Assembly: GCA_023663085.1 (NCBI GenBank)
Contig: JAMPIB010000035.1
Coordinates: 1-40,291, forward strand
Source of the DNA: Ruminococcus sp.
Lineage (GTDB): Bacteria > Bacillota > Clostridia > Lachnospirales > Lachnospiraceae
Direction: 5' to 3'
Length of the DNA: 40,291 nt
Shown one piece after another: positions 1 to 40,291 of the stretch. The notes below the pieces were generated by a model. The model saw only the letters and a list, made by a program, of their open reading frames with translations. It was not told where the DNA came from and searched no databases. The position numbers and the translations under genes are program-made. Position 1 is the stretch's first letter; the number at the start of each line of letters is the position of its first letter.

Positions 1-35
1 CCCCTCCCGAAAGAAGGGCTAAAAATGGCTAGAGG

Positions 36-92
36 TTAACCCGTGAATGGTAACTCCATTAAATCATCATATTTTGAGTTATCATTCGTCAC
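36..92 (-). pseudogene. 18-residue peptide, possible truncated YolD-like protein
   Basis: A GTG start 21 bases after the hemZ stop, behind a GGAAAGTAGG ribosome site, opens a frame reading MTNDNSKYDDLMELPFTG and then stops. The stretch KYDDLMELP resembles the N-terminus of YolD-like proteins as I remember them, which start with a YDDIINLP-type motif and run on for about 100 residues. Here the frame ends straight after it, so the gene may have been cut by a deletion or by an element lying beyond the left edge of the window. It could also be a chance frame; the ribosome site and operon position are the main support. Confidence 0.3.
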
Positions 93-113
93 AAAAGCAC
101 CTACTTTCCTTTG

Positions 114-1565
114 TTAATCGCTTAATAACACATTCTTCCTCTCAATCATTTCCCCAATCCTCTCTATATACTGTCCGACATCCTTCACCGTATCACAGCG
201 CCTGATCAGTCCGTCGCCGTAGATGCGCTTTGTAACCGTGCCTGCACCAAGCGCCACGATAGTCTGTTTCTCCTCCATGATCAGAATATTATAGATACCG
301 TACTTACCTTCCCCGGCATAACCGACATTTTCAAAATTGCCGGACATGTTCTTTTGTCTGTAAAGATAATATGGCTGCATCCGCATCCGCGCCGCGCCTT
401 CCTGTGCGATCTTCATGGTACGCTCTGTATTATGCAAGGCGGATATGCCGTTTTCCACAATCCACTGTGCCAGTTTCGAGGCGCGCTTAATGGCAAGAGA
501 ATGCACAGTCAGGGCATCGGGCGCCAGTCTTTCTATCGCCTCGATTGTCGCCCTGACATCGTCTTCTCCTTCTCCCGGCAGTCCCAGGATGATATCCATA
601 TTGATATTATCAAACCCGGTTTCTCTGGCCAGATAAAAAGTCTTCCGCACCTGTTCTACCGTGTGCCTGCGGCCGATGAACTGCAGCGTTTCCTGTTTCA
701 TGGTCTGCGGGTTGACAGAAATGCGCGTCACACCATACTTTTTCAACACGCGCAGCTTCTCTTCGCTGATGCTGTCCGCCCGCCCCGCTTCTACTGTAAA
801 TTCCTGCACCGTAGAAAAATCAAACGACGTCCTGACTTTGGATAGCAGTCTCTCTAATTCCTCCGCGGACAGGGACGTCGGCGTGCCGCCGCCGATATAG
901 ACGGTATCCAGTATTTTATCACCATAAACCGAAGCGGTAAAGTCTATCTCTTTTTCCAGAGCGCTCAGATACTCCGCCGTCCGCTCCCGCCATGCGCTGA
1001 TGGGGAAAGAGGTAAAGGAACAGTACAGGCAGGTGGTCGGACAGAACGGAATGCCGATATAGAGGCTGTAGCCGTCCGTATAATGGAGCCTGCTCAAAAT
1101 CTCGTTCTCCCGTCTGGCAATATCAATACCAAGCGCCGCCTTTTCCTTACTGACAAGGTGTTTTGTCTGCAAAAAATCCTCTATCTCCGTTTCGTCTCTG
1201 CCTTCTTCCAGCATCGTCATGGCGATCTTGGTCGGCCGGATCCCGGTCAGATTCCCCCATGGCAGGGAAAGACCTGTCTCTTTTTGCAGGCAGCGATAGA
1301 GAAAGCGTTTAAAGGCGTTTTTATACTCGCCTTTCTCTTCCTCTGAAGGCTGCCATAAGAAAACATTATTTTGCGCGAAAACCCGCAGTTCAACCTTCTC
1401 TTCTTCAAAAATAATCTCCATCGCAGGCGACAGTTTTAGGATGCTCTTATCCTTGACGACCGATTCCGGCGTCAGTATCCTGACTTCCTCCTGCGGATAA
1501 AATGCTTTTATCAGTGAATGGATATCGTATTCATATTGTGCTTTGTTGGATTTTATGATCATCAT
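114..1565 (-). CDS. hemZ: HemZ-like radical SAM coproporphyrinogen dehydrogenase
   Basis: A 483-residue radical SAM enzyme of the HemZ/HemN family, expected to act in oxygen-independent haem or haem-like synthesis, or as a HemW-like protein. The iron-sulfur motif CPTTCLYC (Cys 175, 179 and 182) sits mid-protein after a long N-terminal domain typical of HemZ, and is followed by a YIGGGTPT motif and an ISVNPQTM segment. The nominal first codon of the open frame is a GTG without a good ribosome site. I chose the ATG eight codons in, which has AAGGA 10 bases upstream; the adjacent ATG is also possible. It lies 65 bases downstream of eno in the same direction. HemZ versus HemW cannot be settled from sequence reading alone, but the extended N-terminus favours HemZ. 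Confidence 0.85.
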   Translation of the reverse strand: MMIIKSNKAQYEYDIHSLIKAFYPQEEVRILTPESVVKDKSILKLSPAMEIIFEEEKVELRVFAQNNVFLWQPSEEEKGEYKNAFKRFLYRCLQKETGLSLPWGNLTGIRPTKIAMTMLEEGRDETEIEDFLQTKHLVSKEKAALGIDIARRENEILSRLHYTDGYSLYIGIPFCPTTCLYCSFTSFPISAWRERTAEYLSALEKEIDFTASVYGDKILDTVYIGGGTPTSLSAEELERLLSKVRTSFDFSTVQEFTVEAGRADSISEEKLRVLKKYGVTRISVNPQTMKQETLQFIGRRHTVEQVRKTFYLARETGFDNINMDIILGLPGEGEDDVRATIEAIERLAPDALTVHSLAIKRASKLAQWIVENGISALHNTERTMKIAQEGAARMRMQPYYLYRQKNMSGNFENVGYAGEGKYGIYNILIMEEKQTIVALGAGTVTKRIYGDGLIRRCDTVKDVGQYIERIGEMIERKNVLLSD

Positions 1566-1630
1566 ATATCTGTCAGTCCTTATCTTCACTTTACCAAATC
1601 CATTTTAGCACAATTGTTTCCATATCTCCA

Positions 1631-3044
<1,414 letters not shown>

Positions 3045-3087
3045 TCATGCCGGCCTCCATGATTCCATTTCGCAGAATCACGGAACA

Positions 3088-4446
3088 CTATTCCGTGCGG
3101 ATCGCCGCTAACGGACTAAGTCTCATGGCGCGCAGCGCCGGGAAAAATCCGGCCACCATGCCGACAAGCACGGCGAAGACCAGCGAAATTCCGGCCAGCC
3201 ACAGCGGTATATAAGAAATGGTGGATGCAGACATAAATTCCTGCGCTCCGGCCGCGAACTTATTAATAACAAAAGAAAGCGTATAGCTTAACGCAAGGCC
3301 GATAATACCGCCGATAAAACCAATAAATCCCGCCTCTAACAAAAACAGCGAACGGATATTGCGCAGATCGCAGCCGAGCACTTTCATAACGCCGATTTCC
3401 TTCGTTCTTTCATAAATGGACATCATCATGGTATTGGTAATGCCGATCGCCGCTACAAACAAAGAGACCGCACCGATACCGCCGAGTACCGCCTGCACAT
3501 AACCGAGCGTTTTCTGTTCTGATTCTATCCACTCCGCATTACTGCTGGCCTCGTAACCCATATCCGTAAGCCGGGTCTGGATTTCTGTCACATTGTCCAT
3601 TTCATCCACATTGACAATAAGCTGGCTGTAAAATATTTCTTTATATGGTTTGCCCGCCTTCGTGGAAGGCTGTCCCGGAATGACTTTATTTTTAAAAACT
3701 TTCTGTAACTGTGGAATCAACTGCTCGATATCGCAGAATGTATACCAGGCATTCTGCGACCAGCTGTCTTCGGGCGGTTGCGCCTCTACGCCGCAGGTCT
3801 CTATCAGATATTTTTTCGGCGGCTTTACTGTCATTTCGCCGCTCTCCGACGGATACTGCGACTGCCAGTAGGCGCTGGTATCAAAAATGATAAAAATGGG
3901 ATCGTTCATCAGGTCGATATCCGGCAGTTCTCCGGTCTGCCAGTAGCCTGCGCCTGTTTTTTCATTGGAAAAATCCTGCAATACCTGACAGCCATAGAAT
4001 AACTTCAGTTCTTCATCATTTTCCGAAGGCAGGCTGCCCTCTCCCACAGTGATATCGCGCTCCTGTATGGCCTCAAGCGGCATGGCCAGTATCTGTAGAT
4101 AATTGGTATAGGCCCCGTATTTGGCTAACGCTGATGTCTGCAAGACCGGGTATACCGATACCACATGTTCCATACCACCGATTGTTTTTATCAGTTCATC
4201 ATCCAGACGAAGCTGCTCTTCCGAGTTTCCCGAATCATAACTCCAGGGCTCATAAACGGTAATCTGCGTCAGACTGCCGTAAGACTCATACTGCTCCATT
4301 AACGATCTGCTCAATCCCAGACCCAGAGAGATCATGACCACGATAGACGCAACACCGATGACAACACCAAGCACCGTTAAAATTGTCCTGACTTTTCTTT
4401 TCCAGAGGTTACTGCTGCTCATACGCAGTAAATCAAGGAATTTCAT
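3088..4446 (-). CDS. MacB/FtsX-type ABC transporter permease
   Basis: A 452-residue permease. One N-terminal membrane helix (about residues 19-40, with VVIGVASIVVMISLGLGLS) is followed by a roughly 270-residue extracellular domain of the MacB periplasmic-core type, then three C-terminal helices typical of FtsX (AVLGGIGAVSLFVAAIGITN, the GFIGFIGGIIGLAL region, and LVFAVLVGMVAGFFPALRA). It is the last gene of a three-gene unit with a LolD-like ATPase and a CARDB-like surface protein, spaced 36 bases from the latter. MacB-type systems are mechanotransmitters for export or envelope remodelling; the substrate here cannot be predicted. The start ATG has AAAGG 8 bases upstream. A small hairpin (3079-3097) has the stop codon in its loop but no clear T-tract. 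Confidence 0.9.
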   Translation of the reverse strand: MKFLDLLRMSSSNLWKRKVRTILTVLGVVIGVASIVVMISLGLGLSRSLMEQYESYGSLTQITVYEPWSYDSGNSEEQLRLDDELIKTIGGMEHVVSVYPVLQTSALAKYGAYTNYLQILAMPLEAIQERDITVGEGSLPSENDEELKLFYGCQVLQDFSNEKTGAGYWQTGELPDIDLMNDPIFIIFDTSAYWQSQYPSESGEMTVKPPKKYLIETCGVEAQPPEDSWSQNAWYTFCDIEQLIPQLQKVFKNKVIPGQPSTKAGKPYKEIFYSQLIVNVDEMDNVTEIQTRLTDMGYEASSNAEWIESEQKTLGYVQAVLGGIGAVSLFVAAIGITNTMMMSIYERTKEIGVMKVLGCDLRNIRSLFLLEAGFIGFIGGIIGLALSYTLSFVINKFAAGAQEFMSASTISYIPLWLAGISLVFAVLVGMVAGFFPALRAMRLSPLAAIRTE

Positions 4447-4482
4447 AGCAAAACCCTTTCCTTTCCACCACAGCGCTTAAGA

Positions 4483-6222
4483 TCAGTTGTTCAGATCATC
4501 ATTAATGGAACGCAGATCATCCGCTAAAAGAAGCGCGTCTTTTTTCTTCTTTTTCAGACGCAGGAATACGAAGATACCAATACCCGCCACAACAGCCACA
4601 CCTGCAATAATACCGACGATTATTGCTGTTGTGTGGGAACCGCCTTCCTCATCCATGCCTTCCATATCCATCATATACTCATCATCCATCATGAAATCAT
4701 CATAAAACTCTTCCGAAACATAAAGCGTGATGGTCTTTGTCTCCGTTGAAACATTCCCCGCATCATCCTCATAAGAAATATCCACATTAACCGTGCCATC
4801 GTCCATCGTGGCGCCCGCACCGGTCACCATCACATCGACATTGCCGGTAGATCCCGACGTCAGGTTGCCTACAAACGTCGTAGTCTCCTCAATGGAATCT
4901 GCATAAAACCTGATCTGCACATTGTAAAGCGTCGTTTTTCCCGTATTATAGATGCTGAACATGACATTGGACTGCGAACCGACCGTAATATCCGCAGGCA
5001 TGACTTCCGGCGTACTGATATCGAAGCGGCTTTCCTGATAAATGGGAATGGAAACGCTGGCCGTATCGGTCAGATCAAACATCGCGCCCGCATCATATTT
5101 CATATTGACTTCCAATACATACGGCTTCTGTGCGAGGTCAGCCTTAGCCGTCATCTCGATCTCAATATCCGCCGCTGTATCCGCAGAGATCTTATCCATA
5201 TAGACCGAACTCGAACCGGAGGTCGGCAAAAAGGCCGCATACGTATTCGTCTTATCCTCGCCTTCTACAGCCGCCTGCATATCGAATAATAAGTTCGTCA
5301 CCGCCATCTCTTTGGAAGTATTTTTCACATGCACAGTCAGCGTAAACGTATCACCCGCATAGACCTGCGCCGGACTCGTCTCGAATCCCGTGACCACGAT
5401 CCTCGGTTTCGCACCGCTCGTTTCTTCGCCGCTCCCGCCTATCGTACCGCTGCCCGGCTTACCGATTGCACGCACATAGACCGTAAGTACAGCCGGCTCT
5501 TCACAACGGATGCCGGATTTGGTATACCATACATTGAATTTTAAGGGATAAAAACCGCTCATCACATCATCTCTGGCCGTAAAATAAAACGTAAATTCCC
5601 GACGGTTATCCATAGCCGAATCATATGTCTTATTTCCCGGAATATAGGGCTCCGTCTGTAGATAACTCGTCATTCCCGGCACAAAAGGCCACTCTGAAAC
5701 AACCGTCGAAGTCTGCGGCTCAATGATCAGATCATTCAGTTCTTCCGTACCAAAATTTATGATCGGCAGAACGATCGCCACCGACTGCCCATAACTGACC
5801 GTCGGCGTTGCCCAGTTATCGCCTACCTGTAAAAACTCGCTCGTTGTTACGCTGACATTCCCTACTGCCGCCGATTCCAGACTGCTCTTCGTCGCCGAAA
5901 CATACGACTCCAGCTCCGACACCGTCATATCGGTATTGGCAATATAATACACCGCACTGTCAAACACCTTGTGCAGATTCTCCATCATTTTCTCATCCAG
6001 CCGATACCGCACTTCCAGACTCTTCATATAATACAGCAGATCCTCATCCGCATCCGCCCGGTCGTCGTCATTGATGATCCGAGAACTATCATCAACCGAA
6101 GTAAAAAACCCGTTACTGCTCACACTGGACGCATATACCCCACAAGGCGGCACCACCAAAAAGCACACCGCCGCCAGGCAAACGCCAAGCACCCCTTTTT
6201 TCCACTTGTTTCTCCTGCACAT
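4483..6222 (-). CDS. Secreted, membrane-anchored CARDB-like surface protein
   Basis: A 579-residue envelope protein. It has an N-terminal signal peptide (basic MCRRNKWKK start, hydrophobic core GVCLAAVCFLVV, Ala-Ser near residue 32), a long extracellular part and a C-terminal membrane helix (AIIVGIIAGVAVVAGIGIFV) followed by a lysine-rich stop-transfer and a short tail. The middle contains at least two repeated beta-sandwich-like segments with phrasing typical of CARDB/COG1361 domains (GDTFTLTVHVKNTSKE; VGSQSNVMFSIYNTGKTTLY). It sits between the ATPase and permease genes and probably replaces a MacA-like adaptor as the extracellular partner or substrate-binding subunit. The ligand is unknown. 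The ribosome site is GGAGG with a second AAAGGA near the ATG. Confidence 0.75.
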   Translation of the reverse strand: MCRRNKWKKGVLGVCLAAVCFLVVPPCGVYASSVSSNGFFTSVDDSSRIINDDDRADADEDLLYYMKSLEVRYRLDEKMMENLHKVFDSAVYYIANTDMTVSELESYVSATKSSLESAAVGNVSVTTSEFLQVGDNWATPTVSYGQSVAIVLPIINFGTEELNDLIIEPQTSTVVSEWPFVPGMTSYLQTEPYIPGNKTYDSAMDNRREFTFYFTARDDVMSGFYPLKFNVWYTKSGIRCEEPAVLTVYVRAIGKPGSGTIGGSGEETSGAKPRIVVTGFETSPAQVYAGDTFTLTVHVKNTSKEMAVTNLLFDMQAAVEGEDKTNTYAAFLPTSGSSSVYMDKISADTAADIEIEMTAKADLAQKPYVLEVNMKYDAGAMFDLTDTASVSIPIYQESRFDISTPEVMPADITVGSQSNVMFSIYNTGKTTLYNVQIRFYADSIEETTTFVGNLTSGSTGNVDVMVTGAGATMDDGTVNVDISYEDDAGNVSTETKTITLYVSEEFYDDFMMDDEYMMDMEGMDEEGGSHTTAIIVGIIAGVAVVAGIGIFVFLRLKKKKKDALLLADDLRSINDDLNN

Positions 6223-6256
6223 ATCCTTTATCTCCTCCCAAGAAATAAATTATATC

Positions 6257-6994
6257 TCAATTCTCAATCTTTTGTATCTCCCCGCACTCTTCTTTCCCTC
6301 TGTTATCCTCTATCTGCACGATCCTGCCATCTTTAATATGCAGGATCACATCTGCGAATCCCGCCAGATAATTATCATGCGTGACCATCACAAGCGTCTG
6401 GTTCTTTTCTCTGACAATTCTTTTCATCAGATTCATGACTTCCACCGACGTATTGGAATCCAGATTCCCGGTCGGTTCGTCTGCGAAGATGATCTCCGGT
6501 TCCACGACTAAGGCCCTGGCCACGCCGACTCTCTGCTGCTGGCCGCCGGACATCTGATTCGGCCTGTGTTTTTTATGCTTCGTCAGACCGACCAGATCCA
6601 GCATATCCTCCGCCTTTTTATTGCGGGACTTTTTATCCATTCCCTGAAAAGTCAGCGGCAAGGCCACGTTTTCTATGGCGTTCATCGTACCGAGCAGGTT
6701 AAAGGACTGAAAAATGAAACCGATATGCTCCCGTCTGAAAGCAACTAACTGATTCTCCGTCTTGCGTTCCATATGTTCTCCGGCTATGATGATTTCTCCT
6801 TTAGTCGGTTTTTCCAGTCCTGCCATCATATTGAGAAGTGTAGATTTCCCGGAGCCGGAAGTACCCACGATCGAGCAGAAATTCCCTCTGTCTATCGCAA
6901 AATCCACACCGTTTAAGGCTCTCACTCTCGTTTCCCCCACGCGGTATATTTTATACAGATCTTTCACGCATATTACGGGTTCCGTCTGATTCAT
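6257..6994 (-). CDS. ABC transporter ATP-binding protein, LolD/MacB type
   Basis: A 245-residue cytoplasmic ATPase. Walker A GTSGSGKST (about residues 44-52), Q-loop in FIFQSFNLLG, signature MSGGQQQRVGVARAL, Walker B IIFADEPTGNLDS and the H-loop MVTHD are all intact, so it should hydrolyse ATP. The sequence belongs to the family that pairs with FtsX/MacB permeases. It is the first gene of the unit (surface protein 34 bases downstream, then permease). A GGGAG ribosome site precedes the ATG. About 125 bases upstream is a direct repeat resembling an OmpR-family regulator site. Confidence 0.93.
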   Translation of the reverse strand: MNQTEPVICVKDLYKIYRVGETRVRALNGVDFAIDRGNFCSIVGTSGSGKSTLLNMMAGLEKPTKGEIIIAGEHMERKTENQLVAFRREHIGFIFQSFNLLGTMNAIENVALPLTFQGMDKKSRNKKAEDMLDLVGLTKHKKHRPNQMSGGQQQRVGVARALVVEPEIIFADEPTGNLDSNTSVEVMNLMKRIVREKNQTLVMVTHDNYLAGFADVILHIKDGRIVQIEDNRGKEECGEIQKIEN

Positions 6995-7117
6995 TACCTT
7001 TTTTACTCCCTTTCCGCCCGTACAGCTCCTATCATTCTAACCAATCTAACCAAGGACATTATAAACCATCTTCTTGCAAAATGATACTGTTTTTCACTAT
7101 ATATTTTCTCTGTTTTT

Positions 7118-7134
7118 CTTAAAATTTTCTTAAT
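7118..7134 (-). promoter_or_regulatory. Direct repeat resembling an OmpR/PmrA-type response-regulator box
   Basis: On the minus strand ATTAAG and TTTAAG are 11 bases apart, one helical turn, in an AT-rich stretch ahead of the MacB-like operon. This is the half-site spacing used by OmpR-family regulators. A TATAAT-like element (in GGTTTATAATG, near 7055-7065) lies downstream without an obvious -35, which would fit an activated promoter. Inference from motif only. Confidence 0.3.
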
Positions 7135-7152
7135 AATTTTTTCCAGAATATA

Positions 7153-9303
7153 TTATTGACAGGCCGTTCTTTCCGCCACGAAGTCCGGCACCTGTCCGCG
7201 CAGAAAATCATAGGTGTAATATCCAAGTCCGTACGGATATCCTGTATTCGCCTTAAAGGATATGGTTATGTCATAGTTTCTGTCCAATGTCTCATTTCCC
7301 AGCCAGTACAGATCGAGACGGGAAGGATAGAGATTCTCTATAATCTTCGCAATCTCCTGCGGATCTTCAAAGCGCTCTGTGACAGCCTCCGCTGTCGAAT
7401 AGGAAACTGCGCTGCTCTGTGCCAAAGGTCTCCCGTCCGCTCCCGCCGGTGCATCCGCCCCCGCTTCAATCTCATCATAATGCCAGTTGGTGATCTCCAG
7501 ACTGGCGATATCTTCCGCACGCAGGGCAATCGGATAATAAGCGTTATATTGTTTCAGAAAATCTATCGTATTCGTAAAATCTTCATACACCGGCAGTTCC
7601 CAGCTCTGATAACTGGTCTTTAACTGCCATGTCAGCGCGCCGCATGGTCTGTTGGCCCTTACATAGGAATAATCAACCTTCTCCATATCCTTGATCCATG
7701 CCTCCCGCAGACTTTGTGCCTCCCCAGCGGGAATTTCCGCCGTTACCGCGCCATTGGAATAAGAGATGGTAAATTCTTTTTGTAAAAGCAAGACCCCTTC
7801 TTCATCTTTTACGATCTGATAGTGGCCTTCTTTGTATTCTTCTGTCCCCAGAATACGGTCTAACAGTCCGGCATTTTCCGGATCGTCCATATCAAACCAT
7901 AGATACCTGCTCACTTCCCTGCCGTTTTTCAGACGATATAATACGGAAAATCCTCTGTATTCCTCTATGCTGTCAGGGTCTGTCTGCGTGCTTTTTTCCG
8001 CCAGTTTACAGATAGCTTCGATATCCGTCAAAAACATATTTTCCCGCAGATAAAAGGTCGGATCCAGATAGATCACACCGCCATCCCTCTCATCATATCC
8101 CCAATAGTACTGATAAGGGCCCAGATCCACGGCCGCGCTCTCCACCTCGTCTACCTCCGGGACATAAGAGTCATAACCGAAAATATCAAAATAATGAATA
8201 CCAAACACCACAATGACTGCTGTCACGGCAATTCCTGTCGATATCAGATGCTTATATGCCGCGCGAATATCAAATTCATAGATCACCTCCATCAGAGCGC
8301 TGATAAAAAGCGTCGCCCCGATCATTCCCAATATGATAATGGGGATATTGGAATAGGTAACATCATCGAGCAGACAGCACACGCCGGCTCCAATCGTCGC
8401 AGAAATGATGATCTTTGCAAACGGTTTGACCGGCCGTATCGCTATGGCCTGGCCTGCCGCTTCTGAGGGACGCTTTTTATAACAAAAGTAAGCGATCAAC
8501 AGGATCACCAGAGCCGCCGCCAGCCACTTTATGAATAAAAGCAGAACCCCGGACGTTATCTCTGACAAGAGCAGCATTTTCTTAAACTCCTGCATCCTGT
8601 ACAGGTAATTTGTAACAATGCAGCTTGTATTGTCATACCGCACGAAAACATAATCCAGTGATCTGAAAAAATCATGTTTCAGTTCATGACCAATCTGGTC
8701 AATCGCAAGTCCTATGAACAGCAGCGTTATTGTCGCAAAGCCTGTAATGACGATATTTCCTGTCAGCATCACCGCCAGAACGGAAATGTTGTAAATGATC
8801 AGAAAATAGGCAAAATCCGCCAGCATGGCTAACGCCCATTCAGCTATCGCTCCCCCGGTAAGCGCTCCCTGCGCCGCGCCCATAAGAATGGCAATGAACG
8901 AAGCGGCTATCGCCGGCAGCAGATAAATAAGCAGTCCGTTACTGTAGATCACCAGAAAACGGTGTCTTGCTGATACAGGGACGCTCTGGTAAAAATCCAG
9001 TTTTTTTCTACTGTGCAGATAGGAAAATCCCTGTACGGCTATGCAGATGGCCAGAAACAAGATTGGAAAAGCTGCTATGGGCTTAAATCCCAGCGCATCT
9101 GTTACCGCTTCTTGCAAAGCTTTTTCAAACAGTTCCGCCGTTTTGTAATTGCCCTCTTTATTCCAGAAATTGATCCTGCTCAAATAAACCGTCATGATGC
9201 CCGGATAAATTGCAAGCTGTACCAGGATACTGATGATCCAGACGACGATCCTCCGTCTGCTATTCTCTTTACTGCTAGCTAAGAATGAGTTTTTTGATGT
9301 CAT
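7153..9303 (-). CDS. ABC-2 type permease with large C-terminal domain (Ytr-like system)
   Basis: A 716-residue membrane protein. The N-terminal half (residues about 17-370) has roughly eight hydrophobic segments, for example IVVWIISILVQLAIYPGIM, FPILFLAICIAVQGFSYL and LLIYLLPAIAASFIAILMGA, with a YQSVPVSARHRF loop typical of ABC-2 permeases that couple to YtrB-like ATPases. After a last helix near residue 350 (IAVTAVIVVFGIHYFDIFG) comes a soluble domain of about 340 residues that I cannot assign with certainty; it is predicted to be extracellular. Its start overlaps the ATPase gene by 29 bases, so the two are probably translationally coupled. In Bacillus the related ytr operon responds to cell-wall antibiotics; a similar role here is inference. 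Confidence 0.8.
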   Translation of the reverse strand: MTSKNSFLASSKENSRRRIVVWIISILVQLAIYPGIMTVYLSRINFWNKEGNYKTAELFEKALQEAVTDALGFKPIAAFPILFLAICIAVQGFSYLHSRKKLDFYQSVPVSARHRFLVIYSNGLLIYLLPAIAASFIAILMGAAQGALTGGAIAEWALAMLADFAYFLIIYNISVLAVMLTGNIVITGFATITLLFIGLAIDQIGHELKHDFFRSLDYVFVRYDNTSCIVTNYLYRMQEFKKMLLLSEITSGVLLLFIKWLAAALVILLIAYFCYKKRPSEAAGQAIAIRPVKPFAKIIISATIGAGVCCLLDDVTYSNIPIIILGMIGATLFISALMEVIYEFDIRAAYKHLISTGIAVTAVIVVFGIHYFDIFGYDSYVPEVDEVESAAVDLGPYQYYWGYDERDGGVIYLDPTFYLRENMFLTDIEAICKLAEKSTQTDPDSIEEYRGFSVLYRLKNGREVSRYLWFDMDDPENAGLLDRILGTEEYKEGHYQIVKDEEGVLLLQKEFTISYSNGAVTAEIPAGEAQSLREAWIKDMEKVDYSYVRANRPCGALTWQLKTSYQSWELPVYEDFTNTIDFLKQYNAYYPIALRAEDIASLEITNWHYDEIEAGADAPAGADGRPLAQSSAVSYSTAEAVTERFEDPQEIAKIIENLYPSRLDLYWLGNETLDRNYDITISFKANTGYPYGLGYYTYDFLRGQVPDFVAERTACQ

Positions 9304-10180
9304 ATCCTACTACCTCCGTTTCGCTGATAAAGATTTCTTCCAAAGACAGAGGAAGCGCTTCAAAAAATACGGTATTAACCGTTGCAAAATGCGCCATGAC
9401 TTCCTCTTTCGTACTTCTGACTGTGAGCGTACAAAGCGACCCTCTGCGTTCCTTTTTGAGGATCTCCAGTCCGTTTAAGGCTTTTAACTCGTCTTCTGTG
9501 GAAGAAAAAACGCACTGTACTTTCTGGATATTACATTTCATATCTTCCAGATCTTTTGATAAGAGTACGCCTCCTCTATGTAAAAGACCGACATGGTCGC
9601 AGATATCTTCCAGTTCCCGTAAGTTATGAGAAGCGATAACCGGGGTCAGTCCGTTTTCTTCCATCTCTTTGGCCAGAATGCTCTTGATACCCTGACGCAT
9701 GACCGGATCGAGCCCGTCGAATGTCTCGTCGCAGAGAAGATACTTCGTATGGGCGCAGATCCCCAAAAGAAGCGCCATCTGCTTCTTCATGCCCTTGGAA
9801 AAGGTGTTGATCTTCCTGCGCCTGTCAAGTTCAAATTTATCCAGATACTGATAAAACTCGTCCCTGTTAAAATTCTCATAGATTCCGCCATAGTAACGTT
9901 CCATCGTCTCCGCGCATCCATTGGTAAAAAAATAAGGTTCATCTGCAATAAAGAACATCTTTTTCTTCGCGTCTACGTTGTCGTACACCGGCATGTTATC
10001 GACTGCTACCGTTCCTTCATCCGGCTTTAAGACGCCTGTTATCATGCGCAGTACCGTACTCTTGCCGGCGCCGTTTGTGCCGATCAGACCAAATACCGTG
10101 TTTTCTCTGATCGTAACGCTGACTTCATCTACCGCTCTGATCGCATCAAAGCATTTGGTCACATTTATTATCTCGATCAT
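9275..10180 (-). CDS. ABC transporter ATP-binding protein, YtrB-like
   Basis: A 301-residue ATPase with Walker A GTNGAGKST, a signature region of the SKGMKKQMALLLGI type, Walker B YLLCDETFDGLDP and H-loop IASHNLREL. The C-terminal third (about residue 205 on) is an accessory domain common in this subfamily. It follows the GntR regulator by 41 bases and overlaps the permease gene, forming a three-gene YtrA-type operon. The ATG has a GGAGG ribosome site 7 bases upstream. Confidence 0.92.
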   Translation of the reverse strand: MIEIINVTKCFDAIRAVDEVSVTIRENTVFGLIGTNGAGKSTVLRMITGVLKPDEGTVAVDNMPVYDNVDAKKKMFFIADEPYFFTNGCAETMERYYGGIYENFNRDEFYQYLDKFELDRRRKINTFSKGMKKQMALLLGICAHTKYLLCDETFDGLDPVMRQGIKSILAKEMEENGLTPVIASHNLRELEDICDHVGLLHRGGVLLSKDLEDMKCNIQKVQCVFSSTEDELKALNGLEILKKERRGSLCTLTVRSTKEEVMAHFATVNTVFFEALPLSLEEIFISETEVVGYDIKKLILS

Positions 10181-10221
10181 ATCTATCCTCCATTCTTACA
10201 CCCTGTCATTTCCACTGTTGG

Positions 10222-10575
10222 TCACATTTCCCGTATCCCGGCTATGATCTCTTCTCTGGTAACGCCGTATTCCTCCGACTCCTTCACCAACTGCAATATT
10301 TTATCCATACAGGCTTTTCTGTGCTCCGTCAAAAGAGTATCCCCCCCCGACACAAAATTTCCTCTGCCTTTAATAGTATAAATAAAGCCGTTTCTTTCCA
10401 GTTCAGCATAGGCTTTCTGGATGGTGTTCGGATTGATGGACAATTCCATAGCCAGACTCCTGACCGATGGCATCTGCTCATCCGGCGCCAGAACCCCTTT
10501 TAAGATCAGGGTCTTAAATTTCTCAACGACCTGCTCATAGATAGGTCTGGTATCCTTATAATCTATGATGATCAT
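10222..10575 (-). CDS. GntR-family repressor, YtrA subfamily
   Basis: A 117-residue regulator: an N-terminal winged helix (PIYEQVVEKFKTLILKGVL; MPSVRSLAMELSINPNTIQ; GRGNFVSGG) and only about 40 residues after it, the short dimerisation tail that defines YtrA-type GntR proteins. It heads the operon with its ABC ATPase and permease. About 100 bases upstream is a perfect inverted repeat that matches the YtrA-type operator AGTGTA-N13-TACACT as I recall it, right at the -10 element, so autoregulation is likely. The start has an AAGGAGGG ribosome site. Confidence 0.92.
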   Translation of the reverse strand: MIIIDYKDTRPIYEQVVEKFKTLILKGVLAPDEQMPSVRSLAMELSINPNTIQKAYAELERNGFIYTIKGRGNFVSGGDTLLTEHRKACMDKILQLVKESEEYGVTREEIIAGIREM

Positions 10576-10670
10576 GTGGCCCTCCTTTCATCGGTGATAA
10601 AATATAGGTAACTCAGTTTATGCAGTGAACTGCTGCTCATGATATTGAACTATTGTGCACTATGTGAACT

Positions 10671-10697
10671 AAGTGTACTATTTATATTAGTACACTT
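10671..10697 (-). promoter_or_regulatory. YtrA-type operator
   Basis: A perfect 10-base inverted repeat, AAGTGTACTA and TAGTACACTT, around a 7-base spacer. Read as AGTGTA-N13-TACACT it fits the operator described for YtrA-type regulators. It abuts and partly overlaps the -10 box of the operon promoter, where a bound repressor would block polymerase. Confidence 0.8.
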
Positions 10698-10726
10698 AAT
10701 ATAAAACAAATCCGGGACTCTGTCAA
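10698..10726 (-). promoter_or_regulatory. Sigma-A promoter of the Ytr-type operon
   Basis: On the minus strand TTGACA (10721-10726) and TATATT (10698-10703) are exactly 17 bases apart. The operator follows directly. The -35 hexamer lies inside the terminator hairpin of the upstream acetyltransferase gene. Confidence 0.8.
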
Positions 10727-10751
10727 GTCAAAATCTTCCAGAAGTCCCGGA
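10711..10751 (-). terminator. Terminator of the acetyltransferase gene, overlapping the next promoter
   Basis: A perfect 9-base stem (TCCGGGACT/AGTCCCGGA) with a 23-base loop is followed on the minus strand by TTTGTTTTATATT, a usable T-rich tail. It ends the 11.3-13.5 kb unit. The loop and T-tail also contain the -35 and -10 boxes of the Ytr-type promoter. Confidence 0.65.
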
Positions 10752-10779
10752 TTATGAAAACTGCATGATAAAAACAGCG

Positions 10780-11268
10780 TTATATAAGTTCCAGCTTATA
10801 GCTGCGGCCGCTCTGTGTTTCGGCATAGGGCCGGAATCCCAGGCTTTCAAAACATTTCGCCGATGCGGTATTATAAGTATAGATTTCCCTGACATACAGA
10901 CACGGCAGGCCGAGCGTTCTGCCTCTTTGTATCAGAGTTCTTATAACCTTTTTACCGATTCCTCTGCCCCGGTATGCGCTGTCCCCGATCACAATCGGCA
11001 TATCTTCCGCGCCAAACGTCACATCACCGATCGGTATATACTTTCCATCCCGAAGAATTTCGATAAAATACAACTCGCCGTGCGCATCCAGATATTCATA
11101 CATCCGTCTTAACTTATCGGCTGTATAAGGTTCTTTTATACCATCGACCAGATACACCGTCTCCACATCCTGATACCAGGGATACGCGAAGTCAAATCTT
11201 CCGTCATATTTTCTAAGCCGCAGCGCGGCGTCTATCGTTATCATATCCGGCTGTATATTCTCTCTCAT
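10780..11268 (-). CDS. GNAT-family N-acetyltransferase
   Basis: A 162-residue acetyltransferase. The acetyl-CoA loop RGRGIGKKVIRTLIQRGR (about residues 97-114) and the following YNTASAKCFESLGFRPY segment are typical of GNAT enzymes that act on small molecules or protein N-termini. The substrate is not predictable. Its ATG overlaps the stop of the upstream EAL gene in an ATGA arrangement, so translation is coupled, which hints that it is made together with the c-di-GMP protein. A terminator follows 30 bases after the stop. Confidence 0.88.
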   Translation of the reverse strand: MRENIQPDMITIDAALRLRKYDGRFDFAYPWYQDVETVYLVDGIKEPYTADKLRRMYEYLDAHGELYFIEILRDGKYIPIGDVTFGAEDMPIVIGDSAYRGRGIGKKVIRTLIQRGRTLGLPCLYVREIYTYNTASAKCFESLGFRPYAETQSGRSYKLELI

Positions 11269-13481
11269 GCCATACGCGCCTCAAATTCATCTTCCGGCAT
11301 CGGTCTTGCAAAATAGTAGCCCTGGATCGTATCACAGCCGATACTCTTTAAGAACTCAAACTGCTCTTTCGTCTCCACGCCCTCGGCAGTAATGCCGATA
11401 CGCAGATCCTGAGCCATCTTCATAACGCAGCGGATGATCTGTTCTCCTCTGGCGTCATCAAAATCATCCACAAAACTTTTATCCAGTTTCATAACGTCTA
11501 CCGGAATGGATTTTAACATCATCAGGGAAGAATATCCTGTCCCGAAATCGTCCATCAGAATGACAAAACCTAACTGATGTAATCTCTCCATGATCGCAAC
11601 AAACTCTTCCTGCTTTTCGTACATGGCGCTCTCGGTTATCTCCAATTGCACATATTCGATGGGCACACCGGATTCATCGAGGATCTGCTTATACTCGTCG
11701 ATAAAGTCCGGGTTGTCCAGATGTCTTCTGGAAAGGTTGACCGATATCGGTACGATTTCCAACCCCTTATCCAGCCAGCGTTTCTGTGCAAGGCAGACTT
11801 CTTTGAACATATAAACATCCAGCTTGCAGACGAAACCGCTCTCTTCCGCCAGCGGAATGAACAATCCCGGCGAGATCATCTGTCCGTTCGGTTTGCGCCA
11901 GCGCACCAGTGCTTCGGCTCCCACCAGCTTCTGTGTCTTGGACTCATACTTTGGCTGATAGTAAACAACAAACTCGTGATTATCGCAGGCGTGTTCTATC
12001 TGGTCGGATAACTGTTTCTTATTGACTATTCTTTCCTTCAGGATATCGGTATATATCTTATAAATACAGTCTCTTTCCTGTTTGGCCAGATTGTGCGCAA
12101 GCGTTACACAGTTGAGCATATCTTCCACGTCCTCGTCGTATCTGTCCACATAATAGATACCGAATACAGGATGCAAGATATATTCAGAAGCATTGGCGAT
12201 ATAACAGTGTTGTATATCCTCTGTTATCTTTAAGACGCGCTCCTCAATCTCTTTCTTCGTCTCAAAATGCAGCAACAGATAATAATGGTCTCCGCCGCCT
12301 CTTCCCAGACATTCGCCATCGTTACAATCCTTCTGGATCGCTTCAAAAATATAGCGCAGTACCCTGTCGCCCTCCTCATAGCCGAAAAGCTCGTTGACCA
12401 GTTTAAAATCATCCAGATCCAGCATGATGAGCGCGCATTTATCATGATACTCACCAACTCTTGCCTCCGCGTCCAGCTTAAACTTCATCAGCGTACTGCC
12501 GCCCGTCAGTTCATCTTTATAGAGCAGATTCTGCATCTGTTTTTTCTTCCTGCGTTCTCCCCAGAAGATCATAATGGCGATGACAACACAGACCACAGCC
12601 AGTATCACGCAGACCGTATAGGTTCTGCGTATGATATAATTGGAAGTACTCTCCATGAAATCCACCGGTACGACATCGATCAAAAACCAGTCGTTGATAC
12701 CCAGCGGCGTTGCGTACATATATTTACCGATTTTATTATAAAAAATGACATATCCTGTCCTATCATGTCCCAGCAGTATCTTCAGATCCCTGACAGCCTG
12801 TGAGTTGCGTTTATCAGCCTCTTCCATGGATTTATAGATATTGGTCATATTCTGGAAACTCGTCGGGTTCACGGAATCAACGACCTTATCGCCGCTGCTT
12901 TGCACAATATAAGTATAACCCTCTCCTTCAAAGGATGAAACAGAAAGAATTTCTTTCAGACTCTCCACCCGGTACACCGCATAAACAACACCAAGGATAT
13001 CCTCGCCGCTTTTAATGGGTGCACTGAATACAATGATCTCATCATCATCCAGCGGATCGCGCGCAAGTGCCGATATATAATTTTCTCCCTGAATAGCGCT
13101 CAGAAAATAATTGCTTTCCGATATGTCTATAACCCTGTCATCCGTCGTGTATGCCTGCCCATCCTGCCAGGAAAATCCCATTCGTTTAAAGGAATATCTG
13201 TCGAGAATCCCTTTCAGCGTATCAATGATCTCCTTCTCATCAGCATTTCTGAGAGTACCGATACGTTCCGCGATCTCCGTCAGTGCATTCTGATCGCCTT
13301 CGATCTCTTTTTGCACGACGAGAACATTCTGGTTGGATACTTCTTTCAGCGTATCCAGGACCAGTTCCCGTAATTCATTTTTCAGATTGTTAGAATACAG
13401 GACAAATACCATGACGCTGACTGCCAACAGAATGATCGCAAAACTTATTTGAAATACGGACTTTTTATCCTTTCTCTTCAT
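11265..13481 (-). CDS. Membrane Cache-GGDEF-EAL protein, probable c-di-GMP phosphodiesterase
   Basis: A 738-residue protein. An N-terminal helix (VFQISFAIILLAVSVMVFVL), an extracellular dCache-like ligand domain of about 250 residues and a second helix (TVCVILAVVCVVIAIMIFW) are followed by GGDEF and EAL domains. The cyclase signature reads GGDHY (residues 396-400) instead of GGDEF, and the usual LTGLxNR segment is LTGGSTLMKF, so cyclase activity is doubtful. The EAL domain has its key features: EALVRW (Glu 523), DDFGTGYSSL (644-653) and QGYYFARPMP. It therefore probably degrades c-di-GMP in response to an extracellular ligand. I chose the internal ATG with AAGGGG 7 bases upstream over the ATG 13 codons earlier. 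The acetyltransferase gene is coupled downstream. Confidence 0.9.
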   Translation of the reverse strand: MKRKDKKSVFQISFAIILLAVSVMVFVLYSNNLKNELRELVLDTLKEVSNQNVLVVQKEIEGDQNALTEIAERIGTLRNADEKEIIDTLKGILDRYSFKRMGFSWQDGQAYTTDDRVIDISESNYFLSAIQGENYISALARDPLDDDEIIVFSAPIKSGEDILGVVYAVYRVESLKEILSVSSFEGEGYTYIVQSSGDKVVDSVNPTSFQNMTNIYKSMEEADKRNSQAVRDLKILLGHDRTGYVIFYNKIGKYMYATPLGINDWFLIDVVPVDFMESTSNYIIRRTYTVCVILAVVCVVIAIMIFWGERRKKKQMQNLLYKDELTGGSTLMKFKLDAEARVGEYHDKCALIMLDLDDFKLVNELFGYEEGDRVLRYIFEAIQKDCNDGECLGRGGGDHYYLLLHFETKKEIEERVLKITEDIQHCYIANASEYILHPVFGIYYVDRYDEDVEDMLNCVTLAHNLAKQERDCIYKIYTDILKERIVNKKQLSDQIEHACDNHEFVVYYQPKYESKTQKLVGAEALVRWRKPNGQMISPGLFIPLAEESGFVCKLDVYMFKEVCLAQKRWLDKGLEIVPISVNLSRRHLDNPDFIDEYKQILDESGVPIEYVQLEITESAMYEKQEEFVAIMERLHQLGFVILMDDFGTGYSSLMMLKSIPVDVMKLDKSFVDDFDDARGEQIIRCVMKMAQDLRIGITAEGVETKEQFEFLKSIGCDTIQGYYFARPMPEDEFEARMA

Positions 13482-13653
13482 GCTATAACCCCTTGTTCCC
13501 TGCTTGCTGTCTCCGGACATTATTATAATTATACAATGATTTTGGGCCGATGGGTAGTCCCTTTTGTTATTTTCTCCTATAATTTTCCTGTATCATACAA
13601 ATTTTTCTTACATATCTCCTAAAATAAATAAAATAATTTAGTTTTCAACATAC

Positions 13654-13692
13654 AAAAACGAATGTAAACCGTCAGATTTACACTCGTTTTTG
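13654..13692. terminator. Hairpin terminator, probably of gpmI
   Basis: A 15-base stem (AAAAACGAATGTAAA with TTTACACTCGTTTTT, one G-T pair) around 9 bases. It carries an A-run on one side and a T-run on the other, so it can act in either direction. It lies about 45 bases after the gpmI stop on the minus strand. Confidence 0.6.
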
Positions 13693-13737
13693 CTTCTTAT
13701 TATTAAAATAACAACTTTTAGTCAAAATGCGGACTGT

Positions 13738-15279
13738 TTATTTTATTAACAGGGATTTTCCCGTCATCTCCGCAGGCTGCTGCTCTCCCATGAGTTCAAT
13801 CAGAGTCGGCACGATATCCGCCAGACATCCGCCCTCACGAAGCTTGTAAGAAGGATCGGCATTGACTAAAAGAAACGGCACCGGATTGGTCGTATGGGCC
13901 GTAAAAGGCGCACCTGTTTCGTAATCAATGAGCTGCTCGGCATTGCCGTGATCCGCACAGATGAACATAACGCCATCGACTTCTTTAATGGCTTCTACCG
14001 CTTTACCCACACACTCATCTACCGCCTCCACAGCTTTGATAGCTGCCGCTTCTACACCGGTATGTCCGACCATATCCGGATTGGCAAAGTTGATGATGAT
14101 AACGTCATATTCGCCGGATCTGATCGCCCCCGTCAGTTTATCGCAGACTTCGTAGGCACTCATCTGCGGTTTTAAGTCATAGGTCGCAACATCTTTGGGA
14201 GAATTGACTAAAATGCGGTCTTCCCCTTCGTTCGGTTCTTCCACACCGCCGTTAAAGAAGAACGTAACGTGCGCGTATTTTTCCGTCTCTGCGATCCTGG
14301 CCTGTTTCATGTGATTCGCCGCCAGCCATTCGCCGAAAGTATTGGTCACTGAAATCTTATGGAACGCCACTTCCTTATTGGGGATAGTCGGATCATAATC
14401 AGAGAAGCAGACATAGGTGACATCCAGTCTTTTTCCTCTCTCAAATCCCTTAAAATCGTCGTCACAGAAACTTCTGGTGATCTCTCTTGCCCTGTCGGGA
14501 CGGAAATTAAAGAAGATAATGGAATCGCCATCTTTAATGGTCGCCACAGGAGCGCCGTTTTTCATGATGACGGTCGGTTTTACGAACTCATCGGTCTCGT
14601 CCCTGTCATAAGAAGCCTGGATACCTGCCGGCGCACTGTCCGCCTGCTCACCCTCGCCTTTTGTCAGAGCATTGTAGGCTTTCTGCACCCTGTCGTAATT
14701 ATTATCCCTGTCCATTGCATAGTAACGTCCGGTCACGCTCGCCACCTCGCCGACACCGATCTTTTTCATCTCCGCCTCCAGGTCTTCCACGAAGCCTTTT
14801 CCACTGGCCGGAGGTGTATCGCGTCCATCGAGGAAAGCGTGTACATATACTTTTTCAAGACCGTTTCTTTTGGCCAGTTCCAGCAGACCGTACAGATGCG
14901 TGTTGTGGCTGTGTACGCCGCCGTCGGATACCAGTCCGTACATATGCAGGGAAGAGTCGTTTTTCTTACAGTTATCAACTGCCGCAAGCAGCGCTGGATT
15001 TTCAAAAAAAGTGCCGTCCTGGATTTCTTTGGTGATCCTCGTCAGTTCCTGATAGACGATACGGCCCGCACCCATGTTCAGATGTCCGACTTCCGAATTG
15101 CCCATCTGTCCTTCCGGAAGACCTACCGCCATACCGCTGGCATTTCCTTTTACATAAGGACACTCGCTCATCAGTTTGTCCATGACCGGCGTTTTGGCCT
15201 GTGCGACTGCGTTTCCTTCGGTCTTCTCATTCAATCCGTAGCCATCTAAGATCATTAATACTGTAGGTTTCTTTCTCAT
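13738..15279 (-). CDS. gpmI: Cofactor-independent phosphoglycerate mutase
   Basis: 2,3-bisphosphoglycerate-independent phosphoglycerate mutase, which interconverts 3- and 2-phosphoglycerate with two Mn ions; cytoplasmic, glycolysis. At 513 residues it is of family length. The N-terminal metal site LMILDGYGLN, the catalytic serine in GQMGNSEVGHLNMGAGR, HAFLDGRDTPP, the NFRPDRAREITR motif and the C-terminal metal ligands (FANPDMVGHTG; CADHGNAEQ) are present. The start ATG has AAGGAG 8 bases upstream; the 22 extra codons of the open frame are not family-like. A strong promoter lies about 95 bases upstream. A monocistronic unit is likely. Its reaction is one step before enolase, encoded 11 kb away. 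Confidence 0.97.
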   Translation of the reverse strand: MRKKPTVLMILDGYGLNEKTEGNAVAQAKTPVMDKLMSECPYVKGNASGMAVGLPEGQMGNSEVGHLNMGAGRIVYQELTRITKEIQDGTFFENPALLAAVDNCKKNDSSLHMYGLVSDGGVHSHNTHLYGLLELAKRNGLEKVYVHAFLDGRDTPPASGKGFVEDLEAEMKKIGVGEVASVTGRYYAMDRDNNYDRVQKAYNALTKGEGEQADSAPAGIQASYDRDETDEFVKPTVIMKNGAPVATIKDGDSIIFFNFRPDRAREITRSFCDDDFKGFERGKRLDVTYVCFSDYDPTIPNKEVAFHKISVTNTFGEWLAANHMKQARIAETEKYAHVTFFFNGGVEEPNEGEDRILVNSPKDVATYDLKPQMSAYEVCDKLTGAIRSGEYDVIIINFANPDMVGHTGVEAAAIKAVEAVDECVGKAVEAIKEVDGVMFICADHGNAEQLIDYETGAPFTAHTTNPVPFLLVNADPSYKLREGGCLADIVPTLIELMGEQQPAEMTGKSLLIK

Positions 15280-15373
15280 CTTCTTTTCTCCTTTTTCACT
15301 ATATTGCAGGCACCGTGCATGTGCCTTTACCTTCTTTCGTACCACCTTTTCCCAGCAGAATATTTACATGATT

Positions 15374-15402
15374 ACTATAGACAAATGTTACCAGTTTGTC
15401 AA
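15374..15402 (-). promoter_or_regulatory. Strong sigma-A promoter of gpmI
   Basis: Minus-strand TTGACA (15397-15402) and TATAGT (15374-15379) with exactly 17 bases between, about 95 bases before the gpmI ATG and directly after the stop of the TPR gene. Confidence 0.8.
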
Positions 15403-15425
15403 GGTTAGTGCGGCCTGTCAGATTC

Positions 15426-16793
15426 TTAGTAACTCGTCTCCCATTCGTGTTCGCCGCCCCAGTCGCCGATAACGTCCGTAATCGTTCCCTCCTCGGTCGT
15501 CACCTGTGTTTTTAACCGGTAATTCATCTGTGCCGAAGTACCGTTTTTTAAGACATTACTGTATTCATAAGTAATGACATATTCCGTATGCGGATAATAG
15601 GCGCCGCCTACGATCGCGGGTTCATAAGAAATAGTCGTCCGCTGTATACCGCCATCAAGCTGCCTGCTCCCCCATACTGTAATAACGCCCTGTGAGTTTT
15701 CATACGCATCATATCCGGGCCAGAAAAAGAAAACACCCTCTCCCGTCTTATGGATCACTATCTGTTCTTTATTGACTGGAATGGCTGCGGAACCTTCCCA
15801 GTAACCACTCTCGCCAAGAATAAACGAATCCTGGATCTGCTGATAGGTATCACTTACGATAAATTCTCTGGCGCTTTCAAAACGCCCCGCTTCAAATTCA
15901 GCAAAAATACCTGCAAAAGTTTCTTCCACTTCCATAGCCCGCGCCAGAGCGGCGCTCAGTTCCTTTATCGAAGCATCTTCAATCATAGCGCCAACATCCG
16001 CCAGCAGCTGATGATACCCTGAAAGATGCGTCATGTTCAGATATACATATTCCACATCGATCACAGCATACTTCACCAGGACAGCCTGCAGCGCCTCCGA
16101 AGGCGCCTGCGCATATAAATCCATTATGGAACGCACCGCCTGTTCATATACATTATATTGACAGGTATCCAGTGTCTGATCTTCATCCTTAAAAAGCATG
16201 ACCTTACTTTCTTCGTCTCCGGCAAAAATCCTGTCACAGCATGTCTCTAAAAGTTCTATGGCCCGCATGTTGCCGGTATCCTGACGCAATATCTGCAGAC
16301 ACTTATCGACCGTGGCAAAACTGCAGTTCTGGTCGTTGATCTCACTTACTACTTCATCCAGTGTAAGCGTACAGTAATAATTCAGCAGACTTTCATCCTG
16401 CGTGGTCTCCCAGCCTGTGTAAAGAATTTCCTTAGCCGCACCGCTGTCATTTAAGTCCAGATTATTCTGTGCCAGACAGCGGTATGCTTCTACTGTCGTC
16501 GGATCGATCTGCAGCGCCTCTTCATAAGAAACCTGCGCCATCTCATAATCGCCGCTTTCCGTATATTTCTCTGCCGCCGATAACTTTCTGGATAACTTTG
16601 AAGACGGCAGATTCAGAAAAATGCCGACACCCGCCCCGCATACAATGACCACAGCCGCCGCCGCGACCGCAAGCCTCTGCATTATTACCTTTTGGCGGCG
16701 CTTCGCGCGCTTTCTGGCACGTCCTGCATCCCGGACGCTGCTCCTTCTGACTTCCGTCTTTCTGCGTTTCTTTTTTCTATTTTCTTTTTCCAT
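15426..16793 (-). CDS. Membrane-anchored TPR-containing protein of unknown function
   Basis: A 455-residue protein: a very basic cytoplasmic N-terminus (KENRKKKRRKTEVRR and RKRAKRRQK), one membrane helix (LAVAAAAVVIVCGAGVGIFL), and an extracellular region starting with a TPR-like pair (AAEKYTESGDYEMAQVSYEEALQIDPTTVEAYRCLAQNNL). The C-terminal 150 residues are beta-rich, with a WPGYDAYENSQGVITVWGS segment, and have no family I recognise. The open frame reaches 16919, but the ATG at 16793 has AGGA 5 bases upstream and a normal N-terminus. It resembles envelope TPR proteins of Lachnospiraceae whose role is unknown. It stands alone, divergent from the metalloprotease gene. Confidence 0.7.
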   Translation of the reverse strand: MEKENRKKKRRKTEVRRSSVRDAGRARKRAKRRQKVIMQRLAVAAAAVVIVCGAGVGIFLNLPSSKLSRKLSAAEKYTESGDYEMAQVSYEEALQIDPTTVEAYRCLAQNNLDLNDSGAAKEILYTGWETTQDESLLNYYCTLTLDEVVSEINDQNCSFATVDKCLQILRQDTGNMRAIELLETCCDRIFAGDEESKVMLFKDEDQTLDTCQYNVYEQAVRSIMDLYAQAPSEALQAVLVKYAVIDVEYVYLNMTHLSGYHQLLADVGAMIEDASIKELSAALARAMEVEETFAGIFAEFEAGRFESAREFIVSDTYQQIQDSFILGESGYWEGSAAIPVNKEQIVIHKTGEGVFFFWPGYDAYENSQGVITVWGSRQLDGGIQRTTISYEPAIVGGAYYPHTEYVITYEYSNVLKNGTSAQMNYRLKTQVTTEEGTITDVIGDWGGEHEWETSY

Positions 16794-17193
16794 ATCTTTC
16801 CTGCCTTCTGTTTCTGCCAGTCTTCCGTTCCTTCTATTGTTCTGCGCCTGTATCTGCCGCTTTCCGGCTACGCTTTCCATTCCTCTGGCCACATTTACAT
16901 TCAACATCCATACTACCATAACTTTCCGGTCTTTACAAGTAAAACCCCTCTGCGTGAAACGTCATATATCTACATAATTATCTACAAAACAGATACCATC
17001 CAAAACGGCAATCAGACTCCCGGCCGGTTGCCCTAAACCGCGGCATATGTTAAAATAAACACAGGCTCGGCAGCCTGCGTTCTAAGAATTACTCCGTAAT
17101 TCTTATTGAAATAATTTGCACAGTTGCTTCTGTGGATGTGATAAAATAATCACCGTAAAATGCCCATAAAGGATAGAAAGGACGATACCCTCC
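16794..17193. other. 400-base divergent intergenic region with two hairpins
   Basis: Between the TPR gene and the metalloprotease gene lie two perfect small hairpins: CAGGCT/AGCCTG (17062-17077) and AAGAATTA/TAATTCTT (17084-17104). On the minus strand the first is followed by TGTTTATTTT, so together they could end or attenuate a minus-strand leader of the TPR gene. The right part carries a probable plus-strand promoter. I see no further gene. Confidence 0.45.
17116..17144 (+). promoter_or_regulatory. Probable promoter of the YgjP-like gene
   Basis: TTGCAC (17116-17121) and TGATAA (17139-17144) are 17 bases apart, about 50 bases before the ATG. The -10 is a modest match. Confidence 0.45.
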
Positions 17194-17790
17194 ATGCAGC
17201 CGACGCTTACCATTTTTCACGACCAGACTGAATATACCCTCCCCTATACGGTTCATAAAAGCAGACGCAAAACCTATGCCATCACGATCGACGAAGAGGG
17301 CAATATCATCTTCCGCGTCCCGCTGCGTGCGACCAATAAACAGATCTTACAGCTTGCCGAAGAAAAGCGCCATTGGATCATCACGCATTATCTGAAAATC
17401 TGTGCAAAGAAAAACAGCAGACCTGTTTCCGATCTGTCTGCTGTGCAAAGAACTGCTCTGGAAAACCGCTATAAAGAAGCGGCCCGCGACTATATTCCCA
17501 AACGTGTGGCATATTATCTGCCCATGACCGGCGGCAGTTATACGCGCATTTCAATCCGTGACCAGAAAACGCGCTGGGGAAGCTGCAGCGGTAAGGGAAC
17601 GCTCTCCTTTAACTGGCGCCTTATGCTTGCACCGCCCGCCATACTGGACTATGTTATCGTCCACGAACTCTGCCACCTGACACATATGGATCACTCGCCC
17701 GCCTTCTGGCAGGCCGTAGGCGCCGTTTATCCCGACTACCAAAACGCCAGAAAATGGTTAAAAGAGCACGGAAGTGAATTGATCTTATAA
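17194..17790 (+). CDS. YgjP/SprT-like zinc metalloprotease (DUF45/COG1451)
   Basis: A 198-residue cytoplasmic protein. The zinc motif HELCH (residues 157-161) with a third His at 167 in HMDHSPAFW, and the preceding RWGSCSGKGTLSFNWRLMLAP segment, are diagnostic of the COG1451 family. Members are predicted metalloproteases; one has been reported to act on nucleotides, so the substrate is open. The gene is divergent from the TPR gene. Its last 6 bases overlap the 3' end of the helicase gene, which converges on it: the codon TTA at 17785-17787 is Leu here and the stop on the other strand. Confidence 0.88.
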   Translation: MQPTLTIFHDQTEYTLPYTVHKSRRKTYAITIDEEGNIIFRVPLRATNKQILQLAEEKRHWIITHYLKICAKKNSRPVSDLSAVQRTALENRYKEAARDYIPKRVAYYLPMTGGSYTRISIRDQKTRWGSCSGKGTLSFNWRLMLAPPAILDYVIVHELCHLTHMDHSPAFWQAVGAVYPDYQNARKWLKEHGSELIL

Positions 17791-19581
17791 ATGCTTATCC
17801 TTTTTCTTTGTCCGGATACGCAGCGCCGCATAACGATTGTTGCGGTCAGCTTCTCTGGGGTCGTATCCTCTGCTGCCGCGGTTTCTGTCACTGTCCTGAC
17901 GGTTTCTGCTGCTGTCCTGACGGTTTCTGTCGTCCCGTCTTCTGCCGCCGTTCTGGCGTTCTCTGTCGTCCCGGTTCCTGTCTGAATCCCTGTCCGCTCT
18001 GCTCTTACCCTGTCCGAAACCACCGCTCCGTCCGGTCTTATCCCTGCCGCGTCTGTTCCTTCCCTGCGGCATCCAATCCGCAAAAGATTTCTCCGGCTTG
18101 ATATCTTCGATATCATCCCCCAGCTTCATCTTCATGAAAGCCGCCGCATACTGCATAAGGCTGTATTCTCCCAGAGCATTACGCTCTTCCAGAAACTTCA
18201 TGGCTTTGGAGATATCCTGTTCTCTGATCACGGTTTCCGCCTCATTTAATATCTTTTCCGCCTTTTTAGCCATGATATCAGCGGCGGATGGAATCTTACG
18301 TTCTTTTATTCTGGTATGGCAGACTCTCTCGATATCACGCAGTTTATAATTTTCCCGCCCTGTCACCAACGTAAAGGAACGCCCCTTTTTGCCAGCGCGG
18401 CCAGTCCTGCCGATCCTGTGCACATAATATTCGATATCCTCCGGCACGTCGTAATTAAAAACAGCCTCCACATTGTCCACGTCGATGCCTCTGGCCGCCA
18501 CATCCGTAGCGATCAGTATCGCCGCGTGGCCGCTCTTAAACAGATTCATCACCGTATCGCGCTGTCCCTGCGTCAGATCACCGTGCAGCCCTTCTACGCC
18601 ATAACCTCTTTTTTTCAGATGTTCGGTCAGTTCATCCACCATTCTTTTTGTATTACAGAAAATAAGCGCACGTCCGGGATCGTAATAATCCAACAGCCGG
18701 CATAAAACCTCTTCTTTATCTTTACGCTGCACCTGATAATAAGCTTGTTTAACGAGCGGTATCGTCACTTCTTTGGGCGTCATTTTCAAAAAAACAGCGT
18801 CGTTCTGGTACATTCTGGTGATATCAAGAATAGGCCCCGGCATCGTCGCGGAAAAAAGTCCCGTCTGCCGTTTTGTGGGCACTTCTTTTAATATTGTCTC
18901 GATATCTTCGCGGAATCCCATATTTAACATCTCATCCGCTTCATCCAGAACGACCGTGTGCACATGATCCATTTTCAGCGTATGACGGCGCATGTGATCC
19001 ATGACGCGTCCCGGCGTACCGACGACGATCTGCACGCCGCCTTTGAGATTCTTAATTTGTTTTACGATATCCTGTCCGCCATAGATCGGCAGTACTTTGA
19101 TACCGTGCATATACTTCGCGAACTTGCGCAGTTCATCCGCCGCCTGCATGGCCAGTTCCCTTGTCGGGCAGAGAATGAGCGCCTGTAAGTCCTTATTTTC
19201 GGGATCTATCTTCTCTAAAATGGGGATACCAAAAGCCGCGGTCTTGCCCGTCCCGGTCTGCGCCTGTCCGATCACGTCCCTGCCGGATAAAAAGACCGGG
19301 ATTGCCTCTTCCTGAATAGGCGTCATATGCTCAAATCCCAGTTCTTCCACCGCACGGATGATCCTCTCGTCAATGCCGGATTCCCTGTAGGTCAGCATTC
19401 CTTTCTGATTCTCTTTCCAGTTCTGTTCTTCTTTCAAATTCTGATTTTCTTTCATATCCTGCTCTTCTTTCATATCCTGTTCTTTCTTCATATCCTGCTC
19501 TTCCTTCATATCCTGTTCTTTCTTCATATCCTGCTCTTCCTTCATATCCTGTTCTTCCTTCATATCCTGTTCTTTCTTCAC
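17785..19581 (-). CDS. DEAD-box RNA helicase with N-terminal hexapeptide repeats
   Basis: A 598-residue ATP-dependent RNA helicase of the CshA/DeaD type. After a 60-residue repeat array come the Q motif (GFEHMTPIQ, residues 82-90), motif I AQTGTGKT, PTRELAMQ, TPGRVMDHM, the DEAD box LDEADEMLNMGF, FSATMP, the RecA2 motifs ALIFCNTKRM, ATDVAARGIDVD and YVHRIGRTGRAGKKG, then a linker and a C-terminal RNA-binding tail rich in Arg, Gly, Asp and Asn (about the last 95 residues). It should unwind structured RNA and act in ribosome assembly or mRNA decay. The first codon is GTG, overlapping the esterase stop (GTGA). A later ATG (19396-19398) marks the conserved core but has no well-spaced ribosome site. 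Confidence 0.93.
   Translation of the reverse strand: MKKEQDMKEEQDMKEEQDMKKEQDMKEEQDMKKEQDMKEEQDMKENQNLKEEQNWKENQKGMLTYRESGIDERIIRAVEELGFEHMTPIQEEAIPVFLSGRDVIGQAQTGTGKTAAFGIPILEKIDPENKDLQALILCPTRELAMQAADELRKFAKYMHGIKVLPIYGGQDIVKQIKNLKGGVQIVVGTPGRVMDHMRRHTLKMDHVHTVVLDEADEMLNMGFREDIETILKEVPTKRQTGLFSATMPGPILDITRMYQNDAVFLKMTPKEVTIPLVKQAYYQVQRKDKEEVLCRLLDYYDPGRALIFCNTKRMVDELTEHLKKRGYGVEGLHGDLTQGQRDTVMNLFKSGHAAILIATDVAARGIDVDNVEAVFNYDVPEDIEYYVHRIGRTGRAGKKGRSFTLVTGRENYKLRDIERVCHTRIKERKIPSAADIMAKKAEKILNEAETVIREQDISKAMKFLEERNALGEYSLMQYAAAFMKMKLGDDIEDIKPEKSFADWMPQGRNRRGRDKTGRSGGFGQGKSRADRDSDRNRDDRERQNGGRRRDDRNRQDSSRNRQDSDRNRGSRGYDPREADRNNRYAALRIRTKKKDKHL
19402..19581 (-). repeat. Ten tandem 18-base coding units (MKEEQD-type)
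   Basis: Ten 6-residue units: units 1-7 alternate between MKKEQD and MKEEQD types, followed by the diverged MKENQN, LKEEQN and WKENQK. The DNA units are near-identical, which marks recent expansion by slippage. Unit 1 starts with GTG, units 2-8 with ATG. Units spelled AAGGAAGAG place an AAGGA sequence about 10 bases ahead of the next ATG. Changes in copy number would keep the reading frame. Confidence 0.9.
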
Positions 19582-20252
19582 TCTCTGCCCTTCTCCAGTA
19601 ACAGCCGATACAGTCCTCTGGCCATACGTTCCGGCACCTGATAAAAATGTTTGCCGGGATTCATCTCCAGTTCCGTTGGAATACCGTCTGCGCGGAATTT
19701 ATCTGCTATCTGTTTCGTACACACAAAAACGCTCTGCATGATTCCTCGTGCAGATGCCGCTTCTTTGTCACCTAATGAAAAATATATTTTATCGGGATTA
19801 CGTCTGACATTGTGTTTCTGCACATAATCCATAAAGCCTTCATACCATAACGACCCTGATACCGAAGCGATACCATCAAAAACAGCGGTCTGATACAGGG
19901 CATATACTGCAAACAGTCCGGCCAGCGAATAGCCCGCCAGATATCTTTTTACAGGGGAAAGCAAAAAGGCCGACTCCGTCTCCGGAATCAGCCGTCCCGT
20001 CAATACCTGCAGATAATCGTCCGCCCCTCCGGCAAAGTCTTCTCCCTTAGCGAAAACTTTTGCATGCCGCCACGGTGAAAGATCTCTGTTCCAGTCAAGG
20101 CCCGCTATGGAAACCATGACAAAATCCTGCGCCGTAAGCCGCCAGATATCCTGCGCTTTTCCCGCCGCCGTATGCAGATAGACTACCCTGTCTTTTCTCC
20201 CGTTCTCCGGCAGATAACATGTTATCTCATACCGATCTGTCACGATCTGCAT
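19578..20252 (-). CDS. Esterase-like alpha/beta hydrolase
   Basis: A 224-residue protein. The nucleophile elbow GYSLAGLFAVYAL (Ser in GxSxAG) is followed by a VSGSLWYEGF segment, a DKIYFSLGDKEA strand that should carry the acid, and a C-terminal NPGKHFYQVPERMARGL with the expected catalytic His. This pattern is that of the enterochelin-esterase/putative-esterase group. It has no signal peptide, so it should be cytoplasmic. Its start lies inside the end of mecA (13-base overlap) and its end overlaps the helicase gene by 3 bases, so the three genes form one tightly coupled unit. Confidence 0.8.
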   Translation of the reverse strand: MQIVTDRYEITCYLPENGRKDRVVYLHTAAGKAQDIWRLTAQDFVMVSIAGLDWNRDLSPWRHAKVFAKGEDFAGGADDYLQVLTGRLIPETESAFLLSPVKRYLAGYSLAGLFAVYALYQTAVFDGIASVSGSLWYEGFMDYVQKHNVRRNPDKIYFSLGDKEAASARGIMQSVFVCTKQIADKFRADGIPTELEMNPGKHFYQVPERMARGLYRLLLEKGRE

Positions 20253-20905
20253 ATTTTACGCAGTTCTCTTACTGCCTTATTCTGGATCAGACACTCTCCA
20301 TGCTCTTCCAGATAGAGAAGCTTTTCTTCCGATGGCACGGCGAGTTTGGCAAATTCTACCGCCTCGGCACTGATCTTATTAAAGTTTTTCTTAGAAAGCC
20401 TCTGTTTTTCGATGACAAGATAGTATGTATCCTTCAGTTTATACAAATGGCTCTTCACAGATAACTCCATGGGAATTATCCCGCAATAACGCATAACGTG
20501 ATTCATGGAGGCAAAAACAAATATCCTGCATGTCTCTTCCAGTTCGTTCACCGCCTGCGCTTCTTTCTGCACCAGCGCACGCGAGGCTTCTTTGATACTC
20601 TCCGGATCCAGCCCGCTAAGCACTTCCTTGATATGCTCCAGCATATTCTGAAAACCTGCAAGGCCCTCGTCGGAAAAAGTAATCACAAGCCCTTCGTCCC
20701 GAAGCGGTGTGATCTGCATCGCAATATTATCGCCGCTTATATGATACCCTACTTCGTCATGTGCTTTCTCCACCACATTGCGCAAAAATCCTTCTCCCTT
20801 TTCATTTCGCTCAAAGATATCCGACAATGTCAGCCCATACTCTTCCATATCTTCTTCGGAGATGATACATTGCACGGTGGCTTCGTTGATCTTCTTATAT
20901 TTCAT
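20240..20905 (-). CDS. mecA: MecA adaptor protein
   Basis: A 221-residue adaptor that delivers proteins to the ClpC/ClpP protease; in Bacillus the main target is ComK. The N-terminal domain (MKYKKINEATVQCIISEEDM; GLTLSDIFERNEKGEGFLRN) and the C-terminal ClpC-binding domain (FVFASMNHVMRYC; YLVIEKQRLSKKNFNKISAEAVEFA) are both clear, linked by an acidic region. It heads a unit with an esterase-like and a helicase gene. An extended -10 promoter lies about 50 bases upstream. Confidence 0.9.
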   Translation of the reverse strand: MKYKKINEATVQCIISEEDMEEYGLTLSDIFERNEKGEGFLRNVVEKAHDEVGYHISGDNIAMQITPLRDEGLVITFSDEGLAGFQNMLEHIKEVLSGLDPESIKEASRALVQKEAQAVNELEETCRIFVFASMNHVMRYCGIIPMELSVKSHLYKLKDTYYLVIEKQRLSKKNFNKISAEAVEFAKLAVPSEEKLLYLEEHGECLIQNKAVRELRKICRS

Positions 20906-20954
20906 TTATCCCCAACTACTTTCTGAATCGTGATTTTTATCCCGTACAGCATAC

Positions 20955-20964
20955 AGTATAACAC
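20955..20964 (-). promoter_or_regulatory. Extended -10 promoter element of mecA
   Basis: On the minus strand GTGTTATACT gives TATACT with an upstream TGT, an extended -10 form, about 50 bases before the mecA ATG. No good -35 is visible. Confidence 0.4.
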
Positions 20965-21022
20965 AAAAATCGAAAATGGGGAAGAGGGTGTTTTACACAT
21001 TGTAATAATTCCCATCGCGTAT

Positions 21023-23650
21023 TTACTCAAACTGCGGCTCTACATACTCGCCATCTCTGCTGATGGCAAAGTGCAGATGCGCCCCGGTGGAACGTCCGGT
21101 ACTGCCTACCGCAGCAATCTTCTGCCCGGTCGTCACTTCTTCGCCTTCTTTTACAAAAATCTCATCACAGCAGGCATAATACGAAAACTCCCCGTTGGCG
21201 GCATGATACAGGGTCACATAATTGCCCAGTTCGGCATCATAACCGACTTTATAAACATTTCCGTCTGCCGCGGCCAGGATATCGGCTCCTTTTTCAGCCG
21301 CCAGATCAACACCGTTATGTTCCCTTACTTCCTGTGTCACTGGATTTATACGACTGCCAAACGCATCGGATATCCGCGTATAGGATGGGCAGGGATTACT
21401 GTAAACGATCTGTACGTCATGGTGCCCGTCATAAGGTATATCTTCGCTGCCAAAAGGCGGCGTAGGATCCGCCTGCAGCTGCGGCTCCAAAAACATATCA
21501 AGCGACTGTATCTGTGAACCTGCATCGGTATGTATCTGATATTCTTCCGCAATTTCCGCCTGTCCGAGCGTAAACTCCCGTTTCCCGAACGTGCCGTATT
21601 CTACAGGAAAACTAAGCGGCGGCATATTATGATACCAGATATTCTCCACACCCGGATCCGCATCAATTTTCAAACCGACCGCCAGGAGCAGTTCGGGCGC
21701 TTTTGTCCCGCTGCCAAGTTCCCAGGAAACGATTTTTCCATCTATGACCACTTCCTCAATCTTCTGCATAGCCTCCGGGGATGCAGGTATATCGAGCGAA
21801 CCGACTAACGTATCGCGGTCGTATATATAGAGAAGACTTTCTTTTGGCGAAATCTGAAAACTGACACGTTCCTTTATCTGTGCAAGATAATCTTCCGACC
21901 GGAACTGATTTAAAGTAACCTCCCCCGTATCGTCACGGTCGCAGAGATAGTACTCGTATTTCTCGGAGTCTTTCGCAGACTGTCCGCACAGCTGAAAAGC
22001 AAAGGTTTTCGGCATACCGTTCTCTGCCGACTCATACAGGCTTATCGTTCCATAGCCATACTGAATCGTCCACGGCAGGTCAAAACCGGCAGAAGTATCC
22101 GCGATCAGAATGGCAACGCCCTCGCAGCCGTATTCTTTGCTGTACAGACCATAAATCCTGATATCGGAACCATCCGAACCTTTTCTGACCTCCAGCAGAT
22201 ACATGCCCTCTTCTAAAGCCTCCTCACCATTTTCATAGTATGCCTGTACATAATCCGCGGGGTTTTTGGCGTCCGCAAATCCATAGACACCTTCCTGCGA
22301 GCCGAGCGCAGTAATATCTTTTTCATAGGAAGATAACAGAAAGAGTACGGCTTCTTTTCTGGCATTCTGCTGCACTTCTTCGAGGGCCGCCTGCCGCTGC
22401 GCCGCTATCTGCTGTGCCTCGGCGGCATCCGACTCCGCAGATGATTCCAGCGACATGACATCATTTTGCAAGTTATCCTGCATTTTACCCGAATCCGACA
22501 AAATCCGCTCACTATCTGCTTTTACGCCGTCTGCAACGTTTTCAGCCAACATTTCTTTTGTCTTTCCGGAGAAAGTAACTGCAATAAATCCTGCAGCCAG
22601 AATTACTATTATTACAGAAATCATTGTCATATATTTTCGTTTTCTCACGATCAAAACTATCCTTTCCCGTATCCCTTTCTCACCTCCGCTCATCGTAGAG
22701 GCGATTCCGACTCTTTTTTTATCAGGAGAATCTTTAGATACAATAAGCTGTAACAGTGTCTTTCCATATGAGATGCGCTCTTTTTCCCCTAACAGTCTGA
22801 CCGCCGCTGCGTCGCAGGCCAGTTCACTGTCCTGTTTCGATACATAAGCCGCTGCCCATACAAGCGGGTGGAACCAGTACACGGCGCATAAGGCGCACCG
22901 GACAATGACCCATATAAAGTCCAGATGCTTATAATGACAATACTCATGCGCCAGTATATGAGAAAGGCTCTTTTCGTCCGCAGTCATTTCTTTTGTCAGA
23001 TAAATCTTATTTCCGCACAGACAGGGCGAAGGCAGTCCCTTTACCGTATAGACCTGCAGTCTGCCGCGGTATTTTCCGTTTTCACCGACGCTGTAGAGAT
23101 GTTTTCTGTTCTGCCGCAGATATTGTTCCCATTTGATCTGGTAAAAAAGCATATAACCGCCGACCGCCAGCATACCGGCTATCCATAGCAGACGTAAAAA
23201 GGGCCTGCTATCGCCTGTCCGCTCAACTGATGTCTGTTTATCAGATGCCGATGTACCGCCTGCTGTCATACTGTCTGTCTGGGTTTTGTCTACCAGTTCC
23301 GCCATTGTCTGTGTCCCGTCATAGGCCGTCACGCCCTCCGGCAGTATGGCACTCTTTTCCCCTGATGCGTCTTTGCCCGCTGACGCCGCCGCATCAGAGC
23401 CATATCCTTCTTGTGATACGCCGGCCCTCTGTCCTTCGACTTCCCCGTTCTGTATAGAAGCTGGATAGTCCGGTATATAGTTCAGGATACTAAACGTACT
23501 GCTCCATAGCGGCAACGGCACGAGCAGTCTGATGACCACCGGCAGCCAGAGCGCATATTGTAACAGTGGACTGATCCTGCCTTTTCCCAGCGTGCGAAGA
23601 CCCAGGATAACAACTATCAAAACAGAAGAAGTGATCACGATATCTCTCAT
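21023..23650 (-). CDS. BlaR1/MecR1-type M56 sensor fused to an M23 domain
   Basis: An 875-residue membrane protein. The M56 part has four hydrophobic segments (about residues 5-22, 31-48, 150-170 and 341-360) and a zinc motif HEYCH (235-239) with ELACD (276-280). In BlaR1 this protease is cytoplasmic and relieves BlaI repression. After the last helix come about 390 extracellular residues of unknown fold and then an M23/LytM domain (about 760-875). That domain keeps the zinc ligands HNGVD (His 778, Asp 782) and GAHLHF (His 860), and also His 858, but has YYACC where active enzymes have YAHL, so one catalytic His is replaced by Cys 827. It probably senses or trims peptidoglycan. The ATG overlaps the blaI stop (ATGA). 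Confidence 0.9.
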   Translation of the reverse strand: MRDIVITSSVLIVVILGLRTLGKGRISPLLQYALWLPVVIRLLVPLPLWSSTFSILNYIPDYPASIQNGEVEGQRAGVSQEGYGSDAAASAGKDASGEKSAILPEGVTAYDGTQTMAELVDKTQTDSMTAGGTSASDKQTSVERTGDSRPFLRLLWIAGMLAVGGYMLFYQIKWEQYLRQNRKHLYSVGENGKYRGRLQVYTVKGLPSPCLCGNKIYLTKEMTADEKSLSHILAHEYCHYKHLDFIWVIVRCALCAVYWFHPLVWAAAYVSKQDSELACDAAAVRLLGEKERISYGKTLLQLIVSKDSPDKKRVGIASTMSGGEKGIRERIVLIVRKRKYMTMISVIIVILAAGFIAVTFSGKTKEMLAENVADGVKADSERILSDSGKMQDNLQNDVMSLESSAESDAAEAQQIAAQRQAALEEVQQNARKEAVLFLLSSYEKDITALGSQEGVYGFADAKNPADYVQAYYENGEEALEEGMYLLEVRKGSDGSDIRIYGLYSKEYGCEGVAILIADTSAGFDLPWTIQYGYGTISLYESAENGMPKTFAFQLCGQSAKDSEKYEYYLCDRDDTGEVTLNQFRSEDYLAQIKERVSFQISPKESLLYIYDRDTLVGSLDIPASPEAMQKIEEVVIDGKIVSWELGSGTKAPELLLAVGLKIDADPGVENIWYHNMPPLSFPVEYGTFGKREFTLGQAEIAEEYQIHTDAGSQIQSLDMFLEPQLQADPTPPFGSEDIPYDGHHDVQIVYSNPCPSYTRISDAFGSRINPVTQEVREHNGVDLAAEKGADILAAADGNVYKVGYDAELGNYVTLYHAANGEFSYYACCDEIFVKEGEEVTTGQKIAAVGSTGRSTGAHLHFAISRDGEYVEPQFE

Positions 23651-24021
23651 CCGTTTTCCTCCTCCGCTTTTTTTAAGATTTCATATAACTCCGCAATCTC
23701 ATCTTTGGAAAGCGCTTTCTTTTCCACCATCGTATTGAGCATCAATCCCATGCGGCCGCCGAATACTTTATCCAGAAATTCCTCCGTTTCCTGCAAAACA
23801 GCGTCCGTCCTCTCGATATCGGGATAATACTGTTTGGCCCGCTCTCCTTCTTCATAATGCACCGCGCCTTTTTCCTCCATGCGGCGCAGAAATGTCATGA
23901 CCGTGTGCTTCGTCCAGCCGGTCGTTTCCTTAAAATGATTGGTGATCTGCATAATTGTCCGCGGCGCCTCTTCCCACAGCAGACTCATGACCTTCCATTC
24001 CGATTCCGATAACTTTACCAT
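23647..24021 (-). CDS. BlaI/MecI-family repressor
   Basis: A 124-residue winged-helix repressor: LSESEWKVMSLLWEEAPRTIMQI, then TKHTVMTFLRRMEEKGAVHYE as the DNA-recognition region, and a C-terminal dimerisation part. Family members are cleaved after the partner M56 sensor detects its signal. I use the ATG of MVKLSES, 18 codons inside the open frame, as it matches the family start; AAAGG lies 12 bases upstream. It is coupled to the M56/M23 gene by a 4-base overlap and follows a strong promoter flanked by a dyad. Confidence 0.92.
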   Translation of the reverse strand: MVKLSESEWKVMSLLWEEAPRTIMQITNHFKETTGWTKHTVMTFLRRMEEKGAVHYEEGERAKQYYPDIERTDAVLQETEEFLDKVFGGRMGLMLNTMVEKKALSKDEIAELYEILKKAEEENG

Positions 24022-24094
24022 ATTAAAACCATTCCTTTCCTGCACCGCCTGCAATCCATGTTTATAAGGGTTCATACTTTTAAGGTTTACATTT

Positions 24095-24132
24095 GACTAC
24101 CTTTTTATTGTCATTATATATAAGAGGTAGTC
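24095..24132 (-). promoter_or_regulatory. Candidate BlaI operator dyad
   Basis: GACTACCT (24095-24102) and AGGTAGTC (24125-24132) form a perfect 8-base inverted repeat. One arm lies in the promoter spacer and the other just after the -10 box. The position suits a repressor site of the adjacent BlaI-type gene; the sequence is not a textbook BlaI operator. Confidence 0.5.
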
Positions 24133-24141
24133 GTATGTCAA
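24113..24141 (-). promoter_or_regulatory. Consensus sigma-A promoter of blaI-M56
   Basis: Minus-strand TTGACA (24136-24141) and TATAAT (24113-24118), both perfect, exactly 17 bases apart, about 90 bases before the blaI start. Such a perfect promoter fits a gene pair held in check by a repressor. Confidence 0.85.
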
Positions 24142-24318
24142 CCTAAATTTTATTTTTTTTAGTGGGATTTCAGGAAAAATATTCAGAAAATAGTACGGAT
24201 GGACTATAAATTTTCTAATTTCAGCCGATATATAGAATAGAACAATAACAAAGTAGATTCCAAGGAGGGAAAAGACGCATACGGATATGAAACGCTTTAT
24301 AAAGTTCAGGCGGTCACA

Positions 24319-24531
24319 GTGATACCGCGTCCAAGGAAGGCATCTTCCGAAGACAGAAAACACCAGTCCAAACGGAACAAGTCAGAGGAACTTTCCAGAA
24401 AATTTTTCTCAGAGATCCTCGACGAAGCATGTGAGCGGGAACAGCAGAAAGATATCCGCATCTACACAAACGGATATACCAAAAACGCTCTTCCCTATTA
24501 CAACATCATTAATATGCGGGAATACTGTTAA
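24319..24531 (+). CDS. Small conserved-looking protein, start uncertain
   Basis: A frame of 70 codons from a GTG, ending with an unusual YTNGYTKNALPYYNIINMREY segment. It is charged, has no membrane segment and belongs to no family I can name. The frame stays open upstream to 24241 and its translation (YGYETLYKVQAVTVIPRPRK before and across the GTG) looks like real protein, yet there is no ATG, GTG or TTG in that extension. A strong AAGGAGGG site stands at 24262-24269. The true start may have been lost or be non-standard. It converges on the gene at 24577. Confidence 0.45.
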   Translation: MIPRPRKASSEDRKHQSKRNKSEELSRKFFSEILDEACEREQQKDIRIYTNGYTKNALPYYNIINMREYC

Positions 24532-24561
24532 GCAGAAACAGGAAGTTACCGCAGTTCATAA

Positions 24562-24595
24562 GGAAAGCATCCCTGATCATTCCGGGATGCTTTCC
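24562..24595. terminator. Shared hairpin between convergent small genes
   Basis: A perfect 12-base stem, GGAAAGCATCCC/GGGATGCTTTCC, with a 10-base loop. The stop codon of the minus-strand gene lies in the loop. Neither side has a clean T-tract, so its strength as a terminator is uncertain. Confidence 0.5.
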
Positions 24596-25110
24596 TGTTG
24601 TACGGATTGTTGTACGGATTCTATATCCAGACTTTCTGGAGAACTTTCTCCAGCACTATTTTTCCCGGCGGTTTCCTCTTCTTCCTCTTCCATGAGCGTA
24701 TCATACTCTTTGGGATCTTCTTTTACCTTGGCCATGCTCTTGACCCGCATATAAATTTCACTGTTAAATTCCATGAGGAACTGTTCGTCCTGTGCGGGTA
24801 CGATATCGCCGTTTAATATCCTTCTGGCGATCTCCAGTGCTTTCGCCAGATCGGCAAAGCCTTCTCCCTGCGCCTCGGCAGCTTCATTGGCACTTTCCAG
24901 CATTTCCTGATACATCTTCCTCTCAATGGCCTCCTGTCTGGAAGTGTCTTCTTTTTGCGAAAGTCCGAGTCCTTCCGCAGAAATGGCCACGGTCGCACCC
25001 TCTTCTTCGCTTTCGTGTGCAGTATAAGCATGTATCCGCCGTGTCTGTTCTTTCGTCACACTGGCCGTGCTCTGTATTTCTTTTGCCTGTGATATATCTG
25101 CTACCTTCAT
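24577..25110 (-). CDS. Acidic cytoplasmic protein of unknown function
   Basis: 177 residues, no signal peptide or membrane segment. The N-terminus (MKVADISQAKEIQSTASVTK) is low in structure. A helical middle (AIERKMYQEMLESANEAAEA; LAKALEIARRILNGDIVPAQDEQFLMEFNSEIYMRVKSMA) looks like a compact helical domain. The C-terminus has a six-Glu run and a short SVQQ repeat coded by a 12-base direct repeat. I do not recognise the family. The chosen ATG has AAAGG 12 bases upstream, as in blaI. It follows glgX by 91 bases. Confidence 0.65.
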   Translation of the reverse strand: MKVADISQAKEIQSTASVTKEQTRRIHAYTAHESEEEGATVAISAEGLGLSQKEDTSRQEAIERKMYQEMLESANEAAEAQGEGFADLAKALEIARRILNGDIVPAQDEQFLMEFNSEIYMRVKSMAKVKEDPKEYDTLMEEEEEETAGKNSAGESSPESLDIESVQQSVQQESIPE

Positions 25111-25201
25111 ATCCACACCATTCCTTTCTCTGCCGCAGATCTTGCGCTGACGCTGCCAGTATCCTGCATTCATCCCTCTGCCTGTTTGCCTTCCTCTCTC
25201 T

Positions 25202-27343
25202 TTATGGCGCTTCTGTCTGCGCCCCGCCTGGCTGCTCCGGCAGTTCGGCCGAGAGGATAACGACCGTCCGCGGCGGCACCTTAAGCGTACTCTTATAATG
25301 AAATTCCGTAAGCGCCTCTACATCCTTTCCATCTTCATAAGGCACGAAAGTATTGACGCACACTTTCCACTTCCAGCCTTCCGGCAGCCCCGGCAGCTGC
25401 ATATTGACAGCCTCCCAGTAAGCGTTCATACAATAAAAGATGATATCGTCTTTCGTATTCTCTTCATCCCGGCCCGCATACATGATGCCGATCAGGCGGC
25501 TGTTATAATCCGTTCCGCTGTTCCATGGATACCCGTTATGGATACTGATACCCGGAAAACCGCAGGAGGCAGACGGCGTCATCTTCCGCAGAATAACATG
25601 TTTCTTCCGGAAAGCTATCATATAGCGGAAAAAGTCATGTATCTCCCGGTAGGTATCAAGCCTGTTCCAGTCCAGCCAGGAAATGATATTGTCCTGACAA
25701 TAGGCATTATTATTGCCAAACTGTGTATTACAGAACTCGTCGCCGGCATAGAACATGGCCGCCCCCCTGCTGCACATCAGCGTCGCGAACGCATTTTTTA
25801 CCATCCGGCGGCGCAGCGCTTCTATCTCAGGGTCATCTGTTTCGCCCTCCACGCCGCAGTTCCAACTGTTGCCGTTATTATCGCCGTCCGTATTGTTCCA
25901 GCCGTTTTTCTCGTTATGCTTCATGTTATAAGAATACAGGTCATATAGCGTAAACCCGTCGTGACAGGTCAGGAAATTGACGGAGGCGTCTTTTCCTCTG
26001 GTGATCGGGTCGTACATATCGCTGGAACCGGTGATCCTGGTGATCGCCGTGGCCGCCATATCGGCATCTCCTTTTAAGAAACGCCGCATATCGTCGCGGT
26101 ATCTTCCGTTCCATTCCGACCATCTGTTAAAAGAAGGAAAATTCCCCACCTGATAGAGTCCGCCCGCATCCCAGGCTTCGGCGATCAGCTTGACCTTGCC
26201 TAAGATAGAATCGCAGGCTATCGCATGTAAGATAGGCGGTTCCGCCATAGGCGCGCCGTACTGGTCTCTGGAAAGAATGGAGGCTAAGTCAAAGCGGAAA
26301 CCATCCACACGGTATTCCGTTACCCAGAAACGCAGACAGTCGATGATAAATCTGCGGGTCGTGGGATGATTACAGTTCAGTACATTGCCACAGCCGCTGA
26401 AATTATAATAATGCCCGCCCGGCGTCAGAATATAATAAATGTTATTATCAATCCCTTTAAAAGAAAAGCAGGGGCCGTCCTCGTTTCCCTCCGCGGTATG
26501 GTTAAATACCACATCCAGAATAACTTCTATGCCGTTTTCCTTTAACTCATAAATAAGCTGTTTTAACTCATCGCCTTCATGATTATGCTCCACTACGGAA
26601 GTATAGCTCGTATTCGGTGCAAAAAAACAGACCGTATTATATCCCCAGTAATTATAAAGCTGCTCTCCGTCAACAACTCTGGCGCTCTCCATCTCATCAA
26701 ACTCAAAGACCGGCATCAGTTCTACGGCATTGATGCCCAGATCTTTTAAATAAGGAATCTTCTGACGCAGACCCTCGTAAGTTCCCTTCGCCGTCACCCC
26801 GGAAGATTCGTCCTTGGTAAAACCTCGAACGTGCATCTCATAAATAATAAGATCCTCCACCGGATGTTCCAACTGTTTCACTTTGCCCCAGTCAAAGTTA
26901 TTTTCTACCACTCTGGCATGATAAACAAAGCCGTCTCCATCCGGTCTGTCTCCCCATTCTTTCTGGCCCGTGACCGCTCTGGCATAGGGGTCTAAAAGGA
27001 CGTTATCTTTATTGAACAACAGGCCCTTTTCCTTATCATATGGCCCATCGAGCTGAAAAGCATATTCAAATTCCTCAATATTTAAGTCAAACACCAGCAT
27101 GGAATACGTATTCCCGATATGATACGATTCCGGAAATTTTAACCGCGCATACGGTTCCTTTTCCCGTGGTCTGAATAAAAGCAGCGTACAGCTTGTGGCG
27201 CCGAAAGAATGAATCGTAAAACTGACACCGCTTGGCGAGACCGCCGCCCCGTCTCTGTTATAAAAACCCGGACGGACTTTAAAGCCGTCTATGATATCCA
27301 GAGGCTGTAATCTTTCCCCTCTTTTCGTTTTCCTTAATGCCAT
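25202..27343 (-). CDS. glgX: Glycogen debranching enzyme, GlgX/isoamylase type
   Basis: A 713-residue GH13 enzyme that cleaves alpha-1,6 branches of glycogen; cytoplasmic. An N-terminal CBM48-like domain (GVSFTIHSFGATSCTLLLF) is followed by the catalytic barrel: ILDVVFNHTAEGN, VDGFRFDLAS (nucleophile Asp 352), LIAEAWDAGG (acid Glu 389) and NFLTCHDGFT (Asp 462). All catalytic residues are present. The chosen ATG (MALRKTKRG) has AAGGAG 11 bases upstream; the earlier ATG of the open frame has its ribosome site too close. It lies 65 bases after the receiver-alarmone synthetase gene with no evident terminator between, so it may be part of the signalling transcript. Confidence 0.93.
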   Translation of the reverse strand: MALRKTKRGERLQPLDIIDGFKVRPGFYNRDGAAVSPSGVSFTIHSFGATSCTLLLFRPREKEPYARLKFPESYHIGNTYSMLVFDLNIEEFEYAFQLDGPYDKEKGLLFNKDNVLLDPYARAVTGQKEWGDRPDGDGFVYHARVVENNFDWGKVKQLEHPVEDLIIYEMHVRGFTKDESSGVTAKGTYEGLRQKIPYLKDLGINAVELMPVFEFDEMESARVVDGEQLYNYWGYNTVCFFAPNTSYTSVVEHNHEGDELKQLIYELKENGIEVILDVVFNHTAEGNEDGPCFSFKGIDNNIYYILTPGGHYYNFSGCGNVLNCNHPTTRRFIIDCLRFWVTEYRVDGFRFDLASILSRDQYGAPMAEPPILHAIACDSILGKVKLIAEAWDAGGLYQVGNFPSFNRWSEWNGRYRDDMRRFLKGDADMAATAITRITGSSDMYDPITRGKDASVNFLTCHDGFTLYDLYSYNMKHNEKNGWNNTDGDNNGNSWNCGVEGETDDPEIEALRRRMVKNAFATLMCSRGAAMFYAGDEFCNTQFGNNNAYCQDNIISWLDWNRLDTYREIHDFFRYMIAFRKKHVILRKMTPSASCGFPGISIHNGYPWNSGTDYNSRLIGIMYAGRDEENTKDDIIFYCMNAYWEAVNMQLPGLPEGWKWKVCVNTFVPYEDGKDVEALTEFHYKSTLKVPPRTVVILSAELPEQPGGAQTEAP

Positions 27344-27408
27344 AATAAAATACTCTCCTTTCCGCCTTATTCTTCCTGTCTTATCCATTCCACCTTACTC
27401 TTTCTGCC

Positions 27409-28482
27409 TTATTCTTTATGACTGTCAATTTTGTTGCGGATATCCTGCATCTGATAATCCAGTGTCTCGATAGATTCCGCACATGCCTTTAATTGTTCGA
27501 CGATCTCCTGCGCATCGCCAAGATTTTTCTTATATTTCAGTTTATGTTCCAGACTTGCCCAGAAATCCATGGCAATCGTCCGGAACTGTACCTCGACCTT
27601 GCGGTACTTTTTCTCATGCGACAAAAAAATGGGTATGCTGATGATAAGATGAAGACTCCGATAACCGTTCGATTTCGGATGCTTGATATAATCCTTTTCT
27701 TTCAAAAGGATTATATCGTCCTGTTTGACTAACAGTTTCGCCAGACGGTAAATATCGTCCGGAAAAGAACAGATGACACGGATCCCCGCCACATCATTCA
27801 GACATTCTTCAATATTATGTACCGTCACCGGATACCCCTTCCGCTCCAGTTTCTCATAAATGCTTTCCGCTGACTTTAATCTGCTCTTGATAGATTCAAA
27901 AGGATTTCTGTTATATTCCTGTGAAAATTCCTCGTTCAATACATTTAATTTCGTTTCCACTTCCATGATGGCACAGTGATACTGCATCATCAGATTATGG
28001 AAAGCGCCTGCTTCTTTTAATTTCTCCGCCTGCATCTGAATGATACGGGACTGTTTCTTTAACTCTTTGGTCTGTCTTTTTACTTTCTGCTCCAACTGGT
28101 TCCTGCCGGCAAAAAGTTCCACGGTATTTTTCACCCTGTTCTTAACGATAGAAGCCTCAAACGGTTTATGGATAAAATCCGAAACGCCCAGACAGAAACA
28201 CTTGTTTTCGATATCCACATCCTTTTCGCTGCTGATGATGAGTACGGGTATCCTGTTTAACCACCCGTTTTGTCTGATCTGCGCAATCACGCCGAAGCCA
28301 TCCATTCCGGGCATCTGTAAGTCCAGAAGGAGCGCGGCGGTTTCTTCTACATGCTGCTGCAGTTTCCGCAGAGCCTCTTCCCCGTCCCCCGCCGTATCCA
28401 CAATATATTCGTCTTCCAGTATCTCACGCAGCAATTCGCGGTTCACTTCCGCATCATCCACCACTAATATCCTGCTTCGCAT
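27409..28482 (-). CDS. Response-regulator receiver fused to a RelQ-like (p)ppGpp synthetase
   Basis: A 357-residue two-domain protein. Residues about 4-120 are a receiver: VVDDAEVN acidic pocket, phosphoacceptor Asp 54 in LLLDLQMPGMDG, Ser in LIISSEKD, Lys in HKPFE. A coiled-coil-like linker follows (about 128-160). Residues about 165-330 match small alarmone synthetases: SRLKSAESIYEKLERKG (ATP-binding basic patch), NDVAGIRVIC (Asp 230), KDYIKHPKSNGYRSLHL (GTP-binding loop), VEVQFRTIAMDFWASLEH (Glu 297) and HKLKYK. No hydrolase (HD) domain is present. It should make (p)ppGpp under control of phosphorylation. I chose the ATG with GGGGGA 8 bases upstream; the open frame begins at a TTG 13 codons earlier. 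A weak extended -10 (TGCTAGAAT, 28523-28528) may give extra internal transcription. Confidence 0.92.
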   Translation of the reverse strand: MRSRILVVDDAEVNRELLREILEDEYIVDTAGDGEEALRKLQQHVEETAALLLDLQMPGMDGFGVIAQIRQNGWLNRIPVLIISSEKDVDIENKCFCLGVSDFIHKPFEASIVKNRVKNTVELFAGRNQLEQKVKRQTKELKKQSRIIQMQAEKLKEAGAFHNLMMQYHCAIMEVETKLNVLNEEFSQEYNRNPFESIKSRLKSAESIYEKLERKGYPVTVHNIEECLNDVAGIRVICSFPDDIYRLAKLLVKQDDIILLKEKDYIKHPKSNGYRSLHLIISIPIFLSHEKKYRKVEVQFRTIAMDFWASLEHKLKYKKNLGDAQEIVEQLKACAESIETLDYQMQDIRNKIDSHKE

Positions 28483-28567
28483 TTGTAATTCCCCCGCGGT
28501 TTCTCTGTCCGTATCTGTCAATATTCTAGCACAAAATATTTACAGTTACTATACATGGAAACTTTTT

Positions 28568-31267
28568 TTACACTTTTTTTCTGATAAACATCAGGCCGAA
28601 TACGCCTACGCCGCAGTTACTGGAAACGGTGGCCGAAGCCTTCTGCGTGATAATTTTTTCAAACTTCACGTATTTAGCCGCCTCATCGAGTATCTCTTCC
28701 AGCTGGCTGACCGTACAGCCTGCATAGGTAAGAAACAGGATACGTGGATCGATCTGCTTACTGTGGCGCAGCAGTTTTCTGACATATCTGCGTCTTACGC
28801 GCTTCATATTTCCCGCTTCTATTTTCCAGAGTTTCAATTCATTCTGCGACATATGAAGAACCGGATGCAGGTTCAGAGAGTCGCAGAGCCTGTGAACAGG
28901 CCCGCTCACTTTGCCGTTACGGAACAGAGCCTCCGTACTCGGTACGAGGAAGTTTGAACATACCTGCACTTTAAACTGCTCTAAACTCTCGCAGATCTCT
29001 TTTACGCTTTTACCCTCTTCCGCCAGCATGGCCGCATGCAGAACCATAAGACCATGCCCGCTGCTGATATGCGACGAATCAAAGACAGTAACGTTATCAA
29101 AGCTTTTGCTGGCCTGCAGCGCATAAGGATACGCGCCGCTGAGCGCAGTCGTAGCGGTAATATGGAGGACGTGCTCCGCCGACTCTAAAGTATCCGCAAA
29201 GAAATACTCATATTTAGACGGTTCCGCCGTGGAAGAATGCGCATAATTGCCCTCTATCTGTAAGTATTTGAGCAGACTGTCGGAAGAAACTTCAAACAGA
29301 TCGCAGAAACGCCCTTCTTTCGTATGGACATAACAATACATCAGACGTATCTGGTACCTTTCCAGAAACTCCTTGGGCAGATCGCATATACAATCCGCGG
29401 TAATAGCCACTTTCCGCTTTCTGGCACCGGTAATCTGGCTGACAGCGCCTTCCTGCTCCGGATCTACCTTATTTTCATCCGCAGAATACTCGATGACCTC
29501 CGGCGGCAGATATTTTAACAGGCCGGCCTCTAATAATGCCGCGTTGATCGGTTTGGCCAGATAACCGTCGAAGCCCATATCCTGATACACCTGTTCCGCA
29601 TTGCTCATGACGTTGGCTGTCAGGGCAATAATGGGCACCTTCTGGCAAAATCCCCTGGTCTGGGCACGTACAGCCTTTAATGTAGCCTCACCATCCATAT
29701 CCGGCATCATATGATCCATTAAAATAATATGATAAGAATTCTCAGCCGTCAGCCGCAAACATTCCCTGCCGCTCTCCGCCGTATCAATTTTAATCTTCGT
29801 ACCCCGAAGCAGCTTCGCCGCCACCATACGGTTCATCTCGTTATCATCAACTACCAGGATCCGGGCATCCGGCGCCGTAAAACTCTGTTTGTATTTAGCC
29901 CGCTTGTTCATCTGTTTCTGCGCCGCAAAATTGATGATACCGATAGGCTGCGCATTGACGATCCGCTGTCTGATCTCCACCGAGAACGTAGAACCTTTAT
30001 GGTATACGCTGTCTACAAAAATAGAGCCTCCCATCATCTCCGCCAGTTGTTTGGAAATAGTAAGTCCGAGTCCGGTACCTTCAATGTTCCGGTTCTCTGT
30101 CTCATCTACACGCTTAAAGGACTGGAACAGATCGTCCAGGCTTTCTTTGCGGATACCCATACCGGTATCCGCCACAGAAATTGTCAGGATGATTTCATCC
30201 GCACCGACACGTTCGCCCTTGGCCGATAAGGTAACAGAACCTGCCTCTGTATATTTTACGGCATTCGTCAGCATATTGGTGACAATCTGCTTGATACGCA
30301 CTTCGTCGCCATAGAGCATGGACGGGATATCATGGTCGATATCCACTTTAAATTCCAGTTCTTTCTGATGCGCACGGATCCAGATCAGATTGACAAGATC
30401 GCTGAACATGGCGCTGACTTCATACTGCGCCGGCACGATCTCCATCTTGCCGGACTCTAATTTCGATAAGTCCAGAATATCGTTGATCGTCGTTAAAAGC
30501 ATCTTGCTGGCGTTCTGGATATTGATGGCGTTCTCCGCTATTTCGTCAGAGATATCCTCCCGCAGCGTCATCTCGTTAAGGCCGATGATGGTATTGATGG
30601 GTGTACGGATCTCATGACTCATGTTGGCAAAAAAAGTATCTTTGGAGCGCGCGATCTGCTCGATCTCTTTCCTCTGTTCCTCCGCCAGTTTTCTTTCGTT
30701 ATCGTATGTAAAAAACTGTACTTTTAATAAAAAGCCGATAAAGCAGCTCACCACGATGGTCGTGACATAAGAATCGCCATAACTGTAAAAGCGGCTGGCC
30801 GCTTCAGGCAGGATATCCGGATAGTGATAGGCTATCGAATAAGTTGCCAGAAAAGAGAGCATGGAAATAATGAGCGCAATGAAAAACTCTTTTCCTTTAA
30901 ATAAAACAAAAATATAGACAAGTCCCAGCACGAGCCAGACCGGCGTACCACTGTCCATACCGCCGCTCATGAAAAAAATAAGCGGGAAAAGGATCAGGTT
31001 CGAAGTCAGTACTAACAACCAGGAAGCCAGTTTTTCTTTACGGTATTTTACACAGATAAATAGGGCTATCCCTGCGATCACACACATTGGTATCAGAGCT
31101 GCCAGAACTGTCGGCGTCACTCCCAGCATAACGCGCCCCATACCTATTATAGAAGCGGCAAATGCCAGCAGCAGTACGATGCGGATGAGTCTCTCATGGA
31201 AATCCAGCTTTTCATTTAAGATATTATATAGATAATCACGTATTTTTTTTATCATAACCGTATACAC
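28568..31267 (-). CDS. Membrane hybrid histidine kinase with receiver and C-terminal DegV domain
   Basis: 899 residues. The N-terminal 185 residues hold about six membrane helices and short loops, a 6TM-type sensor. Then come HisKA (FFANMSHEIRTPIN, His 218), the HATPase (NMLTNAVKYT; VADTGMGI; EGTGLGLTISKQLAEMMGG), a receiver (DD 474-475, Asp 518 in LMDHMMPDMDG, Thr 550, Lys 572), and residues about 618-899 that match DegV/FakB fatty-acid-binding proteins: ITADCICDLPKEF, STAEPS (TSQPS in DegV), TTALSGAYPYA, VFDSSHISSGHGLMVLHAA and SNCGVGVFGLMF (HxGPGxxG in DegV). No HPt domain. The frame opens with GTG; an ATG four codons later is an alternative start. It lies 16 bases after the HPt kinase gene. 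Confidence 0.92.
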   Translation of the reverse strand: MYTVMIKKIRDYLYNILNEKLDFHERLIRIVLLLAFAASIIGMGRVMLGVTPTVLAALIPMCVIAGIALFICVKYRKEKLASWLLVLTSNLILFPLIFFMSGGMDSGTPVWLVLGLVYIFVLFKGKEFFIALIISMLSFLATYSIAYHYPDILPEAASRFYSYGDSYVTTIVVSCFIGFLLKVQFFTYDNERKLAEEQRKEIEQIARSKDTFFANMSHEIRTPINTIIGLNEMTLREDISDEIAENAINIQNASKMLLTTINDILDLSKLESGKMEIVPAQYEVSAMFSDLVNLIWIRAHQKELEFKVDIDHDIPSMLYGDEVRIKQIVTNMLTNAVKYTEAGSVTLSAKGERVGADEIILTISVADTGMGIRKESLDDLFQSFKRVDETENRNIEGTGLGLTISKQLAEMMGGSIFVDSVYHKGSTFSVEIRQRIVNAQPIGIINFAAQKQMNKRAKYKQSFTAPDARILVVDDNEMNRMVAAKLLRGTKIKIDTAESGRECLRLTAENSYHIILMDHMMPDMDGEATLKAVRAQTRGFCQKVPIIALTANVMSNAEQVYQDMGFDGYLAKPINAALLEAGLLKYLPPEVIEYSADENKVDPEQEGAVSQITGARKRKVAITADCICDLPKEFLERYQIRLMYCYVHTKEGRFCDLFEVSSDSLLKYLQIEGNYAHSSTAEPSKYEYFFADTLESAEHVLHITATTALSGAYPYALQASKSFDNVTVFDSSHISSGHGLMVLHAAMLAEEGKSVKEICESLEQFKVQVCSNFLVPSTEALFRNGKVSGPVHRLCDSLNLHPVLHMSQNELKLWKIEAGNMKRVRRRYVRKLLRHSKQIDPRILFLTYAGCTVSQLEEILDEAAKYVKFEKIITQKASATVSSNCGVGVFGLMFIRKKV

Positions 31268-31283
31268 CCAGCCTTTCCCACTC

Positions 31284-34253
31284 TCACATCGTGCCCTTTG
31301 CGATTTTTTCTTCCCAGGAACCTAATACTTCACCCGCGCCGAGGAAATCAAAATCATCGACTTTTACCTTGATCTCATTTACCATATCCGTAAGATCGAG
31401 TTCCTGATATCGGCACCCTTTTAACTGCTCTAAAATCCCATCCAGTCCGTCGCTTTCAAAGCTGTCCAGTTTGGCCCTAAGGAATGTCAGACGCTCTTTT
31501 AAAACAGCTTCGTCAGCAGCGCCTGCTGCTTCTGTTCCCCCGCTTTCGCTGCTTTCTGCTGCCATTTCAACATTTCCTTCCGCCCCGTTTCCATCTGGTA
31601 CGTCAGTCTGCGCCGCAGTCTTTTCTTCTTTCTCTCCTTCATATCCATCGGGATAAAGAAACGTATTACGTGCAAAGGCTGTAAGCAGCGCATTGTGTTT
31701 CTCCATCAGTTCCTCGTGGTGATCCAGAATATATTCGATACGGTTTTCTTTTCCTGCCATCTCCAGATTCAGTGCCAGTTCAGCCAGTTCGTTGGCACCA
31801 ATACCCTTGGAATTGCTCTTTAAGGCATGTACGGTGATGACATAATTTTTCCAGTCCTGCTCTTTTACGAACTGTTCCAGCTGCTCGTTTCGTCTGGCGC
31901 CTTCCGCATGATAGATCGTAATGATCTCCCGCAGGCCCTCTTGATCGCCGCAGTAAGAAATGCCCTGCTCGATATTGATACCTGCATCCCTTAAGGCATC
32001 AAGCGCTTCTGCTTCGGTCTCTTTTTTACCTGCAGCCGGAATCTTATCCCGGCCATCAGCCGCCGCCGTCTGCGCAGCCCCTGCGCTTGCACCGTCATTT
32101 TGCCATGCTGTGACAGCGTTCGCCTTACCCTTATCCGTACTCTCTTTCAGAGAATTTTCTGTGGTATCCTCCATATCTTCTTCCACACTGATCTGTTTCT
32201 GCACCGGGATATAACGGCGCAGCATGCGCTCTAAGACGCTTAACTCAATGGGCTTGGCAATAAAATCGGTAAAGCCTTCATCCATGAACATCTCCCTGGC
32301 TCCGCCGATGGCATTGGCCGTAAAGGCAATGACCGAGAGCGCCTGAAAATAGGACCCGGGTTTCTGGCGTATCTTATGCAGCGTCTCCACACCATCCATT
32401 TCCGGCATCATATGGTCTAAGAATACGCAGTCGTATTCCATGCCATCCAGTTTATCAAGAGCCTCCTGCCCGCCGCTGGCCATCGATACTTTAATCTGAT
32501 ATGGCAGGAGCAGTCTGGCCATGACTTTTAAGTTCATGGCATTATCATCCACTACCAGCACTTTGGCGTCAGGCGCGATGAAACGATGACGCAGGTCAAG
32601 ATGCTGTTCGCCCCTTTGCAGGACTTTCTGTCCGTTAAATACCGCAGCGATGGACAATACCGTAAACGGCTTATAGATGCGCAGCATATTGCTGCCTATC
32701 TGCGTCTCCTGCCCGTAATCAAGGATGAGCACGACCGTCAGTTCTTTGGCCAGTTGTTCAAAGAAATTCCTGTCTTCGCAGTATTCTTCCCAACTGATAA
32801 AAATATGGGAATAGTTTTCATGGTCTATACGGCGCTTTAATTCCGGCAGATTCTTACAGATCCTGAACATGATGCCGAACTGCTCCGCGATATGGCGGAT
32901 GCAGCGCTCATATCCTTCCCGCACCACGGTATAATTATATTTATCCATATTGATATAACAGGCCGCGAATAAGTGGCTCTTGTTTTTGATAGACACGATA
33001 GGCGTCTCGTCCAGTACCTTCTGGGGAATGGTGAACTGGAAAGTCGTTCCGCGATCCGGCATACTCTCGACCGTGATAAAACCGCCCATATTCTGTACGA
33101 GGGCCTGTGTAATGGCCAGTCCTAAACCGATACCGCCCTCCTCCCTGTTGCGTCTGGAATTAAGCTGGCCGAAACTGGTGAAGATCTTCTCCATATCCGC
33201 CTGACTCATACCGATACCGGAATCTTTGATACTGACTAAAAGATTGATGCCGTATTCTTCTTTCCTGCTCTTGATGCGCAGGACGATACCGCCCTCTTTG
33301 GTAAATTTAATGGCATTTTCCAAAAGATTCATCACGATACGGCGCAGCTTCTGTTCATCTCCCAAGAGATTACTCGGCAGGTCGGCATCACAGTCTACAA
33401 TGAGTTCCAGATGCTTTCCATTCTCCATAGTCAGCGCCATATTGATGATATCCGTAATGGTGGAAGTGATATTATAACTTTCTTCCGCCAACTCCATCTT
33501 ACCACTTTCCAGTTCCGAGAAATCCAGAATGTTACTGACCGTGGAAAGAAGGTTGCGTCCTGCCGTCTGGATATCAATGACGTCCCGCCTTACATCTACC
33601 GGCAGATTTTCCTGTAAGATGGCCTCGCTCATACCGCAGACCGCATTGATGGGCGTGCGGATCTCATGAGAAATATTGACCATAAAATCGTCTTTACTCT
33701 GTTCAACTATTTCCAATTCATGGATGTTTTCTATCAATTTCTCGCTCGTCTCCTGCCTGATGCGTATGGTGATCCAGGTCACAAGTGAAATGGCATAGGC
33801 GGAAAGAACATGCAAAAGCATACGGATGATATCATTGGCGGTCTGCACGGATATCGTCTGAGAAACAAACCCGTGATACAAAAAGATCAGCGTCGTCATG
33901 ATAACGCCCAGATACACGATATCCTCGCTGCAGAATATACCAAGCAGCGCGATCAGGGCCAACATCGTAGAGAGCATGGAAGTAAAACTCTGCGAATACA
34001 CAGCATAGACCGCAAAGTTGATCCAGGAGACGGCTGCCAGAAATTTAGCCCGGAATCCATAATCACGGTATTTTTTCAGATGAATGACCCAGGCGGCAAT
34101 GATCGTCGCGACAATAATTTCCCTGGCGATCAGATTCCATGCCAGCAGATACGAAGAAAGCAGCATGGCCAGTGAAAAAAGCGTGAATATGCCAAGTACG
34201 ATCTGCTCTAACTTTTTATTTGTCTTATCATTCCTAAATTGCTTCTCTTCCAA
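31284..34253 (-). CDS. Membrane hybrid histidine kinase: HisKA-HATPase-pseudoREC-REC-HPt
   Basis: 989 residues. About six membrane helices (20-165), HisKA (MVNISHEIRTPINAV, His 196), HATPase (NLLENAIKFT; IKDSGIGMS; GGIGLGLAITQALVQNMGG), then a degenerate receiver-like region (about 425-545) that lacks the phospho-Asp but keeps a YKPF motif. A true receiver follows (VVDDNAMN 567-574; Asp 613 in FLDHMMPEMDG; Lys 667). After a low-complexity linker comes an HPt domain with His 809 in TVHALKSNSKGIG. A Ser/Ala/Glu linker and a final helical segment of about 70 residues with no clear family close the protein. It starts with TTG behind GGAGGAAAGG, which may lower its translation. It is the only protein in the window with an HPt. 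Confidence 0.92.
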   Translation of the reverse strand: MEEKQFRNDKTNKKLEQIVLGIFTLFSLAMLLSSYLLAWNLIAREIIVATIIAAWVIHLKKYRDYGFRAKFLAAVSWINFAVYAVYSQSFTSMLSTMLALIALLGIFCSEDIVYLGVIMTTLIFLYHGFVSQTISVQTANDIIRMLLHVLSAYAISLVTWITIRIRQETSEKLIENIHELEIVEQSKDDFMVNISHEIRTPINAVCGMSEAILQENLPVDVRRDVIDIQTAGRNLLSTVSNILDFSELESGKMELAEESYNITSTITDIINMALTMENGKHLELIVDCDADLPSNLLGDEQKLRRIVMNLLENAIKFTKEGGIVLRIKSRKEEYGINLLVSIKDSGIGMSQADMEKIFTSFGQLNSRRNREEGGIGLGLAITQALVQNMGGFITVESMPDRGTTFQFTIPQKVLDETPIVSIKNKSHLFAACYINMDKYNYTVVREGYERCIRHIAEQFGIMFRICKNLPELKRRIDHENYSHIFISWEEYCEDRNFFEQLAKELTVVLILDYGQETQIGSNMLRIYKPFTVLSIAAVFNGQKVLQRGEQHLDLRHRFIAPDAKVLVVDDNAMNLKVMARLLLPYQIKVSMASGGQEALDKLDGMEYDCVFLDHMMPEMDGVETLHKIRQKPGSYFQALSVIAFTANAIGGAREMFMDEGFTDFIAKPIELSVLERMLRRYIPVQKQISVEEDMEDTTENSLKESTDKGKANAVTAWQNDGASAGAAQTAAADGRDKIPAAGKKETEAEALDALRDAGINIEQGISYCGDQEGLREIITIYHAEGARRNEQLEQFVKEQDWKNYVITVHALKSNSKGIGANELAELALNLEMAGKENRIEYILDHHEELMEKHNALLTAFARNTFLYPDGYEGEKEEKTAAQTDVPDGNGAEGNVEMAAESSESGGTEAAGAADEAVLKERLTFLRAKLDSFESDGLDGILEQLKGCRYQELDLTDMVNEIKVKVDDFDFLGAGEVLGSWEEKIAKGTM

Positions 34254-34288
34254 GGTAAATTACCGTTCCTTTCCTCCGTACTGTCCAC

Positions 34289-35368
34289 TCATTCGATACC
34301 AAGCTGTTCTTTTAACAGCGGTAACATCTCCATGAACACGTCGATAATGACCGGGTCAAACTGCGTTCCCCTGCCTTCCGACATGATCTGCATGATCCGT
34401 TCGATGGGACGGATCGGCGGTTTATAAACACGCTCTTCATACAAAGCGTCAAATACATCCGCCACCGACATGATACGCGCCGCCAACGGTATACTGTCGC
34501 CTGCCAGTCCCGTAGGATACCCCGTGCCATCCCAGCGCTCATGATGATACATGGCGATATCTTCCACGATCCGCACATAATGTTCATCTTCCACATCCCC
34601 GATAATCGTCTGGATGATCTTACGACTGTATGTGGTATGCAGTTTCATGGCGTCAAATTCTTCCGGCGTCAGTTTGCCGGGTTTTTGCAGGATGGAATCC
34701 GGCACTTTGATCTTACCCACATCATGTAAAGGGGCTGCCTTGCACAAATCCTGTATGTAGCCGTCCGTCAGTTCCACCGGAAAAAGATTTCGTCTATGTA
34801 ATTCACTGGCTATCATCCTCACATAAGTCTGCGTATTTTTTACATGCTTGCCGGTACTGCCATCCCTGCTCTCGATCAGATTCGCCATACCGATGATGAC
34901 GGAATCCTGGATCATGCTGATGCGTCTGGCATTTTCGGTGATCTTATCAGCCTGCTCTTTTACCATATTTTCCAGGTTGTTACGATACTGCTCCAGTTCT
35001 ATCGTTTTCGCCACGCGGCTGAGCAGGATATCCGGTACGAACGGCTTGGCCACGTAGTCCATGGCTCCCACCTGAAAACATCTGACTTCTGTTTCCGCCA
35101 GATTATCCGCCGTTAAAAAAATAACGGGTATCGACTTCGTCGCCTCCTGCTGACGCAGCTTCTCCATCACTTCAAACCCATCCATTTCGGGCATATTAAT
35201 ATCTAATAAAATAAGATCGGGCCGGTTATTTTCCAGATATTTTAACGCCGCCATACCTGAATTAGAAGCCGCTATCCGGTAGTACGGCAGAAGGATCTTC
35301 TGCGCCAGCGTTAAATTGGTCTTATCATCATCCACGACCAGAATAATATTTTTTGTAGTAACATCCAT
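34289..35368 (-). CDS. Response regulator with HD-GYP c-di-GMP phosphodiesterase domain
   Basis: 359 residues, RpfG-like. The receiver (about 7-122) has VVDDDKTN, phosphoacceptor Asp 56 in LLDINMPEMDG, Thr in FLTAD and Lys in AKPF. The output domain has HDVGKIKVPD (His 215, Asp 216), the HHERWDGTGYPTGL motif (GYP 283-285) and ADVFDALYEERVYKP. All metal ligands I can place are present, so it should hydrolyse c-di-GMP when phosphorylated. It is the first gene of the four-gene signalling operon, about 50 bases after a promoter, and is followed after 35 bases by the HPt kinase. The ribosome site is AAAGG 11 bases before the ATG. Confidence 0.94.
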   Translation of the reverse strand: MDVTTKNIILVVDDDKTNLTLAQKILLPYYRIAASNSGMAALKYLENNRPDLILLDINMPEMDGFEVMEKLRQQEATKSIPVIFLTADNLAETEVRCFQVGAMDYVAKPFVPDILLSRVAKTIELEQYRNNLENMVKEQADKITENARRISMIQDSVIIGMANLIESRDGSTGKHVKNTQTYVRMIASELHRRNLFPVELTDGYIQDLCKAAPLHDVGKIKVPDSILQKPGKLTPEEFDAMKLHTTYSRKIIQTIIGDVEDEHYVRIVEDIAMYHHERWDGTGYPTGLAGDSIPLAARIMSVADVFDALYEERVYKPPIRPIERIMQIMSEGRGTQFDPVIIDVFMEMLPLLKEQLGIE

Positions 35369-35424
35369 GTAACATCATGCCTTTCTTACACCGGACTTTG
35401 TCCTGTGCCCTTTTATCCCAAGAT

Positions 35425-35454
35425 ATTATATCAATAAAGTGCATGTTTTGGCAA
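35425..35454 (-). promoter_or_regulatory. Promoter of the four-gene signalling operon
   Basis: Minus-strand TTGCCA (35449-35454) and a perfect TATAAT (35425-35430) with 18 bases between. The leader to the first ATG is about 50 bases and holds a small GGAC/GTCC hairpin. I see no comparably strong promoter inside the operon. Confidence 0.7.
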
Positions 35455-35547
35455 TAATAACTAAAAAGACTGAAAAAGCTGCAAGAGCTGAGAATACCGT
35501 ATGATGATAATAACAGACAAATTCTTGAGAAAAATCTTACAACTGAC

Positions 35548-36057
35548 TCAGATATGATCTTCGGCAAACTTTATCACAGAAATGACGGGCATGATCAGTA
35601 TCCCGCAGAAAAAATTGCTGATGCCGTGAATACAGTCCCACGGCAGCCCCGCAATGATCCAGGCGATCATTCCCCGAAAACTTAAGCCATATAAAACCGC
35701 CTGTGCCGGTGCATACAGGGTTCCGAACAGGAACCCGTGCGCCGCGCAAAGCAGCATATATACAAGAGGCTGCGCTTTTTTCGGCATATTCTTCGGCAGT
35801 AACATGACCGCTCCCCAAAGAAGCGTCCATACATACAGATAAGGAATCCACCATGTCGCAAATCCGCTGAAAATCCCATTTAAGAGCACATAAATGTAGA
35901 TTGGATACAGCGCCTTCTTACGATATACGACCGTAAAGGCGATCGTAAATACGCCGAGCAAATGGATATTGGGTGCGATCTCCATAATGACCTTCGAGGC
36001 ATACATGACCGCTCCCAGCATGGAAAAAACAACGATTTCTTTTGTTGTGACTTTCAT
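35548..36057 (-). CDS. ECF transporter S component
   Basis: A 169-residue membrane protein with five to six helices (IVVFSMLGAVMYASKVIMEI; HLLGVFTIAFTVVYRKKALY; LYVWTLLWGAVMLLP; MLLCAAHGFLFGTLYAPAQA; IISNFFCGILIMPVI-like end). The LGAVMYASKVIMEIAPNIHLLGVF start is typical of S components of energy-coupling-factor vitamin importers. The ATPases and T component are not here and would be shared. The adjacent DUF4430 lipoprotein suggests a corrinoid or similar ligand. The ATG chosen has AAAGG 12 bases upstream; an in-frame ATG four codons earlier abuts the ribosome site. Confidence 0.8.
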   Translation of the reverse strand: MKVTTKEIVVFSMLGAVMYASKVIMEIAPNIHLLGVFTIAFTVVYRKKALYPIYIYVLLNGIFSGFATWWIPYLYVWTLLWGAVMLLPKNMPKKAQPLVYMLLCAAHGFLFGTLYAPAQAVLYGLSFRGMIAWIIAGLPWDCIHGISNFFCGILIMPVISVIKFAEDHI

Positions 36058-36098
36058 ATTGATAACCATGCCTTTCTCTCAACCTGCAATTTTTCAAT

Positions 36099-36620
36099 CT
36101 ATTCGACCTTAAAGGTATAGTCTGCTCCTGCTGTGACGGCCGTTGAATCCACACCGGTCTGCGCGTATTCGCCATTGATATAAAATGCCCAGTAAGTGCC
36201 ATCTGTATCATAATCCGCCGTAATACCGTTCACCGTCTTGACATACAACCCGTATTCACTTTCGTCTCCCACGATCAGACCAAGTTCCAGAAGCGCCTCG
36301 CCTACAGTCTCTTTATCCGTATGAATGGTGAAAGCGGTCTCATTGCCGTCCTTGTCCACGACCGTAAAGGCAAATTCGCTGCTGCCCTCACCTAACTGCG
36401 TGCTGTCTTCAGCACTTGAAGTATCCTCCGCCTGCGAAGCGTCGGCTGTCTGCGTTGTCTGCGCAGCGTTTTCCTGCGGCATATCAGATGACTGCGATGA
36501 ATCCGTACCGTTGCCGCATGCGTTCGTAAAAAGCGCTATTACAATCAGCAGCATGACACAGAGTGCGTATGATAACCTTTTTTTATTTTTTATGATATTC
36601 TTTTTATATTTTGTTTCCAT
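36099..36620 (-). CDS. DUF4430-domain lipoprotein
   Basis: 173 residues. A lipoprotein signal peptide (KKRLSYALCVMLLIVIALFTNAC, lipid-modified Cys after TNA) is followed by a Ser/Asp/Ala/Gln-rich linker and a DUF4430 domain (FTVVDKDGNETAFTIHTDKE; TVGEALLELGLIVG; YGLYVKTVNGITADYDTDGTYWAFYINGEYAQTGVDS). DUF4430 resembles the C-terminal domain of transcobalamin and intrinsic factor. Paired with the S component 41 bases downstream it may catch a corrinoid at the cell surface; the ligand is inference. The start ATG has AAAGGAGAGG upstream, and a good promoter lies 60-85 bases ahead. Confidence 0.85.
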   Translation of the reverse strand: METKYKKNIIKNKKRLSYALCVMLLIVIALFTNACGNGTDSSQSSDMPQENAAQTTQTADASQAEDTSSAEDSTQLGEGSSEFAFTVVDKDGNETAFTIHTDKETVGEALLELGLIVGDESEYGLYVKTVNGITADYDTDGTYWAFYINGEYAQTGVDSTAVTAGADYTFKVE

Positions 36621-36678
36621 GTTCAGACCTCTCCTTTGCAAAATATTGGCGCCTGTTTTGCCAAACAGACTATTTTTT

Positions 36679-36707
36679 ATCATAATCTTTTATCCAGACT
36701 TCGTCAA
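36679..36707 (-). promoter_or_regulatory. Promoter of the DUF4430-ECF pair
   Basis: Minus-strand TTGACG (36702-36707) and TATGAT (36679-36684) with 17 bases between. The divergent superoxide dismutase gene starts 59 bases away, leaving no room for a cobalamin riboswitch. Confidence 0.65.
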
Positions 36708-36765
36708 CAGTATTGTTTTATCGCATATTGTATACTATCAAATCAAGATTATAAGGAGAAAAAAC

Positions 36766-37245
36766 ATGCCCCTCAGCAATATACCCAATCCTCTTATCCC
36801 CGACGCCATTGCAACCGTTCATGGAAATGCGCAGTATCCCGATCTGTGCGGCAGCGTCTTTTTCTGTCAGTTGGGCTGCGGCGTTTTTATCAACGCACAA
36901 TTCCACGGCCTGCCTGTCATCCGCGGAAATAACTGCAGCCACTTTCTGGGATTCCATATTCACGAAAACGGCGATTGTTCACAGGATGAAAATTCCGAAT
37001 TCAGCCACACCGGAGACCACTATAATCCCGACCGCTCGCCCCATCCCAACCACCGCGGCGATCTGCCGCCGATCATAAGCTGCAACGGATACGCATGGCA
37101 GTCTTTTCTGATCGACAATTTTTCTGTATCCGAGATCATCGGCAAAAGCGTTGTCGTCCATGTTGCCGCCGATGATTTTACCACACAGCCTTCCGGCAGC
37201 AGCGGCGCCAAGATTGGCTGCGGTGTCATCCAGGTAAACGTTTAA
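36766..37245 (+). CDS. sodC: Cu/Zn superoxide dismutase family protein
   Basis: 159 residues without a signal peptide. All metal ligands of Cu/Zn dismutases can be placed: GFHIHENGDC (His 64 and 66), HYNP (His 85), PHPNHRGDL (His 93, His 96, Asp 99) and VVVHVAADDF (His 132). Cys 71 and Cys 152 can form the conserved disulfide. The catalytic Arg near the C-terminus is Lys 149 (GAKIGCGVI). It should remove superoxide, but the Lys change and the cytosolic location are unusual for bacterial SodC. The ATG has AAGGAG 7 bases upstream; the long open frame upstream of it is antisense to the lipoprotein gene. It is a single gene divergent from the DUF4430 pair. Confidence 0.85.
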   Translation: MPLSNIPNPLIPDAIATVHGNAQYPDLCGSVFFCQLGCGVFINAQFHGLPVIRGNNCSHFLGFHIHENGDCSQDENSEFSHTGDHYNPDRSPHPNHRGDLPPIISCNGYAWQSFLIDNFSVSEIIGKSVVVHVAADDFTTQPSGSSGAKIGCGVIQVNV

Positions 37246-37321
37246 GTGGGCCTTTTATCATTTTCCCTCATCCACTCATTTATTCGTAAAATTTCGCTAT
37301 TTTTTTCATATTTTTTAAAGT

Positions 37322-37350
37322 TTTACTATGCAGATTTCCATATTTATGAT
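37322..37350 (+). promoter_or_regulatory. Possible promoter of the chemotaxis receptor gene
   Basis: TTTACT (37322-37327) and TATGAT (37345-37350) are 17 bases apart, about 85 bases before the ATG. I saw no convincing sigma-D motif and no c-di-GMP riboswitch core in this leader. Confidence 0.4.
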
Positions 37351-37433
37351 ATGATAACTAAAACGATTAAGTTATTTCTGACTGATCGTTGCAACTATTA
37401 TGGATCAAAGTACTTATGAACGGGGGTTTCCTT

Positions 37434-39521
37434 ATGGCAAAAAAAGAAAAAACGGCGGGCGGCAGCAGATTATCATCCATCCAGACCAAGATTGCGGTCA
37501 TTCTGATCTTATTCAGTACGATCGCTGTCGTGGCCGCGGTCACTGTCAATTATAAATATCTGACAAACATCTCCAGACAGACTCTTGTCGATTATACGGA
37601 AGATTCTCTGACGGAGATCGTGCAGGCACAGGGAAATTATATTGATGAATCCATCCAGAAATATAACGCTACCATGACCTACTTAAACGGCTCCGAAAAC
37701 TTTTTCGTTTTTAACACCAATAAAGGAAATAAATACTCCAACGAAATCCATGCTACCCTAAAAAAATACCTGGCTTCTAATCCCACGCACGAAAGCATAA
37801 ACTTCGTCTGTGCCGAAGACGGTATCCTCCATGCCAGCACAGACGTTTCCATAGAAGGCATTTCCTACGCGGAAGAACCTTTTTACCAATATATCATGGA
37901 AAACAACACCCCGGCACAGAGCGACGTCTTCTTTGATGCCGAAAGCGGTGAAGCGATGATCTCCATCGGCGTACCGGAAAGCAGCCATTTTGACGAAGAA
38001 ACATTGTCCGGCGTTATTTTCACCAATATTAAAGTCTCTCTATTCTCGGATACGCTCTCTCATATCCGCGTATTTGGCGACGAAGAATCCAGTTATGCCT
38101 ATCTGTTAGACAGCAACGGCACCTATATTTATTCACCTGACGAAGCGCTGATCGGCACAAGTGCGGATACAAAGATTATACAGGATCTTCTGGCCAGGGT
38201 TCAGTCGGGAGATTATGAAGAAACTTCTATCATCCACGATACCGAACAGAATCATTATCTCGCCTGCCATATATCTCCGCTCAACAACTGGATCCTCTGC
38301 ATCGTCGTTGACAGCAATACGATTCTGGCACCCATTGACGATATGCGGCAGAATGCCGTCTCTATCAGTCTCATCATCTGCCTTATCATTATTGCGGTAT
38401 TTATGGTGCTCGGTTTTATCCTTGCAAGTTCCATCACCACGCCGATCAAAGTCGTAACCAAAGTCATCCGCAAGACCGCAGACTTGGACATTTCACGGGA
38501 TGATTCTTATCACCCGCTTTTACGCAAAAAAGACGAGACCGGTGAAATGAGCCGGGCCGTCCAGAAAATGAGACAATCTTTCAGCACCATGATGCGTGAT
38601 ATCGCTTCTACTTCCGCTTCCATCAATGAAAGCGCTAACCGCCTGCATGAAATCGCTACTACCGTAAATGATAATGCCAATAATAACTCCGCCACGGCAC
38701 AGCAGCTCTCGGCCAGCATGGATAATACGGCCTCCAATACGGACGCTATCAGCAACGAGATAGCTGAGATTGAGCAGAATACCTCTACCATCAATAACAA
38801 AGCCTCCGAAGGCGTTGCGCTGTCCGTTGAAATTTTAAACCGGGCAAAACAACTGAAAACAGATACGCTTCATGCCAGCGATAAGACCAGACAGATGTAT
38901 CAGTCCGTAAAAGATGACTCTGAGAATGCCATCGAACATTCCAAAGCCGTTTCCAAGATCAATGAACTGGCGAAAAATATCATGGATATCGCCAATCAGA
39001 CTTCCCTGCTCTCTCTCAACGCTTCTATTGAGGCCGCCAGAGCAGGCGAACAGGGCCGCGGATTTGCAGTCGTTGCTGATGAGATCGGCAAACTGGCACA
39101 GCAGTCTTCCCAGACAGTCAGCGGTATCACACAGATCGTTGCCGAAGTCGTAGACGCCGTCGAAAAAATGGAATCCAGTCTGACTGCCGCTCTGGACTTC
39201 TTAGACAGCACCGTTCTCGCCGACTATAATAACTTCATGCAGGTCAGCGAGCAATATTCCAATGACGCACAGTATGTCAACAACACCATGAATGATATCA
39301 ACAACTCCATTGATGCGCTCAGACAGACTATCTATAATATCTCGGACGCCATTAATCTGATCAACGGCTCCATCTCCGAGACCTCTTCGGGCGTCAATAA
39401 TGTCGTCGATAACAATATCAATATTGTGTCCTTAACAACCGATACCTACAACATGGTAGAAAAAACACTTTCTTATACAAATACGCTAATGGAGATCGTC
39501 GAACGCTTTACGCTTGCGTAA
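37434..39521 (+). CDS. Methyl-accepting chemotaxis protein with dCache sensor
   Basis: 695 residues. The first membrane helix ([19 protein letters not shown]) is followed by a ~270-residue extracellular dCache-type domain ([27 protein letters not shown]), a second helix ([19 protein letters not shown]), a HAMP domain and a long coiled-coil signalling domain with the conserved hairpin tip [20 protein letters not shown]. It should transmit a small-molecule signal to CheA/CheW or to a related pathway; no chemotaxis gene lies nearby. The chosen ATG has GGGGG 7 bases upstream. Its 3' end overlaps the convergent phosphatase gene by 14 bases. Confidence 0.94.
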
Positions 39522-39984
39522 GATACGCAAGCAGGGCTTCACACCCTTCCACCAGATCCCGGTAAGTGGCTTCAAAATCCCCGCTGTACCAGGGATCTGT
39601 GATGCTGTCCGCTCTTTTCGCATATTCTAAGAGCAGAATAATTTTATGGGGATCCTCGCCGCGCTTATGTCCTGTCATCCTCTCCATATTACGGATGTTC
39701 ATGGTATCCATGCCGATCAGATAATCATAATAGTCGTAATCGGATCTTTTCAACTGAACTGCACGCTTGCCGTCACAGCGGATGCCATGTCTGGCCAGTT
39801 CCTCTCTCGCAGGCGGATAGACCGGATTGCCGATGCCATTCCAGATCTCTTCAGTGCTGGTGGCGGCAGAGGCTATCTCAAACCGGTCGGCAAGACCGCG
39901 GCGGGCGACCATGTCCTTTAGGATGAATTCTGCCATGGGGGAACGGCAGATGTTGCCGTGGCACACGAAAAGTATCTTAATCAT
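39508..39984 (-). CDS. Low-molecular-weight protein tyrosine phosphatase
   Basis: 158 residues, cytoplasmic. The active-site loop [13 protein letters not shown] gives the CX5R signature (Cys 8, Arg 14), and [10 protein letters not shown] holds the general acid Asp. Bacterial members act on protein tyrosines, often tied to exopolysaccharide or stress signalling, but no tyrosine kinase or capsule gene is in view. The ATG has AGGAGG 10 bases upstream; the open frame further up is not family-like. It converges on the chemotaxis gene with overlapping ends. Confidence 0.93.
39512..39532. terminator. Hairpin across two overlapping stop codons
   Basis: A perfect 9-base stem GCTTGCGTA/TACGCAAGC with a 3-base loop spans the end of the chemotaxis gene and lies within the phosphatase 3' coding end. 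No T-tract follows on either side, so it may stabilise 3' ends more than end transcription. Confidence 0.45.
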
Positions 39985-40060
39985 GTCGATTTTCCCTCCT
40001 GAAATGCCTTGATTTGCCGTGTTTTGGCGCGATTTGCAAGGTTTGAAATTTCCGTCAAGT

Positions 40061-40078
40061 TTGTTAAAAATGTAACAA
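40061..40078. repeat. Inverted repeat in the phosphatase leader
   Basis: TTGTTA and TAACAA around 6 bases. The same leader holds two TTGACGGAA copies on the minus strand and short repeats (GGGGCAAA twice, ACGTAGTA twice). It could hold regulatory sites for the phosphatase gene; I cannot place a clear promoter. Confidence 0.3.
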
Positions 40079-40205
40079 AAATGCCAAATCGGGGCAAAAC
40101 GGGGCAAATTGATTCCGTCAAACGTAGTAAAAACGTAGTAGGAATCGGGGGCTTTTACTACTCTGGTATTTTAGCATAAATCTGCCCATTGTGGTATAGG
40201 GAATT

Positions 40206-40230
40206 AAAAAAAGCCCTGCCGGAGCAGGGC
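40206..40230 (-). terminator. Rho-independent terminator of the gene entering from the right
   Basis: On the minus strand GCCCTGC/GCAGGGC with a 4-base loop is followed directly by seven T. It lies 6 bases after the stop of the partial gene. Confidence 0.85.
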
Positions 40231-40236
40231 GCGGGG

Positions 40237-40291
40237 TCAGATTGCCCGGAACATTTTCTGTGACACGGGTTTCTCTTCCTTATTCTTTTCC
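40237..40291 (-). CDS. C-terminal end of an unidentified gene (partial)
   Basis: The last 17 codons of a minus-strand frame, reading EKNKEEKPVSQKMFRAI and then TGA, run off the right edge and are followed by a strong terminator. The terminator supports a real gene; the family cannot be told from so few residues. Confidence 0.5.
   Translation of the reverse strand, partial: EKNKEEKPVSQKMFRAI

Follow-up and report, generated by a model that had tools for sequence, protein, structure and literature searches.

The closest described system to the locus studied here is RpfC/RpfG. RpfC, a kinase with a receiver (REC) and an HPt domain, and RpfG, an HD-GYP protein that hydrolyses c-di-GMP, are described as answering a fatty acid signal (PMC5391125). 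In the window, the whole 40,291-nucleotide stretch of Ruminococcus sp. (Lachnospiraceae) DNA analysed here, a membrane hybrid kinase that bears REC and HPt domains likewise lies beside a REC-HD-GYP gene. Unlike RpfC/RpfG, the window has a second hybrid kinase, K3, with a C-terminal DegV domain, and its first, K2, differs from RpfC by an additional stretch that separates kinase and REC. Xanthomonas, the host of RpfC/RpfG, belongs to a different phylum from the Lachnospiraceae. The Roc system of Pseudomonas aeruginosa is described as a branched network of two histidine kinases and three response regulators (PMC12051241). The proposed window relay resembles it in this respect. To our knowledge, Roc is built of different proteins, with no DegV domain and no synthetase.

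A fourth gene at the locus encodes a small alarmone synthetase (SAS) joined to a receiver. SAS fused to another domain is described for a dual-domain enzyme of Mycobacterium smegmatis (PMC7591505). The window enzyme differs from the small alarmone synthetases RelP and YwaC by an N-terminal receiver, modelled on a long helix. In M. smegmatis the partner domain is reportedly RNase HII, not a receiver.

The ORF scan of the window returned four minus-strand reading frames (34289-35368, 31284-34253, 28568-31267 and 27409-28521), whose Pfam domains (REC and HD; HisKA, HATPase, REC and HPt; HisKA, HATPase, REC and DegV; REC and RelA_SpoT) each scored above the curated cut-off. The features were as follows.

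35425-35454, minus strand: promoter-like site TTGCCA-18-TATAAT, with TG ahead of the second hexamer (promoter scan)
34289-35368, minus strand: REC-HD-GYP response regulator, 359 aa (Pfam, alignment)
31284-34253, minus strand: K2, membrane hybrid kinase HisKA-HATPase-(possible pseudo-REC)-REC-HPt, 989 aa (Pfam, alignment)
32619-32981, minus strand: putative pseudo-receiver of K2, residues 425-545 (KPF motif by eye)
31737-31928, minus strand: HPt domain of K2, Pfam residues 776-839, His809 (Pfam, alignment, HPt census)
28568-31267, minus strand: K3, membrane hybrid kinase HisKA-HATPase-REC-DegV, 899 aa (Pfam, alignment)
28580-29413, minus strand: DegV domain of K3 (Pfam, 148.5 bits)
28523-28531, minus strand: extended -10 element TGCTAGAAT in the 85-base gap, the first base of TAGAAT lying 46 bases before the synthetase ATG
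27409-28482, minus strand: REC-long helix-RelP/YwaC-type (p)ppGpp synthetase, 357 aa from ATG 28482 (Pfam, PDB sequence matches, AlphaFold2 model)
25202-27388, minus strand: glgX-like debranching enzyme gene (Pfam Alpha-amylase and CBM_48)

The ORF list and Pfam agreed with the original prediction on the places of the four genes, and alignment showed their catalytic and phospho-acceptor residues to be intact. The gaps of 35 and 16 bases held when the longest ORFs were taken; the second becomes 28 if K3 starts at an internal ATG that matches the Met start of homologous K3 proteins (e.g. L161). The third, of 85 bases, held with ATG 28482 taken as the start codon of the synthetase, a choice backed by homologues. 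The next gene on the same strand, glgX, followed the synthetase after 20 bases.

Judged by alignment and gene neighbourhood, K2 and K3 are a conserved pair. They were adjacent in 97 of the 102 loci read, the other five (L195, L210, L239, L246, L255) being cut at contig ends and dropped before the counts; the loci were a selection from the match lists, and the genomes were often incomplete, making absences approximate. Phospho-sites and ATPase motifs of the relay proteins were nearly invariant, and the residues needed for a relay were all present: His196 and Asp613 of K2 (invariant in 61/61 aligned), His809 of its HPt (58/61, the remaining three being gaps), and His218 and Asp518 of K3 (invariant in 62/62). 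The hydrophobic N-terminus was clear in both kinases, although overlapping Kyte-Doolittle windows gave no firm count against which to set the six helices of the original prediction. The HPt of the window K2 stood scarcely above the Pfam cut-off (25.6 against 24.6 bits). The putative pseudo-receiver carried a KPF-type motif, and its hhalign comparison with the REC of K2 gave an E-value of 0.021 and a probability of 2%, values that do not confirm the pseudo-REC of the original prediction.

A census HMM was built from the HPts found, and only K2 proteins matching the middle region were counted (n = 96). An HPt was present on 81 of these and missing from 14, and in all 14 the K3 bore a C-terminal HPt instead; in the remaining one (L266) K2 was split and the ORF that follows carried the REC-HPt part. 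The middle-region criterion left L244, a locus with an HPt on its K2, outside the census. No locus with an HPt on both K2 and K3 was found among the 96. This either-or distribution favours a single HPt for both kinases, and the sharing foreseen by the original prediction is, on this indirect evidence, probable. Against this, in L248 the K2 HPt scored just 21.3 bits and another HPt gene followed K3, and other HPt-bearing kinases lay near several K2-K3 pairs. The switch between K2 and K3 may have been a single event. A simple move of the K2 HPt to K3 was not borne out by the HPt tree, in which, with few columns and bootstrap values not settled, the K3 HPts clustered with those of other hybrid kinases and not with those of K2.

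The DegV domain of K3 was assigned by sequence, with 21 PDB sequences matched, and it differs from FakB/DegV proteins in being fused to a kinase. With positions set by alignment, Thr61, Ser93 and His266 are the residues that we take to have roles in the FakB pocket. The window K3 kept the Thr and the Ser, and the His was replaced by Asn884; Asn stood there in 97 of 103 K3 proteins, and at the position equivalent to Thr61, 33 of the 103 had Thr and 20 had Ser. The FakB set was incomplete in the K3 DegV domain, whose fatty-acid binding, as given in the original prediction, is no more than putative. In the same genome, three of four stand-alone DegV proteins kept the His.

A link of this DegV-kinase relay to c-di-GMP was well supported by conservation. 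In the window regulator, alignment placed the HD motif at 215-216 and the GYP motif at 283-285. Among 53 aligned upstream regulators, the phospho-acceptor Asp56 was kept in all; HD His215 was kept in 40, with Cys in its place in 7 and a gap in 5, and the Gly of GYP in 46 (gap in 5). Within the genus, the HD-GYP domain placed beside the two kinases by the original prediction proved a constant companion of the pair, in 41/41 loci assessed; in L193 it formed the end of a hybrid kinase. Counting HD-GYP, GGDEF or EAL, a c-di-GMP enzyme lay at most two genes from K2-K3 in 64 of 97 loci, four of these neighbours having been checked with Pfam. In the wider family the fraction was only 23/56, 13 of them HD-GYP, and an MCP or CheW gene lay nearby in 9/56. 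These figures, and the Cys found at the HD position, count against a relay that acts on c-di-GMP.

The synthetase had been called RelQ-like, an assignment that we revised to RelP/YwaC-like. By sequence of the synthetase domain, the best structure match was 6ewz (184.7 bits), which we take to be RelP, followed by YwaC (179.3) and YjbM (127.4); an identity with RelQ (SAS1, YjbM) was rejected, the NCBIfam YjbM model scoring 168.2 bits against a cut-off of 320. The synthetase tree leaves the exact placement within the family open. Once rows with identical C-termini were removed, Asp67, Asp243 and Glu310 (numbering of the 370-aa ORF) were kept in 62/62 REC-synthetases, including the catalytic residues. 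In the AlphaFold2 model (mean pLDDT 89.4, pTM 0.63) the receiver sat on a long helix.

The same fusion occurred in 24 of 77 genus genomes; the regions read were that of the window and those of 20 others, all but G015, G053 and G057. Apart from the window, one relative, G056, was the only genome in which it adjoined the relay. Conservation of the neighbourhood in a relative, asked for by the original prediction, was clear for the three-gene core and narrow for all four genes (2 of 97 K2-K3 loci); a widely conserved four-gene operon was rejected. G056 had the window's gene order, and its K3 was 75% identical; in the K3 tree the two were not sisters (forks 96/92 and 97/94), a point on which the K2 and HD-GYP trees do not decide. 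The presence of the synthetase did not track that of the relay, which occurred in 15/24 genomes with the REC-synthetase and 32/53 without (Fisher p = 1). Of the nine of 24 REC-synthetase genomes that lacked this relay, six had no K2 match at 1e-120, and their best K3 matches, at 1e-107 to 1e-112, fell well short of those given by full-length DegV kinases. In other lineages a different hybrid kinase lay beside the REC-synthetase, 51 bases downstream in L058 and 376 bases upstream in L056. A change of the receiver's conserved surface on joining the operon was also considered and rejected. The reference was a set of 57 copies without a link to the relay or, as labelled, to glgX; among their positions of 80% or higher conservation, only 15, 46, 77, 103, 110 and 113 differed in one or both of the linked copies, and none of these lies in the first helix.

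Signals for a single four-gene transcript were mixed: the gaps are short and a promoter-like site upstream is conserved, but the synthetase has an extended -10 element before it, and K3 ends in a weak terminator-like match. The site at 35425-35454, already proposed as the operon's promoter, was the top match of the scan, in which the number of promoter-like sites (23) equalled chance (22.0 ± 4.2). The same element stood 5' of the HD-GYP gene in the sole relative with the same operon (L035/L138); the upstream pattern turned up in L138 as in the window, and five of the other 36 loci gave weak matches unrelated to it. Ahead of the synthetase, the extended -10 lay at equal distance in L035 and at a similar one in L140/L141. 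After loci with identical upstream regions were removed, it occurred in 15/56 REC-synthetase upstream regions, the mean for plain letter shuffles being 1.6. The terminator-like match (5 pairs, 28608-28592) fell just before the 85-base gap, and the terminator scan gave no minus-strand match within the intergenic gaps themselves.

We lean, with moderate confidence, towards a doubled RpfC/RpfG-type relay leading to the HD-GYP, with a synthetase inherited separately. The genes at 34289-35368, 31284-34253 and 28568-31267 would form one membrane phosphorelay of the RpfC/RpfG kind with its input doubled, in which K2 and K3 would pass phosphate through their own receivers to the single HPt of K2, probably serving both kinases. 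That HPt would phosphorylate the REC-HD-GYP, so altering c-di-GMP breakdown. The part of K3 likely to sense a ligand would be its C-terminal DegV, in which the FakB-like pocket would be altered. The fourth gene, inherited apart with its own promoter-like element and placed here between K3 and glgX, would encode a (p)ppGpp synthetase of RelP/YwaC type that is gated by the receiver it carries. In this genome the same HPt may feed it, its usual kinase being elsewhere or variable. A rival account, which we think rather improbable, has K3 regulating K2 by heterodimerising, its receiver acting as a brake or phosphate sink and no HPt being shared. The two are side-by-side membrane hybrid kinases of like layout, paired-kinase regulation is known from RetS-GacS, and heterodimers without HPt sharing predict much the same gene pattern. 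However, the invariant phospho-His and receiver Asp of K3 argue against it, as does the finding that K3 carried the HPt in every one of the 14 pairs whose unsplit K2 lacked one.

The original prediction went further than the doubled relay, with one HPt taking phosphate from both kinases and feeding HD-GYP and synthetase, setting c-di-GMP and (p)ppGpp together. We consider this unlikely. Its receiver residues are intact, the four genes keep their order in a relative whose K3 is not a sister of the window's, the two share the upstream promoter-like element, and the gaps hold no minus-strand terminator-like match; but that order is rare, over a third of the REC-synthetase genomes lack this relay, six apparently lacking any K2 or K3, linkage leaves the conserved first-helix positions of the receiver unchanged, a separate promoter-like element precedes the synthetase, and the weak terminator-like match lies at the K3 end. 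Membership of the synthetase in the relay was accordingly not supported in the form first proposed, and its control by the relay is no more than possible. Equally doubtful is the broader claim that one HPt, fed by two kinases of which one reads a lipid-like ligand through DegV, phosphorylates the HD-GYP and a receiver-gated synthetase, and that, separately, two-component signalling in many Lachnospiraceae controls (p)ppGpp directly at the enzyme, through RelP-type synthetases gated by receivers. There is a substantial, if lesser than even, chance that the fourth gene is an orphan regulator standing beside the relay and tied, if anything, to glgX and carbohydrate storage, which is compatible with the relay model. 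Its presence is independent of the relay, it has its own promoter-like element, and it adjoins glgX in five genomes, three without the relay there; glgX is possibly on its transcript. Against such a tie, glgX directly followed K3 in three other genus genomes whose synthetase lies elsewhere, which may point to an older cluster of relay and glgX in this region, and no glgX was found beside the synthetase in the other 39 loci and L142-L157, some of them cut short (of 40 REC-synthetase loci, L046, L051, L054, L060 and L065 have less than 500 bases upstream, and a 41st, L072, is truncated).

Among the open-licence PMC papers listed, represented mostly by titles and abstract openings, neither the pair of DegV kinase and HPt kinase nor the REC-synthetase was found described. 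As far as protein sequences can tell, the DegV-ending histidine kinase with its HPt-bearing neighbour is a conserved arrangement and not a freak fusion, and the same is true of the REC-(p)ppGpp synthetase. The kinase pair points to a c-di-GMP pathway of the RpfC/RpfG type in Lachnospiraceae, whose input may be lipid-like. The receiver-synthetase, if the reading is true, would allow phosphorelays to switch alarmone synthesis directly, not through transcription.

The four open reading frames lay where the original prediction had placed them, and the REC, HD, HisKA, HATPase, HPt, DegV and RelA_SpoT domains scored over the Pfam cut-offs. The cluster and its neighbours were arranged as follows:

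36099..36683, minus strand, DUF4430 gene upstream of the cluster
35548..36069, minus strand, small membrane-like protein, no Pfam match, also upstream of the cluster
34289..35368, minus strand, REC-HD-GYP regulator
31284..34253, minus strand, K2, a membrane hybrid kinase (HisKA-HATPase-REC-HPt)
28568..31267, minus strand, K3, a hybrid kinase (HisKA-HATPase-REC-DegV)
27409..28482, minus strand, REC-synthetase, ending 20 bases before the start of glgX
25202..27388, minus strand, glgX

In alignments of homologues, His196 and Asp613 of K2 were invariant (61/61), as were His218 and Asp518 of K3 (62/62) and Asp243, Glu310 and the receiver Asp67 of the synthetase (62/62). The HPt His809 of K2 was kept in 58 of 61 homologues, with gaps in the other three. 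The HD and GYP motifs of the window's REC-HD-GYP were intact; in an alignment of 53 upstream regulators, the His of the HD motif was kept in 40, replaced by Cys in 7 and Gly in 1, and missing in 5.

The relay formed by REC-HD-GYP, K2 and K3 is a conserved and recognisable kind of system with a new input part. The K3 query found a protein of 67-78% identity in 47 of 77 genus genomes (the window's counted, a few being fragments), a match at 1e-160 in 68 of 397 family genomes (two without DegV coverage), and a match at 1e-150 in 9 of 391 class genomes, six from the same family and three from one genus of another family. Among 102 loci, 97 had an assessable K2-K3 pair and five ended at contig edges. 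An HD-GYP was linked to K2-K3 in 41/41 assessed genus loci, with the HD-GYP gene upstream of K2 and K2 upstream of K3; the exception in form was locus L193, where the linked HD-GYP was the end of a hybrid kinase. In the wider family, a c-di-GMP enzyme lay at most two genes away in 23 of 56 loci, as an HD-GYP in 13 and as a REC-GGDEF or REC/EAL/GGDEF protein in the remainder. Some of the loci without such an enzyme had a receiver-only gene, and 9 had MCP or CheW genes. RpfC/RpfG (PMC5391125) was the best model for the relay, the likeness being one of architecture alone.

Several relay neighbourhoods had features of their own. The window's genome encoded a second REC-HD-GYP/K2/K3 module (L158, G000:C88:33000-51000) beside a GH94-type gene, its K3 being 44% identical to the window's. 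At L161, Pfam placed an OmpR-type regulator/kinase pair on one side of the relay and transporter genes (ABC/FtsX) on the other, and the gene layout of L162-L164 and L169 resembled it. CheW and MCP genes preceded K2-K3 at L203, L205, L209, L215, L251, L252 and L263, with CheA also present at L203 (Pfam). A regulator of 251-339 aa with a receiver from residues 131-145 recurred at L213, L214, L231, L232, L233, L236, L241 and L248; that of L213, the sole member scanned, had an N-terminal part without a Pfam match.

The proposal that one HPt serves both kinases was favoured by a census of 96 K2 proteins, performed with an HMM made from HPts already found. The HPt was present on 81 K2 proteins, and for 14 of the 15 K2 proteins without it, the partner K3 carried an HPt after its DegV domain; the remaining K2 (L266) was split, with REC-HPt encoded by the next ORF. 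The strongest support for sharing was that the census found the HPt on K2 or K3 and in no pair on both. Three findings limit this support. Fifteen K3 HPts grouped with those of other hybrid kinases and not with those of K2 in a tree of few columns, so that the switch may have been one event. At L248, a weak K2 HPt (21.3 bits) was accompanied by a further HPt gene after K3, and other HPt kinases lay near some K2-K3 pairs.

The K3 DegV domain matched FakB and further DegV structures. We take the His, Thr and Ser positions of FakB to have pocket roles. The His position was Asn in 97 and His in 2 of 103 K3 proteins, and of four DegV proteins that stand alone in the same genome, three had the pocket His. 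The Thr and Ser of the pocket network were retained in the window's K3 and variable across K3 proteins. A lipid-type ligand is plausible. Loci L196 and L257 each had a tandem pair of DegV kinases, one per locus with the pocket His where most K3 have Asn.

The REC-synthetase fusion was present in 24 of 77 genus genomes (E below 1e-150) and 13 of 397 family genomes (14 matches at 1e-90, the fourteenth, in G424, covering residues 166-367 only); in the class sample (n=391, E 1e-60), the window's match alone spanned the receiver. GTDB contigs held receiver and synthetase parts together at 40 loci, and the relay stood beside them at one, L035 (judged by length and layout to be the region of genome G056, also L138). 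In 20 further genus regions, the relay adjoined the REC-synthetase in G056 alone. Other sites varied and were often flanked by putative comEC and holA, named by eye. Two REC-synthetase genes (L039, L059), 70-73% identical to the window's, came from MAGs titled Bacteroidales and Gastranaerophilales, possibly mislabelled bins.

The relay occurred in 15 of 24 genomes with the fusion versus 32 of 53 without it (Fisher p = 1), so the presence of the synthetase did not track the relay. Six of the 24 fusion genomes (G042, G051, G061, G062, G074, G076) had no K2 match at 1e-120, and their best K3 matches (1e-107 to 1e-112) were taken for kinases without DegV. At L058, a dCache hybrid kinase lay 51 bases downstream of the REC-synthetase, and at L056 a gap of 376 bases separated it from a PAS hybrid kinase upstream; which kinase the fusion serves may differ between lineages. 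For two species, the original prediction that the relay controls c-di-GMP and (p)ppGpp together is a fair hypothesis, the evidence pointing both ways.

The REC-synthetase adjoined glgX in five genomes (the window's, G056, G063, G035, G037), in three of which the relay did not lie at that site, and the relay adjoined glgX with no synthetase between in G039, G032 and G015. At the distant L244, a glgX-like gene followed K3. The window and G056 were not sisters in the K3 tree (forks 96/92, 97/94), and the K2 and HD-GYP trees left their relation unsettled. A simple reading would be that the relay and glgX made up an old cluster, that the synthetase moved in and that losses followed.

The synthetase had been called RelQ-like, an identity we rejected, as RelP/YwaC structures outscored RelQ/YjbM (184.7 and 179.3 vs 127.4 bits). 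A small tree grouped its domain with synthetases that stand alone in these same bacteria. Stand-alone synthetases 54-60% identical to the fused domain were listed for 45 of 77 genus genomes (15/24 fusion, 30/53 non-fusion), with no overall association; the fusion genomes listed without one were G000 (the window's), G015, G032, G035, G036, G037, G039, G056 and G063.

AlphaFold2, run on 359 residues with 34 sequences, gave a model (mean pLDDT 89.4) with a receiver-like N-terminal part of alternating strands and helices, a single long helix (112-159) and then the synthetase part, the relative placement of the two parts being uncertain at a pTM of 0.63. An extended -10 element lay 46 bases upstream of the synthetase ATG in both the window and L035, with similar elements in L140 and L141, and was found in 15 of 56 distinct REC-synthetase upstream regions vs 1.6 +/- 1.2 in 200 letter shuffles. 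The conserved first-helix positions of the receiver were the same whether relay-linked or not. The receiver-gated alarmone synthetase itself would be a more general finding than the proposed control of two messengers by one relay.
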